From Sphingobacteriaceae bacterium (GTDB lineage: Bacteria > Bacteroidota > Bacteroidia > B-17B0 > Aurantibacillaceae): DNA of 64,000 nt. A program made the position numbers and the translations under genes. Positions within the stretch are counted from its first letter, which is position 1. Each line of letters opens with the position of its first letter. The stretch is from NCBI GenBank assembly GCA_002319075.1, contig NVQB01000001.1, forward strand, positions 930,001-994,000. The letters run 5' to 3'. Of the stretch, positions 1 through 64,000 are shown in pieces. The notes under the pieces were generated by a model. It saw only the letters and a list, made by a program, of their open reading frames with translations. It was not told the origin of the DNA and made no database searches.

Positions 1-89
1 GCATAACAGATGGAAGGAACTTGAGCATGAAGAGCAGTAACAAAAACTGAAAATGCGAGCAGAAAAAAATAGGATACTGAATGTTTCAT
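1..89 (-). CDS. Secreted protein, N-terminal fragment
   Basis: This is a partial gene running off the left edge of the window. Reading the minus strand from the ATG at 89 gives 29 codons that begin MKHSVSYFFLLAFSVF and continue VTALHAQVPSICY. A lysine, a hydrophobic stretch and an ALHAQ site make a clear signal peptide with predicted cleavage before Gln23. A Bacteroidota promoter in the right orientation lies 22 bases upstream. The mature protein is outside the window, so its function cannot be given. Confidence 0.75.
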   Translation of the reverse strand, partial: MKHSVSYFFLLAFSVFVTALHAQVPSICY

Positions 90-110
90 AGAATTGGGTT
101 AGAAATTTTC

Positions 111-142
111 CAAAAGTAACCAAACGAATTAATTTACACAAA
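111..142 (-). promoter_or_regulatory. Bacteroidota-type promoter for the leftmost minus-strand gene
   Basis: On the minus strand a TTTG (139-142) is followed after 20 bases by TACTTTTG (111-118), matching the TTTG / TAnnTTTG consensus of the Bacteroidota primary sigma factor. Transcription would start near 104, about 15 bases before the ATG at 89. Confidence 0.6.
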
Positions 143-309
143 TAGCTGTTTTATTATGAAACTATTGCGATCGGTAACTATGTTATTGCGAGGCAACTTT
201 CTTCCTCTCCCCAACTCCAATAATTATATGGCGAAATTACTATTCTCCTCTACAAAAATTATAATCTTATGCAAAACCCGGTTCCCTCTAAAACCCCTGC
301 TATAAGTCA

Positions 310-340
310 TTTGTAAAATGAGTTGTATTTATTATTTTTG
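310..340 (+). promoter_or_regulatory. Bacteroidota-type promoter for the repeat adhesin
   Basis: TTTG (310-313), a 19-base spacer and TATTTTTG (333-340) match the primary sigma-factor consensus of Bacteroidota. The start codon of the adhesin is at 373, so the 5' leader would be about 25 bases. Confidence 0.6.
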
Positions 341-372
341 CCGGCTTAAATTGTAAGCACTTATACCTGACC

Positions 373-3300
373 ATGAAAAAAAACCTATTCTTATTTATTA
401 CGGCCTGCTTTTTAAGCGTAACTGTTTTGGCGCAGACAGCAGAGACAGAACCCAATAACATGATTACAGATTCAGGAGTTCAAACCCTGAGCTCCAACGG
501 AAGCTTCAGCGGGAGCTATTCATTCACAGACATTGAATATTATAAGCTGGCACCTAACACCGGCGGCACGATTTCAGTAACCTTTACAAATGCACCCGCC
601 GCGAACGCACTCTTCCTTTCCGTTGTTCAAGGTAATTCGGTTGTGGCCAGTACTTCTAACCCCGGCACATTTACTTACGTTCTTAATCCTGCACTTAATT
701 ACATCCTTTATACCGGAACGGGCACCGCTACTGGAGCCTGGAAGTTCACGGTAAATGGTTTATCTACCGTTTCCGGAAGTATAGTAAGCACAAATGTTTT
801 ATGTAACGCGGGGACAACAGGAGCAGCAACCGTTATAGCTGGTGGCGGGGCACCTTTCACCTATTCGTGGCTGCCTTCGGGAGGAACATCTTCTGTTGCA
901 ACAGGATTGTCAGCAGGAAACTACAGTGTAGTCATAACAAACGTCGATGGAATTTCTCTGACAAAAACGCTAAGCATTACACAACCACCCGCTTTAACAA
1001 GTAGCAACGCTATAACTCCACCTGCCTGTAATAGCAGTTTCGGCAGTGCTACAGTTACAGCATCCGGGGGGACAGTACCTTACGATTACCTGTGGTCGAA
1101 TTCGCAAATTGGTTCTACTGGCTCATTTCTTTATGCGGGCGTTTATACGGTTAGTATTTCAGATGCAAATACCTGCACAACAGTTACCACAGTGAATGTT
1201 ACAGAACCTAGTCCTATTTTTTATACTTTTTATTCAAGCGGAATTCCATGTCATGGTGGTACCGGAACCTCCAGCGTAAGTGCCACGGGTGGATCAGGGG
1301 TTTATACTTATTCCTGGTCAACAGGTGCTACCTCTTCTTCTGTATCAGGTCTTCCTCCCGGTACACATTCCGTTACCGTTACAGATACCTATGGCTGCGC
1401 TAATCTGATGTCAGCGATTTTCAGTGATCCACCTTTACTGGTTAGTACAACAACTACCGCTAACGCAACCTGCGTTTCAATGGGAAGCGCTTCAGTAAAT
1501 GCCACCGGGGGAACTGCTCCTTATACTTATTCCTGGTCCAGCTCATCTACAACCTCAGTTGTAGCATTAAACCCCGGAACTTACAGCGTAACAGTAAAGG
1601 ATGCAAATGACTGCATCAGCAGCAATACCCTGAGCATTTCAACACCTCCTGCCGTATCTCTAACAACCACGGCTACCTCTCCTTCTATATGTGCAGGTGA
1701 AACCTTGACTCTAACTGCAAATGCTGGCGGCGGCACCGGAGCCATTACCTACACATGGACCACCGGATCAAATTCAGGTACACTTGCTGCAACACCTTCT
1801 GTGAACACATCGTACACAGTTACCGCTTCTGATAGTTATGGCTGTGCAGCCAGCAGCAGTGTTTCTGTTTTAGTTAACCCACTGCCAACGGTTAGCGTTA
1901 ACAGCGGAGTAATTTGCTCAGGAAGCTCTTTTACAATTATTCCCACAGGTGCCTCAAATTATAGCATTAGCGGCAATACCTTTACCGTTACACCCGGCAC
2001 TACAACAACTTACTCTGTAACTGGTACAAGCACCGCTGGTTGCGTAACATCTGGTCCTGCAATAGCAACCATATCGGTAAATATTACGCCAACCATATCG
2101 GTAGGTAATTCTACTATTTGTTCAGGAACTTCCATCAGTATTACTCCAGGCGGAGCTACATCTTACAGTATAAGTGGATCCAATTTCAGTGTCTCACCTG
2201 CTACTACTACTTCTTACAGCATAACAGGAAGCAGTAACGGATGCCTCTCTTCTAATACAGTAGTAGCGACAATTTCTGTTAACGCTTCGCCAACCATCGC
2301 CGTAAATGATGCAACTATTTGCTCTGGCACAAGCGTTGTTATCACTCCCACTGGAGCAATGTCATACAGCATTACCGGCAATACATTTACGGTTATGCCA
2401 AATACAAGTACTTCTTATTCAGTAACGGGAACTGACGCGAACGGCTGTCAATCAAATAACATAGCAGTAGCAACCATTTCGGTAAACACAAGCCCCACAG
2501 TTGTGGTTAGCAATTCGGTTATTTGTGCCGGTGAGCAGGTAAACATTGTTCCCAGCGGCGCCGACACCTACAGTATTACTGGCGGCAGTTTTACACTTTC
2601 GCCAACTACAACCACTTCTTATTCCATTACGGGTACAAATCTGAACGGATGTTTATCTTCTAATACAGCAATTACCACTGTATCAGTAAATGCCACACCA
2701 ACACTCAGCCTGAATAGTCCAACGATTTGTTCGGGAAACGCCACTACTCTCATTCCTTCAGGAGCCCTAAACTACACAATCAGTGGTGGCAACTTCACAG
2801 TGTCGCCGGTGAGCACTTCTTTCTACACGGTAACAGGCACCGACGTAAATGGTTGTGCTTCACAGCCACTTACCACAACAGTAACGGTTAACGGTTTACC
2901 GATAGTGACTGTTGCAAGCTCAAATGCTACCATTTGTTCTGGTGAAACTGCCACACTAACCGCGAACGGAGCAACCACTTATACCTGGAGCTCGCTGGAG
3001 AATACTCCTGACATCGTTTTCTCCTCCGGGGTTGCTTTATCTGCAACTTTCACAGTTAGTGGAACGGATCTGAATGGTTGCGTAAATACAGCAACCGTTA
3101 TGCAGGTGGTTGATCTTTGTACGGGTTTCTCAAAAACGGAAGACGCGGATGTTTTAGTGAACTTTTTTCCCAACCCTTCTAATGGCGTACTTACAGCTAA
3201 CTTCAATTTTGACGGGCGAAAAAACCTGTTCATTTTTGATGAAACCGGTAGAGTTGTAATGAGCCTTAGCACAGAGGACAAGGTTCAAACCATTGACATG

Positions 3301-3381
3301 ACCGCTTATGCCAAAGGCATGTATTTTGTTAAACTTCAGAGTCAAAGAATAAGCAAAAATTTTAGAATTGTTACTCAGTAG
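373..3381 (+). CDS. T9SS-sorted repeat adhesin with SprB-type and PKD-like repeats
   Basis: A 1002-residue exported protein. Residues 1-21 form a signal peptide (MKKNLFLFITACFLSV, cleavage near VLAQ). A short beta-rich N-terminal domain follows to about 135. Then come four SprB-like repeats of about 70 residues, each with a Cys near the start, a GG-x-PY/FTYSW core and a G-Y/T-SV-V-T-D end. Then seven Ig/PKD-like repeats follow, most beginning with ICSG and ending in TGTxxNGC. The last ~70 residues (FFPNPSNGVL ... GMYFVKL ... KNFRIV) are a type A T9SS sorting domain, which directs secretion and cell-surface attachment in this phylum. SprB repeats occur in the gliding adhesin SprB, but this protein is far shorter, so a motility role is not implied. 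It has its own promoter and terminator and is probably monocistronic. Confidence 0.88.
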   Translation: MKKNLFLFITACFLSVTVLAQTAETEPNNMITDSGVQTLSSNGSFSGSYSFTDIEYYKLAPNTGGTISVTFTNAPAANALFLSVVQGNSVVASTSNPGTFTYVLNPALNYILYTGTGTATGAWKFTVNGLSTVSGSIVSTNVLCNAGTTGAATVIAGGGAPFTYSWLPSGGTSSVATGLSAGNYSVVITNVDGISLTKTLSITQPPALTSSNAITPPACNSSFGSATVTASGGTVPYDYLWSNSQIGSTGSFLYAGVYTVSISDANTCTTVTTVNVTEPSPIFYTFYSSGIPCHGGTGTSSVSATGGSGVYTYSWSTGATSSSVSGLPPGTHSVTVTDTYGCANLMSAIFSDPPLLVSTTTTANATCVSMGSASVNATGGTAPYTYSWSSSSTTSVVALNPGTYSVTVKDANDCISSNTLSISTPPAVSLTTTATSPSICAGETLTLTANAGGGTGAITYTWTTGSNSGTLAATPSVNTSYTVTASDSYGCAASSSVSVLVNPLPTVSVNSGVICSGSSFTIIPTGASNYSISGNTFTVTPGTTTTYSVTGTSTAGCVTSGPAIATISVNITPTISVGNSTICSGTSISITPGGATSYSISGSNFSVSPATTTSYSITGSSNGCLSSNTVVATISVNASPTIAVNDATICSGTSVVITPTGAMSYSITGNTFTVMPNTSTSYSVTGTDANGCQSNNIAVATISVNTSPTVVVSNSVICAGEQVNIVPSGADTYSITGGSFTLSPTTTTSYSITGTNLNGCLSSNTAITTVSVNATPTLSLNSPTICSGNATTLIPSGALNYTISGGNFTVSPVSTSFYTVTGTDVNGCASQPLTTTVTVNGLPIVTVASSNATICSGETATLTANGATTYTWSSLENTPDIVFSSGVALSATFTVSGTDLNGCVNTATVMQVVDLCTGFSKTEDADVLVNFFPNPSNGVLTANFNFDGRKNLFIFDETGRVVMSLSTEDKVQTIDMTAYAKGMYFVKLQSQRISKNFRIVTQ

Positions 3382-3419
3382 TTCTGCAAGGTATTAATCG
3401 TGTATATCTCATTATTAAA

Positions 3420-3448
3420 GGCCAGCGTTAAAGCTGGTCTTTTTTTTT
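3420..3448 (+). terminator. Intrinsic terminator after the adhesin gene
   Basis: GGCCAGC pairs with GCTGGTC (one G-T pair) around a 6-base loop, followed by nine T's. Confidence 0.8.
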
Positions 3449-3674
3449 ATTCAGTTCTATTTTTAAGAAGCTGGTTTTTGACAAATCGCCATGGTAGTTC
3501 TATTAGAATTTCATTCTTAATATTTCTAAAGTAATTACTCCCTGAATCACTCTTTTCATTGGCTTTTATGTGCTATTTTTAATATTAAACTGCAATAAAA
3601 TAATGCACTACTACCAACCCAGTCATGTAGTATCAAAACTAAATTCATAAATCCTTAATATCTTCACATCCTCT

Positions 3675-4112
3675 ATGAATGATGATTTTTTTTACATGAA
3701 AAGGTGCATTGAATTGGCGAAGATTGCCAAGGCACGCGGGGATAGTGCGGTTGGAGCGCTAATTGTAGTCAACGAAAGAATCATTGGCGAAGGCATAGAA
3801 AGCGGTAAGTCACAAAAGGATATCACCTTTCATGCAGAGATAGAAGCAATCCGGCATGCAAGACTTTATTTAAACAGTTCAGACTTGTCTGATTGCATTT
3901 TATATAGCACTCACGAACCTTGCATTATGTGCTCATATGTACTGCGCCAACACGGTGTTAAAAAAATTGTTGTTGGCGCAGGCTCTGGTGATATTGGCGG
4001 TTACAGCTCTTCTTATCCTCTCCTACTCGACACAAGTATTTCTAAATGGAGAAATCCTCCGGAAATCATTACTGGAGTTTTGGAAAATGAATGTAAAGAC
4101 CTCTTTGAGTAA
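3675..4112 (+). CDS. Nucleoside/tRNA deaminase family protein (CDA fold)
   Basis: A 145-residue zinc-dependent deaminase. The two zinc motifs are visible: HAEIEAI near residue 55 (His ligand and catalytic Glu) and EPCIMCSYVL near residue 78 (two Cys ligands). This arrangement is that of the TadA / guanine deaminase / cytosine deaminase superfamily. The usual TadA ending of the second motif (PCxMCxGAI) is replaced by SYVLRQHG, so a free nucleobase or nucleoside substrate is as likely as tRNA adenosine. It stands alone; neighbours give no clue. Confidence 0.75.
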   Translation: MNDDFFYMKRCIELAKIAKARGDSAVGALIVVNERIIGEGIESGKSQKDITFHAEIEAIRHARLYLNSSDLSDCILYSTHEPCIMCSYVLRQHGVKKIVVGAGSGDIGGYSSSYPLLLDTSISKWRNPPEIITGVLENECKDLFE

Positions 4113-4236
4113 CTTGCAACACTTCGTCGCCTGATGTAGCGCGCATTCTTATTTGAATTTGATAACTAATGGATTGATCTGCGTAAACACCCTCCATCCT
4201 ACCCTGCCTACCTTTGTCTTGTAAATTAAACAAGTC

Positions 4237-5010
4237 ATGGATTTAAAAAACAAAACAATTCTAATTACTGGAGGCACCAGCGGCTTTGGATTGCTCTTTG
4301 CTGAAAAACTTTTTAAAGGGGGTAACACTGTTATAATAACCGGGCGCGACGCTGATAAACTAGCTCTTGTAAAAAATCAATTTCCTTCCATTCATACTTT
4401 TCAGAGCGACGTGAGTAAGGTGGATGACATTCTTCATCTTTTTACACACGTCACAAAACAATTTCCTGCCTTAAGTATTCTTATTAATAATGCTGGAGAA
4501 ATGAGAAGGATTAATTTGCACGATCCTGCCAACGACATTCATAACATCACGAGGGAGATAGAAATTAATTTATCGGGGCCAATCCGCATGATACAACACT
4601 TTCTTCCCTTTTTAAAAACAAAACCCGAAGCTGCTATTCTGAATGTTACTTCAGGACTTGCCCTGGTTCCTTTTCCTATCTCACCCGTTTATGGCGCAAC
4701 AAAATCGGGCCTGCGTTCTTATACCAGGTCTTTAAGAGTTCAATTAAAAAAAACAAACATAAAAGTTTTTGAATTGATTGCACCCGCAGCGAATACTCCG
4801 CTTGCTGCTAAATTCTCAAAAGATGTGGACAGTAGAACCGCTATGGATCCAAATAAACTGGTAGACCTGGCTATTAAAGGATTGCATAACGATACTTACG
4901 AAATCTATCCTGGTATGGCAAAAGCAATGAAACTTCTCAGCCGTTTGATTCCTGATCAGTTTTTAAAACTATTAAGTAAACCCGTAGATGCAATGCTTGC
5001 AGAACAGTAA
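4237..5010 (+). CDS. Short-chain dehydrogenase, DltE-like
   Basis: A 257-residue cytosolic SDR oxidoreductase. The nucleotide-binding motif TGGTSGFG is at residues 11-18, NNAG near 85, and the catalytic Tyr-Lys pair in YGATK near 150. The sequence around the active site resembles the DltE-type branch. Substrate unknown. A TACCTTTG -10-like element lies at 4209-4216 but no good TTTG partner was found. It probably starts a cluster with the second SDR 44 bases downstream. Confidence 0.8.
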   Translation: MDLKNKTILITGGTSGFGLLFAEKLFKGGNTVIITGRDADKLALVKNQFPSIHTFQSDVSKVDDILHLFTHVTKQFPALSILINNAGEMRRINLHDPANDIHNITREIEINLSGPIRMIQHFLPFLKTKPEAAILNVTSGLALVPFPISPVYGATKSGLRSYTRSLRVQLKKTNIKVFELIAPAANTPLAAKFSKDVDSRTAMDPNKLVDLAIKGLHNDTYEIYPGMAKAMKLLSRLIPDQFLKLLSKPVDAMLAEQ

Positions 5011-5054
5011 ACACGAATTAACTCATACAAAAATCAAAAAATAAAAAATAAAAA

Positions 5055-5819
5055 ATGACAACTAAAAACAAAATCGCACTCATAACCGGTGCAAGTCGCG
5101 GACTGGGAAAAAACATGGCTTTGAGCCTTGCTGCAAAAGGAGTTGATATTATCTTCACCTACAACTCAAACAAAGAAGAAGCCACAAAAACCGTGAAAGA
5201 AATCGAAAACAGGGGTCGGAAAGCGATCGCCCTGCAATTAAACGCAGGTGATACAAAAAGCTTTACAGCATTCTTCACAGCACTAAAAGACGTTCTGAAA
5301 AACAATTTCAGCAGCGGGCACTTCGATTTCTTAGTAAACAACGCCGGGATCGGAATCTACAACTCTTTTGAAGCAACTACAGAAGAACAATTTGATGAAC
5401 TAATGAATATTCACTTTAAAGGTGTTTATTTTTTGACCCAAAAAGCGCTTCCATTTTTAAATGATGGCGGAAGAATTATTAATATTTCAACAGGACTGGC
5501 ACGATTTAGTTCCCCTGGATACGCCGCTTACGCCTCTATGAAAGGTGCTATTGAAACGCTCAGTAAATACATGGCTAAAGAGTTGGGCGCGCGTGGCATT
5601 GCGGTAAACGTGGTAGCTCCAGGTGCCATTGAAACAGATTTTGGCGGTGGCTCTGTGAGAGATAATGCCGATATAAATAAACATCTGGCTTCTCTTACAG
5701 CACTCGGACGCGTGGGACTTCCAGACGATATTGGCGGTGTGGTAGCTTTTCTTTGCAGCGAAGATGCAAGATGGATTAATGCCCAGCGCATAGAAGTATC
5801 AGGAGGAATGAACTTATAA
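5055..5819 (+). CDS. Short-chain dehydrogenase, FabG-like
   Basis: A 254-residue classical SDR with TGASRGLG at residues 11-18, NNAGIG near 95, and YASMK as the catalytic motif near 157. The C-terminal SGGMNL ending is typical of FabG-like 3-oxoacyl reductases and glucose-dehydrogenase-like SDRs. It follows the DltE-like SDR in the same direction and is closed by a hairpin at 5828-5859. Substrate unknown. Its place before an AraC regulator suggests an inducible redox or xenobiotic cluster, which is inference. Confidence 0.82.
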   Translation: MTTKNKIALITGASRGLGKNMALSLAAKGVDIIFTYNSNKEEATKTVKEIENRGRKAIALQLNAGDTKSFTAFFTALKDVLKNNFSSGHFDFLVNNAGIGIYNSFEATTEEQFDELMNIHFKGVYFLTQKALPFLNDGGRIINISTGLARFSSPGYAAYASMKGAIETLSKYMAKELGARGIAVNVVAPGAIETDFGGGSVRDNADINKHLASLTALGRVGLPDDIGGVVAFLCSEDARWINAQRIEVSGGMNL

Positions 5820-5827
5820 CATACATA

Positions 5828-5859
5828 AGAGCAGAATCAGATAAAAATTCTGCTCTTTA
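5828..5859 (+). terminator. Probable terminator or attenuating hairpin
   Basis: A perfect 10-bp stem AGAGCAGAAT / ATTCTGCTCT (5828-5837 and 5847-5856) with a 9-base loop. The T-run is short and broken by A's, so termination may be partial, allowing read-through into the next genes. Confidence 0.55.
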
Positions 5860-5870
5860 AATTAAAAATC

Positions 5871-6215
5871 ATGAAAATAATAAGCGCTATACTCATTCTT
5901 GTAACAGCGGCCCTCAGTTTTAAACATGGCTGGGAAGGCTTGCGCAACAATAGTCCAGGGGGAGATCCAATTTTAGTTTCATGGGGACTAAATAAAACAC
6001 TACAATTACTGTTAAGCTTACTAACGCTCGTTACGGCTTTACTGATTCTGTTTCCACAGAGTTTTTTTACCGGCAACGTCCTCTCCGCGCTTATGTTTAT
6101 TTTACTCATCTGTTTTCAACTAAGTACAGGCAACGTAAAAGCGGCACTTATAGAAACTCCATTTTTGCTTTTTCCGCTTGTTCTCATCTATCTGGGACAT
6201 CCATTAAAAAAATAA
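5871..6215 (+). CDS. Small integral membrane protein
   Basis: A 114-residue protein with three or four hydrophobic helices (about residues 3-18, 44-62, 68-86 and 93-108). Size and hydrophobic pattern recall the DoxX-like superfamily, but no diagnostic motif is seen and I do not assign it. It lies between the SDR pair and the AraC-type genes, all in one direction. Confidence 0.65.
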   Translation: MKIISAILILVTAALSFKHGWEGLRNNSPGGDPILVSWGLNKTLQLLLSLLTLVTALLILFPQSFFTGNVLSALMFILLICFQLSTGNVKAALIETPFLLFPLVLIYLGHPLKK

Positions 6216-6232
6216 CTATCTTTTAGAGTACC

Positions 6233-6670
6233 ATGAAAGATCCCACAATAATTTGTGTTTTTAAATTAGAAAAATTCCGGGTTGGAAACATTCCCCAAAT
6301 TAAAACCGGAGAATTCTACAAAATTATTTTTTTAAAAAATCAAACCCAGGGGTTTGCGAGCCTTGTATTTGATTATCCCGGAACCCCTTTAATACATAGT
6401 GCCGGCGAAGAAGGGTTTCTCTGCCTTTTTTCGAGAACTTTCTTTTCAAAAGTCATCACCGACAAAATAGACCTTATCTCCTACGGAACTAAAAGAGGTA
6501 CCTTTTATTCGCTTAACGAAAAAGAAGATTCACATGTAACTTCTATTTTCACAAAAATGTTGCAGGAAATAAATTCTCATTACACCTATAAACACGACCT
6601 GCTTAGAAATTACATTTCAGAAATCACTCACGTTGTACTCAAATCATTAGCCGAAAATCAGTATCACTAA
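6233..6670 (+). CDS. Stand-alone AraC-type sensor domain without DNA-binding part
   Basis: A 145-residue protein that aligns with residues ~55-195 of the AraC regulator encoded immediately downstream. Shared landmarks are YKI near residue 28, GFLCLFSRTFFS (GFFCIFTADFLI in the regulator), IFTKMLQEINSHYTYKHDLLRNY (IFKKIQTELKSDYAYKYDLIRNY) and the following hydrophobic helix. It stops where the regulator continues into its helix-turn-helix domain. It is therefore a cupin-like ligand-binding/dimerisation module with no output domain, possibly a modulator of the neighbour or the remnant of a duplicated regulator. The frame is intact. Confidence 0.7.
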   Translation: MKDPTIICVFKLEKFRVGNIPQIKTGEFYKIIFLKNQTQGFASLVFDYPGTPLIHSAGEEGFLCLFSRTFFSKVITDKIDLISYGTKRGTFYSLNEKEDSHVTSIFTKMLQEINSHYTYKHDLLRNYISEITHVVLKSLAENQYH

Positions 6671-6699
6671 AAGCCTTATCTTTATTAAATTTGTTTATC

Positions 6700-7641
6700 A
6701 TGCAATCAAGCTCGCTCCTCGAATTTTACGAAAAACTTGCTGCGGTCACCGAAGGGGGAATGGATTATTTATTGCCGAATGGCCTTGATAGCGAGCATGG
6801 TCATGTAAATATTGTAGACGTAAAAGACCTTGCTTTAAGATATACCGGTGGTGACAATGCTATGCCCTACAATCGCAAAACCTATTACAAAATTAGTTTG
6901 GTTTGCGCTAAAAGCATTTGCGAATATGCCGACAGGGTGATACAGATTGAGCGTTACGCTTTGGTTTATGGCACTCCAAAAATTCCTTATAACTGGATCC
7001 CACAGGAAGAAGTAACAGACGGCTTCTTTTGCATTTTCACTGCCGACTTTTTAATTTCAGGAAATGCCGGCTTTGTATTAGATGAACTTCCGATCTTCCA
7101 GGCTGGCGGTTTTCCGGTGTTCGAAATATCTTCAGAGGACATCGAAAACGTAAAAAACATTTTTAAAAAGATACAGACTGAATTAAAATCTGATTACGCC
7201 TATAAATACGACCTTATAAGAAATTATGTTTTAGAGTTAATTCATTTCGGGCAGAAACTCCAGCCTCTCACATCAGAGCTTGTTACGCACAATGCTTCAG
7301 CAAGAGTTTCTTCTCTTTTCATGGATCTTTTAGAAAGACAATTTCCCATTGCTACTCCCGGTCAGAAAGTAAATTTGCGATCGGCTAAAGATTATGCTCA
7401 CCAGTTATCCGTTCATATAAATCATCTAAACAAAGTTTTAAAAGAAAGTACCGGCAAAACTACCACCGAACATATAAATGGCAGACTCGTTCAGGAAGCA
7501 AAAATTTTATTAAGACACAGCGATTGGAATATTTCTGAAATAGCCTACAGTTTGGGCTTTGAGCAACTTTCTCACTTTTCTACTTTTTTTAAAAAGCAAA
7601 CGTCTGTTTCTCCTAACACAATCAGAAACCAGGCGACATAG
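6700..7641 (+). CDS. AraC family transcriptional regulator
   Basis: A 313-residue regulator. Residues 1-190 are an N-terminal sensing domain and the last ~100 residues are the paired helix-turn-helix DNA-binding domain: VHINHLNKVLKESTG, then the conserved second helix-turn-helix with WNISEIAYSLGFEQLSHFSTFFKK. I take the ATG at 6700 as start because a TAAATTTG promoter element occupies 6686-6693; the upstream TTG at 6691 would lie inside it. The message may then be nearly leaderless. It probably controls the SDR cluster upstream. Confidence 0.85.
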   Translation: MQSSSLLEFYEKLAAVTEGGMDYLLPNGLDSEHGHVNIVDVKDLALRYTGGDNAMPYNRKTYYKISLVCAKSICEYADRVIQIERYALVYGTPKIPYNWIPQEEVTDGFFCIFTADFLISGNAGFVLDELPIFQAGGFPVFEISSEDIENVKNIFKKIQTELKSDYAYKYDLIRNYVLELIHFGQKLQPLTSELVTHNASARVSSLFMDLLERQFPIATPGQKVNLRSAKDYAHQLSVHINHLNKVLKESTGKTTTEHINGRLVQEAKILLRHSDWNISEIAYSLGFEQLSHFSTFFKKQTSVSPNTIRNQAT

Positions 7642-7712
7642 GGCAACGACTCTCTGAATTCGTTAAATAAAAGAGACACAAAATACTACCGGGCTTTAGA
7701 TCGCCGCTTTCG

Positions 7713-9023
7713 CTATATAAGATCAGTTGTAGAAGGTTTCAAATCCTCATTAATCTTAGAACTTTTTTTTGTGTCTTTCATAGAGACATACACAAGTAAC
7801 GAAATAAAAATACAACCGGTAATATACCAGTAGAAATAACTTTCATGGCCCTCGTTTTTAAACCATAGGGCTAAGTATTCGGCCGTTCCACCAAAAATTG
7901 CAACCGTTAAGGCGTAAGGCAGACCAACACCGAGAGCCCGCACTTGTGCCGGAAAAAGTTCTGCTTTTACAACCGCATTAATACTGGTGTAACCGCTTAC
8001 AATGATTAAGCCAGCCATTAATAAAAAGAACGCAGTCCACTGTGACTGTGTATTTCCTAAAGCTGTTAGTAGGGGAACAGTAAATATTGTCCCTAAAATT
8101 CCGAAGCTGATTAATAAAGGCCTGCGTCCTATTTTGTCTGATAGCGCACCGAACAAAGGTTGTATAAAAATAAAAAGCAAAAGGGAGATAAAAGAAATTA
8201 AAGTGGATTCGCCTTTTGTAAGATGAACGGTATTTACCAGAAATTTTTGCATATAGTTTGTGTAAGTGTAAAATGCAAGCGTTCCTCCTAACGTCAACCC
8301 CACAACCGTTAGAACAGCTTTGGGATGTTTTAATAGTTCAGAAATAGAACCTTTTTTCTTCGACTCTTTTTGCGCTTCGAAAGAATCTGTTTCATGTAAA
8401 TTACGACGCAGGTACAAGGCAATCAAGGCCAGAATAGCTCCAATTACAAAGGGAATGCGCCAACCCCAGGCATGCAACTGCTCTTCTGTGAGGAAAATTC
8501 TTTGCAGGAGTAACTGAATCCCTAAAGCAATCAATTGTCCACCAACCAAAGTGACATATTGAAAACTGGAATAAAAACCTCTACGATTTTCGGTAGCCAT
8601 TTCACTTAAATACGTTGCTGATACACCATATTCTCCACCTACACTCAATCCCTGCAAAAGCCTTGCGAGCATTAAAAATACAGGAGCCGCCACACCTATC
8701 GAATTATAACCTGGTGTTAAAGCAATTAGTAAAGATCCGAACGACATCAATAAAACCGACAAAGTCATCGCTTGCTTACGACCAATTTTATCGGCTATTC
8801 CTCCAAACAACCATCCACCGATGGGACGCATTAAAAAGCCTACAGCAAAAATTCCCGCCGTATTTAACAACTGAGCCGTTTCATCCTGCCTGGGAAAAAA
8901 AGTCGCTGAAAAATAAAGCGAGAAAGCCGAATACGCATACCAGTCATACCATTCCACAAGATTGCCAATAGAGCCGCCAATAATCGCCTTGAGTCTTTTT
9001 CCTGATATTTTTTCCTGTTCCAT
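7713..9023 (-). CDS. MFS transporter, metabolite:H+ symporter (MHS) type
   Basis: A 436-residue inner-membrane protein with about 12 transmembrane helices. The N-terminus GNLVEWYDWYAYSAFSLYF and the loop GGWLFGGIADKIGRKQAM (helix 2-3 loop signature) are hallmarks of the MHS branch, whose members include KgtP, ProP and dicarboxylate or shikimate symporters. GALSDKIGRRPLL is the matching second-half loop. The transported compound cannot be read from sequence. It is divergent from the Rrf2 gene across 144 bases (9024-9167). Confidence 0.85.
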   Translation of the reverse strand: MEQEKISGKRLKAIIGGSIGNLVEWYDWYAYSAFSLYFSATFFPRQDETAQLLNTAGIFAVGFLMRPIGGWLFGGIADKIGRKQAMTLSVLLMSFGSLLIALTPGYNSIGVAAPVFLMLARLLQGLSVGGEYGVSATYLSEMATENRRGFYSSFQYVTLVGGQLIALGIQLLLQRIFLTEEQLHAWGWRIPFVIGAILALIALYLRRNLHETDSFEAQKESKKKGSISELLKHPKAVLTVVGLTLGGTLAFYTYTNYMQKFLVNTVHLTKGESTLISFISLLLFIFIQPLFGALSDKIGRRPLLISFGILGTIFTVPLLTALGNTQSQWTAFFLLMAGLIIVSGYTSINAVVKAELFPAQVRALGVGLPYALTVAIFGGTAEYLALWFKNEGHESYFYWYITGCIFISLLVYVSMKDTKKSSKINEDLKPSTTDLI

Positions 9024-9119
9024 ACTGAGTTTGTTTGCTAAATGTAAGTATTTTCGTTTTGTTTTAATACTTCCGAAAAGTGCTCTACCACTAAATTATT
9101 TTGAAATGGGAAAAAGTTT

Positions 9120-9149
9120 TTAATTCCTACTAAATTAGTAGTATATTTG
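9120..9149 (+). promoter_or_regulatory. Rrf2 gene promoter with embedded palindromic operator
   Basis: TATATTTG (9142-9149) matches the Bacteroidota -7 element. Directly upstream is a perfect 15-bp palindrome, CTACTAA-A-TTAGTAG (9127-9141), in the place of the core spacer. The 10-mer TTAATTCCTA that overlaps its left edge (9120-9129) recurs at 9637-9646 before the sulfur leader. Binding by the Rrf2 protein, giving autoregulation, is an inference from position and the shared word. Confidence 0.55.
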
Positions 9150-9167
9150 ATAAATCATTTATTCCAG

Positions 9168-9623
9168 ATGTTACAGAAAAAAACCAAATACGCCATAAAA
9201 GCCTTGTTATCATTGGCTAAAGTATACAAGGAGCAAAAACCAATGCGCATTTCAGAGATCGCAGCAACTGAAAAGATTCCACGTAAATTCCTGGAAGCTA
9301 TTTTACTGGAATTAAGAAACCAGGGTATTGTAGGCAGTAAAATGGGCTCTACCGGGGGTTATTATCTGACAAAACACCCGGAAGAAATTATGCTGAGTAA
9401 TGTCATCCGGTCAACCGGCGGCCCCATTGCCCTGCTGCCTTGCGTTAGTCTTAATTTCTATGAATCATGCAACGAATGTCCTAACGAACAAATTTGCGGC
9501 TTAAGGAATGTGATACTCGAAGTTCGCGAAGCCAGCATTAAAATTCTTTCTAAAACCAGTTTGGCCGATATTATTTTACGAGAAAAAAAATTGGAGAAAA
9601 AATCAAAATCTCAGCGCAAATGA
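9168..9623 (+). CDS. Rrf2 family transcriptional regulator
   Basis: A 151-residue regulator counted from the ATG at 9168; an upstream TTG in frame lies inside the promoter element. It shows the winged-helix of Rrf2 proteins (KYAIKALLSLAK, then MRISEIAATEKIPRKFLEAIL as recognition region, then GIVGSKMGSTGGYYL as wing). Four cysteines are present (CVSLNFYESCNECPNEQIC, around residues 95-113), compatible with an Fe-S cluster or thiol sensing as in IscR/NsrR-type members. Orientation and position immediately before the sulfate-assimilation operon suggest a CymR/CysR-like role; this is inference. Confidence 0.85.
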   Translation: MLQKKTKYAIKALLSLAKVYKEQKPMRISEIAATEKIPRKFLEAILLELRNQGIVGSKMGSTGGYYLTKHPEEIMLSNVIRSTGGPIALLPCVSLNFYESCNECPNEQICGLRNVILEVREASIKILSKTSLADIILREKKLEKKSKSQRK

Positions 9624-9637
9624 CCCATACAGGATAT

Positions 9638-9664
9638 TAATTCCTATCATTCCCATAGGACTTA
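9638..9664 (+). promoter_or_regulatory. Candidate operator upstream of the sulfur operon
   Basis: An inverted repeat TAATTCCTAT (9638-9647) / ATAGGACTTA (9655-9664) matches at 9 of 10 positions across a 7-base gap. Its left arm repeats the word found in the Rrf2 promoter. No T-run follows, so it is not a terminator. The arms loosely recall the AATTCC-type half-sites known for CymR of Firmicutes, an Rrf2 protein of cysteine metabolism; that resemblance is from memory. Confidence 0.45.
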
Positions 9665-9678
9665 TATAAAATAAACAC

Positions 9679-9730
9679 ATTTTTACTTGCACAGTCGGAA
9701 TAAAACACTGTAATTTGCCGAAGTAAAAAT
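9679..9730 (+). promoter_or_regulatory. Promoter of the sulfur-assimilation leader, framed by an inverted repeat
   Basis: CTTG (9686-9689) and TAATTTG (9711-9717), 21 bases apart, are a near-consensus promoter. Transcription would start near 9723, only a few bases before the leader ATG at 9729. The promoter is framed by a perfect 10-bp inverted repeat, ATTTTTACTT (9679-9688) and AAGTAAAAAT (9721-9730), the right arm of which includes the first two bases of the start codon. Confidence 0.45.
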
Positions 9731-9806
9731 GAAAACAAAATTCTACATCGCTTTAAAAAACCATTCGTCTATGATGTGTTGCTGCAAGATGCAACGGGTT
9801 CTGTGA
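9729..9806 (+). CDS. Cys/Met-rich leader peptide of the sulfate-assimilation operon
   Basis: A 25-codon reading frame, too short for ordinary gene finding. It starts at the ATG at 9729 and ends with TGA at 9804-9806. Residues 15-25 read MMCCCKMQRVL, with three consecutive Cys codons (TGT TGC TGC, 9777-9785) and three Met codons. A hairpin GTTGC / GCAAC (9778-9782, 9791-9795) covers these codons, and an intrinsic terminator begins 23 bases after the stop. The first structural gene downstream makes sulfide for cysteine synthesis. This is the classical layout of a ribosome-mediated attenuator sensing cysteinyl-tRNA. Cys-run leaders are known in Actinobacteria; I do not know of a described case in this phylum. 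Confidence 0.72.
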   Translation: MKTKFYIALKNHSSMMCCCKMQRVL

Positions 9807-9828
9807 CGGAATGGATAGTTAAAAAACT

Positions 9829-9858
9829 GCCCCTCCGTGATAACGGCGGGGCTTTTTT
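9829..9858 (+). terminator. Attenuator terminator before the sulfite reductase gene
   Basis: GCCCC-T-CCGT (9829-9838) pairs with ACGG-C-GGGGC (9843-9852) around a GATA loop, with one internal mismatch, followed by six T's. It lies between promoter and first structural gene, so it must be conditional. A competing pairing exists: ACGGA at 9806-9810, at the leader stop codon, is complementary to TCCGT at 9834-9838 in the left arm. A ribosome stalled on the Cys codons would leave 9806-9810 free and could thereby prevent the terminator. Confidence 0.75.
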
Positions 9859-9904
9859 ATTGAGATAAAGTAGTTAGAATCAGGTTTAATCAGAGTTAAA
9901 GAAA

Positions 9905-11992
9905 ATGCAAAGTTTCAGAACAGAATTAGAAAACGCAGTAGTTGAAAAAGATATCCTCGATCTTGAAAGAAAGATAAGGGAATTCAGAGAAGGGAAAATC
10001 CATGAGGACAAATTCCGGAGCCTGCGTCTTGCACGTGGCGTGTACGGACAACGTCAGCAGGGCGTGCAGATGATCCGCATTAAATTACCATTTGGAAAAT
10101 TAAGCACAAAACAACTAGTTCGCATTGCCAATATCAGCGATGAGTATTCAAACGGCAACCTCCATCTTACAACCCGCCAGGACATACAGGTGCATTATGT
10201 CAGTCTTGACAAAACTCCTCAATTATGGGCTGAACTTGAAAAAGATGATATCACCTTGCGTGAAGCTTGCGGAAATACAGTACGTAACATCACTGCTTCG
10301 GCCGAAGCAGGAATTGATCCGGATGAAGTTTTTGACGTCTCACCCTATGCTCAGGCTTTGTTCAGCTATTTCCTGCGTAAACCTTTTGGACAAGAACTAG
10401 GACGAAAAATAAAAATTGCTTTTTCGAATAACGACAAAGATACCGCTGTAACATACATTCATGATTTTGGATTTATTCCCAAAATAAATCCCCAAGGCGA
10501 AAGAGGTTTTAAAGTGATGGTCGGGGGTGGACTCGGAGCACAACCTTTCCTGGCGCAGGTAGCTTTCGGATTTTTGCCGGAAGATAAACTTATTCCGTTT
10601 GTAGAGTCCAGTATCCGCGTGTTCGACCGTTACGGAGAAAGAGCGAGTCGCCACAAAGCGCGGATCAAATACCTTATTCAGAAAATTGGAATTGCTGAAT
10701 TTTTAAAATTAACAGAGGAAGAAGAAAAGGCCATCGCCAACAAGACTGTGAAAGTTGATGCGGCAACCCTTTATCCTGAGCTTGAGAAAAGGGAGCTTGG
10801 ATCTTTACCAGCTATTGATGACGCTGAATACTCAACATGGCTGCGGACCAATACCTTCCAACAAAAACAACCCGGTTATTTTGGAGTCTATCTAAAAATC
10901 CCTTTGGGAAATATCTCTTCGCAAAAAGCACGCGCCCTGGCTAACGTTATTGATCTGTACGCTGATTCCGCGGATTTGAGGATTACTATCAATCAGGGTA
11001 TTCTTTTAAGATTCGTAACTAAAGAAACTTTACCCTTTCTGTTTTTCGCGTTAAATGAATTGGAACTTGCGAGTCCAGGATTTAATTCCGTTGCCGACAT
11101 TACTGCCTGTCCGGGAACAGACACCTGCAACCTCGCGATTTCTAACAGTACTAACATTTCCTTGGAACTCGAAAAAGTTATTACGACAGAGTACCCTGAA
11201 CTTATCTACAACCACGACATCCGTATCAAAATCAGCGGATGCATGAATTCCTGCGGTCAGCATGGCCTGGCTCAAATCGGATTTCACGGGAGTTCCTTTA
11301 AAGTAGGAACAAACGTGGTTCCCGCCCTGCAAGTACTCCTGGGCGGAGGAACAAAAAGCAACGGCGAGGGCAGGATTTCGGAAAAAGTAATTAAGGTAGC
11401 GAGTAAAAGAGCTCCTGATGTTTTAAGAATGCTTTTTAATGATTTTGAAAATAATGCCGTGGAAGGCGAATACTTTAATTCTTATTACGATAAAAAGGGA
11501 AAAGACTATTTCTATCAACTTCTAAAACCGATAGCCGATAATTCCACCTTAAACAACTCAGAGTTTTTCGATTGGGGTTCGCAGGAAAAATTCAGCACTG
11601 CCATTGGTGTGGGAGAGTGCGCCAGTGTGATCATTGATTTGGTTCAGACTTTATTTTATGAAAGCGAAGAAAAATTAAACTGGAGTGCTGAAGCCTTTGA
11701 AAATCAAAAATTCTCTGACAGCATCTATTATTCTTATGCGGCATTTATTCATGCTGCAAAAGGCTTACTACTCGATGCCGAAGTGCATGTCAACACACAT
11801 CACAGTCTAATATCCGATTTCGATAAACACTTCGTGGAAAATGGATTAATAACGATTGAACCTACTTTTAAAGAAGTAGTTCTTCAAATAAATAAAAATG
11901 AACCCACTGCCAACTTTTCCGAATTCTACTTTAACCAGGCAAGTGCTTTTTTAGCACAGGTAAAAAATTACAGAACTTCTAAACAGAATTAA
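9905..11992 (+). CDS. Assimilatory sulfite reductase (siroheme, 4Fe-4S) with C-terminal HEPN-like domain
   Basis: A 695-residue nitrite/sulfite reductase hemoprotein. Two ferredoxin-like half domains and two siroheme-binding domains are recognisable; the first carries NGNLHLTTRQDIQVHY. The cluster ligands are in ACPGTDTCNLA (Cys-x5-Cys, near residue 405) and GCMNSCGQHG (Cys-x3-Cys, near 446), which bind the 4Fe-4S cluster bridged to siroheme. Context (CobA, siroheme synthase, APS reductase) shows sulfite as substrate. About 140 extra residues at the end are helical and contain YYSYAAFIHAAKGLLLDAEV followed by a HSLISDF...FVENGLI segment, resembling a HEPN domain; its role is unknown. No CysJ flavoprotein is present, so electrons probably come from ferredoxin via the reductase encoded at 17264. 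Confidence 0.88.
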   Translation: MQSFRTELENAVVEKDILDLERKIREFREGKIHEDKFRSLRLARGVYGQRQQGVQMIRIKLPFGKLSTKQLVRIANISDEYSNGNLHLTTRQDIQVHYVSLDKTPQLWAELEKDDITLREACGNTVRNITASAEAGIDPDEVFDVSPYAQALFSYFLRKPFGQELGRKIKIAFSNNDKDTAVTYIHDFGFIPKINPQGERGFKVMVGGGLGAQPFLAQVAFGFLPEDKLIPFVESSIRVFDRYGERASRHKARIKYLIQKIGIAEFLKLTEEEEKAIANKTVKVDAATLYPELEKRELGSLPAIDDAEYSTWLRTNTFQQKQPGYFGVYLKIPLGNISSQKARALANVIDLYADSADLRITINQGILLRFVTKETLPFLFFALNELELASPGFNSVADITACPGTDTCNLAISNSTNISLELEKVITTEYPELIYNHDIRIKISGCMNSCGQHGLAQIGFHGSSFKVGTNVVPALQVLLGGGTKSNGEGRISEKVIKVASKRAPDVLRMLFNDFENNAVEGEYFNSYYDKKGKDYFYQLLKPIADNSTLNNSEFFDWGSQEKFSTAIGVGECASVIIDLVQTLFYESEEKLNWSAEAFENQKFSDSIYYSYAAFIHAAKGLLLDAEVHVNTHHSLISDFDKHFVENGLITIEPTFKEVVLQINKNEPTANFSEFYFNQASAFLAQVKNYRTSKQN

Positions 11993-11993
11993 T

Positions 11994-12764
11994 ATGTCAA
12001 AACAGATAAATCCAAAGTTAACCCTCATAGGCGCTGGCCCAGGCGATAAAGAGCTTATTACCCTTAAAGGACTCAAAGCATTAAAAACAGCAGACGTTGT
12101 TTTATACGATGCGCTCGTTAACAAAGAACTTTTAAAAAGCGCTCCATCTGGCTCCTTAAAAATATTTGTTGGCAAACGTAAAAATTTACATGCCTATACA
12201 CAGGAGCAAATTAATAACCTGATTGTAGACCTGGCGTTTACACATGGACACGTGGTGCGTTTGAAGGGAGGAGACTCATTTGTTTTCGGAAGGGGTATGG
12301 AAGAAATGCAACATGCCTTAGCGTTTAACATTGAAACCACTGTTATCCCCGGCGTTTCGAGCTCTATTGCTGTTCCTGCTTTAGCGGGAATTCCTGTGAC
12401 ACACAGAGGAAGCAGCGAAAGTTTTTGGGTACTGACAGGAACAACAAAAAACAATGAACTTTCTAAAGACATTCTGCTTGCTGCAAAAACAGATGCAACC
12501 ATTATTATTTTAATGGGTCTGAACAAATTAAAAGAAATAGTAGAAATTTTTAGCAAAGAAGGGAAAGAAAAAACAGAAATTGCCATTATTCAGGATGGTT
12601 CATTACCTACTCAAACTATTGCCAGAGGCAACATTGAATCGATACTCACAATTACTGAAACCAAAAAGATAAAAGCGCCCGCCGTTATTGTTATCGGCGA
12701 GGTTGTAAAGCCACAAAGCCTGGTGTTAAAATCGGATTTTTCTTTAAATACCTTTTTAAACTAA
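11994..12764 (+). CDS. cobA: Uroporphyrinogen-III C-methyltransferase
   Basis: A 256-residue SAM-dependent enzyme that methylates uroporphyrinogen III at C2 and C7 to precorrin-2, the first step to siroheme. Visible motifs: LIGAGPGDKELITLKG (residues 11-26), VRLKGGDSFVFGRGMEE (near 83-99) and VIPGVSSSIAVPALAGIPVTHRG (near 116-138). It begins two bases after the sulfite reductase stop codon, so the two are translationally linked. It supplies the cofactor of that enzyme together with the fused dehydrogenase/ferrochelatase downstream. Confidence 0.93.
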   Translation: MSKQINPKLTLIGAGPGDKELITLKGLKALKTADVVLYDALVNKELLKSAPSGSLKIFVGKRKNLHAYTQEQINNLIVDLAFTHGHVVRLKGGDSFVFGRGMEEMQHALAFNIETTVIPGVSSSIAVPALAGIPVTHRGSSESFWVLTGTTKNNELSKDILLAAKTDATIIILMGLNKLKEIVEIFSKEGKEKTEIAIIQDGSLPTQTIARGNIESILTITETKKIKAPAVIVIGEVVKPQSLVLKSDFSLNTFLN

Positions 12765-12885
12765 TGTATCCAAAATACAGAATATTCATATTGGTTTATT
12801 TTGAGCGATGTTGTTAAAGTTTGCCCTTCGCTTTAAGCGACTACACATACTTTATTAACTCTCAAAATTTGTATCAACCCATTTT

Positions 12886-15762
12886 ATGAAAACACCATTT
12901 TACCTGTTAGCATTCCTCTTTACTATTAAACTTACAGCTCAAAATAATTTACTCCAGGTTAGCGGAGAAATCCGTGATAAAAAAAACAATGACGCGCTTG
13001 TTGGCGCAATCATTCAGATGAAAGGCAGCAACGTGGTTAGTACAACAAATTCAGAAGGGAAATTCACTTTAAAGTCTTCGTCTAAATTTCCATTTACCCT
13101 CGTAGTAAGCTATACAGGCTATCAAAACCAGGAATTTTTAGTCGAAAATGAAACGACTAAAATCAAGCTGGAATTAAATCCCCAAACACTTTTAATTGAT
13201 GAAGTAGTCGTTTCAGCTTCACGCACGGAAGAAAGTATTCTTAAATCTCCTGTTGCTATTGATAAACTAGATATAATTACCATTCGCGAGACTCCCGCTC
13301 CTACTTTCTTCGACGCCCTCGAAAATGTGAAAGGTGTTCAAATGACAACTGGTAGCTTAACGTTTAAGGTTCCGAATACCCGTGGATTTAACTCGCCTAA
13401 TAACTTTCGTTTTACACAACTGGTTGACGGCATCGATATTCAGTCACCAACGCTTGGAATGGCCCTTGGCAATACAATTGGTCCCAATGAACTCGACATT
13501 AAAAGTGTCGAAATAATTCCGGGCTCCTCATCCGCCTTGTATGGCGTGAATTCTATTAACGGACTCTCCAACTCTTTTACTAAAAATCCCTTTTTATTTA
13601 AAGGGGTGGGCGTCTATCAACGTACCGGAGTTAATCATGTGGACAATATCGATCACGGTTTAAGTTTTATGAGCGAATCTGCTTTTCGTATCGCGAATAC
13701 GATTGGCTCTAAAGAACGTTTTGCATACAAATTTAACGCTTCTTATTTCCAGGGTGTAGACTGGGTATCGTCCAGCCCGACGGATCAAAATCCTTACCAG
13801 CTCACATCTTCAAATCCCAAATTTCCCGAGTTTACTTCACAAAACACGAATCCCGCTTATGATGGTTGGAATAATTACGGAAACGAAAGTAATAACACTA
13901 TCCCTGTAATAGTTAACTACCAGGGGAAAACTCAAACCCTCAATGTTCGTCGCACTGGTTGGGAAGAGAAAGATCTGGTTGATCCCAATGTAAAAAATAT
14001 TAAAATAGACGGAGCTCTGCATTACAAACCTACTAATAAAGTTGAGATCAGTTACAAATACCGGTTTGGACAAATGGACGGAGTGTTTCAAAGAGGCAAT
14101 AAAATCCAATTGAAAAATGCAACACTTCAAAATCATGCCATAGAAGTCAAAGGACAAGCTGTGACTTTTCGTGCATACACCTCCATTGAAAACACAGGAG
14201 ATTCTTACAATTTAAAACCTCTCTCCGATAATCTTGATCTTAGTTTTAAAGACAATAAAACATGGGGCAATGATTACAAAATAGCACTTCAAAATGCGGT
14301 GAATGCTGGAACAGATCTTGTGACAGCAAATCAAATTGCACGCGCGAAAGCCGACGCAGGAAGATACACAGCTGGTAATCCTGAATTTATAGCCATGCAA
14401 AATGAAATTGTGAAGATAAATAACTGGGACCACGCATCTTTAATATCTGACGCGCCAAAAACCGGTGGCGCAGCACTTTGGCAACGCAGCAGACTTTTTC
14501 ATTCAGACATTCAATATGATTTAAGTAAATACACGTCCAAATATATCGACGTTTTAGTGGGAGCCGATGCACGTGTGAATGATGTTATTCCTGATGGAAA
14601 TAATTTTGTGGATTTCAGTAAACCGCTCAATGAAAGAACCACTCCAGGCGGTAATGATGTTTATTACAGCAAAGTCGGCGGATTTGTTCAGGGAACAAAA
14701 AAACTACTGAAGGATAATTTAAAAATTATCGGCTCCTTACGTTATGATAAAAATTTTGATTTTGAAGGCAAATTTAATCCGCGCATTGCAATCGTATACA
14801 CTTTTTTAAAACAACACAACGTACGTGTTTCTTATCAGGATGGTTACCGTTTTCCCGCTTTATTTGAAGCACTTTCTTTTGTAAATAACGGCGGGGTGCG
14901 ACGGGTAGGAGGTTTACCAAAAGTAAATGACGGGCTGGGTTTCCTCGAAAATTCTTATACTAAAGCAAGTATTGATAATTTTTCAAGCGCAGTAAATAAC
15001 GCTATCGCCGCAGGACTTACAAGAAACGCAGCGATCCTAAAAAATAAATCTGTGCTGGAAGTTGCGAACTTACAACAATTACAACCAGAGCATATCCAGG
15101 CTTTCGATGCGGGTTATAAAGCTGTAGTGTTTAAAAACCGTGTGGTGGTCGACTGGGATTTTTATTACAACATCGAAAAAGGATTTTTAGGCCAGGTGGA
15201 AGTGGGCGTTCCAACCTCAGGCGCTGTGGGTTCTGACAGTGCTGCTTTCGACGCTTATACCAGACAGCGTAATGTACGTTACCGTGTATTCACCAACGCA
15301 AAGAACACTTATTTTAGTTATGGTTCTTCTTTAAGATTGAGTTATAATTTCTACAAGACTTATTCTATTTCAGGAAACCTGAATTACAACGGTCTCAAAA
15401 CACTCGATAAAAATGACATTTTTATTACAGGATTTAATACCCCTGAATGGTCTACCAATATCCAATTCGGAAACCGCGAGCTTTACAAACATTTTGGATT
15501 CAACATCGTTTGGAAATGGCAACAAAATTATTTATGGGAAAGTCCTTTGGCGACAGGAAATGTACCGTCTTTTAATACATTCGACGCGCAAATCTCATAT
15601 CATATTCCAAAGATAAATACCGTTGTAAAAGCAGGCGGAACTAATATTCTGAACAAACGTTATTACCAGTACGCAGCAGGGCCTACTATAGGCGGACTTT
15701 ATTACATCAGCGTTACTTACGATCTTAAATTTAAAAACAAAACAACCGACAGCGGTTCCTAA
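12886..15762 (+). CDS. TonB-dependent outer-membrane receptor in the sulfur operon
   Basis: A 958-residue outer-membrane receptor. Residues 1-18 are a signal peptide (MKTPFYLLAFLFTIKLTAQ). A carboxypeptidase-regulatory-like beta-sandwich spans about 22-105 (VSGEIRDKKNNDALVGAIIQ). The plug follows (VVVSASRTEESILKSPVAID ... VEIIPGSSSALYGVNSINGL) and the rest is a 22-strand-type barrel ending in a beta strand with aromatic residues (YYISVTYDLKFK). It lies inside the sulfate-assimilation gene run, 121 bases after cobA and 28 before the siroheme gene. Uptake of a sulfur-containing organic compound, such as a sulfate ester or sulfonate, is suggested by context only. No SusD partner is present. Confidence 0.88.
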   Translation: MKTPFYLLAFLFTIKLTAQNNLLQVSGEIRDKKNNDALVGAIIQMKGSNVVSTTNSEGKFTLKSSSKFPFTLVVSYTGYQNQEFLVENETTKIKLELNPQTLLIDEVVVSASRTEESILKSPVAIDKLDIITIRETPAPTFFDALENVKGVQMTTGSLTFKVPNTRGFNSPNNFRFTQLVDGIDIQSPTLGMALGNTIGPNELDIKSVEIIPGSSSALYGVNSINGLSNSFTKNPFLFKGVGVYQRTGVNHVDNIDHGLSFMSESAFRIANTIGSKERFAYKFNASYFQGVDWVSSSPTDQNPYQLTSSNPKFPEFTSQNTNPAYDGWNNYGNESNNTIPVIVNYQGKTQTLNVRRTGWEEKDLVDPNVKNIKIDGALHYKPTNKVEISYKYRFGQMDGVFQRGNKIQLKNATLQNHAIEVKGQAVTFRAYTSIENTGDSYNLKPLSDNLDLSFKDNKTWGNDYKIALQNAVNAGTDLVTANQIARAKADAGRYTAGNPEFIAMQNEIVKINNWDHASLISDAPKTGGAALWQRSRLFHSDIQYDLSKYTSKYIDVLVGADARVNDVIPDGNNFVDFSKPLNERTTPGGNDVYYSKVGGFVQGTKKLLKDNLKIIGSLRYDKNFDFEGKFNPRIAIVYTFLKQHNVRVSYQDGYRFPALFEALSFVNNGGVRRVGGLPKVNDGLGFLENSYTKASIDNFSSAVNNAIAAGLTRNAAILKNKSVLEVANLQQLQPEHIQAFDAGYKAVVFKNRVVVDWDFYYNIEKGFLGQVEVGVPTSGAVGSDSAAFDAYTRQRNVRYRVFTNAKNTYFSYGSSLRLSYNFYKTYSISGNLNYNGLKTLDKNDIFITGFNTPEWSTNIQFGNRELYKHFGFNIVWKWQQNYLWESPLATGNVPSFNTFDAQISYHIPKINTVVKAGGTNILNKRYYQYAAGPTIGGLYYISVTYDLKFKNKTTDSGS

Positions 15763-15790
15763 AAAAAATGGGCAACCTTACAAAACACTT

Positions 15791-17260
15791 ATGTCAGCAG
15801 AACTAAAAAATAATCTTTTCCCTGTGTTCCTCAAATTGGAAGACTTTCGTGTGCTGGTTATAGGCGGCGGAAAAGTCGGACATGAAAAAGTTACAGCCTT
15901 GCTGAAGAACAGTCCTTCTGCAAACGTTACGCTTATTGCAACTAGTGTTTCCGAAGAAATAAGATTATTTCAGAATTCTTTTCCAAACCTTAAGATTTAT
16001 CAACGCCCTTTTGAATCAGAAGATTTGACTGACAAGGATCTAGTAATCATTGCGATTAATAACAAACCAGAAAGTCTCATCATAAAAAATTTGGCCAAAC
16101 AAAAAAACATACTCGCCAACGTGGCAGACACTCCTGAACAGTGTGACTTTTACCTAGGATCAATTGTTCAGAAAGGGCAAGTGAAAATTGCCGTTTCCAC
16201 AAATGGTAAATCCCCAACGCTTGCAAAGCGTATCCGCGAGACTTTTGAAGACTTTTTTCCGCATGAAATAAACGAATCTATTGAAAGTCTCACCGAAATT
16301 CGTAAACACCTCAGCGGCGACTTCACTGAAAAGGTAAAGCAGCTCAATACAATTACGGCAAGCCTGGCAAAAGACGGAATAAAAAAAGAAAATAAAATCA
16401 GTAAACAACGTTTGTGGATTTACAGTCTTTCCATTCCCGCTTTATTGATAGCCGGCTACCTCGTTGGATTTTTTCTTCCGCCAGATGTACTGGGAGGCTA
16501 CGCGTATCTTCTTGCACAAAGTGTAGACGCTTCCATTTTACTTTACATCCTGGCTGGCTTCGTGGCGCAGATGATTGATGGTGCGCTTGGCATGGCTTAT
16601 GGTATAACTGCTACAACGTTCTTACTCTCATTTGGCGTATCTCCTGCTGCATCCAGCGCAAGCGTGCATGCCTCAGAAGTTTTCACCAGTGGTGTATCCG
16701 GGCTCATGCATTTGAAATTCGGAAATGTAAACACAAAACTTTTTAAGAGTCTTTTAATTCCGGGCGTTATAGGAGCAATTCTTGGCGCGTATATTTTATC
16801 TTCTTTCCAGAGTTATGGATCTATTATAAAAACTTTAGTTTCAGTATACACACTTATTCTTGGTCTTATTATCATTTTTAAAGCCCTGAACAAAGACAAA
16901 ATTCGCCAGAAAATTAAAAGAATATTTCCTCTGGCATTGGTAGGCGGATTCCTTGATTCTATAGGTGGTGGAGGCTGGGGACCAATTGTTGCCTCCACTC
17001 TGATTGTAAGAGGAAGAAATCCGAAGTATACTATTGGAAGTGTAAATCTTGCTGAATTTTTTATCGCCCTCTCGAGCTCCCTGACTTTTATCACACTCAT
17101 TGGTTTAACGCATTGGACAATTATTGCCGGTTTGATTATTGGAGGTGTAATTGCAGCACCCCTTGCCGCTTTTCTCGCCAATAAAATTCCAGCGCGATCT
17201 ATCATGCTTTTGGTAGGAATCGCAGTTATTATTTTAAGTCTACAACGTATTTTATTTTAA
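15791..17260 (+). CDS. Fusion of precorrin-2 dehydrogenase/ferrochelatase with TauE/SafE-type permease
   Basis: A 489-residue two-part protein. Residues 1-200 match the CysG-B/Met8p family: dinucleotide-binding VLVIGGGKVGHEKV near 21-34, then NVADTPEQCDFYLGSIVQKG around 110-130, containing the conserved Asp used for dehydrogenation and chelation. This part would turn precorrin-2 into siroheme. From about residue 212 on there are seven or eight transmembrane helices of the TSUP (TauE/SafE) family, with the paired motifs VAQMIDGALGMAYGITATTF and GGFLDSIGGGGWGPIVASTL. TSUP proteins move sulfite, sulfoacetate or other anions. The fusion places siroheme synthesis at the membrane next to an anion channel. 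The reading frame is continuous. Confidence 0.88.
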   Translation: MSAELKNNLFPVFLKLEDFRVLVIGGGKVGHEKVTALLKNSPSANVTLIATSVSEEIRLFQNSFPNLKIYQRPFESEDLTDKDLVIIAINNKPESLIIKNLAKQKNILANVADTPEQCDFYLGSIVQKGQVKIAVSTNGKSPTLAKRIRETFEDFFPHEINESIESLTEIRKHLSGDFTEKVKQLNTITASLAKDGIKKENKISKQRLWIYSLSIPALLIAGYLVGFFLPPDVLGGYAYLLAQSVDASILLYILAGFVAQMIDGALGMAYGITATTFLLSFGVSPAASSASVHASEVFTSGVSGLMHLKFGNVNTKLFKSLLIPGVIGAILGAYILSSFQSYGSIIKTLVSVYTLILGLIIIFKALNKDKIRQKIKRIFPLALVGGFLDSIGGGGWGPIVASTLIVRGRNPKYTIGSVNLAEFFIALSSSLTFITLIGLTHWTIIAGLIIGGVIAAPLAAFLANKIPARSIMLLVGIAVIILSLQRILF

Positions 17261-17263
17261 ATT

Positions 17264-18271
17264 ATGATCACTACAGATATCGCCATTGTTGGCGCCGGAC
17301 CCGTTGCACTTTTCGCTGTTTTTGAAGCAGGCCTTTTGAAAATGCGTTGCCACCTCATCGATTACCTTCCTCAGATTGGAGGACAGCTTTCTGAGATTTA
17401 TCCGAAAAAACCTATTTATGATATCCCCGGATTTCCAAGTGTGCTTGCGCAAGAACTTATTGATAATCTCGCAAAACAAGCTGAACCTTTTCACCCAGGC
17501 TATACTTTAGGAGAGCGCATTGAAACTTTAGAAAAACAGGAAACTGATTTTCTACTTACTACAAACATGGGAACCCAGATAAACGCAAAGGTTGTAGTTA
17601 TCGCTGCAGGACTGGGATGCTTTGAGCCTCGCAAACCAGAAGTAGAAGGACTCGCCAGATTCGAAAATGGAAAAGGTGTTAACTACATGATTCTTGATCC
17701 GGAAAAATACAGGGATCAGAAAATGGTAATTGCCGGCGCGGGAGACAGCGCACTCGACTGGACAATTTACTTAAGTGAAATTTGTTCAGAGCTCACACTT
17801 GTTCACAGAAGCGAATCTTTTAGAGGCGCTCCCGACAGTGTGTCTAAAGTACTTAAGCTTGCCGAAGAAGGAAAAATAAACCTCCATTTAAATTCCAATT
17901 TAAATTATGTGAATGGAAATGGAAAACTAAAAAGCGTTGCCCTTACCAATAGCAAAACCAATGAACAAACGGTAATTGATACAGATCATTTAGTGCCGCT
18001 TTTTGGCTTAAGCCCCAAATTAGGGCCAATTGAAGCCTGGGGTTTAAATATCGATAAAAACGCCATTGAAGTAAACACAGATGATTACTCCACGAACATT
18101 CCGGGTATTTATGCTATTGGTGACATCAATACTTACAAAAACAAACTAAAACTAATTCTCTGCGGATTTCATGAAGCTTCTCTCATGGCTCACAGCGCTT
18201 ACAAATACATAAATCCCGGTGTAAAATACACCATGAAATACACAACCGTTAATGGCGTTAATGCATTCTAA
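17264..18271 (+). CDS. Ferredoxin/flavodoxin-NADP+ reductase, thioredoxin-reductase type
   Basis: A 335-residue FAD- and NADPH-binding enzyme of the type II FNR group. FAD motif IVGAGPVALFAVFEAGLL (residues 7-24), followed by GGQLSEIYPKKPIYDIPGFP, which lacks the CxxC redox disulfide of thioredoxin reductases. The NADP motif is IAGAGDSALDWT near 153, and GIYAIGDINTY near 285 is the second FAD contact. The gene starts three bases after the fusion gene and overlaps no other. It probably feeds electrons from NADPH through ferredoxin to the sulfite reductase, replacing CysJ. Confidence 0.88.
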   Translation: MITTDIAIVGAGPVALFAVFEAGLLKMRCHLIDYLPQIGGQLSEIYPKKPIYDIPGFPSVLAQELIDNLAKQAEPFHPGYTLGERIETLEKQETDFLLTTNMGTQINAKVVVIAAGLGCFEPRKPEVEGLARFENGKGVNYMILDPEKYRDQKMVIAGAGDSALDWTIYLSEICSELTLVHRSESFRGAPDSVSKVLKLAEEGKINLHLNSNLNYVNGNGKLKSVALTNSKTNEQTVIDTDHLVPLFGLSPKLGPIEAWGLNIDKNAIEVNTDDYSTNIPGIYAIGDINTYKNKLKLILCGFHEASLMAHSAYKYINPGVKYTMKYTTVNGVNAF

Positions 18272-18278
18272 AACTACT

Positions 18279-18983
18279 ATGCTGAAAGAACTAAATAATC
18301 TTATTGAACTCACGCAAGGGGCGTCGCCAGAGCAAGCCTTAAAACTGCTCTGCGAGAGATTCCCAGACCAGGTCGTTTTTTCCACGAGTCTCGGTTACGA
18401 AGACCAGGTAATAAGTCATTTTATTTTTTCAAATAATTTGCCTGTTAAAGTGTTTACTTTAGATACCGGTCGCTTGTTTCCTGAAACCTATTCTGTTTTA
18501 CAAAGCACCTTAGAACGCTACAAACAAACCATTCACACGTATTACCCTCAAACAGAAAGTGTCGAAAAATTAGTGACAGGAAAAGGTCCTTCCAGCTTTT
18601 ATGAATCGGTAGAGAACAGAAAAGAATGCTGTTTTATTAGAAAAGTGCAACCGCTGAAGCGAGCTTTAGAAGGGCATAAAATATGGGTCACCGGCATCCG
18701 CGCCGAACAATCGGGCAACCGCAAAGGTATGCCCGCTCTTGAATGGGACGAATCCAACAACATCATTAAATTTCATCCTATCATTGACTGGACTTTTGAA
18801 GAAACAAAAGACTACGTTAAAAAATTTAATATTCCTTACAATAGTTTGCATGATAAAGGGTTTGTAAGTATTGGCTGCGGCCCTTGCACACGGGCAGTAA
18901 AAGAAGGAGAAGACTTTCGTGCCGGACGTTGGTGGTGGGAACAAAATGACAAAAAAGAATGTGGGCTTCATGAACACAAATAG
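18279..18983 (+). CDS. cysH: Adenylyl-sulfate (APS) reductase, CysH family
   Basis: A 234-residue reductase. The ATG at 18279 is preferred because it lies 7 bases after the preceding stop; ATGs at 18252 and 18261 lie inside the previous gene. The adenylyl-sulfate pocket is seen in FSTSLGYEDQVISHF and VFTLDTGRLFPETY. The cysteines needed for a 4Fe-4S cluster are present as ECC (in RKECCFIRK) and CGPC (in IGCGPCTRA), which marks APS rather than PAPS as substrate. The catalytic Cys is in the C-terminal ECGLH. This agrees with the absence of an APS kinase (CysC) in the operon. Confidence 0.92.
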   Translation: MLKELNNLIELTQGASPEQALKLLCERFPDQVVFSTSLGYEDQVISHFIFSNNLPVKVFTLDTGRLFPETYSVLQSTLERYKQTIHTYYPQTESVEKLVTGKGPSSFYESVENRKECCFIRKVQPLKRALEGHKIWVTGIRAEQSGNRKGMPALEWDESNNIIKFHPIIDWTFEETKDYVKKFNIPYNSLHDKGFVSIGCGPCTRAVKEGEDFRAGRWWWEQNDKKECGLHEHK

Positions 18984-19004
18984 AAACTAAAAGAGAAAAG
19001 AGAA

Positions 19005-19913
19005 ATGACAAAACAAAAAGATTATTTAGATGAGCTGGAAGCAGAAGCCATTTATATTTTGAGAGAAGTGGCCGGACAATTCGATAAACCTGCGCTCTTA
19101 TTCAGTGGCGGAAAAGACAGTATTTGTTTAGTGCATCTGGCCTTAAAGGCCTTTCGTCCTGGTAGATTTCCCTTTCCCCTGGTACACGTGGATACAGGGC
19201 ATAATTTCCCGGAGGCCATTGCTTACCGGGATAAGCTTGCAAAAGAACTTGGAGAAAAACTCATTGTCAGAAAAGTAGAAGATACGATCAAACAAAAAAA
19301 ACTGCAGGACGGTAAAGGAAAATTTCCCAGCCGGAACGGATTACAAACTTATACTTTGCTGGACGTAATTGAAGAATTTGAATTTGACGCCTGCATTGGC
19401 GGGGCTCGCCGCGACGAAGAAAAAGCCCGGGCCAAAGAAAGGATCTTTTCTATACGAGATGAATTCGGGCAATGGGATCCGAAAATGCAAAGACCCGAAC
19501 TTTGGAATATCTACAACGGAAAAATAAACAAAGGAGAAAACGTTCGCGTATTTCCGATAAGCAACTGGACGGAACTCGATGTTTGGAATTACATCAAACG
19601 CGAAAACATTCAATTGCCTTCCATTTATTTTACCCATCAACGTGAGTGTGTATTAACCGAAAACGGCCAACTTATGAACGTTAATGAATTTATAAAGTTG
19701 GATGAAAACGATGTAATAGTTACAAGAAATGTACGCTATAGAACCGTTGGTGATATGACTTGCACAGCTGCCGTGGAAAGTGAAGCTACTAAAGTGGACG
19801 ACATCATTCTTGAATTAAAAGATGCCAGGGTCAGTGAGCGAGGCGCAACGCGAATGGACGATAAAGTAAGTGAAGCGGCAATGGAAGACCGTAAAAAAGG
19901 CGGGTATTTTTAA
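19005..19913 (+). CDS. cysD: Sulfate adenylyltransferase subunit 2
   Basis: A 302-residue ATP sulfurylase catalytic subunit of the PP-loop ATPase family. LLFSGGKDSICLVHL near residues 31-45 is the pyrophosphate-binding PP-loop; GGARRDEEKARAKERIFS near 128 and the closing RGATRMDDK...MEDRKKGGYF are characteristic of CysD. It makes adenylyl sulfate from sulfate and ATP, driven by GTP hydrolysis in CysN, whose gene follows after 21 bases. Confidence 0.95.
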   Translation: MTKQKDYLDELEAEAIYILREVAGQFDKPALLFSGGKDSICLVHLALKAFRPGRFPFPLVHVDTGHNFPEAIAYRDKLAKELGEKLIVRKVEDTIKQKKLQDGKGKFPSRNGLQTYTLLDVIEEFEFDACIGGARRDEEKARAKERIFSIRDEFGQWDPKMQRPELWNIYNGKINKGENVRVFPISNWTELDVWNYIKRENIQLPSIYFTHQRECVLTENGQLMNVNEFIKLDENDVIVTRNVRYRTVGDMTCTAAVESEATKVDDIILELKDARVSERGATRMDDKVSEAAMEDRKKGGYF

Positions 19914-19934
19914 AACAATTTAGAAAAAGAAATT

Positions 19935-21179
19935 ATGGAACTATTAAGATTTTTTACGGCAGGAAATGTCGACGATGGAAAAAGTACACTTATAGGAAGA
20001 CTGCTCTACGACAGCGATTCCGTATCCACCGACATTCTTGAAACGTTAACCAAACAAAGTAAAATAACAGGGCCACATGCCGACATAGATTTGGCTTTGT
20101 TAACGGATGGTTTACGCGCAGAACGTGAACAGGGCATCACCATTGATGTTGCCTATAAATATTTCACTACCGGCAAACGTAAATTCATAATCGCCGATAC
20201 ACCCGGACATGTGCAATACACCAGAAACATGTTTACCGGAGCCTCCAATGCGAACCTGGCAATTATACTTGTTGACGCACGTCATGGCATTACCGACCAA
20301 ACAAAACGCCATTCTATACTTTCAGCGATACTTGGAGTTCCTCATGTTTTGGTCTGCATTAATAAAATGGATCTTGTTAATTATTCAGAGGCTACCTTTA
20401 AACAAATAGAATCAGAGTACATACTCTTCGCGAAAAATCTTGGATTAAAAACAGTTTCTTTTATTCCAGCCAGTGCTTTGGCAGGAGATAACGTGGTAAA
20501 AAAATCAAAAGAGATGCCCTGGTACAAAGGCCCTGCCCTACTCGACTTTTTAGAGACCGTAGAAATCACAGAAGTAGAAAGATCTTCAGCAGCGCGTTTC
20601 CAGGTGCAATATGTTATTCGTCCCCAAACAGAAACACTGCACGATTACAGGGGCTTCGCGGGGAGGGTTTCCGGCGGCTCCTACCAAAAAGGTCAGCGCG
20701 TAAAAGTTTTACCATCAGGGATAGAAACAGAAATTGAAAAAATAGAAATTCATCAGCAGGAAGTAGACGCTGCTGAAACAAATAGTTCGGTGGTAGTACA
20801 TCTTAAAGATGATGTGGATGTAAGCAGAGGTAACTCCATCGTTTCGCTTGACAAACTGCCACAAACAGCCAAAGAGTTCACTGCCACCGTTTGTTGGATG
20901 GATCACAGCGCTTTTATTCCCGGTCAGAAATTTTTATTGCAACAAAATAGTTTTCGCAGCAAGGCGATTATTAAAGAAGTAATAAGCAAAATAGATATTC
21001 ATTCTTTTAACGAATACACAGGCGACCTTTCGTTAAAACTGAATGACATTGGAAAAATCCTTATTAAAACTGCCGAACCAGTAAGTTTTGATTCTTATGT
21101 TGAAAACAGGAACACCGGATCTTTTATTTTAATAAATGAAGCGACAAATAACACCGTTGCTGCGGGAACAATTAACTAA
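19935..21179 (+). CDS. cysN: Sulfate adenylyltransferase subunit 1 (GTPase)
   Basis: A 414-residue translational-type GTPase. Motifs: G1 GNVDDGKST (residues 10-18), the switch I region REQGITIDVAYKYF, G3 DTPGH and G4 NKMD. EF-Tu-like beta-barrel domains II and III follow. There is no fused CysC kinase domain, unlike many NodQ-type proteins, again pointing to direct APS reduction. It is the last gene of the operon; the next gene is on the other strand and its stop codon lies only a few bases away. Confidence 0.94.
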   Translation: MELLRFFTAGNVDDGKSTLIGRLLYDSDSVSTDILETLTKQSKITGPHADIDLALLTDGLRAEREQGITIDVAYKYFTTGKRKFIIADTPGHVQYTRNMFTGASNANLAIILVDARHGITDQTKRHSILSAILGVPHVLVCINKMDLVNYSEATFKQIESEYILFAKNLGLKTVSFIPASALAGDNVVKKSKEMPWYKGPALLDFLETVEITEVERSSAARFQVQYVIRPQTETLHDYRGFAGRVSGGSYQKGQRVKVLPSGIETEIEKIEIHQQEVDAAETNSSVVVHLKDDVDVSRGNSIVSLDKLPQTAKEFTATVCWMDHSAFIPGQKFLLQQNSFRSKAIIKEVISKIDIHSFNEYTGDLSLKLNDIGKILIKTAEPVSFDSYVENRNTGSFILINEATNNTVAAGTIN

Positions 21180-21183
21180 ACCC

Positions 21184-21552
21184 TTATTTTAAAAAAATTG
21201 CCAGCTGAATCTTTAAAGTAGTTTCAGATACTGGTTTAGAAAGAAAAGCCATAGGAAAAGTTGTTTTTGCTTTATTTAAAGTTGCATGATCCGAATGCCC
21301 GCTGAGATAAATAACAGGGATCGGTTTTGTTTTTTGAATTTCAGAAATGATATCGATTCCGTTTAAGCCATTGCCTAAAAAAACATCCATTAAAACAAGA
21401 TCGTAATTTTTCGCTTTAAGAGACGCTATCCCCTCTTCAATACTTTCGGCAATCTCCACATTTTTATAACCAAGATGCTCCAGCAATTCACAAACGCTTG
21501 TGGAAATTATAAGCTCATCTTCTATTATTAAAATCTTTTCCAGTCCCGTCAT
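21184..21552 (-). CDS. Single-domain response regulator
   Basis: A 122-residue receiver domain without output domain. The acidic pair is in IIEDE near residue 10, the phospho-acceptor Asp in VLMDVFLG near 56, Ser in YLSGHSD near 84, and Lys in FLSKPVS near 107. It converges on cysN with no room between. Its kinase is not adjacent. Confidence 0.85.
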   Translation of the reverse strand: MTGLEKILIIEDELIISTSVCELLEHLGYKNVEIAESIEEGIASLKAKNYDLVLMDVFLGNGLNGIDIISEIQKTKPIPVIYLSGHSDHATLNKAKTTFPMAFLSKPVSETTLKIQLAIFLK

Positions 21553-21627
21553 TAGCTATATGTAAGTTAAGTCTAAATTATGGTAAAGCAACTCAACAAA
21601 AAATTCTAAATAGAAGGATTTTTACAA

Positions 21628-22521
21628 TTAGTGGGATTCAGGTAACACGGATCCTGAAAGCTCCAGGTTATTTCCGTAAACAATTGTGGTTAATTCCGGA
21701 ACACTTTCAATAATGCCAAACTCTTTCAGACGCCACAGAATAAGCCTGAGCTCTGCTTCCGGTATGTCGGGATGGTAAGCATACTCCAGCTCTTTAAACC
21801 ACTGTTCAGCGTCTTCTTTTTTAATTCCATACCGCTCAACAATAAGATCTGGAGCCTTCGGATTATTTTTCAGATCGCTGCAACTTTTATTTATAACATC
21901 AAGAATAACATTCAAAGCATTTTCGTTTTCCAGGATAAACTTGTCGCTTGCGGCAATTACAAAACATGGCCAGGGTGTATTGCATTCTCCTATCATACGA
22001 AACTCTCCATTATCAACGAAGGGCTTTGTCATAAATTTTTCCCACATAAAGATTTGTGCGGAGTCTTCCGCCAGGGCCTTACGAGCGCCATCTATAGTGT
22101 CAACTATAACAAAATCTTCCTTTCCGATTTTTAAAGCGTGATTACTGGCATTTACGAAAGCCATTAAATGAGAGCCGGAACCAAAACGACTGATTGCGTA
22201 TTTTTTTCCTTCAATCTCTTTTATCGATTTAATAGTGCTTTTTGCATTTACAAAAATACCCCATCGCAAAGGTGAGTTAACATAAAACTGAATGATCTTG
22301 CTTGGATTTCCTGCTACAATATCCTTTATAATTCCTTCGGTTAGCGCTATAGCAATATCAAACTCATCGTTCTTCAAAGCTTTGCACATTGTTCCTGTAC
22401 CCCCCGGAACGTCCACCCATTGAATAGCGATATTATTTCTCGAAAAAGCACCTTCCTCTATGGCCAGATGCCATGCAAGATTAAAATGTTCAGGAACACC
22501 ACCAACACGTACATTTATCAT
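21628..22521 (-). CDS. Cytosolic solute-binding-protein-like (NMT1/SsuA fold) protein
   Basis: A 297-residue protein with the type II periplasmic-binding-protein fold: VRVGGVPEHFNLAWHLAIEEGAF at the start, DVPGGTGTMCKALKNDEFDIAIALTEG near 37-63 and RFGSGSHLMAFVNA near 110. The sequence is like the NMT1/SsuA/ThiY group that binds sulfonates, nitrate or pyrimidine precursors. It lacks a signal peptide and has no permease or ATPase gene nearby, so it is probably a cytosolic binding protein or enzyme rather than a transporter component. Ligand unknown. Confidence 0.72.
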   Translation of the reverse strand: MINVRVGGVPEHFNLAWHLAIEEGAFSRNNIAIQWVDVPGGTGTMCKALKNDEFDIAIALTEGIIKDIVAGNPSKIIQFYVNSPLRWGIFVNAKSTIKSIKEIEGKKYAISRFGSGSHLMAFVNASNHALKIGKEDFVIVDTIDGARKALAEDSAQIFMWEKFMTKPFVDNGEFRMIGECNTPWPCFVIAASDKFILENENALNVILDVINKSCSDLKNNPKAPDLIVERYGIKKEDAEQWFKELEYAYHPDIPEAELRLILWRLKEFGIIESVPELTTIVYGNNLELSGSVLPESH

Positions 22522-22644
22522 ATCGTAAAAGTATCGTTTCTCTGATATTTTGCAGACTCTAAGTCTAGCACAGCTTTATTCTTAACACTTTTTAAATCTG
22601 TTTTGATCTTCAAATGCCCTGACGAATTAAATTCTTTGACAAAA

Positions 22645-22677
22645 TAAAAAAGCCAGAGTAAAACTCTGACTTTTTAA
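22645..22677 (-). terminator. Intrinsic terminator of the TonB-like gene
   Basis: GTCAGAG / CTCTGGC stem with a 5-base loop read on the minus strand, followed by a T-run (A's at 22642-22651 on the plus strand). It lies 20 bases after the stop codon at 22698. T's on the other side could make it work in both directions. Confidence 0.75.
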
Positions 22678-22697
22678 AGGAATAATTACTTTTATGT

Positions 22698-23885
22698 TTA
22701 ATCTGCAAAAATTTCTGAATCACTCACACACTGGCATTTAGGTGTCGGTTTCGGATTCATGATCATATCCATAGGTTTCATGGTTTTAGTTTCTTTGTCA
22801 AACTTTAAGTTAAAGCGCACTTCTGATTTCACCGCTACACCACTTTTTACCGCAGCATTCCATGGGTTCATTCCTTTTAAAACTTCCTGTACTTTTAAAT
22901 TAAACGCCTCTTCCTGACCAGTAACTATTACTTTTTTTATGGTGCCATCAAAGTTAATCTGAAGTCTAACGTTGGCTATCCAATTCTTAGCTTTTTTTCT
23001 TTCTTTTTTAGTTAAAGGAAAATTTGTTTTAAAGAACTCATGAAGATCTTCATCTCCAAAACCATAACAGGCAGGTCTGCATGCTTTTGGATCTTTAGCC
23101 CGGCGTGGTTTTGTAGATGCCACTTTTTTCTTAGGAGCAGGTTTCACAACTTCTTCTTCAACAGGTGCTTCTTCTACCGGAGCTTTGGTAGCTACTGGCT
23201 CTTCAACAGTTTTTGCAGGTGGAGGTGTAGCAACAGGTGCCGTTTTTTCTACCGGAGGCGGAACTTCTTTTGTTTTTACTGCTGTTCTATCAGGAGGAGC
23301 AACCTCTTTTTCAGCTACAGGTTTCGCTTCTTCTACTTTGGCAGTTTTGGCGGGAGCAGCCGGGGCCGGCGTTACCGCTACATTTGTTTTTGCAGCAGGA
23401 GGAGCTTCAACAGGCTTTGCAGCCTCCGCCACTTTTGGAACTTCACCGTTCACATAAACATAAAAGCCCTGACTTTGTTTAAACGCTTCTGCATCACCTC
23501 CAACTTTACACTGACACACATTTTTATAAGTAGTGCTAAACTGAAATAATTCAGGGTAAGTCATTAAGAGATTTTCCCAGCGCTCACGATTAGCTTCTTC
23601 TCTCTCGGCAAGATCTGAAGATTCCGTTTCAGAAAACACAAGTACGATCTCCGTTACCTCAGCGGTAAGTATAGCGTCTGCCTGAGGTGTTTTGTTAAGA
23701 CCTGAATTACCGCGTTTTGATTTTACAATGACGTAATTTTTTCCTGCCGGCTTATAAATAGTCTTCACCGAATCGGGTTCAAATTCCATTTCATCAAAAG
23801 ATGGCGCCTGTGAAGCCATTGGAAAAGAGATTGCTAAAAGAACTAAAGCCAGAATGGATTTAATAAATGGTATAATTTTTTTCAT
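22698..23885 (-). CDS. Exported protein with Pro/Ala/Lys/Glu-rich linker and TonB-C-like end
   Basis: A 395-residue protein. Residues 1-26 are a signal peptide (cleavage near PMASQ). About 26-150 are a globular part with several cysteines (CQCKVGG). About 155-258 are a low-complexity linker of alternating P, A, K, E and V, as in periplasm-spanning proteins. The C-terminal part (VRLQINFDGTIKKVIVTGQE ... GMNPWNAAVKSGVAVKSEV) resembles the energy-transducer TonB C-terminal domain or related domain of unknown role. No ExbB/ExbD partner is present and the N-terminus looks cleavable, so a true TonB role is doubtful. Confidence 0.65.
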   Translation of the reverse strand: MKKIIPFIKSILALVLLAISFPMASQAPSFDEMEFEPDSVKTIYKPAGKNYVIVKSKRGNSGLNKTPQADAILTAEVTEIVLVFSETESSDLAEREEANRERWENLLMTYPELFQFSTTYKNVCQCKVGGDAEAFKQSQGFYVYVNGEVPKVAEAAKPVEAPPAAKTNVAVTPAPAAPAKTAKVEEAKPVAEKEVAPPDRTAVKTKEVPPPVEKTAPVATPPPAKTVEEPVATKAPVEEAPVEEEVVKPAPKKKVASTKPRRAKDPKACRPACYGFGDEDLHEFFKTNFPLTKKERKKAKNWIANVRLQINFDGTIKKVIVTGQEEAFNLKVQEVLKGMNPWNAAVKSGVAVKSEVRFNLKFDKETKTMKPMDMIMNPKPTPKCQCVSDSEIFAD

Positions 23886-24144
23886 ACGGTTTGTTGTTGT
23901 ATTGGAGACTTGGTTTGTGTCTGATGTATTTAACAGCGTAATATTAAAAAAATATTCCTGAAAAACTAAGTCTTACTAAATTAAATTAGAACAAGCTGAG
24001 CCTCATTCTTTTTATAACTGCATTTAAATTGTCAAAATGAGCATCTTTTAATTTCTGATCCGGAAAGATTGTCTCCTTTGATTTGTATCAATGTTAAATA
24101 CCTGACAAAAATCAGTATGGACGTTTATTTGATAGTAGCTTAGT

Positions 24145-25071
24145 ATGATAGATGATTTTTCAAAAACGGTGATCGAAGCTATTGACAAGGTCAAAACTTC
24201 GGTTGTAAAAATAGAATGTTATGCTCTTCAAAACAACCTTGAAACCATAACCGGCACTGGTTCCGGCTTTCTCTTCTCTTCAGATGGCTATTTGTTTACC
24301 AACAGTCATGTGATACATCATGCAAAAACAATTAAGGTGGTAATGTTTGATGGAACCCGGCATAATGCAACACTTATTGGTGAAGACCCCATGAACGACC
24401 TGGCTATTCTTAAAATTTCGGCAGCTGATTTTACCCCGGCAAAATTGGGAGAGCCCTCAGGTTTAAAAATCGGGCAGCTGGTTATAGCCATTGGAAACCC
24501 TTTGGGATTTCAGCACACGGTAACTTCCGGCATTATAAGCGCCTTGGGAAGAACAATGACAACCCAGGCTGGGAACACCATGGACAGCATGATTCAAACA
24601 GATGCTGCTTTAAATCCGGGAAATTCTGGCGGCCCTCTTGTTAACGGAGCAGGGGAAGTGATTGGCGTTAATACTGCCATGATTAACGGGGCGCAAAATA
24701 TATGCTTTGCCATAAGCATAGATACGGCAAAGGAAATCGCCTATCAGCTGATTCGCTATGGAAAAGTAAAACGTGCTTTTCTCGGAATAGCGATGCAGCA
24801 AGTTGATCTGGTTCCCAAACTGAGAGCCGTAAATGAACTAAAAAATAAAAGCGCCTTGTTTATCACTCAGGTTACAAAGAATAGTCCTGCCGCCAGGGCT
24901 GGTATTATTGACGGAGACATTCTCTATTCCTTTAACGACAAGCTTATTGAAACCTCAGACGACCTCTTTAAAGAACTAACGGAAGATAAGATCGGGTCTT
25001 TTCAGTTTGTAAACGTAATTCGCAATACATCAAAACTGGAATTTAAAGTCACACCTGCCGAGAAAAATTAA
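24145..25071 (+). CDS. HtrA/DegP-like serine protease with PDZ domain, no signal peptide
   Basis: A 308-residue S1C-family protease. The catalytic triad is His55 (TNSHVIH), Asp85 (MNDLAIL) and Ser161 (GNSGGPL). A single PDZ domain covers about 205-305 (AFLGIAMQQVDLVPKLR ... SPAARAGIIDGDILYSFND). DegP/DegQ proteins are usually exported; this one starts MIDDFSKTVIEAIDKVK with no signal or membrane segment, so it should act in the cytosol unless the start is misjudged. A stand-alone receiver gene follows after 60 bases in the same direction. Confidence 0.85.
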   Translation: MIDDFSKTVIEAIDKVKTSVVKIECYALQNNLETITGTGSGFLFSSDGYLFTNSHVIHHAKTIKVVMFDGTRHNATLIGEDPMNDLAILKISAADFTPAKLGEPSGLKIGQLVIAIGNPLGFQHTVTSGIISALGRTMTTQAGNTMDSMIQTDAALNPGNSGGPLVNGAGEVIGVNTAMINGAQNICFAISIDTAKEIAYQLIRYGKVKRAFLGIAMQQVDLVPKLRAVNELKNKSALFITQVTKNSPAARAGIIDGDILYSFNDKLIETSDDLFKELTEDKIGSFQFVNVIRNTSKLEFKVTPAEKN

Positions 25072-25131
25072 GGTATTCATTTAATTATTCACTGGCACAG
25101 GTTTTGCGGACGTTGAGTATATCTCACACCG

Positions 25132-25527
25132 ATGAAAAAAATATTCTTTATTGACGACGACGCCGATGACCGCTTTATTTTTAAAGCTGCCTTAAATGAA
25201 ATTGATTTAACGTTTGACTATGCGGAAGCTCGCGATGGACAAGAAGCATTAGAAATGATTGCCGACCCTTCTTTTACGGTACCTGATATTATCTTTGTAG
25301 ATCTTAATATGCCGCGCGTTACAGGATTAGAATTTGTCATCCGTATGAAGAAAATCGCTGCTTACTCCTCTATTCCAACCTATATTTACACAACTTCAGG
25401 CTCAGCAAATGAACGGGTAAATTGTATTACCGCCGGGGCAACGGGTTATATCATTAAACATGCAAAAAGTGCTGACCTCGTTAAAGAACTCGACCATATC
25501 ATTTCGAAATTTAAGATCTCGGTTTAA
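25132..25527 (+). CDS. Single-domain response regulator (RcpA-like)
   Basis: A 131-residue receiver. FIDDDADDRFIFKAAL holds the acidic pocket (Asp7-10), FVDLNMPRVTG the phosphorylated Asp near 61, TTSGSANE the Thr/Ser, and IIKHAKSAD the Lys near 113. The long alpha1-beta2 segment is that of RcpA/Rcp1-type receivers that serve phytochrome-like or hybrid kinases. No output domain; no kinase adjacent. Confidence 0.85.
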   Translation: MKKIFFIDDDADDRFIFKAALNEIDLTFDYAEARDGQEALEMIADPSFTVPDIIFVDLNMPRVTGLEFVIRMKKIAAYSSIPTYIYTTSGSANERVNCITAGATGYIIKHAKSADLVKELDHIISKFKISV

Positions 25528-25549
25528 CCACTACTCTGAATAAGCTACT

Positions 25550-25591
25550 ATTTCCTGCTACCGCATCCCGTTTCAGGGGTAGTCGGGAAAT
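25550..25591 (+). other. Interrupted hairpin before the OmpA-type gene
   Basis: ATTTCC..CTACC (25550-25562) can pair with GGTAG..GGAAAT (25578-25591): 6 and 5 base pairs separated by a small internal loop, 15-base apical loop, no T-run. It lies 19 bases before the next start codon and could be part of its promoter region or 5' leader. A TATATTTA -7-like element overlaps its right edge (25594-25601). Confidence 0.3.
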
Positions 25592-25609
25592 TGCTATATT
25601 TATGGGAGT

Positions 25610-28045
25610 ATGGGTCTTAAGACGCTTATTGCCATTTTTGCATTTGTTCTAATTTCCGGTGAGAGCTTCTCTCAGGATTATTTTTCTTATGGAGCAAGCA
25701 ATTTCGCTGGCATCAACCAGATTTTTTCCAATCCTGCTGCTGCGGCAGATAACCGTATAAAACTGGATGTTGTTTTAACCGGACTTGATTTTACTTTTAA
25801 TAATTCCTGGTTTAACATCAACCGTGCTGCATTAAAGTACAAGAACGGCAGCTTTCCGGATACATGGCAAAATGTAACGCCGAGAGTTCCGGATAACATG
25901 TATAAAAATTTTAATTTTCTTAAATCTACCCAAACACATTCAGTGCTGCTTGAAAATAGAATTTTACTACCCTCCGTTCTTTTCCAGATAAATTCTAAAA
26001 ATTCAATTGCATTTACCTGGAGTGTGAGACAAATGCTGAATGTGGATGGTATCAGTGAACAGCTGGCTTATCTTTTTGAAAACGAATTTGATCTGAATGC
26101 CACACAAAACAACCGCGTTCAAAATAAAAATCTCGCGGCAACCCAAATGAGCTGGGCAGAATACGGCTTCACCTATGCACGTGTTCTCAAAAACAAAAAC
26201 AAACACTTTTTAAAAGCAGGAATTACACCTAAAATTTTACAAGGATTGGAAAGTGGTTACCTGCGCATAAACGACCTCGATTTTCTTTTAAGCAGCAAGG
26301 ATACAAACAGCTATTTTAATGCTACTATTTCTTATGCTCACTCAGACAATTTTAATTCACCCACAAAAAACGGACAGAGTGTTACCGACTTTTACCGCGG
26401 TGTATCTAAACTACAGCTGGGATTAGATTTAGGCATTATATACGAATGGCGCCCCGACTTTCAAAAATATAAATACAAACCCGATGGTAAAAAATATGCC
26501 TGGAGAAAAGACCTCAATAAATACAAAATAAAATTCGGAGCTTCTTTAGTGGATGTTGGTAAAATAAAATTCGATAAAAAAGGAACCAACTACGACCTAA
26601 ACCTTGCTTTAAGAAGAGACAATGTTACAAAATACACTACAGCGTCTGATTTTAACATGGTGGATTCGTTTCTCGTAGCAGACTTTTCCCGGGCAAATGG
26701 TAAGACAACCGATTATTCAATTATGCTACCCACAGCTTTGAATACGCAAATAGATTATTCTTTCAATAAGCTTTTCTATTTAAATTTCAGCACCCACCTC
26801 ACCAATTTCAGAAAACAAAGCACCTACAATGTTTACAGAATTCATAATTATAGCAGCCTTTGCCTGGCACCTCGCATAGAGCAGTATTGGTTCGATGTTT
26901 CTGTTCCTTTCACGTACAATGTTCTTTCAGCAGAAAATCATAAATACATAACAGCGGGTTTAAATCTTCGGGCAGGCCCTTTGAGTATTGGAACCAACAA
27001 CATTATGCCACTTATCAGGGGCGATATTTGGTCCTTCAATTTCTACGCAATTCTAAAAGTTTCTATCCCTTACAAATCTATTAAAGATCAGGATGGCGAC
27101 GGGGTGCGCGACGATAAAGATCTTTGCCCGGATGTGCCAGGAGAAATTTCCTTAAACGGTTGTCCGGATGCAGATCACGATAATATTGCAGATAAAGAGG
27201 ATGCCTGTCCGCATCAATTTGGTATCAAAGCTTTCAGAGGTTGTCCTGACACGGATAATGATGGCGTTACAGATGGTCAGGATAAATGTCCATTTGACAA
27301 AGGAAGCCCGGCAATGAAAGGTTGCCCCGATACCGACAACGATTTGATTCCTGATAAGGAAGATGCTTGCCCGGATGTGGCAGGATTAAAGGAATTTAAA
27401 GGATGCCCTGATACCGACAAGGATGGCATCGTAGATAAAGAAGATCTTTGTCCCAATGTAAAAGGTTTAGCTAAGTACAAAGGGTGTTTAGATACAGACA
27501 ATGATCAGGTACACGACGGAGTTGACGAGTGCATTTCCGCAGCTGGTCCGGCTGATAATAAAGGATGTCCATGGCCGGATACGGATAAAGATGGAATAAC
27601 TGACAGATTAGATTCTTGCCTCACAACTCCTGGAATTGCGGAATTAAAGGGATGCCCCGCGCCGGTAAAATTGGCAGCTGCAGAAAAAAAGATTTTACAA
27701 AAAGCGTTTTCAAGTCTCGAATTCGAAAGTGGAAAGGACATTATCAAAACCACTTCACTGCCTTCCTTAAATGCCTTGGCAAAACTTCTTGTTAACCATA
27801 AGGGAGATTGGATGTTGAAACTGAGCGGACATACCGATAATGAAGGATCTGAATCCAACAATTTAATTCTATCCGAAAACCGCTCCAGGGCGGTGCAAAC
27901 TTACCTGATTAAAAAAGGCGCGCCTCAGGAAAATATTCTGACAGAGTGGTTTGGTCAAGGGCAGCCTATTGCTGATAATACAACAAGCGCTGGCCGCAAA
28001 AAAAATCGCCGCGTTGAAATGACCGTTTTGATGAAAGTGAATTGA
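25610..28045 (+). CDS. DUF5723-like outer-membrane protein with TSP3 repeats and OmpA domain
   Basis: An 811-residue outer-membrane protein. Signal peptide to about residue 21 (GESFSQ). Residues 22-490 are a predicted beta-barrel of the DUF5723 kind, starting YFSYGASNFAGINQIFSNPA. From about 492 there are eight calcium-binding thrombospondin type 3 repeats of the form DxDxDGxxDxxDxCP. The last ~120 residues are an OmpA peptidoglycan-binding domain with LSGHTDNEGSESNNLILSENR and GRKKNRRVEM. Such proteins tie the outer membrane to the cell wall. PorP/SprF proteins of the T9SS have related N-termini, but this one is longer and I do not call it T9SS-specific. Confidence 0.85.
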   Translation: MGLKTLIAIFAFVLISGESFSQDYFSYGASNFAGINQIFSNPAAAADNRIKLDVVLTGLDFTFNNSWFNINRAALKYKNGSFPDTWQNVTPRVPDNMYKNFNFLKSTQTHSVLLENRILLPSVLFQINSKNSIAFTWSVRQMLNVDGISEQLAYLFENEFDLNATQNNRVQNKNLAATQMSWAEYGFTYARVLKNKNKHFLKAGITPKILQGLESGYLRINDLDFLLSSKDTNSYFNATISYAHSDNFNSPTKNGQSVTDFYRGVSKLQLGLDLGIIYEWRPDFQKYKYKPDGKKYAWRKDLNKYKIKFGASLVDVGKIKFDKKGTNYDLNLALRRDNVTKYTTASDFNMVDSFLVADFSRANGKTTDYSIMLPTALNTQIDYSFNKLFYLNFSTHLTNFRKQSTYNVYRIHNYSSLCLAPRIEQYWFDVSVPFTYNVLSAENHKYITAGLNLRAGPLSIGTNNIMPLIRGDIWSFNFYAILKVSIPYKSIKDQDGDGVRDDKDLCPDVPGEISLNGCPDADHDNIADKEDACPHQFGIKAFRGCPDTDNDGVTDGQDKCPFDKGSPAMKGCPDTDNDLIPDKEDACPDVAGLKEFKGCPDTDKDGIVDKEDLCPNVKGLAKYKGCLDTDNDQVHDGVDECISAAGPADNKGCPWPDTDKDGITDRLDSCLTTPGIAELKGCPAPVKLAAAEKKILQKAFSSLEFESGKDIIKTTSLPSLNALAKLLVNHKGDWMLKLSGHTDNEGSESNNLILSENRSRAVQTYLIKKGAPQENILTEWFGQGQPIADNTTSAGRKKNRRVEMTVLMKVN

Positions 28046-28117
28046 TTGAATAATCTTGCAAATTGATCCTGACTTAAAACAGAAACCTTTTCCAAAGTTT
28101 ATTGCAGACTTCAGCAA

Positions 28118-29128
28118 CTACTGTTTAATCAGCTTCTGATGAAAACTGCCTGCTTCATTCTCGATCAGTAAAAAATAAATACCCGGAATTAATTTTCTTA
28201 ATTCTGTTTCATCCAGACTTTTCGTTTTCAAAATCAACCGCGATTCTATATCGAAAAATGTGTACGCGCTTTCTTTTCCGGCGTGTTGAGCACTTGTAAA
28301 TAATTGCTCATGAAAAGGATTAGGAAAAACTTTAAAGCCGGCCTCATCTAAAGCAGAATTAGGAAGACCTGCTACCGTAAAATAATTATCACTGCCGTAT
28401 ACTATAGCCGTTGTTTGAGGCGGATTACCAATTAATTGATAGGTTGAGTAGCTGATGTTGAGAATGGGAAATTTTTTACCAGGAATGTAATAATTGTAGA
28501 TGGTTTGATTAAACGTTCCTACTTGTGCGAAACTGGTACTCAAGGTTAAAATCTCTACACTTTTTAAGCGCAGAACATTCTGAAACGATGTGTTATTTGG
28601 AAAATTTACCGTCCCTTGCCCGTCAGCGCTGATCGTAATATTACCAATGCATGCGCCATTAATTGTATTGTATTTAAAAGTTCCACTCACAGGATCCGAT
28701 AAATTATAACCATAAGCAACAGGATAAGTTGCTATGATAGCGGAATTTGTAAAAGTTAAACTTGCAGTAGACGAATAAGCTCCCAGTAATTCCGTTTGTT
28801 GCGGACTGCCGGTTGATTTGTAAAAAGAATACAGCACATCTCTGTGTTGCACATAAGAAGCCGAAGGATAATTGGAAGCACTTGGTGCAGCGCCCGGAGT
28901 AATGAAGGAATCTACAACAACAGGAAAAGCTCCGGTCAAAGCTGCGAAATTCCAGGTAACATTATTACCCGTTAAGCCATTAGGCATGCCCTGCGTAAAA
29001 GCACTGGTATCAAGACGGTAGTGACGATCAATGTCACCCACTACCGGTTCATTAAAACTTTGAGTCAAGGTTTGAGCATTTATTTTGGCAATACCGAGCA
29101 AGAGAAGAAGCGTGTAAATTTTTTTCAT
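28118..29128 (-). CDS. T9SS-secreted protein of unknown function
   Basis: A 336-residue protein with signal peptide (MKKIYTLLLLLGIAKINAQ) and a T9SS type A sorting domain in the last ~70 residues (FKVFPNPFHEQLFTS ... GIYFLLIENEAGSFHQKLI). The middle part (residues 20-265) is beta-rich and rich in Thr, Ser, Asn and Tyr; no enzymatic motif is recognised. It converges with the OmpA-type gene. Confidence 0.82.
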   Translation of the reverse strand: MKKIYTLLLLLGIAKINAQTLTQSFNEPVVGDIDRHYRLDTSAFTQGMPNGLTGNNVTWNFAALTGAFPVVVDSFITPGAAPSASNYPSASYVQHRDVLYSFYKSTGSPQQTELLGAYSSTASLTFTNSAIIATYPVAYGYNLSDPVSGTFKYNTINGACIGNITISADGQGTVNFPNNTSFQNVLRLKSVEILTLSTSFAQVGTFNQTIYNYYIPGKKFPILNISYSTYQLIGNPPQTTAIVYGSDNYFTVAGLPNSALDEAGFKVFPNPFHEQLFTSAQHAGKESAYTFFDIESRLILKTKSLDETELRKLIPGIYFLLIENEAGSFHQKLIKQ

Positions 29129-29451
29129 GCAGTGAGTTTTAATAAAAATTATCCAGTCTATTTACATTAAATATATAAAATTCTTTTAGCCCGGCAATCG
29201 GAATTGGTAATTTAACCAAGCTCTTTGGGAAAAACTTCCCCTGGTTTTTTTTTAACGTCCTGCTTTTCCCCTAAAAAAAGCGAAATTATAACACCTCTGT
29301 GCTGGCCCCAAATTGGAAGGTCTGAGCTTGTTCCCCAATCACCAATTTAAGTAGAGCTTAACTCAAACTATTAAACATGGTAAATGCTAAACAGTCTTCC
29401 ATTTTTAGTGAATCAAAACTACTTCTACCTATAATTTAAACACTATACGCC
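29129..29451. other. Intergenic region between divergent genes
   Basis: 323 bases separating the divergent T9SS protein and catalase genes. It should hold both promoters, but no TTTG / TAnnTTTG pair of good quality was found on either strand. It is rich in A/T runs, and no stable inverted repeat, RNA gene or small reading frame with support was seen. Confidence 0.5.
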
Positions 29452-31605
29452 ATGGCAAAAAAAAACACAAGCCCGAAAGCTCCCGGGAAAAACGAAAATG
29501 AAAAAACAAAAAGTCTTGAGCAATTCACTGAAAATGGTGACGGTCAATTTTTAACCACCAACCAGGGTTTAAGGATCAATGACAATCAAAATTCTTTAAA
29601 GGCCGGAGAACGAGGCGCAACTCTGCTTGAAGATTTTATCCTGCGTGAAAAAATTACGCACTTTGATCATGAACGTATTCCTGAGCGCATTGTACACGCG
29701 CGTGGGTCTGCAGCGCACGGTTATTTTGAACTTTACAAAAGTATGAGTCAATATACCAAGGCCGGATTTTTAAACGATACTTCTGTAAAGACACCTGTAT
29801 TTGTAAGATTCTCAACAGTTGCAGGATCTCGTGGCTCTAGCGACCTGGCAAGAGATGCACGCGGCTTTGCTGTTAAATTTTACACACAACAGGGCAATTA
29901 CGATTTGGTTGGAAATAACATTCCTGTTTTTTTTATACAGGACGCTATGAAGTTTCCGGATCTTATTCATGCAGTTAAACCGGAGCCGGATAACGAAATG
30001 CCTCAAGCTGCTTCTGCGCATGATACATTTTGGGATTTTATTTCCGTTGTTCCTGAATCTATGCACATGATTATGTGGGTAATGAGCGACCGGGCTATTC
30101 CACGCAGTTACCGTATGATGGAGGGTTTTGGTGTCCATACTTTCCGTTTTATAAATGAACAAGGAAAATCCAGTTTTGTAAAATTTCACTGGAAGCCTGT
30201 TTTAGGCGTGCACTCGGTGGCATGGGACGAGGCTCAAAATATTTCCGGAAAAGATCCCGACTTTCACCGTCGCGATCTTTGGGAAGCTATTGAAAGTGGA
30301 AATTTTCCAGAGTATGAATTAGGTGTGCAAATTGTAGATGAAAAAGATGAATTCAAATATGGTTTCGACCTTTTAGATCCCACAAAATTAATTCCGGAAG
30401 AATTAGTACCGGTAACCATCGTTGGTAAAATGACTTTAAATCGCAACCCCGATAACTTTTTCGCAGAAACAGAACAAGTGGCTTTTCATCCCGGGCATTT
30501 AGTACCAGGAATCGATTTTTCCAATGATCCACTTTTACAGGGAAGATTATTTTCTTATACTGATACCCAGCTGTCAAGACTTGGCAGCCCTAACTTCCAC
30601 GAAATTCCAATTAATCGTCCAATAGTGGATATTCACAATAATCAACGCGATGGACACATGCGCACGACAATCAACAAAGGAAAAACAAGTTACGATCCTA
30701 ATACCATTGGCGGTGGTTGCCCGTTTCAGGCGATGATGAAAAATTTCGGATTCACTTCTTTCTTAGAACGTATTGACGCAAAAAAAATCCGCGGTCGCAG
30801 TAAAAGCTTTATCGACCATTTTAGTCAGGCAACTTTATTCTTTAACAGCCAGAGTGAATCAGAAAAAAATCATCTTATCAATGCCTTACGGTTTGAATTA
30901 GGAAAAGTTCAAGCCATAGAAATACGCCAGCGCATGGTAAATCTGCTAACCCAGGTAGATAAAACTTTAGCGAAAAAAGTAGCTGATGCTTTGGGACTCG
31001 TTCCCACATTACCTCAACAACCTATGAACCATAGCGTGCCCGCAGATGCCAATCCTGCAGACTACCAGTCGAAAAAAATAAAATCGTCGCTTGATAGTTC
31101 AGAAGCATTGAGCATGAAAAATACCCATAAAGAGTCTATTGCAACGAGGCGGGTAGCTTTTCTTGCGGCTGATGGCGTAGATGAAGCAGGTTTGAATGCT
31201 ATGAAAAAAACTTTAGAGTCGAAAGGGGCAGTTGTAAAAATAATTGCGCCAAAATTAGGCAACCTCAAATCCGCCAGCGGTTCTGCAATTTCAGTGGATG
31301 AGAGCTTTTTACAAGCTGCCAGCGTTTGTTACGATGCAGTCTTTATTCCTGGCGGCAAAAAAAGCATCTTTAATCTGATGTCAGAAGCAGATGCGTTGCA
31401 TTTTGTGAACGAAGCTTACAAACATTGCAAAGCCATAGCCGCTTCTCCCGATGCAAGTGATTTTTTAAACGGCACTTATATCGATACCGATAGAGAAGAT
31501 GCCGGACTCATCACTAATTCCACTACTCCGGAAAAAGCTTTTGTAAAAGCCATTGCTCAACATAGATTCTGGGAAAGAGAAGTCGCACGTAAAGTTCCGG
31601 CCTAA
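29452..31605 (+). CDS. katE: Large-subunit (clade 2) catalase with C-terminal flavodoxin-like domain
   Basis: A 717-residue monofunctional heme catalase. Catalytic His is in RIVHARGSAAHGYF near residue 80, VRFSTVAGSRGSSDLARD follows, and the heme-ligand Tyr is in RLFSYTDTQLSRLGSPNFHE near 365. Length and the extra domain after about 560 (RRVAFLAADGVDEAGLNAM ... AVFIPGGKKS), of the DJ-1/PfpI glutamine-amidotransferase fold, place it with the large HPII-like enzymes. It removes hydrogen peroxide in the cytosol. It has its own terminator and stands alone. Confidence 0.95.
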   Translation: MAKKNTSPKAPGKNENEKTKSLEQFTENGDGQFLTTNQGLRINDNQNSLKAGERGATLLEDFILREKITHFDHERIPERIVHARGSAAHGYFELYKSMSQYTKAGFLNDTSVKTPVFVRFSTVAGSRGSSDLARDARGFAVKFYTQQGNYDLVGNNIPVFFIQDAMKFPDLIHAVKPEPDNEMPQAASAHDTFWDFISVVPESMHMIMWVMSDRAIPRSYRMMEGFGVHTFRFINEQGKSSFVKFHWKPVLGVHSVAWDEAQNISGKDPDFHRRDLWEAIESGNFPEYELGVQIVDEKDEFKYGFDLLDPTKLIPEELVPVTIVGKMTLNRNPDNFFAETEQVAFHPGHLVPGIDFSNDPLLQGRLFSYTDTQLSRLGSPNFHEIPINRPIVDIHNNQRDGHMRTTINKGKTSYDPNTIGGGCPFQAMMKNFGFTSFLERIDAKKIRGRSKSFIDHFSQATLFFNSQSESEKNHLINALRFELGKVQAIEIRQRMVNLLTQVDKTLAKKVADALGLVPTLPQQPMNHSVPADANPADYQSKKIKSSLDSSEALSMKNTHKESIATRRVAFLAADGVDEAGLNAMKKTLESKGAVVKIIAPKLGNLKSASGSAISVDESFLQAASVCYDAVFIPGGKKSIFNLMSEADALHFVNEAYKHCKAIAASPDASDFLNGTYIDTDREDAGLITNSTTPEKAFVKAIAQHRFWEREVARKVPA

Positions 31606-31623
31606 CTACCAATTTTTTGCAAG

Positions 31624-31657
31624 AGGGCTTTCGTCATGCAACGAAAGCCCTTTTTTT
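31624..31657 (+). terminator. Intrinsic terminator of the catalase gene
   Basis: A perfect 11-bp stem AGGGCTTTCGT / ACGAAAGCCCT with a 6-base loop and seven T's. Confidence 0.9.
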
Positions 31658-31717
31658 ATGAATTATTCTTTTTACCTTTATCCTTAAAGTCTTGCAAATA
31701 CAAACAGGACATGTAAA

Positions 31718-31975
31718 ATGAGTAAACTTCAATTATTTATAACCGGTTTATCCGGATGGTTCCATATCTTTTTATTTCCGGTCCTTATAAGTTTTATGCT
31801 CAGTCTGCTGGTATACCTAACCATGCCGGCAGCTATTGGTGTGGCTTTAAGTCTTTTGCTTATTTTTATCGGCATGATCATTGGCGCTATTATGGCTACC
31901 CGCATTCTTCGGAGACGAGGTGCCGCCAGTTTCAGAGAACAAGAAATTAAACCTTCAGAAACCGAAAACAACTAA
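31718..31975 (+). CDS. Small two-helix membrane protein
   Basis: An 85-residue protein with two transmembrane helices (about residues 14-35 and 38-62) and a charged C-terminal tail. No family recognised. A TACCTTTA element at 31670-31677 may be its -7 promoter element. The two-helix hydrophobic character argues for a real gene, although the reverse frame is also open. Confidence 0.55.
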   Translation: MSKLQLFITGLSGWFHIFLFPVLISFMLSLLVYLTMPAAIGVALSLLLIFIGMIIGAIMATRILRRRGAASFREQEIKPSETENN

Positions 31976-32003
31976 GTTTCCAGCATTTCGTTACGTTTGA
32001 AAC

Positions 32004-32246
32004 ACACAGAAGCATTAGAGGGGATAGAAAATGACAGCTTGCCTGGAGAATTGTATGATAATATCTCGCAAACGAATTATTTTCACCTGCACAATCGTCT
32101 GAAAAGTTAAAGATTGGATTTTATACTTGGCTCTCCATGTTTCGCCTGCGAAACATCCTATGTGACGCTAAATAAGCAGACGGCATATTATCTATGCTTC
32201 CGCTAGCCTCTCTGAACTATGTTTCTATGTGGTTAAAGTTTAAGAT
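32004..32246. repeat. Intergenic repeat, copy 1 of tandem pair
   Basis: First unit of a head-to-tail duplication. Positions 32041-32242 and 32280-32481 differ at one base; the left 35 bases differ more, with a 4-base length difference. It has imperfect terminal inverted repeats (AACACACAGAAGCAT near the left end; ATGTTTCTATGTGGTT at the right end) and a perfect internal palindrome ATGTTTCGC-CT-GCGAAACAT (32137-32156). No reading frame of note. A diverged relative lies at 43173-43350. Confidence 0.85.
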
Positions 32247-32485
32247 ACACAGAAGCATTAGAGGGGAAAATTACAGCATGCCTGGAGAATTGTATGATAA
32301 TATCTCGCAAACGAATTATTTTCACCTGCACAATCGTCTGAAAAGTTAAAGATTGGATTTTATACTTGGCTCTCCATGTTTCGCCTGCGAAACATCCTAT
32401 GTGACGCTAAATAAGCAGACGGCATATTATCTATGCTTCCGCTAGCCTCTCTGAACTATGTTTCTATGTGGTTAAAATTTAAGAC
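32247..32485. repeat. Intergenic repeat, copy 2 of tandem pair
   Basis: Second unit, 239 bases downstream of the first and nearly identical, with the internal palindrome at 32376-32395. The near-identity without coding content shows a recent duplication. Confidence 0.85.
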
Positions 32486-32595
32486 ACCCATGAAAATGTC
32501 TTAAAATCAGAATCCAAACCATTCATTAATTTTTATGTATTGCTATAGTCTGTAGCAATTGCAAAGCGAAAAGACCCTTATCTTTAATCCGGTTT

Positions 32596-32949
32596 ATGAT
32601 AGATACAAAAACGCTGGTTGACGACACACTATTAAGAGAACTTTCCGTCGAAACCAGGAAAATTGGTTCAAGAGTATTGGTTAAAAGAGTAAACGAACAT
32701 CCCGGTTATATGGCCGATATCATGGACATTATCATTCTTCCCTACTCTGATTTTTACAGAGCTAAATTCATGAACTTTTACAAGCTCTATAATCACAATG
32801 CCGTAAAGGCACTTAAAGAATTAAATGTTCTCTTTCCTTTTATTCCTGACTTTGAATTGGGCATTGGTTATATACTCAATATTTCCTCCGGTGACGAAGC
32901 CTCTTACCTGAGCAATAGCATTAAGATTAAAACAGAACTTGAATTTTAG
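32596..32949 (+). CDS. Hypothetical protein
   Basis: A 117-residue protein of mixed charge, no signal peptide or membrane helix, no cysteine. No family recognised. TATCTTTA (32578-32585) could be a weak -7 promoter element shortly before the ATG. It follows the tandem intergenic repeats and converges with the receiver/kinase pair. Confidence 0.6.
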   Translation: MIDTKTLVDDTLLRELSVETRKIGSRVLVKRVNEHPGYMADIMDIIILPYSDFYRAKFMNFYKLYNHNAVKALKELNVLFPFIPDFELGIGYILNISSGDEASYLSNSIKIKTELEF

Positions 32950-33080
32950 TTCTACTTACGTATTTTCGGATTATAAGATTTTATGTCCCGAAAATTTTGA
33001 CTTTTGATTTTTTCTTGCAATCACTTTATTTATGTCACTTCACCAAATCCTCCTATGAGAGCACCCTGCTGAAATTAGAT

Positions 33081-33497
33081 TCAGGATGGATGATTTGATG
33101 TATTAAAATGTTTGGCAATAAGTCTTTCAAGAATTTCTTTTGTTAAAGGTTTGGTCACATAATCTGATACAAAATCCCAGGTTTTTGATTTCGCAATATC
33201 TGTTGGGTTTTGAGAAGTAGATAGCATAATGATAATTGCCCTTCCCTGCATGTCCTTATCCAGCCGCCCGTATTCATTTAAAAATTCCCAACCACTCATC
33301 ACAGGCATATTAATATCGAGAAAAATTAGATCCGAAGTCGGATCGTTTTTATCCGTCAAATACTTTAAAGCTTTTTTTGCAGAATCCTGCACGATGACAT
33401 TTTCAGCAAACTTATTTTCACGAATGGCTCGTTCATGAAAAAAATTATCATCTTCATCATCGTCTACCAGCATTATACAACCTATTTTGTCTATCAT
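33081..33497 (-). CDS. Response regulator paired with the repeat-rich histidine kinase
   Basis: A 138-residue receiver: LVDDDEDDNFFHERAI acidic pocket, FLDINMPVMSG phospho-Asp near 64, MLSTSQ, and YVTKPLTKE Lys near 119. No output domain. Its start codon overlaps the kinase stop codon by four bases (33494-33497), so both are co-translated and probably form a signalling pair whose final output is another protein. Confidence 0.88.
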   Translation of the reverse strand: MIDKIGCIMLVDDDEDDNFFHERAIRENKFAENVIVQDSAKKALKYLTDKNDPTSDLIFLDINMPVMSGWEFLNEYGRLDKDMQGRAIIIMLSTSQNPTDIAKSKTWDFVSDYVTKPLTKEILERLIAKHFNTSNHPS

Positions 33498-35287
33498 ATT
33501 ATTGATTTTGGTATGGTAAAATAAAACGTACTTCCTTTTTCAGGAACAGACTCTAGCCAAATTTCTCCATGATGAAGCTGTACTATTTTTTTGCAATTTG
33601 CTAAACCTATTCCACTACCCTGGTATTCCTTGTTTCCGTGCAGACGCTGAAAGATATCGAAGATCTTTTCGTAATAATCCTTGTCGATACCAATACCGTT
33701 ATCGCTTACTGAAAACTGCCACTTATCTTTTTTATCCTTTGCCGTGATTTTAACTTTAGGTGTAGTCTCGCTCTTCTGGAATTTTATAGCATTGGTAATT
33801 AAATTTTGAAAAAGCTGATGCATTTCAGTTTCGTACATGCTGATTTCAGGCATCTCAGAAACCTCAATATGAGCCTCTGTACTTTTTATCAGTATTTCCA
33901 GATCCTCCAGAACATCCTGAATAACCTTGCCGCAATTTACGTCCGAAAGAATTTTATTGCTTCCCAATTGTGAAAAAGTTAACAGGGAAGTAATAAGCTG
34001 ACTCATACGCTTGGTAGCACTATTTACAGAGGCCAGATACTTATGTCCCTCTTCATCAAACTTTGAAGCGTATTTTTCTTCGAACAAACGCATGTAGTTC
34101 GATACAGTTCTTAGTGGCTGTTGCAAATCATGAGAAGCGATATAGGCAAACTGTTCAAGCTCCTTATTCAACATGATCAGTTCGTTGGCGCGCTTTTCTT
34201 TTTCGTCGTTTTGAAAGGCAAGCTCCACATTGGCAATTGCAAGTTCAGCGGCACGTTTTCCCTTCTCTTCATTCTGGTAGGCCAATTCTTCATTCGCTAT
34301 AACAAGTTCTGCCGAACGTTTGGCTTTTTCTTCGTTTTGAAAAGCAAGCTCCACATTGGCAATCCCAAGCTCTGCTGCACGTTTTTCCTTTTCATTATTC
34401 TGAAAAGCCAGTTCACGATTCGCAATTAATAATTCTGCCGAACGCTTGCCTTTTTCATCGTTTTGAAAAGCAAGTTCTTTATTTGCAACACCTAACTCTG
34501 CAGCGCGTTTTTCTTTTTCATCGTTCTGAAAAGCAAGTTCCTGGTTGGCAATTAATAATTCCGCAGACCGTTTTCCTTTTTCATTGTTCTGAAAAGCAAG
34601 TTCCTGGTTAGCCACCCCCAATTCAGCAGCACGTTTTTCCTTTTCATCATTCTGAAAAACTAATTCAGCATTAGCAACACCGAGTTCTGCCGCTCTCTTT
34701 TCTTTTTCATAATTTTGGAAAATTAGTTCGGTATTGGCAACGCTCAGCTCTGCAGCCCGCTTTTCCTTCTCTTCACTTTGAAAAGTGTGCTCTTTATTGG
34801 CAATGATTAATTCAGCGGCTCTCTTGGCTTTCTCCTGGTTCTGGTAAGCAAGTTCGATATTGGCTAATATAAGCTCCGCCGAACGTTTTCCTTTTTCTTC
34901 GTTCTGAAATAAAAGTTCTTTGTTGGCTAATAATAACTCTGCGGCACGCTTCTCCTTCTCGTCGCTTTGAAAAGCGAGTTCAATGTTGGCGATCACCAGC
35001 TCGTCGGCTCTTTTTCCTTTTTCTTTATTTTGAAAAGCAAGTTCTTTATTTGCTATAACGAGTTCGTCCGCGCGCTTTCCTTTTTCAAGATTCTGGAAAG
35101 CCAATTCTTTATTAGCTATAACCAGTTCAGCCAGCCATTTATTTTTTTCTTCTATTTGAAAAGCAAGTTCTTTATTCGCCTCTAATAACTCGGCTTCACG
35201 TTTTTCCTTCTCCGCCATTTCAAAAGCAAGGGTCTTACGGATCTGCAAAAGTTCTTCTAATTTTTCTTTGTCCATGATAGAGAGCAT
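33494..35287 (-). CDS. Histidine kinase with long 21-residue-repeat coiled coil
   Basis: A 597-residue soluble kinase. Residues 26-382 consist of 17 copies of a 21-residue unit of the form EKxKRAAELxxANxELAFQN, three heptads each, making one long coiled coil. The kinase core follows: phospho-acceptor His386 in ASHDLQQPLR, N box LFQNLITNAIKFQ, G1 box DNGIGIDKDYYEKIFDIFQR, G2 box GSGIGLANCKKIVQLHHGEI. No membrane helix, PAS or GAF domain is present, so the coiled coil itself or a partner must bring the signal. Start could also be the Met at residue 5 (35275). The receiver gene overlaps its end. Confidence 0.9.
   Translation of the reverse strand: MLSIMDKEKLEELLQIRKTLAFEMAEKEKREAELLEANKELAFQIEEKNKWLAELVIANKELAFQNLEKGKRADELVIANKELAFQNKEKGKRADELVIANIELAFQSDEKEKRAAELLLANKELLFQNEEKGKRSAELILANIELAYQNQEKAKRAAELIIANKEHTFQSEEKEKRAAELSVANTELIFQNYEKEKRAAELGVANAELVFQNDEKEKRAAELGVANQELAFQNNEKGKRSAELLIANQELAFQNDEKEKRAAELGVANKELAFQNDEKGKRSAELLIANRELAFQNNEKEKRAAELGIANVELAFQNEEKAKRSAELVIANEELAYQNEEKGKRAAELAIANVELAFQNDEKEKRANELIMLNKELEQFAYIASHDLQQPLRTVSNYMRLFEEKYASKFDEEGHKYLASVNSATKRMSQLITSLLTFSQLGSNKILSDVNCGKVIQDVLEDLEILIKSTEAHIEVSEMPEISMYETEMHQLFQNLITNAIKFQKSETTPKVKITAKDKKDKWQFSVSDNGIGIDKDYYEKIFDIFQRLHGNKEYQGSGIGLANCKKIVQLHHGEIWLESVPEKGSTFYFTIPKSII
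34142..35212 (-). repeat. 63-bp tandem repeat array inside the kinase gene
   Basis: Seventeen in-frame units of 63 bp. Units 10-14 alternate between GVANQ/K (EKEKR) and LIANQ/R (EKGKR) versions, showing a 126-bp higher-order unit and growth by unequal exchange. Confidence 0.85.
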
Positions 35288-35389
35288 GCTTTAGTTAAAT
35301 TTAGTGCGTAAACTAAATTGTAGTGTATACCAGCGCTCTTTGCGAAAATCTCTGTCGGAAGATGATTACGGAAGGTTAGTGCTTGTAAG

Positions 35390-35408
35390 ATAAGGTTTTA
35401 AACCTTAT
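35390..35408. promoter_or_regulatory. Perfect 19-bp palindrome upstream of the kinase gene
   Basis: ATAAGGTTT-T-AAACCTTAT, 103 bases before the kinase start. It could be a protein-binding site. No T-run follows and no other copy was noticed in the window. Confidence 0.35.
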
Positions 35409-35520
35409 GTTTTACACAACCCGAATTTGGGTCAATTCCAGGAAAGCACAGTCAATAGATAGAGTTTTTGGCAACAAACTTCGCGCACCTTAGATCTTAC
35501 TGCCATTCATTTATCCCACA

Positions 35521-35553
35521 CAAAAAAAACCGGACATCCTTACGACTTCCGGT
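35521..35553 (-). terminator. Intrinsic terminator of the leu operon
   Basis: Read on the minus strand: ACCGGA ... TCCGGT stem with a 13-base loop, then eight T's (A's at 35522-35529). It lies 34 bases after the leuB stop. Confidence 0.75.
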
Positions 35554-35587
35554 GTTAAAACTGATTGGAGAAATGCCGTAAATGCGA

Positions 35588-36667
35588 CTAAATCATCTCG
35601 TGCATTTCTTCCAACACAAAAGAGGAGATCTTCTCTCCTACTTCACTGGTAGTACAAGAATGTTTGCCCGCTAATTCAGGAGTGAGATACCCCATTTCAA
35701 TAACTTCCTGAACAGCTCTGTTAACCAAAGAACTTTCTACACTCATGCCAAAACTCATATCCAGCATCATAGCAGCCGATAAAATAGAACCAATCGGATT
35801 GGCAATTCCTTTTCCCTTGGCCTGAGGGTAAGAACCATGAATGGGTTCATACATAGCATGCTTACTGCCAATGGAGGCCGAAGGCATTAACCCTAATGAG
35901 CCTCCAATAACAGATGCTTCATCCGTCAAAATATCTCCAAACATGTTTTCGGTTAAAATCACATCAAACTGGCGGGGATTTAAAATCAGTTGCATAGCGG
36001 CATTGTCCACATACATAAAGTCTAAGGCTACCTGAGAATAGTCTTCGGCAATTTCTTTAACGGTTTCACGCCATAAACGTGAGGTCTCTAATACATTGGC
36101 TTTATCTACAAGCGTCACTTTCTTGTGACGTTTTAAAGCTTCTTCAAAAGCAAGTTTTGTGATACGTCTTACTTCTTCTTTGTTATAAGTGCAAAGATCG
36201 TAAGCGCTGTTCCCATCATCTTCACGTCCTTTTTTTCCGAAATAAATGCCGCCGGTTAACTCACGAAATACTGTAAAGTCAACACCTTTAACAATCTCTG
36301 GTTTTAAAGGAACTTTCGATAAAAGCGCATTGTAAGATCGCACCGGACGAATGTTAGCGTACAAACCCAATTCTTTACGCAAGGCTAAGAGTCCTTGTTC
36401 AGGACGAATTTTTGCAGAAGGATCGTGATCGTATTTAGGATCGCCGATAGCGCCCATCAAAACGGCATCCGAATCTTCGCATAATTTTTGAGTTTCGGAA
36501 GGAAAGGGATTTCCTGTAGCATCTATTGCTGCCGCCCCAATGAGCCCGTAATTAAATTCAAAATAATGATTGTACCTTAAAGCAATGGCTTCTAGAACTT
36601 TCACCGCTTCGGCGGTAACTTCAGTACCAATGCCATCTCCCGGCAATACAGCAATTCTTTTTTTCAT
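35588..36667 (-). CDS. leuB: 3-isopropylmalate dehydrogenase
   Basis: A 359-residue NAD-dependent enzyme that oxidises and decarboxylates 3-isopropylmalate in leucine synthesis. Motifs: VLPGDGIGTEVTAEAVKVL at the start, RPVRSYNALLSKVPLKPE, FTVFRELTGGIYFGKKG with the substrate-binding residues, LTENMFGDILTDEASVIGGS with the metal-binding Asp residues, and the closing EPIHGSYPQAKGKGIANP. Full length. It is the last gene of leuACDB, 216 bases after leuD; that gap holds short palindromic repeats. Confidence 0.96.
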   Translation of the reverse strand: MKKRIAVLPGDGIGTEVTAEAVKVLEAIALRYNHYFEFNYGLIGAAAIDATGNPFPSETQKLCEDSDAVLMGAIGDPKYDHDPSAKIRPEQGLLALRKELGLYANIRPVRSYNALLSKVPLKPEIVKGVDFTVFRELTGGIYFGKKGREDDGNSAYDLCTYNKEEVRRITKLAFEEALKRHKKVTLVDKANVLETSRLWRETVKEIAEDYSQVALDFMYVDNAAMQLILNPRQFDVILTENMFGDILTDEASVIGGSLGLMPSASIGSKHAMYEPIHGSYPQAKGKGIANPIGSILSAAMMLDMSFGMSVESSLVNRAVQEVIEMGYLTPELAGKHSCTTSEVGEKISSFVLEEMHEMI

Positions 36668-36801
36668 GGTAATTTTATTATAAAGTGTATATATTTCAAA
36701 AACATTTTCTTAAAAAAAGTCCCATCTGAAAACGTTCCATCGGGCAGGGCAAAAGAGTTAAACCTCTTTTGAGCCAGCTTTGTGTTGAGTCGAGATGCAA
36801 C

Positions 36802-36851
36802 CACATTTCAAAAAATGTCACATTTCAAAAAATGTCACATTTCAAAAATGT
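36802..36851. repeat. Three tandem copies of a 16-17-bp palindromic unit
   Basis: CACATTTCAAAAAATGT occurs twice (36802-36818, 36819-36835) and once with one A fewer (36836-36851). Each unit is itself a small palindrome (ACATTT / AAATGT). It lies between leuD and leuB, next to the larger inverted repeat. Confidence 0.8.
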
Positions 36852-36855
36852 CACA

Positions 36856-36907
36856 TCGAGCGTAGTCGAGATGTGGACTTAAATCAGTCGTTATCGACTA
36901 CGCTCGA
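36856..36907. repeat. 14-bp inverted repeat overlapping the 3' end of leuD
   Basis: TCGAGCGTAGTCGA (36856-36869) and its exact reverse complement TCGACTACGCTCGA (36894-36907), 24 bases apart. Similar TCGA-CTGCGCTCGA words are common intergenic repeats in Bacteroidota genomes, from memory. The right arm is inside leuD and codes for part of its last residues. Without T-run it is not a standard terminator. Confidence 0.75.
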
Positions 36908-37552
36908 ACTAACATCGGACCTAAGTTTTAATGACCGCTCATTTGATTCATTTAACAGGCGTAAATATTGACTTGTTTTCTCATAAAACTCAATTTCTTT
37001 CTTCATGCTCAATAAAAAATCAATATCATCATAGCCTTCCATCAAACAGGTTTTTTTATGAAGGGGAATGGAAAAAAATTCTTTCCTACCCAGCTCCGGA
37101 ATCTCAATAACCTGCTCTTTAAGATTCACATGGATCACAGTTTCTTTGTTCTTTTCTATAGCTCTAAAAATATCCGTCAGAAAATCATCTGTTACCTGAA
37201 CAGGCAAAACATTCGTATTTAACGCGTTATTTTTAAAAATATCCGCAAAAAAACTGGATACTACCACACGAAATCCATAGTCGTGTAAAGCCCAGGCCGC
37301 ATGCTCACGGCTACTCCCACATCCAAAATTCTTTCCCGCCACAAGAATTTTAGAATCTTTATCTGCACTATTTAATATGAAATCAGGATTTGGATCACCG
37401 TTAGAATCGTAACGCCAGTCTCTGAATAAATTTTCTCCAAAACCTGTTTTTGTAGTTGCTTTTAAAAAACGAGCGGGAATAATTTGATCCGTGTCTACAT
37501 TCTCAGCAGGAAGAGGAACACCCGTAGAACTTATATTTATAAATTTTTCCAT
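36884..37552 (-). CDS. leuD: 3-isopropylmalate dehydratase small subunit
   Basis: A 222-residue subunit that with LeuC isomerises 2- to 3-isopropylmalate. It shows PLPAENVDTDQIIPARFLK near residue 14, GKNFGCGSSREHAAWAL near 72, and NTNVLPVQV. Typical LeuD is close to 200 residues. Here the last ~10 residues (SSSVVDND and neighbours) are encoded by an intergenic-type inverted repeat (36894-36907), so the natural end was probably replaced by the repeat insertion. The catalytic part is intact. It starts three bases after leuC. Confidence 0.93.
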   Translation of the reverse strand: MEKFINISSTGVPLPAENVDTDQIIPARFLKATTKTGFGENLFRDWRYDSNGDPNPDFILNSADKDSKILVAGKNFGCGSSREHAAWALHDYGFRVVVSSFFADIFKNNALNTNVLPVQVTDDFLTDIFRAIEKNKETVIHVNLKEQVIEIPELGRKEFFSIPLHKKTCLMEGYDDIDFLLSMKKEIEFYEKTSQYLRLLNESNERSLKLRSDVSSSVVDND

Positions 37553-37555
37553 AGT

Positions 37556-38941
37556 TTAATTTAGAAAATTCCGAACATCGGTAATTTGTCCGCTCACCGC
37601 TGCAGCAGCCGCCATTAAAGGACTAGCAAGCAAAGTCCTTGATCCTGGCCCTTGCCGGCCTTCAAAATTTCTGTTAGAGGTAGACACACAATATTCGCCC
37701 TCCGGAATTTTATCCTCATTCATGGCAAGACAAGCAGAACATCCCGGTTCACGTAAAGTAAATCCCGCTTCCTGTAAAACCGTATCAATTCCCTCTAACC
37801 TGGCCTGCATTAAAACACGTTGCGAACCCGGAACAATCAAAACATTTACATCTTTATGTTTTTGTTTTCCTTTCACATAGGCAGCAACGGTCCTGAGATC
37901 TTCTATGCGCGAATTGGTGCAACTTCCAATAAATACCCACTTAATTTTTTTTCCTATCAGCGATTCCTCTTTTTCAAATCCCATGTAAGTAAGGGCTTTC
38001 TTAAAAGATTCATCTGTATGGGAAGGAATAGCCTGGTTGATGCTGATTCCCATACCCGGATTTGTACCATAAGTAATCATTGGTCCGATATCTTCCGCCC
38101 TAAAGGAAACTACCGAATCATAAACCGCATCTTTATCAGAGAACAATGTCTTCCAATAAACCAGAGCTTCTTCCCATTTCGTTTTTTTGGGCGCAAATTG
38201 ACGCCCATGTATGTAATCAAAAGTTTTTTCATCAGGAGCTATAAGTCCGCCCCGTGCACCCATCTCTATGCTCATGTTACAAACGGTCATGCGTTCTTCC
38301 ATGCTCAATGCAGAAATTGCCTCGCCGCAGTATTCCACAAAATAACCTGTTGCGCCACTGGATGTTAGTTCAGAAATAATATAGAGAATAAGATCTTTTG
38401 CACCTACACCTTTTTCAAGCTTGCCACTGATCTCTATTTTCATTTGTTTGGGTTTGGTTTGTAACAGACATTGTGTGGTTAAAACCTGCTCTACTTCGCT
38501 CGTACCTATTCCAAAAGCAATAGTTCCAAACGCGCCATGTGTAGAGGTATGACTATCGCCGCAAACCATAGTCATGCCCGGCAAGGTGATTCCTAATTCG
38601 GGAGCAATAACATGCACAATGCCTTGCAAAAAATGTCCGAGTCCAAAACATTCGAGTCCAAATTCATCACAATTGTCTTCGAGTGTTTTTAATTGTTTGG
38701 CAGAAATGGCATCCTTAATGGGAAGGTGTTGATCTATGGTAGGAACGTTATGATCAGCTGTCACCATGGTGTTAGCTCTCCTGAAAACCGGCACCTTTCT
38801 TTTACGCAGGCCATCAAAAGCTTGCGGACTCGTTACCTCATGCACCAGGTGTTTGTCGATATACAACATGTCAGGCCCGTCTTTTAAAGAAGTCACCACA
38901 TGCGATTCCCATATTTTATCGAATAACGTTTTCCCGGTCAT
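37556..38941 (-). CDS. leuC: 3-isopropylmalate dehydratase large subunit
   Basis: A 461-residue aconitase-family subunit carrying the 4Fe-4S cluster. Ligand cysteines are in [14 protein letters not shown] (near residue 345) and GCSACLAMN (near 405). [26 protein letters not shown] near 128 and the closing [22 protein letters not shown] are diagnostic. Its start overlaps the end of leuA by 26 bases, indicating translational coupling. Confidence 0.96.
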
Positions 38942-40106
38942 AGCTTGCTTCGTGTTTTATTTTAGAGTCTTCCATTAATTTTGCAAGGTCTTCATCTTCT
39001 ACCTGCTTTAATTTATCCGCTTCTACTAAAAAGTAAGCATAGGCTTCATTAAGTTCTGCTTTATTCAGTAAGTAACCAAGCGCTTCCAGTCTGTGCTTAA
39101 GCGCTGCACGACCGCTGCGGGCAGTCAACACAATTTTTGATTTATCAACTCCAACATCCTTTGGATCAATGATCTCGTAAGTTTCACGGTGTTTTAAGAA
39201 GCCATCCTGGTGAATACCGGACGAATGCGAGAAAGCATTTTTACCAACAATGGCTTTGTGTGGTTGCACATTAAATTTCATCAGGCGCGATACCAAACGG
39301 CTTAAACCATATATTTTTTTAGAATTGACACTGGTCTGCATATCCAGCTCCTTATGACTTTGAAGGATCATAACAATTTCTTCGAGGGCAGTATTTCCAG
39401 CTCTTTCACCAATACCATTTACAGTACATTCAATTTGCCGCGCCCCGTTAATTACTCCGGACATAGAATTTGCTGTTGCCAATCCTAGATCGTTGTGACA
39501 ATGGCAGGAGATAATAACATTGTGAATACCTTTTACATTCTCCTGTAAAAATTTAATCTTGGCACCGTATTCGTCAGGCAAACAATAACCGGTTGTATCG
39601 GGAATATTCACAACAGTAGCTCCGGCCGCAATAGCTTTCTCAATCATCACCGCCAGAAAATGAATATCTGCACGGCCTGCATCTTCAGCATAAAACTCCA
39701 CATCTTCAACATAAGATTTTGCGTGTTTAACTGCCGCTACAGCTTGCTCGAGCACCTGCTCTCTGGTGCTGTTAAATTTATGAAGGATGTGAACATCCGA
39801 ACTTCCTATGCCGGTATGGATACGCTTGTTTTTCGCGTACTTAAGCGCTTCTGCTGCACAATCAATATCACTCTTTATAGCACGCGATAAGGCGCACACT
39901 GTAGGATATTTAAGAGCCTTTGAAATTTCGGTTACCGATTTAAAATCACCCGGACTAGAAATGGGGAAACCCGCCTCGATGATATCGACTCCCATTTCTT
40001 CCAGCGCGAGAGCAATTCTTACTTTTTCGTCTGTATTGAGTTGACAACCGGGTACCTGTTCTCCATCTCTTAAGGTTGTATCGAAAATGTAAATTTTTTG
40101 ACTCAT
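38916..40106 (-). CDS. leuA: 2-isopropylmalate synthase, short form
   Basis: A 396-residue enzyme from the ATG at 40106; the more upstream Met at 40136 lies in the promoter. It condenses acetyl-CoA with 2-ketoisovalerate, the committed step of leucine synthesis. [13 protein letters not shown] at residues 8-20 holds the metal/substrate residues; [15 protein letters not shown] near 200 and [17 protein letters not shown] near 230 are family signatures. The C-terminal LeuA regulatory domain, which binds leucine in the ~510-residue enzymes, is absent: the protein ends after the linker helices. Short forms exist in this phylum, so this is a subtype rather than damage; feedback control may differ. 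Confidence 0.9.
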
Positions 40107-40133
40107 GGAGAAAGAAATTTTATAGTATGACTG

Positions 40134-40165
40134 CAAATCTAATTTAAGCGTAAGGCTACGTCAAA
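40134..40165 (-). promoter_or_regulatory. Bacteroidota-type promoter of the leu operon
   Basis: On the minus strand TTTG (40162-40165), 20 bases, TAGATTTG (40134-40141). Predicted start near 40127, about 21 bases before leuA. So short a leader leaves no room for an attenuator. Confidence 0.65.
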
Positions 40166-40260
40166 CACATTTCATTTTTCGATACGAAGTTCAAAAAACA
40201 TTTATTTTCATAAAATAGCCCAAATAGCCTATATTTACGCGAAAATATGAACTTTCAAAT

Positions 40261-41838
40261 ATGATATCTAACGTCATTTCCGCGGAACTTCACCAACTTA
40301 TTCATGCTTTATCAAAAAGTGAGAAACGCTTCTTTAAAATTTATGCTTCGCGTTTTGAAGGCAGCGCTTCCAAAAAATACCTCAACTTATTTGATGTTAT
40401 AGAAAAACAAAAAGTTTACGATGAAGAACTTATTTTAAAAAAGAATAAACTCTTTACAAAAAAACAGTTTCCGAATTTAAAAGTGCATCTCTATAACCAG
40501 GTCTTAAAGGCCTTGAGTATTGTGAGTGCCAATAGTAGTACGGATATAAAACTGCATTACCAGATTGGCCAGGCACAGCTGCTCTACAATAAGTGTCTTT
40601 ATCATCAAAGCATGAAGATTTTGGAGAAAGCCAAAAAAACAGCCACCGAAAATGATAGAACTATTTTATTACTCGACATTCTCGAACTTGAAAAAATGAT
40701 CATGATCCATACCGTGTCTACACGCACCCAGCAAAGGATTGACGTTATTACTTCTGAGTCGAGCCAGGCCAGCAGCAGCGTTCGAAGGACGGACACTTTC
40801 TCAAATCTTTCCCTAAAGATGAACGCTTTTTATATGAACATTGGCTTTGTGCGGAATAGAAATGACTATGCCCGTGTGAGGCAATTTTTCTTCGACTCCC
40901 TTCCTGCTTATAAAGAGAATAAATTATCTTTTCACGACAAGCTCTATTTGTATTACAGTTACACCGGCTATTTCTTTTTCATTAACGATTTTCAAAAAGG
41001 GTATTTCTACGCCAAACGTATGGTTGACCTGTTTGAAGAACACCAGAACCTTATTCCCAACAAGATTGAGATGTACATCAAATCCATCAACAATCTTTTA
41101 GTAGCACAGAATAAACTGTTTTTGTATTCTGAATTTACAGAGACCAAAAAAAAGCTGGTGGCCATTAAACGCTACCCCGCAAAGCTTCTAAACGAGAACA
41201 TCAATCTCAATTTATTCAAAGCCATCTACATTCACGAGATCAACCGCCATTTTATGATGGGAGAATTCAGAAGTGGAACGCGCATTGTAAGCCGACTTGA
41301 ATCTGAGCTAAATCGTTTTTTACCTAAGCTCGATCGTCACACGGTGCTTATACTTTATTATAAAATCGCTTGTCTCTATTTTGGAAGTTCCAATTATACA
41401 CAATCTTTAAAATGGCTGAATAAAATTCTGAACACCCGCGAAGATGGTTTGCGTGAAGACTTGTATTCTGCCTCCCGCATCATTTCATTGATCTGTCACT
41501 TCGAAGCCGGAAACATTGAGTTACTTGACTATAGCATCCGTTCTACTTACCGCTTCTTATTAAAAAAAGGGCACTTAAATAAATACCAGCAATTTATCAT
41601 GAAATTCTTAAAAGAATTGAGCGAAGTAACACCCCGTTCTTTGAACAAAAAATTTGCCGCGTTATTAGAAGAACTAAAACCTTTGGAACTTCATCCTTAT
41701 GAGCGCAGGCAGTTTTTGTATTTCGACATAATCTCCTGGCTGGAAAGTAAATTAAAAAACAAAGCCGTAGAGCTTATCATTAAAGAGAAATTCAGAAAAC
41801 AACTCGCAGCGAAGGAGAATAGCATCACGGTCTCTTAA
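40261..41838 (+). CDS. Large hypothetical protein, helical-repeat type
   Basis: A 525-residue soluble protein, mostly alpha-helical, rich in Lys, Leu and aromatic residues. The N-terminus (HQLIHALSKSEKRFFKIYAS) is followed by paired helices that look like degenerate TPR units (KCLYHQSMKILEKAKKTA near 115; YTQSLKWLNKILNTREDG near 380). Similar hypothetical proteins occur across Bacteroidota, but no function is known to me. It is divergent from leuA; regulatory linkage is not implied. Confidence 0.8.
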   Translation: MISNVISAELHQLIHALSKSEKRFFKIYASRFEGSASKKYLNLFDVIEKQKVYDEELILKKNKLFTKKQFPNLKVHLYNQVLKALSIVSANSSTDIKLHYQIGQAQLLYNKCLYHQSMKILEKAKKTATENDRTILLLDILELEKMIMIHTVSTRTQQRIDVITSESSQASSSVRRTDTFSNLSLKMNAFYMNIGFVRNRNDYARVRQFFFDSLPAYKENKLSFHDKLYLYYSYTGYFFFINDFQKGYFYAKRMVDLFEEHQNLIPNKIEMYIKSINNLLVAQNKLFLYSEFTETKKKLVAIKRYPAKLLNENINLNLFKAIYIHEINRHFMMGEFRSGTRIVSRLESELNRFLPKLDRHTVLILYYKIACLYFGSSNYTQSLKWLNKILNTREDGLREDLYSASRIISLICHFEAGNIELLDYSIRSTYRFLLKKGHLNKYQQFIMKFLKELSEVTPRSLNKKFAALLEELKPLELHPYERRQFLYFDIISWLESKLKNKAVELIIKEKFRKQLAAKENSITVS

Positions 41839-41979
41839 AAATCAGTGTCAATTCAAATTACAAAATAATAACATTGTTCTTTCCTGTTTTCTGTATTTTT
41901 GCGGGACCAGAATTTTGTACAGACAACTTGGCGAATCATGTCACAACCAGAATAATTTTTACATCTAACACAAAAACAT

Positions 41980-43023
41980 ATGACAACAGCAAAAGGATAC
42001 GCTGCAAATAGCGCCACCACACCACTCGGACCATTTACATTTGAAAGAAGAGAAGTCGGACCAAAAGACGTTCAGTTTGATATTTTATATTGTGGCGTTT
42101 GTCACTCCGATTTACACGTAGCAAAAAATGAATGGGGCGGAACCGTTTTTCCTGTCGTACCAGGACATGAATTGGTAGGACGCGTTACCAAAGTTGGGAA
42201 GGATGTGAAAAAATTTAAAGTCGGAGATCTTGCCGGAGTAGGCTGTCTTGTTGACTCCTGCCGCGATTGCGACAATTGTAAAAAAGGTCTCGAACAATTT
42301 TGCCGGAATGGTTCTACCGGCACTTATAACGGAAAAGATAAAATAAGTGGCGGCGTTACCTATGGCGGCTACTCCAACCAGATTGTCACCACAGAAGACT
42401 TTGTATTGAAAGTTTCCGAAAAATTACCGCTTGCCGGAGTTGCGCCCTTATTGTGCGCTGGCATCACTACCTATTCTCCCCTTCGTCACTGGAAAGTTGG
42501 AAAAGGTCATAAAGTAGCTGTAGTAGGCCTTGGCGGACTCGGGCACATGGCCGTGAAGTTTGCGGCATCCTTCGGCGCAGAAGTAACTATGTTAAGTACC
42601 TCGCCATCTAAAGAAGAAGATGCGCGCCATCTGGGAGCTCACCATTTCGCATTGACCAAAGATGCAGATCAGGTAAAAGCACTTACCGGGAAATTTGATT
42701 TCATTATTGACACTGTTTCTGCACCGCATAACTACAACCAGTATCTTGCTATGTTAGATACAGATGGCGTAATGATTTGTGTTGGCGCCCCTCCTACTCC
42801 ATCCGAAATTATGGCCTTCAGTTTAATTGGTGGACGTAAAAGTCTTGCCGGTTCTTTAATTGGAGGTCTGCCTGAAACACAAGAGATGCTCGACTATTGC
42901 GCAGAACATAACATTGTTTCAGAAGTAGAGGTTATTCCGATGGATTATATCAATACGGCCTACGAACGTATGCTGGCCAGCGATGTAAAGTACCGTTTTG
43001 TAATTGATATGGCTACTATTTAA
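41980..43023 (+). CDS. Zinc-dependent NAD(P) alcohol dehydrogenase (YahK/cinnamyl type)
   Basis: A 347-residue medium-chain dehydrogenase. Catalytic zinc: CGVCHSDLH (Cys near 38) and GHELVGRV. Structural zinc: four Cys in CLVDSCRDCDNCKKGLEQFC near 88-107. Cofactor motif VAVVGLGGLGHMAVKFA near 176. The family reduces aldehydes to alcohols with NADPH. A TATTTTTG -7 element lies at 41894-41901. It is closed by a strong terminator. Confidence 0.93.
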   Translation: MTTAKGYAANSATTPLGPFTFERREVGPKDVQFDILYCGVCHSDLHVAKNEWGGTVFPVVPGHELVGRVTKVGKDVKKFKVGDLAGVGCLVDSCRDCDNCKKGLEQFCRNGSTGTYNGKDKISGGVTYGGYSNQIVTTEDFVLKVSEKLPLAGVAPLLCAGITTYSPLRHWKVGKGHKVAVVGLGGLGHMAVKFAASFGAEVTMLSTSPSKEEDARHLGAHHFALTKDADQVKALTGKFDFIIDTVSAPHNYNQYLAMLDTDGVMICVGAPPTPSEIMAFSLIGGRKSLAGSLIGGLPETQEMLDYCAEHNIVSEVEVIPMDYINTAYERMLASDVKYRFVIDMATI

Positions 43024-43048
43024 AATCAGTTCGTTCATGAAAAAAAAT

Positions 43049-43074
43049 GCCCTGCTTTGCGGGGCTTTTTTTTT
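43049..43074 (+). terminator. Intrinsic terminator of the alcohol dehydrogenase gene
   Basis: GCCCTGC-TTT-GCGGGGC stem (one T-G pair) followed by nine T's. Confidence 0.9.
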
Positions 43075-43172
43075 ACCTATTTTCTCTACCACCAATCATA
43101 AATCAGAAGAGCAGAGAAATGAAAACACTTCCAGGGCAAGTGACCTTGAGTCGCTGATGCTTTATATGAATT

Positions 43173-43350
43173 AAAACACATAGAAATATAGGAGGGATAG
43201 AACACCTCGGATGCATAAAAGAGCACAGGGGAAATTCTTCACTTTGCGAAATATTTTTGTGAGAACACATGTTTCGCTTGCGAAAGACTCTGTTAACCAA
43301 ATAAGCACGCAGTAGATCCATCTATGTCCGTTATGTTCCTGTGTGTTTTT
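43173..43350. repeat. Diverged, shorter copy of the 240-bp intergenic repeat
   Basis: Matches the tandem pair at 32.0-32.5 kb at the left end (AAAACACATAGAAATATAGG / GGGATAGAA), in the core ATGTTTCGC-TT-GCGAAA (43269-43285) and in AATAAGCA ... ATCTATG, and ends with TTCCTGTGTGTTTT, complementary to its left end with few mismatches. About 60 bases of the left half are missing or unrelated. It lies in an 880-base non-coding region (43024-43903) otherwise without recognisable genes. Confidence 0.65.
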
Positions 43351-43375
43351 TTCTGAACACAGAGTAGCTTAACGT

Positions 43376-43903
43376 TTTCAAAAAACTGCTTTTAATCTTC
43401 AACGGAGAAATGAAAACTTTGACCCGACATGTGACCTTTCGGAGCTAATTATTTTTTATTAGATCTTATTTATTTCGGATTATTACTCTTTCACGGATCA
43501 CTCGTAGTAATTTTTCAATTTTATTTCCTGAACACTTTATCAAAATGCCGAACGCTTTTTCCCACTTTTTATTGTCCGCAAAATTCTACACTGTTTAATT
43601 AACTACTCTTTGCATCGTCAAAGTATTGATTTATAGACGTTTTGAAAATTACAAACGGTTGAAAACTATTTTTAGCCCCGAGACTGTTAAAAAGCTTGAC
43701 TTTCGATTGCGTAAGAGGTAATTTAGACATGCTCTTTAAAAACCCGGAATAAGATTTTGTTAACTAACTAAACACATTTTTAAGTTCCGGGTTTTAAAAG
43801 AGACAATCTTCGCCTTTAGGCAACTCCCAAAATAATTGAATTCTATCACCCTGCATCTTAAGAAGCATTACCTTTAAGAATACTACATGATTTTAATAAA
43901 ATA
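43376..43903. other. Long A/T-rich intergenic region
   Basis: No gene is supported. Besides the 18-bp inverted repeat listed separately, a 12-mer AGAAATGAAAAC (43405-43416) repeats one found at 43115-43126 on the other side of the repeat copy, each followed after about 12 bases by GTGACCTT. Nothing else was seen. Confidence 0.4.
43732..43802. repeat. 18-bp imperfect inverted repeat with 35-base loop
   Basis: CTCTTTAAAAACCCGGAA (43732-43749) and TTCCGGGTTTTAAAAGAG (43785-43802) are complementary at 17 of 18 positions. No T-run on either side. It could be a cruciform, an RNA hairpin or a very small non-autonomous element; 101 bases separate it from the next gene. Confidence 0.6.
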
Positions 43904-44551
43904 ATGGATGAGACAACGCTGATACTTGATCTGGATGATACTATTTTTAAAACAAGATCATTAGACCCAAAACCTTTTCAAGCTTTTTTTGACCGGCTTC
44001 AATTCAACTTACGAAAAGAAACTTCACAGGAAAAAGTCGATCTCGTTTTAGAAGAGATCTGGCAAAGGCCCTGGGACAGCGTAATTACCAGGCATGGATT
44101 ACCAATGGAACCACTTTTAGATGCAATAAGTGTTTTGGAAACACTCAAGCTGGATTTAACCATTGCTCCATACCCGGATTATGTGTTTTTAAAAAACCTT
44201 AACTGCCCGAAATTTTTGGTTACCACCAGTTTAACTTCTCTACAGGAAATAAAAATTAAAGCTTTGAATATAGAGCAGGATTTTGAAAAAATTTTCATTA
44301 ACGACACTTTTAAAAGGAAAGAAACCAAATTGAGCATCTTTAAAGATTTGTCAATTACCTATGGTTTAAATCCCGCCCGGACTTTTGTGATTGGTGACAA
44401 TGCTTCTTCGGAAATAGCTGCGGGCAACGCGTTAAATTTTAAAACCGTCCAGATTTTGAGAGAAGGTGTGGAGAAAGGTGTAAATGCAAATTATTACATA
44501 CATTCTTTTGAAGAACTGGAACAAATTTTAAATACAGAACCAAGCGCCTGA
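43904..44551 (+). CDS. HAD-family hydrolase
   Basis: A 215-residue cytosolic hydrolase. Motif I is LILDLDDTIF (nucleophile Asp and +2 Asp near residues 9-11), motif II TTSL near 105, motif IV VIGDNASSEIAAGNAL near 163. Cap type is helical (subfamily I). It is probably a phosphatase of a small metabolite; substrate unknown. Confidence 0.8.
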   Translation: MDETTLILDLDDTIFKTRSLDPKPFQAFFDRLQFNLRKETSQEKVDLVLEEIWQRPWDSVITRHGLPMEPLLDAISVLETLKLDLTIAPYPDYVFLKNLNCPKFLVTTSLTSLQEIKIKALNIEQDFEKIFINDTFKRKETKLSIFKDLSITYGLNPARTFVIGDNASSEIAAGNALNFKTVQILREGVEKGVNANYYIHSFEELEQILNTEPSA

Positions 44552-44639
44552 TTCGTAACAACACGAGCGGCAACAAAGCCACGATAGAGTCAACACTTTA
44601 GCAAACAACAAGGTCTAATAAATCGTATCTTTATTTAAC

Positions 44640-45095
44640 ATGAGAACCAACATCTTAGCCCTGTTCTTTTTCCTGGCTTTTTTTATCAGGGCTCAAACAC
44701 CAGATTCTATCGCCGGAACTTATACAGAAGTCCCTATGCAAGTTCCCGATGCTACAACTTCAACCGTTGTTACTTCCTGGCATTTTGGTGCCTTTCCTGA
44801 TCCACAGAAAATTTCCTGCGAACTAACCCTTACTGAAAATAAGTACGCCAGCCGTTATACAAAATACTACGTTATGGGAATGAAATACAGGGAATACGGC
44901 AAATGGAAACTGAAAGGAGATACGCTTGTTATAACCCTCACTAAATCGTCTTGTAATATTATAACGGTTGAAAAGGAAAAGTCTGACAACATTCAAACAT
45001 TTCCAAAACCCAGAGTTCATTATTATGTCTGGAAAGATGACCTTCTCGTAGAGCTTGTGGAAGAAGGATGGGCGAATTTTCGTAAAAAGAATTAA
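44640..45095 (+). CDS. Exported hypothetical protein
   Basis: A 151-residue protein with signal peptide MRTNILALFFFLAFFIRAQ (cleavage after Ala18). The mature part is beta-rich, with YREYGKWKLKGDTLVITLTK, a lipocalin-like pattern often seen in small exported Bacteroidota proteins. Function unknown. Its stop codon overlaps that of the convergent gene. Confidence 0.7.
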   Translation: MRTNILALFFFLAFFIRAQTPDSIAGTYTEVPMQVPDATTSTVVTSWHFGAFPDPQKISCELTLTENKYASRYTKYYVMGMKYREYGKWKLKGDTLVITLTKSSCNIITVEKEKSDNIQTFPKPRVHYYVWKDDLLVELVEEGWANFRKKN

Positions 45096-45496
45096 GCTTC
45101 CAGGTTTTTTACCAGATCCCAGTTACGAAACAATAAAATTAGTCCCCAAATACAAAGCGAATATTCAAGAGCACCAATCATGAAGCTTGCTTTCTCAAGA
45201 TCACCAAAGTACGAACCGGAAAGTGTTCTTGTAATAACAATGCAAACATACGCTGCTACACAAAATAATAAACCCGCCAAACGCAGGGAGGGGTAGTATG
45301 CACAGATGGCGAGGAAAATCGCAAAGCCCATTTGCAGCCCCGTATAAATGGTCAAGTATTCTACCTTTCCTGAATTATTTAAAAAGCTGTAACCAAGGAA
45401 TCCTGACGTTCCCACAAATTTCACGATACACCAGATTGCAAAGCTCAGGTATAAAAACGCGTTAAGAAATAAATAGATTTGCATAGTCTTTTTCAT
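45092..45496 (-). CDS. Four-helix membrane protein, DUF4345-like
   Basis: A 134-residue integral membrane protein with four hydrophobic helices, taken from the Met at 45496 (MKKTMQIYLFLNAFLYLSFA); the longer frame to 45532 adds a charged, non-hydrophobic segment. The pattern resembles DUF4345-type proteins. No catalytic residues seen. Confidence 0.65.
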   Translation of the reverse strand: MKKTMQIYLFLNAFLYLSFAIWCIVKFVGTSGFLGYSFLNNSGKVEYLTIYTGLQMGFAIFLAICAYYPSLRLAGLLFCVAAYVCIVITRTLSGSYFGDLEKASFMIGALEYSLCIWGLILLFRNWDLVKNLEA

Positions 45497-45552
45497 AATA
45501 CATACCATCTTAATGCCAATTCTGCCAGGCACAAAAATATCACTGATAAAAT

Positions 45553-45909
45553 GTGATCCTGATCAAAAAAAATACAAGCGAATTTAAAGAATTAAAACAT
45601 CTTTTACTGGAGTATGCAGATGTACCAGGACGCAAGCGCTGGATTTATTTGTACACTTTAAAACCTTATCAAACCTTATCGCACAAAATACTTTTAAATA
45701 CCCGCATAAAAGATGGTGACACCTTATACAACATGGCCTATGATAGTTTGAAGGAGTATCTCTATGCCAGTACTAAAAGACTGTTTTACGACGAAAAAAC
45801 AGAGCTTTACTTTTTTAAATCAACAGCTACAAGTAAATGGATGGAGGCCCCTTTTGAATTGCGCGGAAAATTAAAAAAACAAGTCCGTCCGCTAAAAGTA
45901 ATGCGATAG
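45553..45909 (+). CDS. Hypothetical basic protein
   Basis: A 118-residue protein rich in Lys, Leu and Tyr, with GTG as start codon (the ATG two bases earlier runs straight into a stop). No signal, membrane helix or known motif. The even distribution of hydrophobic residues and the continuous frame favour a real gene. Confidence 0.5.
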   Translation: MILIKKNTSEFKELKHLLLEYADVPGRKRWIYLYTLKPYQTLSHKILLNTRIKDGDTLYNMAYDSLKEYLYASTKRLFYDEKTELYFFKSTATSKWMEAPFELRGKLKKQVRPLKVMR

Positions 45910-46065
45910 CTTTGCTCTCTCATTTTTTTCGTTTCAGAGCCATAAACCCTGAAGACTAAATTGGCCGCTTTTTTCGAATTTGGGGCGTAATATATTCACA
46001 TATTTCATGAATTGATCAATTTCAGGTGGCATGGCGTTTTCCACACGTACTACAAAACCTGAAAA

Positions 46066-46335
46066 ATGAAAAATTTAATGCTAACCGCTATTGCCATTTG
46101 TGGAATACAGATCGCAACAGCCCAAACAGTTACTCCTTCGCCTGATCAGAAACACCATTCAAACGAACCTTCTAATAAAATTCCCTCAGACAAAAAGGCT
46201 GAGAAAAAATCAGGAAGTACTGGTACATATACAACAGGTGCTGAAGTACCTGGCAATGCGCCCGCTGATACTGCCACAACAAACAGCAGAAAGCCAAAAC
46301 CGATGATGGATCCTGAGGGTCGTCCAAAAAATTAA
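46066..46335 (+). CDS. Small exported low-complexity protein
   Basis: An 89-residue protein with a signal peptide (MKNLMLTAIAICGIQIATAQ) and a short polar mature part rich in Pro, Ser, Thr and Lys. Twenty-one bases before the DUF892 gene in the same direction, so probably co-transcribed. Function unknown. Confidence 0.6.
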   Translation: MKNLMLTAIAICGIQIATAQTVTPSPDQKHHSNEPSNKIPSDKKAEKKSGSTGTYTTGAEVPGNAPADTATTNSRKPKPMMDPEGRPKN

Positions 46336-46356
46336 AAAAAAACAAAAAACAAAATC

Positions 46357-46908
46357 ATGAAAAAATCAACAGGAAAAACAAAAGCAAAAGCGTCGGAATA
46401 CGCCATTGAAGAATCAAAATTAATGAAGTTGTTTGAAGACAGCTTAAAAGACATTTATTGGGCAGAAAAAGCTTTAACCAAAGCGCTTCCAAAAATGGCC
46501 AAGAAAGCAACTTCAGAAGAGTTAGTGCAGGCGATCGAAAATCACCTGACAGAAACTGAAGCACAGGTTAAAAAAGTAGAAAAGGTTTTTGAAGTGATTG
46601 GCAAAAAAGCAGTTGCTAAAAAATGCGAAGCTATGGCGGGACTTGTAAAAGAAGCTGAAGAAATCATGAGCGAAACCGAAGAAGGTGCTATGCGCGATGC
46701 CGGCATCATTGCTGCTTCCCAAAAAGTAGAGCATTATGAGATCGCCAGCTACGGCACACTCCGCACTTTCGCGCAAATTCTTGGACTTGATAAAGCCGCT
46801 TCTATTTTAGAAGAAATTTTGGAAGAAGAAAAAAACGCAGACGAGACTTTAACCGGATGTGCGCAGGCTATAAACATGCAGGCGGTTGAAGAAGAGGTAC
46901 AAAAATAA
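46357..46908 (+). CDS. Ferritin-like DUF892 (YciE/YciF) protein
   Basis: A 183-residue four-helix-bundle protein of the DUF892 family. SLKDIYWAEKALTKALPKMA near residue 35 and VEHYEIASYGTLRTFAQIL near 127 hold the conserved Glu/His residues that could bind a di-metal centre. Family members are linked to general and osmotic stress. A Lys-rich N-terminal tail (1-15) is poorly conserved. It has a strong terminator. Confidence 0.85.
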   Translation: MKKSTGKTKAKASEYAIEESKLMKLFEDSLKDIYWAEKALTKALPKMAKKATSEELVQAIENHLTETEAQVKKVEKVFEVIGKKAVAKKCEAMAGLVKEAEEIMSETEEGAMRDAGIIAASQKVEHYEIASYGTLRTFAQILGLDKAASILEEILEEEKNADETLTGCAQAINMQAVEEEVQK

Positions 46909-46930
46909 AAAAGAACTAAGAACTAAAAGA

Positions 46931-46977
46931 GGTATCACGGCGTGGTAAAATCCACGACCGTGATACCTTATTTTTTT
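46931..46977 (+). terminator. Intrinsic terminator of the DUF892 gene
   Basis: GGTATCACGG / CCGTGATACC outer stem and GTGG / CCAC inner stem, followed by a T-run. It reaches the stop codon of the convergent gene, so the two genes share this end. Confidence 0.85.
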
Positions 46978-48550
46978 AGTCGTGTTTAATCACTTTTCCT
47001 TCGTAAGTAAAGCTTGCAGACTTAATTTTATAAAAGTAGACCCCATCGTCAATTTTTACTCCCTCTGAAGTTTTACCATCCCATTCCCAATCATGCGAAC
47101 CTTGTGTTTGTTTTCCTAAATTAGTGTGAAGCAGCAAACGCCCGCTTATGTCGTAAATTTCAATAGTTACATCACTATATTTTGTTTGCGTATAGCGTAA
47201 ATGCACCGCCTGTGAAAAAGGATTTGGAAAGGCTAAAGAGCTTACGAAATCCTCCGACGATCTTAATTCATTAAGACCCAGGAGAGGATCGTTATTTATG
47301 ATAGTTTCAATATCAATCATCTCGTCTCCCGGTTGATAGGCAAGATACATCATTCCGTCAAAAAGCATTTCATCATTGGTGCCGGTATTGGAATACACCG
47401 TTATGGGCGGACTATTCGGGTTATTTGGATTGTTAGTGGTATTATCGTAAACATGTTTTGAGTAAAGACGGTAACCAGCTGGTATCTTAACTAACTTTTT
47501 AAATGTATAATAATCCTGCCATTCAAAATCCCATTTTTTTATTCTAACCAAAGGAATTGTATCCACGCCGGGATTAACAGCATAATAAATGATACTCTGG
47601 CATAACAGATGTGAATGCGGCATGACTGCAAATGCAGATAAACTTGCGGGCAGACCCACGGAAGCAGACGGGTAATAAGCGCCGTAAGCCACGATACTAT
47701 TAGCTGGAATAGCCATAGCCCAGTTTTGTAAAGGCGTTGTTGAATATATTCTTCTTACACCGCTCTCATTAAGGGGATAAAAGAACAAACGTAATTTTGT
47801 ACTATCTACTTCTCCGGCACTTCCCTCAGGATAGTGCATCTGGATAATAATTTTTGAACCGGCTTTTAAATAAATACCCGCTTTTAAAGGTGCCTGACCC
47901 GGAAATACCGTGGCTTTCGATCCGGGAGCATAAGTACCTATACCCAGGTTACCAGGAATATTATAGCAGCCACCCGAAAGATCACTTGTGTAGTTGCCGG
48001 TTGTATCAGCAGTAATTACCGCGTGATGAACTATTTTTTTATTGCCCGGAACTACCTCATAACCGCGTATAATCCTGTCCTGTGTTAAGCCGGAAGGAAT
48101 TGCAAAACAGTAATATTTGTCTGTGCTACCGGAAGTACTTGTAAAAGTTCCGATCTTTAAGGTGAGATCTGCATTTCCTGTTAATTGATAATGCTCCGGG
48201 TATACAGGTGGTAAAGGAGCAAGCGTTGTGTCACCGGGCAATGCGCCGTTCGCAATCCAGTTAAGAAGGGTTTGTTTTTCTACACTTGTTATGAGGCGCT
48301 CATGTTGAAACCTTGTATACGAAGTGTCTGCGCTCCACGGCGGCATAATATTATTACTGAGTTGATAGTTAATGGCAGAGGCTTCTATAGCGGTCTGAGA
48401 ATAATTCATAAACGGATACTCGGAAGCATTCGGGTGATGACAGCTGGTACAGCGGGTATAAAATATGCCTGCGACGTCTTTATAGACCTGGGCCTTTAAA
48501 GAATACAGGTTGGATAAAAGTACAGAACTAAAAAATAAATATTTTTTCAT
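46976..48550 (-). CDS. T9SS protein with c-type heme motif and copper-monooxygenase-like domain
   Basis: A 524-residue secreted protein counted from the Met at 48550, where a signal peptide begins (MKKYLFFSSVLLSNLYSLKAQ). A heme-binding CTSCH motif occurs about 35 residues in, with the possible axial Met in NNIMPPW. From about residue 140 there are His clusters KIVHHAVIT, QMHYPEG and MPHSHLL that match the copper-binding layout of PHM / dopamine beta-hydroxylase-like monooxygenases. The end (LAFPNPFSQAVHLRYTQTK ... GVYFYKIKSASFTYEGKVI) is a T9SS type A sorting domain. A surface or secreted oxidoreductase is likely; substrate unknown. Confidence 0.8.
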   Translation of the reverse strand: MKKYLFFSSVLLSNLYSLKAQVYKDVAGIFYTRCTSCHHPNASEYPFMNYSQTAIEASAINYQLSNNIMPPWSADTSYTRFQHERLITSVEKQTLLNWIANGALPGDTTLAPLPPVYPEHYQLTGNADLTLKIGTFTSTSGSTDKYYCFAIPSGLTQDRIIRGYEVVPGNKKIVHHAVITADTTGNYTSDLSGGCYNIPGNLGIGTYAPGSKATVFPGQAPLKAGIYLKAGSKIIIQMHYPEGSAGEVDSTKLRLFFYPLNESGVRRIYSTTPLQNWAMAIPANSIVAYGAYYPSASVGLPASLSAFAVMPHSHLLCQSIIYYAVNPGVDTIPLVRIKKWDFEWQDYYTFKKLVKIPAGYRLYSKHVYDNTTNNPNNPNSPPITVYSNTGTNDEMLFDGMMYLAYQPGDEMIDIETIINNDPLLGLNELRSSEDFVSSLAFPNPFSQAVHLRYTQTKYSDVTIEIYDISGRLLLHTNLGKQTQGSHDWEWDGKTSEGVKIDDGVYFYKIKSASFTYEGKVIKHD

Positions 48551-48726
48551 AGGGATGTCTGTTAGTTTAGTAAATATAAAAGAAAAACCGGACGAAAGAC
48601 CCAGTTGCCTGTTGGACACTACTTTTTGCCAAAAGTTTAATTTAAGCGGTGTTTTTACTTTGCATTTTTTAATAGTACTTATACTGTAAATGAACTAACT
48701 TTGGTTTAAGTACTAAAGCCCGGTCT

Positions 48727-49914
48727 ATGGAAAAAGAACTTTTCACAAAACTCGTTGACATTCGTCGCCAACTACATGCTAATCCTGAAATAGGTTACCA
48801 GGAACACCAGACCTCAGCACTTATTTGCAAAGAACTCGACGCTCTTCAGATCCCTTATCGCAAAGGCATTGCAGGCACAGGTGTTGTGGCCACTTTAAAA
48901 AAAGGCGAAGGTCCGGTAATAGCTTTACGTGCAGATATGGATGCACTTCCTATTCTTGAAGAAACTACTTTGGCTTTTAAGAGTACAAAAAAAATGCAGG
49001 ACGCCAGCGGCGTTCAGATTCCTCTGATGCATGCATGCGGTCACGATATGCACACTACCATGCTTTTAGGAGCCGCTGCACTTTTAAAAGACCAGGATTT
49101 TAAAGGAACAATTAAATTTATTTTTCAACCTTCAGAAGAAGGTGTTTATGACGATCCTGATAAAAAGTCCGGCGGTCAGCGCATGGTCGAAGCCGGCGAA
49201 CTCGACGATGTGAAAGCAGCGTTGGGTCTGCATGTTCACCCATTACTACCGGTTGGCATGCTGGCTTATAAACTCGGACAAGCATTGGCTTGTGCAAATT
49301 TCTTTAAAATTGAAATTACAGGAAAGATGGCTCATGCAGCCGTGGCTCCGCATTTGGGAGTTGATGCTATTTTAGTGGCCAGTAATCTTATTCAATCCAT
49401 TTCCGCCATTGCCTATAAATATGTTCCACCCCACGAACCCACAGTTATCTCCTTTACAAAAATAAATGGCGGTGTTGCGCCAAATGTTATTGCCGATAAA
49501 GTAATAATTGAAGGAACTGTGCGGGCCCTGGATTTAGATACATTTAACCAGGTACTCGCGCGCATGGAAAAAATCATTAAAGGCACCGAACTATCCTTCG
49601 ACGCGAAAATAAAAATCGACTACAATTTAAATTATCCGAGCTTGTTGAATGATAAAACAGTTCACAACAGTTTGGATGATACGCTCAACGGCATCTTCGG
49701 AAAAGAAAGAATTATGCCTATTGACGCAATTTTAGGTTCTGAAGATTTTGCTTTTTATTCGCGAAAAGTTCCTTCTATGTTTTATTTTTTAGGTGCAAAA
49801 GACACAGCTGAGAAATGTTATTTTTTACACGATTCAAAAGTAGTGTTTAATGAAGATTCCATCCCATTCGGCTCCAAACTTTTAAGTGAGGGAGCCCTGA
49901 CTTTACTCAAATAA
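48727..49914 (+). CDS. M20-family amidohydrolase (hippurate hydrolase / N-acyl amino acid type)
   Basis: A 395-residue cytosolic metallohydrolase. NPEIGYQEHQTS at the start, ALRADMDALPI near 74, MHACGHDMHTTMLLGAA near 99 (metal-binding His/Asp/Cys), PSEEG near 136 and GSEDFAFY near 338 are the M20D signatures. It cleaves N-acyl amino acids or related amides. TAACTTTG (48696-48703) may be its -7 promoter element. Confidence 0.9.
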   Translation: MEKELFTKLVDIRRQLHANPEIGYQEHQTSALICKELDALQIPYRKGIAGTGVVATLKKGEGPVIALRADMDALPILEETTLAFKSTKKMQDASGVQIPLMHACGHDMHTTMLLGAAALLKDQDFKGTIKFIFQPSEEGVYDDPDKKSGGQRMVEAGELDDVKAALGLHVHPLLPVGMLAYKLGQALACANFFKIEITGKMAHAAVAPHLGVDAILVASNLIQSISAIAYKYVPPHEPTVISFTKINGGVAPNVIADKVIIEGTVRALDLDTFNQVLARMEKIIKGTELSFDAKIKIDYNLNYPSLLNDKTVHNSLDDTLNGIFGKERIMPIDAILGSEDFAFYSRKVPSMFYFLGAKDTAEKCYFLHDSKVVFNEDSIPFGSKLLSEGALTLLK

Positions 49915-49928
49915 AATTTTATTTAGCC

Positions 49929-50282
49929 ATGAAAAAAATCCCAAGCTTTCTTTTCCTTGCAGGTTTTTGCATTCCTGTTTTATTATCTTCTTGTAGTGGC
50001 AGTTGTAATTGTCAAAGAGAAATAAGGTGTACAACTTTAACAGCCATAGAACAAAACAGCGGCGAAGTTGTCGAGAAAAAAATCTTTTGTTCAATTGGTG
50101 ATTATCGAGCTGACCAGGCTTTTCAGGATTCTATTGGCAGATTCCATAAACGTCATTACAGCGACAACTCCAGCTTGCTGCAGAAAGATTCTGTCCTATC
50201 AAGCGAAAGCAAAACACAGGTTAAAATAAAGGATGTTCAGAGTGTTGAAAAAAACGGATTTTATTGCATCTGCGCAAAATAG
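49929..50282 (+). CDS. Small lipoprotein
   Basis: A 117-residue protein with lipoprotein signal (MKKIPSFLFLAGFCIPVLLS, then SCSGSCNC); the lipidated Cys is in LLSSC. The mature part has several further Cys residues (CNCQREIRC ... FYCICAK), suggesting disulfides. No family recognised. It lies 14 bases after the amidohydrolase gene in the same direction. Confidence 0.65.
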   Translation: MKKIPSFLFLAGFCIPVLLSSCSGSCNCQREIRCTTLTAIEQNSGEVVEKKIFCSIGDYRADQAFQDSIGRFHKRHYSDNSSLLQKDSVLSSESKTQVKIKDVQSVEKNGFYCICAK

Positions 50283-50354
50283 AGCCCAACCTTTTACTTG
50301 AGCGACTTTTGAGAACTGAATAAAATTTTACTATCTTGAACTCTGAAACTCTAT

Positions 50355-52130
50355 ATGGAGATCAAGCCACCTAAATCCGTTAAGCCTAAAACCAAACGAA
50401 GATCACATCTTCCGAGACAACCTTTTAATAACATCGCCATTTCGCTTTCTGGCGGCGGATTCAGGGCTACCTGTATTCATCTTGGATTATTATCGTATCT
50501 CTCTACAAAAAAAATAAACACCATTAGCTTACTTGAAAGGGTACGTATTTTATCCAGTGTGTCCGGTGGCACGTTCCTGGGGGTAAAGTACGCCGCAACA
50601 ATAAAAAAGGGCGGCACTTTTGAAGAATGCTATGAAAGCGTTGTGGACTTTATGACAAAAGTAGACCTGGTTGAAGACGCGTTGAACTACCTGGCCGAAG
50701 ACAGTAATTGGGGCAATGGCCGTCAACGCAGTCTTATCAATTCTTTCGCTTCTATTTACCACGAACAATTTGAGTCTGAAACTTTTGGTTTATTATGGGA
50801 ACCGAGTCCCGTTATTCATTTAAAAGAAATAAATTTTAACGCTACTGAATTTCATTTCGCACTTCCTTTTCATTTTCAAAAAACAGAATACAGTTTCCAG
50901 GATTCAAAAATTCCGGAACACATAGGCAACAAAAAAATACACATTCCTCTGGGGATGGCAAAAGAGATAAGGTTAGCGGATATCATTGCCGCTTCTTCTT
51001 GTGTACCCTTTGGATTTGAACCTATTAATTTTCCTGACGATTTTACACATCCTGAGTCTGTGCTGTTAAAGGACAGAACATTGTTACCGAGGTTCTCTAT
51101 AGACGGAGAAAAGATCACCTACCCTATTGGTCTTATGGATGGCGGTGTTGACGATAACCAGGGTGTAGATGCGGTTATAACTTCAGAAGAACGCTTAAAA
51201 AATTATTCCGGCGACATGGAATACTGCCGTTCGCGGGATAAAAAATCGGTTGATCTTTACATTATTTCCGATGGAACAAATCCAAGCATGGAAAGTTATG
51301 TACGCAGCAGCCGCGATAAAATACCTTATATAGGTACCTGGAGTTTTAAATTTATGCAGTACATGGGCATTAGCAGTTTTGCGATAGGCTCGGTTTTTTT
51401 AGTGGGCGCATTTTTTTCGCGTTATAAAATTTCAGTGATGCTACTCTCCATGTTGGGAACGCTCGGCATTTTAATTGCAGCCGCCTTTCTTATTCTTTCG
51501 CGGGGATTTGTAGGACTGGCAAAACGTTTTGGCATTCCCGGTTTTTTTCTAACCCGCATGCGGCATGTAGACGCTTTAAAATTTGCAACGCTGAATAATC
51601 TTCTTGTAAACCGTCGCAATTCAGTGGTTAAAATGATCACGAAAGTTTTTATCAAACAAATGCGTTGGTTCGGATTTGAACGCGTATACAGCGACAGTGG
51701 CTGGAAACCCCGCGTAATAATGAACGCGGTATTTGAATTGACCAAACCGGAAGTTGAAAAACGAAAAAACAAATATCCTTACTTTACAAAAGACATTGCC
51801 GAACCCGGTGAAAAAATCATGGCTGTTTCAGAAAAAGCTTTAACCAAAGGAACAACTCTTTGGTTTACTTCCGAAGAACTAAAAGGTCCGCACAACATGC
51901 CCGATACTATTATTGCCTGCGGACAATTCACGATGTGTTTTAACCTGATTGAATACTACGAGAAATTTTTAAAGAATCCCAAATACAATAAAGACTACCA
52001 AAAATACAGCGACGAAACGAAACAGATGCTGGACGAACTGCACGAAAGTTTACTTGCTGACTGGAAAAAATTCAAAGAAGATCCCTATTGGATGGTGAAA
52101 GACTATAAAACAAAGATCTGGAAAGCATAG
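50355..52130 (+). CDS. Patatin-like phospholipase with internal membrane segment
   Basis: A 591-residue protein. Oxyanion loop SLSGGGFRATCIHLG near residue 33, nucleophile elbow SSVSGGTFLG near 70 (a GxSxG variant with Ser at the first position), catalytic Asp in LMDGGVDDNQG near 263. Two hydrophobic helices near 335-350 and 358-378 divide the catalytic part from a C-terminal region of unknown fold. Likely a membrane-associated lipid acyl hydrolase. Confidence 0.8.
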   Translation: MEIKPPKSVKPKTKRRSHLPRQPFNNIAISLSGGGFRATCIHLGLLSYLSTKKINTISLLERVRILSSVSGGTFLGVKYAATIKKGGTFEECYESVVDFMTKVDLVEDALNYLAEDSNWGNGRQRSLINSFASIYHEQFESETFGLLWEPSPVIHLKEINFNATEFHFALPFHFQKTEYSFQDSKIPEHIGNKKIHIPLGMAKEIRLADIIAASSCVPFGFEPINFPDDFTHPESVLLKDRTLLPRFSIDGEKITYPIGLMDGGVDDNQGVDAVITSEERLKNYSGDMEYCRSRDKKSVDLYIISDGTNPSMESYVRSSRDKIPYIGTWSFKFMQYMGISSFAIGSVFLVGAFFSRYKISVMLLSMLGTLGILIAAAFLILSRGFVGLAKRFGIPGFFLTRMRHVDALKFATLNNLLVNRRNSVVKMITKVFIKQMRWFGFERVYSDSGWKPRVIMNAVFELTKPEVEKRKNKYPYFTKDIAEPGEKIMAVSEKALTKGTTLWFTSEELKGPHNMPDTIIACGQFTMCFNLIEYYEKFLKNPKYNKDYQKYSDETKQMLDELHESLLADWKKFKEDPYWMVKDYKTKIWKA

Positions 52131-52170
52131 AGCAAAAATAACCTTCCGGGAATATTTTCAAAAACCCGTC

Positions 52171-52581
52171 TTACAAACATTCATCGTAAACAACCAGCAA
52201 GTCAAATTTAAATTCTTCTGTAGCGCCCAGGAGTGCGATGCTTGCTGTTAAAGGATAATCATTGGCGGGAATAACTATTTCCAGTAATCCCAGGGGAAGA
52301 TTAATCGGAACAGCAAGGGTAAAAACAGGATTAAATAAATTCGGATTCCGGTGTGAATTTATCCGGTAAGCTTGCTTTGTAGAAATTCCTGAACGCGTTT
52401 TACAGGTGACTTCGAGATGAAGTCCCTCATTTATTAATTCCGCATTCCAGTCTTCGGGTTTTATCCATTTAAAAAGTGGAGTAAGAATAACTTGTTTTAT
52501 CTCTACAAATGCTGTTCTTCCCGTAAATAAGAATTCCCGGCGTCTTTGAGCAGTTGTAAGCTTTACTACGAGATCCTTTTT
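52171..52581 (-). pseudogene. Open frame without start codon, in frame after the Fic gene
   Basis: 136 codons stay open directly after the Fic stop codon and in the same frame, ending at TAA (52171-52173). There is no ATG, GTG or TTG in the first 120 codons. The translation has protein-like composition (EFLFTGRTAFVEIKQVILT, WIKPEDWNAELINEG, NPVFTLAVPINLPLGLLEIV, FKFDLLVVYDECL). It could be the remains of a separate gene that lost its start, or be reached by stop-codon read-through. No family recognised. Confidence 0.45.
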
Positions 52582-53552
52582 TTAAAGGCGATTGCGTTTC
52601 TGCTGTATAATTCGTTCTGCACCAATGCCATGTTTTATTAAAACCTTTTTCGACACCAGCTCAGACAAGATTCTTTTTACTGTAGGCAACGGAATCGCAA
52701 GATTTTTGGCAACTTCTCCAGAGCGGCATCCCGCGTGGGCGTGGACGAAAGCGAGGATTTTTTTTTCGCTTACAGACAATTGGCTTGTAATACCTTTTTG
52801 CTCCAGCTTGCCCGGCAACGAATTCTGAATGGTATTCATACAGCGTAAAAAGAAATTTACCCAGGAATAAATATCTTCTCCAGCCCTGTTGCTCTGGCAA
52901 TTCATCAACACTTTGTAATATTCTGCCTTTGCATTTTCTATCTCATGTTCAAAACTGATATATTCAATCCAGGCATATCCTTCACGCAATAAAAGCCAGG
53001 TGGCCAGCAAACGACTGAGCCGCCCATTACCATCCTGAAAAGGATGAATACTGAGAAAATCATATGCAAATGCGGCTATCCGTGCTACCGGGTGCACCTC
53101 TTCCCCTGCTGTGTACCACGCTATTAAATTACGCATGGCATCATCGGTTGCAAACCCTGGTTCGGTTGTACAAAAGAGCACGTACTTTTTTCCATCGGCA
53201 TGGGTAGCTTCTGCAACATTAGAATCTTGTTTGTATTTACCCTTGTGCCAGGCGTCTTTTTCACTATGCTTTAAAAGGATGTTGTGCACACTACGGATAC
53301 TGGTTTCAGTAACAGGTATATCGCGAAAGGATTCTGATATAAGTTCTAAAGTTTCAAAATAACCGGCAACTTCTTGTTGATCGCGGCCTTCAAGTGTATT
53401 TACATCCAGATTATTCATCACAGCTCCCACTTCATCGTCTGTTAAAGCTGAGCCTTCAATTGCTTTAAATTTTGCACGTCAGAGTTCTCACAAAAATTCC
53501 ATGTTCCTGCAAAAGCGTCAACCTGCCCCAGCTGAGAAATTATCCTCCACAC
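52582..53552 (-). pseudogene. Fic-domain protein, broken by a deletion before the inhibitory motif
   Basis: The readable part (GTG at 53430 to 52582, 282 codons) holds RDQQEVAGYFE, the active-site motif HPFQDGNGRLSR and a C-terminal winged helix (SGEVAKNLAIPLPTVKRILS). Upstream, frame B contains AIEGSALTDDEV, normally preceded by S/T-x-x-x of the autoinhibitory helix, but soon meets a TGA at 53479-53481. The expected N-terminus is instead in another frame, from a GTG at 53552: ISQLGQVDAFAGTWNFCEN, then SDVQNLKQLK, ending at 53442. Comparing with intact family members, about 12-15 residues with the Ser of the motif are missing at the junction near 53454-53462. Fic enzymes AMPylate proteins. 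The gene is therefore probably inactive, or makes an N-truncated uninhibited protein. Confidence 0.72.
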
Positions 53553-53590
53553 TAACAGCTTAGTCCTTTTTATATTCCTACATTTGTCTG

Positions 53591-54385
53591 ATGGAAACTA
53601 AAATTTCTCTAAGAACTGTAAATGTGATGCGCTACCTGCAGCCCCTCCGCGAGGGTGGCTCCCTTCCTGCATTAGCCGAAGCGGATGATGATTTTAAATA
53701 TGTTTTAAAATTTAAAGGCAATGGCCAGGGGGTTAGATCGCTCATTGCTGAGTTAATAGGTGGTGAAGTTGCACGCACTCTAGGATTAAAATTACCGGAA
53801 TTAGTCTTTGCTAATCTCGACGAAGCTTTTGGCAGAACAGAGGGAGATGAAGAAATACAAGACCTTTTAAAAGCCAGTCAGGGTTTAAATCTGGCGATGC
53901 ACTTTTTATCGGGAGCAATTAATTTTGATCCGGTGGTAACCAGTGTCAATGAAAAACTCTCTTCGCAAATTGTCTGGATGGATGCCTTTTTAACTAACAT
54001 CGACCGGACTTCTAAAAACACCAACATGTTGGTATGGAACAAAGAGCTCTGGTTAATAGATCATGGAGCTTGTTTAAACTTTCAATACACCTGGACAGAC
54101 TGGGAAACAAAAGCTAAAAGCCCCTTCGCTTATATTAAAGAACACGTGCTTTTAAAAAAAGCAACCCAACTGCAAGAGATTAACACCGAGTATAAAAAAA
54201 TTCTCAGCGAAGAAAAATTAAAAGCCATAACAAATCTTATCCCCGATGAATGGCTGCAGTGGGACGATACCGATGAATCGCCGGAAGCACTAAGAACTAC
54301 TTACTTTCAATTTTTATCCACACGTCTCAAGAATTCAGAGATCTTTACAAACGAAGCCGACAATGCAAGAAAAACACTTATATGA
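53591..54385 (+). CDS. HipA-like kinase family protein
   Basis: A 264-residue protein with a compact HipA/PI-kinase-like fold: YVLKFKGNGQGVRSLIAELIGGEVARTLGL near 35-65 (nucleotide-binding Lys and helix), then LTNIDRTSKNTNMLVW near 137 as catalytic loop (D-R-x-x-x-N-x-N) and LWLIDHGACLNF near 155 with the metal-binding Asp. It is shorter than HipA (about 440 residues) and lacks the HipB partner. The next gene, DUF3037, overlaps it by 23 bases; this pair recurs in many bacteria, from memory. A TACATTTG element at 53579-53586 ends four bases before the ATG, suggesting a leaderless message. Confidence 0.78.
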   Translation: METKISLRTVNVMRYLQPLREGGSLPALAEADDDFKYVLKFKGNGQGVRSLIAELIGGEVARTLGLKLPELVFANLDEAFGRTEGDEEIQDLLKASQGLNLAMHFLSGAINFDPVVTSVNEKLSSQIVWMDAFLTNIDRTSKNTNMLVWNKELWLIDHGACLNFQYTWTDWETKAKSPFAYIKEHVLLKKATQLQEINTEYKKILSEEKLKAITNLIPDEWLQWDDTDESPEALRTTYFQFLSTRLKNSEIFTNEADNARKTLI

Positions 54386-54746
54386 GTACTCCATCATTCG
54401 TGTTTTGCCAGTTGTTGAACGCGAAGAGTTTGTAAATGTTGGAATAGTTTTGTTTTGTAAAAAAGCGAAATTTATTAAAGTCTACTTTACACTAAACGAA
54501 GACAAGCTTCATTCTTTTTCTAAAGACCTGGATATTGCGCAGGTGAAACTGAATTTAGAATCTTTTGAAAAAATTGCCTGCGCCGATAAAAATGGCGGAC
54601 CTATATCAAAGATGGAACTACCAGATCGTTTCCGCTGGTTAACAGCCGTGCGCAGTTCCGTTATTCAAACTTCACGCCCTCACCCGGGTTTGTGCGATGA
54701 TCTTGAAAAAACAGCGAAACGTTTGTTTGAGGAAATGGTTCTATAA
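54363..54746 (+). CDS. DUF3037 protein, partner of the HipA-like kinase
   Basis: A 127-residue protein starting inside the kinase gene (23-base overlap). LYEYSIIRVLPVVEREEFVNVGIVLFCKK (residues 5-33) and PDRFRWLTAVRSSVIQTSRPHPG near 83 are the family signatures. Function unknown. The overlap and the fixed association argue that both proteins act in one complex or pathway. Confidence 0.8.
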   Translation: MQEKHLYEYSIIRVLPVVEREEFVNVGIVLFCKKAKFIKVYFTLNEDKLHSFSKDLDIAQVKLNLESFEKIACADKNGGPISKMELPDRFRWLTAVRSSVIQTSRPHPGLCDDLEKTAKRLFEEMVL

Positions 54747-54868
54747 AACTGGTTTGTCGCAATTCACCTCTGAATTGTCGCTGCCGATAGTTTAGTTTTT
54801 AAAATCCTGACTTAACTTTGCTGAATAAAAATAAAAATTTTAAAAACTCATTTCTTAAAACTGAAATC

Positions 54869-55294
54869 ATGGCCGACTCAAAAAATCAGTTAATTACAGT
54901 TGCAACTACTGTTAACGCACCTATTGACAAAGTATGGAACTACTGGACAGAACCTCAACACATCCTCCACTGGAATAATGCCTCGCCAGACTGGCACACC
55001 CCAAAATCAGAAAATGATTTGCGGGAAGGTGGAAAATTTTCAAGTACTATGGCAGCCAGAGATGGCAGCATGAGTTTTGATTTTGGTGGCACTTACACAA
55101 AAGTTGAATTACATAAAAAAATCGAATACACTTTAGAGGATGATCGTAAAGTGAAGATCAATTTTACCGAAGAAGGACAAAGCACTAAGATAGTTGAAGA
55201 TTTTGAAGCCGAAAATCAAAACTCAATAGAGCTGCAAAAAAGTGGGTGGCAAGCCATCATAGATAACTTTAAAAAATATACCGAAGAGAATTAA
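54869..55294 (+). CDS. SRPBCC (AHSA1/START-like) family protein
   Basis: A 141-residue protein counted from the ATG at 54869 (MADSKNQLITVATTVNAPID). The hydrophobic-pocket fold is marked by VNAPIDKVWNYWTEPQHILHWNNASPDWHT and the C-terminal helix QKSGWQAIIDNFKKYTE. Such proteins bind small hydrophobic ligands; this branch is often called an activator of HSP90-like protein without proof. TAACTTTG (54813-54820) is a possible -7 element. It is followed by a terminator. Confidence 0.85.
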   Translation: MADSKNQLITVATTVNAPIDKVWNYWTEPQHILHWNNASPDWHTPKSENDLREGGKFSSTMAARDGSMSFDFGGTYTKVELHKKIEYTLEDDRKVKINFTEEGQSTKIVEDFEAENQNSIELQKSGWQAIIDNFKKYTEEN

Positions 55295-55315
55295 TATTTT
55301 TTTAGATGAACTATT

Positions 55316-55346
55316 AAAGTCAGGGTTATTACTCTGACTTTTTTTG
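55316..55346 (+). terminator. Intrinsic terminator after the SRPBCC gene
   Basis: AAAGTCAG / CTGACTTT stem with a 10-base loop, followed by a T-run. Confidence 0.8.
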
Positions 55347-55446
55347 TTTAACCTCTTTTAAACACAAGTGTTTTTCGCCATTTGTGGCACGCTATTTTGT
55401 ATACATCTGTAACACTACTTTTTTATAAAATTAAAAACAAAGAACT

Positions 55447-55983
55447 ATGGACAGTATTAACAAAGAACAACCCGAAGACAATTACAAAGATTTGCATGGG
55501 GAAGAAGCCACCCAAAAAATAAAAGAACTGGTGAATAAGGCCAATGTTTGCTTTTTTTGCAGCGATATTACCACCGGAAAAGATTTTGAAACAAGGCCCA
55601 TGTCAGTGCAACAATTAGATGATGCGGGCAACCTGTGGTTTCTAAGTGCTCATGACAGTCACAAAAACAAAGAAATAAAATCGGATGATTCGGTTCAGTT
55701 ATTGTTTCAGGGATCGTCGTATTCAGATTTTCTGACTCTTTATGGCAAAGCAACCATTAGCAAAGACAAAGAAAAAATTAAAGAGCTCTGGCAACCCATT
55801 TTAAAAACATGGTTTACTGAAGGAGTAGATGATCCAAGAATTACAGTAATTAAAGTAGAACCAGAAAAAGGATATTACTGGGATACCAAACATAACATGG
55901 CTGTAGGCATGATTAAACGTATAACCGGCGCCATTATTGGAAAAACACTGGACGATTCTATAGAAGGAAAAATTAAAGCGTAA
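55447..55983 (+). CDS. Pyridoxamine-phosphate-oxidase-like general stress protein
   Basis: A 178-residue split-barrel flavin-binding protein of the general stress protein 26 type. ETRPMSVQQLDDAGNLWFLSAHDSHKNKEI (near 43-72) and VQLLFQGSSYSDFLTLYGKATI (near 80) are the FMN-binding segments; RITVIKVEPEKGYYWD near 132 completes the barrel. Family members bind FMN or F420; redox substrate unknown. Confidence 0.85.
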   Translation: MDSINKEQPEDNYKDLHGEEATQKIKELVNKANVCFFCSDITTGKDFETRPMSVQQLDDAGNLWFLSAHDSHKNKEIKSDDSVQLLFQGSSYSDFLTLYGKATISKDKEKIKELWQPILKTWFTEGVDDPRITVIKVEPEKGYYWDTKHNMAVGMIKRITGAIIGKTLDDSIEGKIKA

Positions 55984-56486
55984 AAAAAACACCCGGTAAT
56001 TTACAACCAGCTTATAAACGAACTGCTGCGTACTTGTTTTAATTTTTATAACATCACTAAGGACTGCAAGGTTATAAACAAAGAAATGGGACTGGGAGAA
56101 GAAACTAACAGGAATCTTCTTTCCAGCTCTCCTCTGCTTGCATCAGGAAGTTGAAATGCTAAGGTTTGTTCTGCACTTCCCCGATGTATTAATGGTAGAA
56201 AAAAAATGTCCTGTAGAAGGATTAGAAAAAATAACAATCCCTTAAGTCCCGCCACCTAATTCCTCCCCCATTGCTGAAGGGTAACACTACCCGTGTTTTG
56301 GTGCTCGCCACACAAGTAACTGTTGCTAATAAAAAATAACACACACCAATTTTAAGAAAGCGTGAGATGAAAGTCCTGCCATTTTGAATATCGGGGAAAA
56401 AATAACTCACATTCCTATGCTTTTTTATAGGATTTAAAGAAAACAATCTGGTATAAAAATAGTAGTACTGTAGCGCATACTTTTAT
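55984..56486. other. Intergenic region without supported gene
   Basis: 503 bases. Short minus-strand frames exist (56046-56255, 56222-56446) but look like chance. Near 56235-56310 there is a locally C-rich stretch with a GGGTA / TACCC hairpin (56279-56292), unlike the A/T-rich surroundings; it may be a worn intergenic repeat. Confidence 0.35.
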
Positions 56487-56738
56487 ATGGACAAAAACTA
56501 CTTCTTATCACTTAGTAAAATTCAGAAAATAGATTTCATCTGGAATTACGGTGAAGTTATTACCGAACTGCAGACCTCTACATTTTACAAATCACTTTTC
56601 GTTTTACATGATTTTTTTGTAGAAATAAGACTTAGCAAACATAGTGATGAGATCACTTCTATCTCTGTTCTTGAAAATACAGATAATCTTTACACTTATG
56701 TGAAAGGAATTGACCTGAACATTCTACAACTGGGTTAA
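56487..56738 (+). CDS. Small hypothetical protein, paralogue of the one at 60695
   Basis: An 83-residue acidic protein. Its second half (SLFVLHDFFVEIRLSKHSDE, ITSISVLENTDNLYTYVKGI) aligns without gaps with TLFSYHNYFIEVVVEYESNE, LIEIIAFENGERLDKYLDQF of the protein at 60695-60952. Conservation between two separate loci supports both as genes. Function unknown. Confidence 0.65.
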   Translation: MDKNYFLSLSKIQKIDFIWNYGEVITELQTSTFYKSLFVLHDFFVEIRLSKHSDEITSISVLENTDNLYTYVKGIDLNILQLG

Positions 56739-56918
56739 AATCCACTAAACTAGCCAAACGTCGGAAAAACGCGTATAACTCAGGGTTTTACCTGATCTTA
56801 CGAAAAAAAACTTCTTCTCTTTAATTTTTTCTATTGGTTTCTCATCGAAACACCGTTTGTTTTTGTCTAATTTTTAATCTTTAATTAAAATCAAATTGTA
56901 TTTTTGGCTTCGTTAAAT

Positions 56919-57344
56919 ATGGCTGGAAAAATCTTTAAAATAATCATTGTAGACGACGATCTTGACGATCATTATTTAATTAAGGATGCTTTTAAACAAT
57001 TAAGATATCCCTTTGAGATCATTGCAGCATATAATGGATTAGAGCTTCTCGAATATTTTGAGGCTCACGCAAACCAGGGCACCAAAGAATACATCGATTT
57101 TATTGTGATGGATATTAATATGCCCACCATGAACGGTATTACCGCACTAACACGCGTGAAACAGAATGAATGCCTGAAAACTATCCCGGTATTTATGTTA
57201 TCCACTACACGCGAGGATTCAGCGTACAAAGAATGTATGAAAATGGGCGCCGTAGATTTTTATACAAAACCAAACAACAGCGCCGATCTTAAAAAAATTC
57301 TTATTGATATGTTTGAAAAAGTTTCCGTGATAAGCGGATTTTAA
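56919..57344 (+). CDS. Single-domain response regulator
   Basis: A 141-residue receiver from the ATG at 56919; a TATTTTTG promoter element (56899-56906) covers the upstream TTG. Acidic pocket VDDDLDDHYLIKDAF near 11, phospho-Asp in VMDINMPTMNG near 65, Thr/Ser in LSTTRED, Lys in FYTKPNNS near 118. No output domain. Its stop overlaps that of the DNA ligase D gene on the other strand. Confidence 0.87.
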   Translation: MAGKIFKIIIVDDDLDDHYLIKDAFKQLRYPFEIIAAYNGLELLEYFEAHANQGTKEYIDFIVMDINMPTMNGITALTRVKQNECLKTIPVFMLSTTREDSAYKECMKMGAVDFYTKPNNSADLKKILIDMFEKVSVISGF

Positions 57345-60112
57345 AATTTTTCCAAAACTTTTTTAAGATTAATTCCTTTTCCTAGTACCGGTTTAAAAAT
57401 GTCGCCCACCTCCTTTATGCGGTCTAAAGCGTTGTGTATGGTAAAATCGCGCATCTTCAGGCCTTTTTTAACTTCATCCCAATGTAAAGGCATGGAGACT
57501 GTCGCTTCCGGTTTTGGTCTCACAGAATAAGGAGCCGATATGGTGGCTTGTGCACGGTTCTGTAAAAAATCAATATACATTTTTCCACCTCTGCCTTTCA
57601 CAGCACGTTCAATACTGGTAAAACCTGGAATTTGCTCATGTACGAGTTTCGCAATGAGTCTTGCAAATTCTTTTGATTGCTCATAAGTATATTTTGCTCC
57701 CATTGGAATGTAAATGTGTATTCCTGTGGAACCACTTGTTTTAGGATAACAGGGCACTTCTATACTATCCAAAAGTTCTTTAGTAACCTGAGCTGCTTTT
57801 ATAACTTGCTCGAAGGTAGTTTTACCAGGATCTAAATCAATCACACACCAATCGGGAAAGTCTTCGCTTTCAACGCGACTATGCCAGGGGTTCATTTCAA
57901 TACATCCTAAAGATGCCATGTACAAAAGACTGGCATCGTCTTTTGCCACCAAATAGTTCCTATCGCGATCATCTGCGTCGCTGTGATACAAAAATGTATC
58001 AATCCAGTCGGGAGCTTTCCCGGTAATATCTTTAAAATAAAAACTTTGTCCTGTAATCCCATCGGGGTGACGATTCATAGACTGCGGACGATTTTTAAGA
58101 TAGGGCAAGATATAAGGCGCTACCTGGTAATAATAATTCAGGAGATCGCGTTTGGTAATTTTTTCTTTGGGCCAGTAGATTTTATTCAGGTTTGTAAATT
58201 TTAGCTCGTGGCCATTAATTTCGCGAACCTGTGTTTCATCCGTGGGATTTAAAAATGTTTTACGATCACTTTTTCCAGTGGGTACTACCATTTTTTTTGC
58301 GGCTTCCGCTTTACTTTCTTTTACTGCTTTAGATACCGGTTTTTCATTCTCGCGAATAACATCTGTAGCTTTTTTATCTATTCGCATCCCTTCAAACGAA
58401 GGATGACGCATAACGCCATCGCTGGTCATCTCTGTAAAGCTTACTTCGCAAACCAATTGTGGCTTTAACCATGTTGCTGTGGCGTGCGGCGGATCTGGAC
58501 GAAAGCGCGATGGTTTATTTATATCAGGTAATTCTGTAAATGGAGATTTTTTTATGATCAGTGATTTGAATTTTTTTAATAGGTCCTTTTGCATTTCCTG
58601 GCTAAAGCCTGTACCGATCTTTCCGGTGTAAACCAATTCTTTTCCATCAAAAACGCCAACTAAAAGCGAACTGAATAATTTAGAACTCTCGTCATTTTTC
58701 GTGTAGCCTCCAATCACCATTTCCTGGCGTTTATTAGCTTTTATTTTTAGCCAGTTATTTGTGCGATCTCCCTCCTGGTAGGGCGAGTCTGCCTTTTTTG
58801 CAATAATGCCTTCCAGCCCGATCTCTTTTGCCGCCTCAAAAAATTCTTTGCCTGATTCTTCGAAAGCCTGACTTAGTCTAATAATTCCACCTTTTGGAAT
58901 TATAGATTCAAGAATAGCTCTTCTTTCCCGCAAGCTTAATCCCGTTACATCTTTTCCTTCCAGCCACAGGATATCGAATACATGGTAATATAAATCTCCG
59001 TCGGCTTCGCTCCTCCAATTTTGTAAAGCACCAAAATTTGAAATACCGTTTTCTTCGCTTACTACTACTTCACCGTCAACAATGGCATTGATCTTCCATT
59101 TTTTTAGTGCTTCCAGTACAGGATAAAATTTTTCGTTAAAAGATTTGTCGTTGCGGGATTTCAGTTCAACGTGCGTTTTGTTCTTGAATGCAACCGCCCT
59201 GTAGCCATCCCACTTCACTTCATAAAGCCAACCCTCATCATCAAAGGGCTGATCTACGAGAGTGGCTAACATGGGTTTTATTATTTTTTTAAATGGTCCT
59301 TTAGGGGCCTGGTTTAAAATTTCTTTTGCATTTAAATTAGGTGTAGCCTTTTTTTTTACCACTTTGGATGCACTACTTTTTGATACGACAGGCTCTTTTT
59401 TTATAGCGGGCTTATTCTTTTTTTCGGCTTTATTCTTTGCAGAGGCCGCTTGTATTTCGCTGCGTTTATTTAAGGTTTTCTCTTTTTTACTGACAGTCTT
59501 TGCTTCCTTCACACGCGTGGCACCGTAAAAATTAGCGGTGGTTTTTTCCACCTGTGCTAAAGTCTTTTTTGAGATAACGGATTTATCTTTTAAGGTGATA
59601 TCATTGGTAGAAACATATTTATCTCTCACCTTAAAAAGAAGCCACTGATTCTCTCCACGCCCATGTGTTTTAATAAGTGCGTATTCTCCTTTTACTTTTT
59701 TTCCTTTAAGAATAAAATGCAGTTTTCCTTTGCGAATACCTGCTCTCAAATAGGTGTCTTGTTCCTTTTTTGTTTTGCCTGCTTCTTCTGCAGGCTCATA
59801 AAATCCTTCGTCCCACACAATAACGGTCCCGGCCCCGTAGCCGCTCGGAATAATTCCTTCAAAATTTCTATAGTCGTAGGGATGGTCTTCCACCATCATG
59901 GCGAGACGCTTGATTGCAGGGTCTGTGGAAGGGCCTTTTGGAACTGCCCAGCTTTTTAATACACCCTCCATTTCGAGACGAAAATCGTAATGCAAATGAG
60001 ATGCGTCATGTTTCTGAATGACAAACCTGAATTTTTCGCTATCGGGTTTACCTCCTGTTGGTTCGGGAGACTCTTTAAAATTTCTTTTTGCTTTATAGGA
60101 TGCTAATGCCAT
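57341..60112 (-). CDS. ligD: DNA ligase D (NHEJ ligase/polymerase/phosphoesterase)
   Basis: A 923-residue three-domain repair enzyme. Residues 1-165: 3'-phosphoesterase (RFVIQKHDASHLHYDFRLEM). Residues 175-270: Lys/Ala/Ser-rich linker. Residues 280-590: ATP-dependent ligase with adenylated Lys300 in YEVKWDGYRAVAF, and PHATATWLKPQLVCEVSFTE at its end. Residues 640-915: primase-type polymerase with CVIDLDPGKTTFEQVIKAA (metal-binding Asp residues) and TSGSTGIHIYIPM. In other bacteria it works with Ku at double-strand breaks. No Ku gene lies in this window. Confidence 0.94.
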   Translation of the reverse strand: MALASYKAKRNFKESPEPTGGKPDSEKFRFVIQKHDASHLHYDFRLEMEGVLKSWAVPKGPSTDPAIKRLAMMVEDHPYDYRNFEGIIPSGYGAGTVIVWDEGFYEPAEEAGKTKKEQDTYLRAGIRKGKLHFILKGKKVKGEYALIKTHGRGENQWLLFKVRDKYVSTNDITLKDKSVISKKTLAQVEKTTANFYGATRVKEAKTVSKKEKTLNKRSEIQAASAKNKAEKKNKPAIKKEPVVSKSSASKVVKKKATPNLNAKEILNQAPKGPFKKIIKPMLATLVDQPFDDEGWLYEVKWDGYRAVAFKNKTHVELKSRNDKSFNEKFYPVLEALKKWKINAIVDGEVVVSEENGISNFGALQNWRSEADGDLYYHVFDILWLEGKDVTGLSLRERRAILESIIPKGGIIRLSQAFEESGKEFFEAAKEIGLEGIIAKKADSPYQEGDRTNNWLKIKANKRQEMVIGGYTKNDESSKLFSSLLVGVFDGKELVYTGKIGTGFSQEMQKDLLKKFKSLIIKKSPFTELPDINKPSRFRPDPPHATATWLKPQLVCEVSFTEMTSDGVMRHPSFEGMRIDKKATDVIRENEKPVSKAVKESKAEAAKKMVVPTGKSDRKTFLNPTDETQVREINGHELKFTNLNKIYWPKEKITKRDLLNYYYQVAPYILPYLKNRPQSMNRHPDGITGQSFYFKDITGKAPDWIDTFLYHSDADDRDRNYLVAKDDASLLYMASLGCIEMNPWHSRVESEDFPDWCVIDLDPGKTTFEQVIKAAQVTKELLDSIEVPCYPKTSGSTGIHIYIPMGAKYTYEQSKEFARLIAKLVHEQIPGFTSIERAVKGRGGKMYIDFLQNRAQATISAPYSVRPKPEATVSMPLHWDEVKKGLKMRDFTIHNALDRIKEVGDIFKPVLGKGINLKKVLEKF

Positions 60113-60168
60113 AGTATTGAATTTTGTCGGCTCGGGAGTCTATCAACAGAGGCAAAAGAGGGGCCAGA

Positions 60169-60522
60169 TCAGGATACGTTGGAAGTTTTTTTCACGTTCA
60201 TAATGTCTAAGATTTTATAGGTGCTCAGGAAATAATCTATCTCTTCGCTGAGTTTTTTACCTGAGACTTCATTATCAATAGGATCAAAAAAACAAAACAC
60301 ATCAAAATCGCTGTCGTCACTTTGCTTTGCAACGGCTTCCACAGAGTATATCAGACATTTTCGTTTCGACCCTTTGTGTTCCGCCTCTTTCTCAATCAGA
60401 TCTTTTGCCAGGGCATTTGCTTTTAATTCTGCGTCTTGCTTTTTCATAGACTGTAAATGTAATAGGATAATATCTTTTGTCTTGCTATTGAACATAGCAA
60501 AACTTGTGCTGTAGCTTAACAT
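60169..60522 (-). CDS. Hypothetical protein
   Basis: A 117-residue soluble protein with mixed charge. SDDSDFDVFCFFDPIDNEVSGKKLSEEI is followed by a helical end. No family recognised. The Met at residue 10 (60495) is an alternative start. Same direction as ligD and 56 bases upstream of it, so possibly co-transcribed. Confidence 0.55.
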   Translation of the reverse strand: MLSYSTSFAMFNSKTKDIILLHLQSMKKQDAELKANALAKDLIEKEAEHKGSKRKCLIYSVEAVAKQSDDSDFDVFCFFDPIDNEVSGKKLSEEIDYFLSTYKILDIMNVKKTSNVS

Positions 60523-60694
60523 CGACTAAAATAAGTTAATAGCACAAATTAGTCCTCATGCTATGTCTCATTGCTTCAAAACGAGTAATATTATTCCCAT
60601 CCTTGTTTTTTGTGTATGTATTGATTGACAGGCATTTGGGTAATAGAATAACAAAACCTGACAGAGTTGGCATTCCTTTTGAAACTTTCATACT

Positions 60695-60952
60695 ATGAGA
60701 TTAGAATACACTATACATGAATACAATACAATGGCACTCCGTCAAAAAGCCAGTATTCTTGAAAATGATGCTATCTTTCTTGATCATGATCTTAGTGTTG
60801 GCATTATTCACACTTTATTTTCTTACCACAATTATTTTATTGAAGTGGTGGTCGAGTATGAATCCAATGAACTGATAGAAATTATAGCATTTGAAAACGG
60901 AGAGAGATTAGACAAATACCTGGATCAGTTTCAATTAGCAGAACTTTTGTAA
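60695..60952 (+). CDS. Small hypothetical protein, paralogue of the one at 56487
   Basis: An 85-residue acidic protein, no signal or membrane segment. The alignable core is TLFSYHNYFIEVVVEYESNE onward. It lies on the far side of ligD from its paralogue. Function unknown. Confidence 0.65.
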   Translation: MRLEYTIHEYNTMALRQKASILENDAIFLDHDLSVGIIHTLFSYHNYFIEVVVEYESNELIEIIAFENGERLDKYLDQFQLAELL

Positions 60953-61150
60953 CCGAGAAAAGCTGCACAGGACTGTTGACAAATTCCACACTATAGCTAC
61001 TATTGCGGCATAAATTCTATAAAAAACCCGATCTGCGGTGTATATAACAACGGTATTGGATTTGAACCGTTAGAGTATCTCTGCTTAAATGAAAGAGCCG
61101 CTTCATTTATTTTAAAACAGGCATGAACTATTAATCTAAAAAAAACAAAA

Positions 61151-61630
61151 ATGAAAAAGAACCATCTATTCTTAGCTTTATGCTTAGCCTCGTCAGCCGC
61201 GTTATTATCTTTTACAAGATCAAACGAAACTTCTGTTACAACCAATGGTAACACGCACAGTACAACCAAATCAACTCAGTCAACCGCTTCGACAAGCACC
61301 ACTGACGGCATGGGAACTACCGGCACTACCAACAGTACAAATAGTACTTCAAGTACTAATACAACAAGAAGCACATCCAGCACCAATACAACTATGGGTA
61401 CATCAAGTACTTCCGGTACATCAAGTACTTCCGGTACATCAAGCACAAATACCACCATGGGCACTTCAAGTACGTCGGGTACGTCAAGCACATCAAGTAC
61501 ATCAGGTACATCCAGCACCAATACAACTTATGGAACTTCCGGAACTTCAAGCACCAACACTACAATGGGCGGAACTACAGGCAGTACCGGTACAACCGGC
61601 AGCACTTCCGGAACTTCAACAACAATGTAA
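61151..61630 (+). CDS. Exported Ser/Thr/Gly low-complexity repeat protein
   Basis: A 159-residue protein with a signal-like N-terminus (MKKNHLFLALCLASSAALLS). From residue 25 on it is almost only Thr, Ser, Gly and Asn, in repeats such as GTSSTS and STNTTMG. The DNA repeats too (GTACATCAAGTACTTCC units), so its length may vary between strains. The absence of hydrophobic residues predicts an unstructured, perhaps surface-exposed or glycosylated chain. It has its own terminator. Confidence 0.7.
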   Translation: MKKNHLFLALCLASSAALLSFTRSNETSVTTNGNTHSTTKSTQSTASTSTTDGMGTTGTTNSTNSTSSTNTTRSTSSTNTTMGTSSTSGTSSTSGTSSTNTTMGTSSTSGTSSTSSTSGTSSTNTTYGTSGTSSTNTTMGGTTGSTGTTGSTSGTSTTM

Positions 61631-61641
61631 TAACTAAAATT

Positions 61642-61674
61642 AAAAGACCGTCTTTCTAAGATGGTCTTTTTTAT
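61642..61674 (+). terminator. Intrinsic terminator after the repeat protein
   Basis: AAAAGACCGTCTT / AAGATGGTCTTTT stem (one G-T pair) with a 3-base loop, followed by T's. Confidence 0.85.
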
Positions 61675-61728
61675 TTTTTACGAAATTGCAAAGTTGCGGC
61701 AACACTCCTAAAAGTTTGCAAAACTATT

Positions 61729-63186
61729 ATGAAATATCTTTCCTTTGATCTGAGAGCTCTGGCACTGATGCGCATTTGCGTAGCGGTTGTTATACTTTTA
61801 GACTTAAGCGTAAGAATAACTGACCTGGAGGCGTTTTACGCTAATTCAGGAGTTGTACCTCTCAATTTATTATTTGAAAAAGGATGGAATGATTATTTTA
61901 TATCCATTCACACTATGAGTGGGCTCTGGCAAGTTCAGCTTTTTCTGTTTTTAACTGCCTACCTTTTTGCTTTTCTTTTATTTATAGGTTACCGTACGCG
62001 TTTGTTTACCTTTCTTTCGTGGTTTATGTTATTGTCGTTGCATAATCGCAATGGATTTATATTACAGGGAGGAGACGATCTTTTACGCATGATTTTATTT
62101 TGGGCGATGTTTATTCCCTGGGGAGCACGCTATTCCTGCGACGCCTTGCTCGACAAAAAGCAGCACTTTAGTGAACCTACTATATATTCAGTGGCGGTGT
62201 TCGCTTATCTTTTGCAAATTTGTTATATCTACACAGGGTCGGCTTTATTAAAAGGTCCGGAATGGGATCATGATTTTACCGCCATGTATTATGTATACGG
62301 ACTCGACCAGGTAAATTACCCAATTACCAACTCCTTATTTTATTATCCCGAGCTTCTTAAAAAGCTTACCATGCTCGCCTATTATTTTGAACTCCTTACC
62401 CCGCTCCTCTTTTTTATTCCCCTCAAACATCAATGGTTCAGGCTAACCGGAGTTTTATTCGTTGTGATTTTTCATTTGTGGAACAGCCTTACTTTATATA
62501 TAGGGATGTTTCCTTTAATAGGAATGACAACCTGCCTGGGCATTCTCCCTTCTATTACCATGGATTGGTTTGACAAACGGACTTCAAAACTAAAAACACT
62601 AATTTCCGCATCTTTTTTAGCGCTCTCGAATTTCCTGGAACACTTGATTCGCTGGAAAAAACCTACTTATGCAAGATCATCCTTTTTTGAAAATGCAAAA
62701 ACAGCTACCCTTGTTTTTTTAACCTTATTCATCTTCGACTGGAACTTTAGTAATTTATCTTTTATAAAAAGTAAACTTTCTAATGAATTGAGATTTATTG
62801 GATATAGTTTACGTCTTGATCAAAACTGGGGAATGTTTGCTCCGGGCGTTTTTAAAGATGATGGCTGGTTTATTCTTGAAGGTAAAACAGATAAAAATAA
62901 GATTATCGATTTGTGGCAAGATGGAAAAGGTGTTACGTATAAAAAGCCGCCAACTATTTCTGGCATGTTTAGAAATGACCGCTGGCGAAAATATTCTGAA
63001 AACCTCATCTTCACTTCCCATAATTATCTAAGAGGTTATTTTTGTAATTATTCGCGCCGCGTTTGGAACGAAAAACACCCAGATCAAAAACTGAAGTCAC
63101 TAAAAATAATTTATATGGGCGAATTCACCCAGCCAGATTACAAATACGTAAGTCCGGTAAAAAATATTTTGTGGGAATGCAATTAG
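61729..63186 (+). CDS. HTTM-domain membrane protein
   Basis: A 485-residue integral membrane protein. The N-terminal 300 residues carry the HTTM (horizontally transferred transmembrane) domain related to vitamin-K-dependent gamma-carboxylase: FDLRALALMRICVAVVILLDL at the start, GYRTRLFTFLSWFMLLSLHNRN near 86 and several further helices. The soluble end contains LRLDQNWGMFAPGVFKDDGW. Biochemical role in bacteria unknown. Its stop codon overlaps that of the MscS gene on the opposite strand. Confidence 0.85.
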   Translation: MKYLSFDLRALALMRICVAVVILLDLSVRITDLEAFYANSGVVPLNLLFEKGWNDYFISIHTMSGLWQVQLFLFLTAYLFAFLLFIGYRTRLFTFLSWFMLLSLHNRNGFILQGGDDLLRMILFWAMFIPWGARYSCDALLDKKQHFSEPTIYSVAVFAYLLQICYIYTGSALLKGPEWDHDFTAMYYVYGLDQVNYPITNSLFYYPELLKKLTMLAYYFELLTPLLFFIPLKHQWFRLTGVLFVVIFHLWNSLTLYIGMFPLIGMTTCLGILPSITMDWFDKRTSKLKTLISASFLALSNFLEHLIRWKKPTYARSSFFENAKTATLVFLTLFIFDWNFSNLSFIKSKLSNELRFIGYSLRLDQNWGMFAPGVFKDDGWFILEGKTDKNKIIDLWQDGKGVTYKKPPTISGMFRNDRWRKYSENLIFTSHNYLRGYFCNYSRRVWNEKHPDQKLKSLKIIYMGEFTQPDYKYVSPVKNILWECN

Positions 63187-64000
63187 CCTGAAAATTTAAC
63201 TTCCGCTTCGTTAAGTTTCATAATCACAGCCATCATAATTTCTGATTTGCTTCCAGAGCGGGAACCGTGAAAAGCTTTGGCACTGAACCAATAGATAACC
63301 AGCATTTTTATCTTATCGCCGCTTATACTATCAACTACAACTTTTACAGGCCTTTCTTCATTCATCACGTATTGAAAGTTGCTTACTGTTTTTTTAATCA
63401 GGATCACCGCCTCCTGTAATTTCGAAGACTCAATACTGATGGAGAATTCCTGCCTCAAATTATTATCATCGTTGAGATAGCGTGTTAAAGGATTCTTTAA
63501 GATCGCCGAATTCGGTATCATGATAATTTTACCATTCTCCGCTTCTACCGTGGTTTGGCGCATCGTCATGTCTTTCACAATTCCTTTAACACCGGTACAT
63601 TCTATAAGATTTCCTACATGATAAGGCCTGCTAAAGGCAAGAATAATACCAGAGAGAAAATTTTCGCCGATATCCTTTAAGGCAAAACCTACAACAAAAG
63701 TAGTTATGCCCGCACCAGCCAGAATTTTATTGGAAACATTTCCTAAACCGAGTATGCCTAAAGCCAACACGGTTCCGAAAATAAAAATAACTGTCCAGAT
63801 TATTTTTCCAACAAAATTTGCAATCAAGATGTCTTTTGAACGTCGCACTGCATAAGTTGAGGCGAGTTTCGATAAAAAATTAGCAAGAAATAATGTAAGT
63901 GTAAAACAAAGAATTCCCCCCAGGATTTCAGGAACATGACTTAAGAAAGCGTTCCATGAAAAATGAAAATTATTTAAAAATCTTTCCAAAGTTACCAAGA
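63183..64000 (-). CDS. Mechanosensitive channel MscS family, N-terminally cut by window edge
   Basis: At least 271 residues of an inner-membrane channel. Two N-terminal helices (ILGGILCFTLTLFLANF, IIWTVIFIFGTVLALGILGL), then the pore helix ILAGAGITTFVVGFALKDIGENFLSGIILAF with the Gly/Ala packing of MscS TM3, then the beta domain (GVKGIVKDMTMRQTTVEAENGKIIMIPNS). No ATG lies before residue ~125, so the start codon is very likely beyond the right edge. MscS channels release solutes on osmotic downshock. Confidence 0.87.
   Translation of the reverse strand, partial: LVTLERFLNNFHFSWNAFLSHVPEILGGILCFTLTLFLANFLSKLASTYAVRRSKDILIANFVGKIIWTVIFIFGTVLALGILGLGNVSNKILAGAGITTFVVGFALKDIGENFLSGIILAFSRPYHVGNLIECTGVKGIVKDMTMRQTTVEAENGKIIMIPNSAILKNPLTRYLNDDNNLRQEFSISIESSKLQEAVILIKKTVSNFQYVMNEERPVKVVVDSISGDKIKMLVIYWFSAKAFHGSRSGSKSEIMMAVIMKLNEAEVKFSG

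Follow-up and report, generated by a model that had tools for sequence, protein, structure and literature searches.

The trp and his attenuators of Enterobacteria consist of a short open reading frame carrying codons for the product of the operon, a hairpin over these codons, an antiterminator and an intrinsic terminator. The leader analysed here, which precedes the sulfate-assimilation operon of a Sphingobacteriaceae bacterium (GenBank assembly GCA_002319075.1, contig NVQB01000001.1), contains the same parts in the same order, and differs in phylum (Bacteroidota), codons (Cys and Met), pathway and in its 5' UTR, which is inferred to be probably very short. The window is the whole stretch of 64,000 nucleotides that was analysed (contig positions 930,001 to 994,000, forward strand), and positions are counted from its first letter.

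Leader peptides with Cys runs have been described before cys operons of Mycobacterium and Propionibacterium and before cbs of Bifidobacterium (PMC1262725). They resemble the window leader in that a short frame with consecutive Cys codons precedes sulfur genes; that article reports no conserved terminator hairpins for the mycobacterial regions, whereas here a terminator and an antiterminator recur and Met is enriched. The polycysteine leaderless short ORFs of mycobacteria, associated with Cys-responsive control (Canestrari 2020, as presented in PMC9031893 and PMC13236596), have a Cys-run ORF at the start of the transcript, and the window leader is similar in its Cys run and short promoter-to-start distance. 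As far as these secondary accounts extend, the mycobacterial ORFs act on translation and Met codons are not mentioned, while the window leader has a recurring intrinsic terminator. Membership in the mycobacterial group as described was rejected on account of the intrinsic terminator in the window and in many relatives. The uORFC-8-2 motif before cysS of Rhodobacterales (PMC8632094) also has tandem Cys codons in the first stem and a terminator with a U-run; unlike the window leader, in the sections of the source available it concerns a single gene (cysS) of alphaproteobacteria and two Cys codons, with no mention of Met.

Within the same phylum, attenuation by a short leader peptide has been reported before amino-acid operons of Flavobacterium psychrophilum, cys operons not being named in the portion of the article at hand (PMC9723704). 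Leader-like short ORFs are mentioned for B. thetaiotaomicron in PMC7366714, and the attenuation survey of Lopatovskaya et al. (2010), cited in PMC4833913, could contain such cases. Searches of the open-access PMC literature, which leave most subscription papers outside their scope, yielded no Cys or Met leader in Bacteroidota, in line with a preliminary description of this DNA that knew of no described case. To our knowledge, no Met-sensing leader has been described, and the control of sulfate assimilation in Bacteroidota is poorly worked out.

The leader and operon of the window

The features of the locus are as follows.

9147..9623, + strand: Rrf2-family transcription regulator gene (CymR/RirA/IscR-like), the upstream neighbour (Pfam Rrf2, E 9.5e-34; NCBIfam rrf2_super above cut-off)
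9687..9717, + strand: promoter-like element of the Bacteroidota -33/-7 type, TTG (9687-9689) and TAATTTG (9711-9717) (sequence; relaxed -7 motif in relatives)
9729..9806, + strand: leader ORF of 25 codons, peptide MKTKFYIALKNHSSMMCCCKMQRVL followed by the stop codon (sequence)
9761..9814, + strand: hairpin 1:2 over the Cys codons (fold; duplex z -2.74 against shuffles; ribosome-state folds)
9771..9791, + strand: presumed regulatory codons Met-Met-Cys-Cys-Cys-Lys-Met (sequence; Met enrichment beside Cys in relatives)
9806..9838, + strand: antiterminator hairpin 2:3, ACGGA (9806-9810) with UCCGU (9834-9838) and an inner stem (fold; relatives)
9829..9858, + strand: intrinsic terminator, hairpin 9829-9852 (-17.1 kcal/mol) and T-run 9853-9858 (sequence, fold)
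9905..11992, + strand: sulfite reductase hemoprotein, the first structural gene (Pfam NIR_SIR, 2.9e-47; NIR_SIR_ferr, 1e-34)
11994..12764, + strand: cobA, uroporphyrinogen-III C-methyltransferase (siroheme; TIGR01469 above cut-off)
12886..15762, + strand: TonB-dependent receptor
15791..17260, + strand: siroheme synthase N-domain fused to a TauE/SafE sulfite exporter
17264..18271, + strand: pyridine nucleotide-disulfide oxidoreductase, perhaps ferredoxin-NADP reductase-like
18252..18983, + strand: cysH, (phospho)adenylyl-sulfate reductase (NF002537 above cut-off)
19005..19913, + strand: cysD, sulfate adenylyltransferase small subunit (TIGR02039 above cut-off)
19935..21179, + strand: cysN, sulfate adenylyltransferase large subunit (TIGR02034 above cut-off)

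The sulfite reductase also carries a C-terminal HEPN match (Pfam, residues 581-651, E 2.8e-6).

The preliminary description had placed a 25-codon frame with Met-Met-Cys-Cys-Cys-Lys-Met ahead of the sulfate-assimilation operon and a promoter-like element a few bases before it, and both are present. The Cys codons occupy 9777-9785 and the Met codons 9771-9776 and 9789-9791, and the Bacteroidota-type -7 element TAATTTG ends 11 nt 5' of the leader ATG. This element was matched to the Bacteroidota -7 consensus, TAnnTTTG, and has one spacer base here, not two. The distance suggests a leader 5' UTR of a few bases, an inferred length, the start site being unmapped. A relaxed -7 motif lies within 60 nt upstream of 44 of the 78 leader ATGs identified in the scan of relatives below, compared with a mean of 9.3 and a highest value of 18 in shuffles.

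The RNA of 9720-9860 folds with -43.2 kcal/mol (z = -5.0), and none of 200 shuffles was equally good. The structural elements claimed for the leader were all recovered: a hairpin covering the Cys codons forms at 9761-9814; in the fold of RNA 9797-9840 the stretch 9806-9810 at the leader stop, thought to compete for the left arm of the terminator, does pair with it in a 33-nt hairpin (9806-9838, -12.2 kcal/mol, z -2.29); and an intrinsic terminator with the hairpin sequence GCCCCTCCGTGATAACGGCGGGGC stands between the leader and the sulfite reductase gene, 22 nt 3' of the leader stop codon. A general terminator scan of the region remained at chance level (1 found, 1.1 expected), so relatives were examined. 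The window's own antiterminator (2:3) duplex is no better than spacer shuffles (z +0.17), and the case for the antiterminator rests on relatives, not on this duplex.

The window RNA was also folded in five ribosome states, with the ribosome masking the first Cys, the third Cys, the following Met or the stop codon, or with no ribosome. In RNA up to 9840, the antiterminator folds in the three states with a ribosome on a Cys or Met codon, and does not fold with the ribosome at the stop codon or absent. In RNA up to 9852, the terminator belongs to the minimum-energy fold in all five states. Since the complete terminator is the most stable structure in every modelled state, antitermination must be kinetic, decided during transcription; for trp attenuation, a choice made during transcription is accepted. 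At the level of sequence and predicted structure, the leader shows all trp-type features that could be tested, namely a product-rich short ORF, a terminator, a mutually exclusive antiterminator, hairpin 1:2 and, for RNA up to 9840, the ribosome-position logic.

The Rfam scan of the 64-kb window gave no match at the gathering score, including riboswitches, T-box and SAM-I, and SAM-I, other Rfam riboswitches and T-box were rejected as the identity of the leader. The SAM-I riboswitch (RF00162), which controls Met and Cys genes, is absent from the window and lies directly before a Cys/Met frame in some relatives.

Recurrence of the leader in related loci

The relatives were sampled as the best 80 of 584 candidate loci, with the nearest sulfite reductases. 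Of the 81 stretches of 300 nt leading up to sulfite reductase (80 relatives and the window), 46 contain a frame that starts with ATG and has four or more Cys/Met among ten residues, compared with none of the 81 on the opposite strand and a mean of 0.7 of 81 in 20 rounds of shuffling. A wider scan of both strands of 82 sequences (the window and L003-L083), outside large ORFs, applied the same criterion together with a minimum of two Cys and a maximum distance of 500 nt to a gene; it yielded 79 candidate frames, 78 of them in the operon direction. Besides the window, 59 of the 80 nearest relatives' loci have the frame, including loci of Pedobacter, Mucilaginibacter, Chitinophaga and Pontibacter; the other 21 have none at this threshold, with weaker frames in some (L066, L068, L080). 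Two Cys/Met frames in tandem precede sulfite reductase in three loci (L028, L030, L190).

The 78 leader frames are located before sulfite reductase (56), cobA (12), an aldo/keto reductase gene (9) and metX (1). In relatives these gene names, and that of metY, rest on one or two tested members and on sequence likeness. As a control, the regions upstream of other genes were screened with the four-in-ten rule, and 29 of 532 satisfied it; 20 of the 27 strongest listed precede cobA or aldo/keto reductase and are further leaders, and 7 precede other genes. The front leader of the window aligns with seven relatives' frames before the aldo/keto reductase gene with a mean column identity of 76% at the nucleotide level, ACGGAA and GCCCCTCC being invariant in this alignment. 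Such alignability suggests common descent of these eight leaders.

The preliminary description had raised the chance that methionine is sensed as well, and this gains support from frames selected on Cys alone (two Cys within four residues), of which the 81 regions contain 49, against 8.2 in shuffles. Within four places of Cys, Met accounts for 103 of 466 residues (22%), compared with 1.8% in shuffles and 5.4% in the highest of 30 rounds, an approximately tenfold enrichment. Because Met is enriched beside Cys, both amino acids are probably sensed, their identity being an inference from codon content. Sensing both would make sense, we infer, as sulfide feeds cysteine and, via metY (O-acetylhomoserine sulfhydrylase, tested in one case, L135, of another genome), homocysteine and methionine. 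The choice of Cys codons in the leaders is not unusual (72 TGC and 69 TGT; 309 and 277 in sulfite reductase genes).

A terminator of -12 kcal/mol or below follows 48 of the 78 frames and only 1 of 234 shuffled regions. For the antiterminator, 49 frames with a terminator at least 8 kcal/mol stable (-8) within 60 nt of the stop codon were used, four of 53 having been dropped for distance. The folded segment began 12 nt downstream of the first base of the first Cys codon and stopped where the left arm of the terminator ends. In 48 of the 49 folds, five or more bases of this arm were paired upstream, and the mean paired share of the left arm was 0.70, against 0.49 in spacer shuffles (highest of 50 shuffle means 0.58). 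The antiterminator energy has a mean z of -1.76 (below -1 in 33 of 49) and the duplex a mean z of -1.87 against shuffles. Support for hairpin 1:2 over the 49 loci is weaker (mean z -0.87) than in the window.

From the first Cys codon to the start of the antiterminator the median distance is 23 nt (quartiles 21-28, 5th-95th centile 11-41), as measured in 45 of the 49 loci, four being dropped for too few pairs. Relative to the stop codon, the position of the antiterminator varies more (quartiles -18 to -1, 5th-95th centile -30 to 7). The median spacing in these predicted folds is such as a stalled ribosome would allow.

Covariation of the paired stems, also raised in the preliminary description, was found for one pair only. 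The CGGA/UCCG core was anchored in 16 of the 49 loci without looking at the flanks; the pair flanking it is A-U, G-C or C-G in 13 of 16 (permuted mean 9.2, p = 0.0015) and compensates in 9 of 12 distinct rows, while the next two outer pairs show no significant covariation (p 0.10 and 0.44). Many loci are closely related and unevenly sampled, which makes the p values optimistic and overstates independence.

In a sample of 158 genomes from across the phylum, sulfite reductase was detected at E 1e-50 in 23, the window's included, and 20 of the 22 other loci were analysed. A Cys/Met frame lies no more than 210 nt from sulfite reductase in three of them (L085, L086, L103), and the other 17 have none near the gene; in one family (f5), perhaps Flavobacteriaceae, none of 11 loci has such a frame near sulfite reductase. 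Several f5 loci contain SAM riboswitches within about 10 kb. The exact word ATGTGYTGYTGYAARATG was rejected as the conserved unit, being found in only 2 of 395 phylum genomes, the window's and G182; the match in the latter (locus L003) is not accompanied by a leader arrangement in either orientation and looks like chance. Many relatives among the Bacteroidota thus conserve Cys codons, though not in one fixed string, along with the terminator, its competing stem and the distance from stem to Cys codons; the exact MMCCCKM string is not conserved, and 17 of the phylum-wide loci lack the element near sulfite reductase. Judged by these sequence comparisons, the leader is common among the window's relatives and patchy beyond.

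In the window's genus, sulfite reductase is present in 10 of 36 other genomes, five of these loci being the same records as L005, L012, L013, L015 and L017. Six of the ten have a front leader and one (L183, same as L015) a weaker one; in L178, L185 and L187 no front leader was found in the 1.5 kb upstream examined, and the operon might start further upstream. An internal Cys-run frame lies between sulfite reductase and cobA in nine of the ten genus loci (L178, L180-L187), with up to eight Cys in a row (L187). The window has no frame before cobA, only 1 nt separating the two genes. Such internal frames may act on translation.

SAM riboswitches beside Cys/Met frames

A SAM riboswitch (62.7 bits) is encoded elsewhere in the window's genome, ending 12 nt before the frame MKHAKITNKKDTLSKVFNSDSPAQFLMMMCCMCCCCCMC upstream of metX, for which TIGR01392 is the best match, below its cut-off. 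The stretch (L084 852-1128; G000:C1 about 85,135-85,411) comprises the SAM riboswitch, a 39-codon frame ending MMMCCMCCCCCMC, a 76-codon frame and metX. The same arrangement, with a gap of 13 nt, is found in L017. A second, weaker SAM riboswitch of the window's genome (L176, G000:C1:2389938-2390121, minus strand, 50.9 bits) has no Cys/Met frame behind it; the gene that follows looks like metH.

Eight loci (L023, L024, L026, L032, L037, L039, L050, L054; seven Pontibacter, one Botryobacter) were tested for a SAM riboswitch because of poly-Cys frames far upstream of sulfite reductase, and in all eight the riboswitch, at about 4320-4690, ends 2-8 nt before the frame. Three of them (L024, L026, L054) have a second Cys frame nearer sulfite reductase. 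A SAM riboswitch is absent from seven other leader loci tested (L004, L009, L028, L030, L036, L044, L103), and that of L045 is remote from its leader. In a phylum sample of 70 SAM riboswitch loci (69 distinct; the 30 with the best scores and 40 chosen mostly from the window's class), a frame containing three or more Cys starts 7-8 nt after the aptamer in five (L157, L158, L163, L167, L173), four of them before genes resembling metY; the remaining loci of the sample have no such frame.

In SAM-I riboswitches, according to a 2007 survey (PMC2258182), the 3' side of P1 frequently contains the ribosome-binding site, which suggests, by inference, that SAM controls translation of the adjacent frame. 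A layered sulfur sensing in some Bacteroidota is conceivable, and we hold it as a serious possibility somewhat short of probable: one frame would register Cys-tRNA as well as Met-tRNA, since in these bacteria cysteine and homocysteine each receive sulfide by a separate route, and some copies, with the aptamer ending 2-13 nt before the ATG, would be gated by a SAM riboswitch, giving a three-input switch.

Proposed mechanism and alternative explanations

The leader is, with good confidence, interpreted as a trp-type ribosome-mediated transcription attenuator answering to charged Cys-tRNA and probably Met-tRNA, the expression response being inferred. RNA polymerase would start a few bases before the leader ATG. 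With Cys and Met plentiful, the ribosome would reach the stop codon and cover 9806-9814, and the terminator (9829-9858) would form. When Cys (or Met) is short, the ribosome is predicted to stall at 9771-9791 and to cover the left part of hairpin 1:2, freeing 9806-9820 to pair with 9829-9838; the terminator would then come too late and the operon would be transcribed. Without a ribosome, hairpin 1:2 would hold 9806-9814, the antiterminator would be blocked and the terminator would form.

The operon could instead be controlled mainly by a CymR-like Rrf2-family repressor, the leader terminator being minor or constitutive. Between the end of the regulator gene and sulfite reductase there are 281 bp; among specific NCBIfam models CymR fits the regulator best, though below the cut-off of that model; and genes of similar sequence also stand ahead of sulfite reductase in loci without an identified leader (e.g., L087, L088). 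Neither the Cys/Met-rich frames nor the competing stems and their spacing would be expected from such a repressor, and the two layers can coexist; we consider repression as the main control unlikely, and the regulator as a possible second layer. About equally unlikely, in our estimate, is that Rho-dependent termination or start-site masking of the mycobacterial kind operates in place of the intrinsic terminator, given the close terminator in the window, at 40 of 56 sulfite reductase frames and at 8 of 9 aldo/keto reductase frames. The frames without a close intrinsic terminator are those before cobA (11 of 12) and metX (1 of 1), for which a Rho-dependent or masking mode probably exists.

The Cys/Met-rich product itself might be a working micropeptide acting in trans, for instance binding metal or thiols. 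Cys runs of up to eight residues (L187) and the likeness of the metX-linked peptides of the window's genome and L017 are compatible with this. A trans-acting peptide, however, needs no fixed stem-to-Cys-codon distance, and the 78 leader peptides comprise 77 distinct sequences, with little in common across genera beyond Cys and Met. A functional family was not identified for any of nine peptides above cut-off: the window peptide had one sub-threshold NCBIfam match (ORF56), eight further peptides gave nothing above cut-off in NCBIfam, and all nine gave nothing above cut-off in Pfam, with one sub-threshold match (AMOP). This explanation appears very improbable, and attenuation by the translating ribosome remains the preferred one.

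If correct, ribosome-mediated attenuation would show how many bacteria of soil and water regulate their sulfur uptake, and would account for dozens of short Cys-run frames that seem strange when viewed singly. It would add a Met-sensing leader to the known types and a case of one transcript that combines a SAM riboswitch with leader-peptide attenuation. Where the layered reading holds, high SAM would shut off translation of the frame, and expression would occur only when SAM is low and Cys or Met is low.
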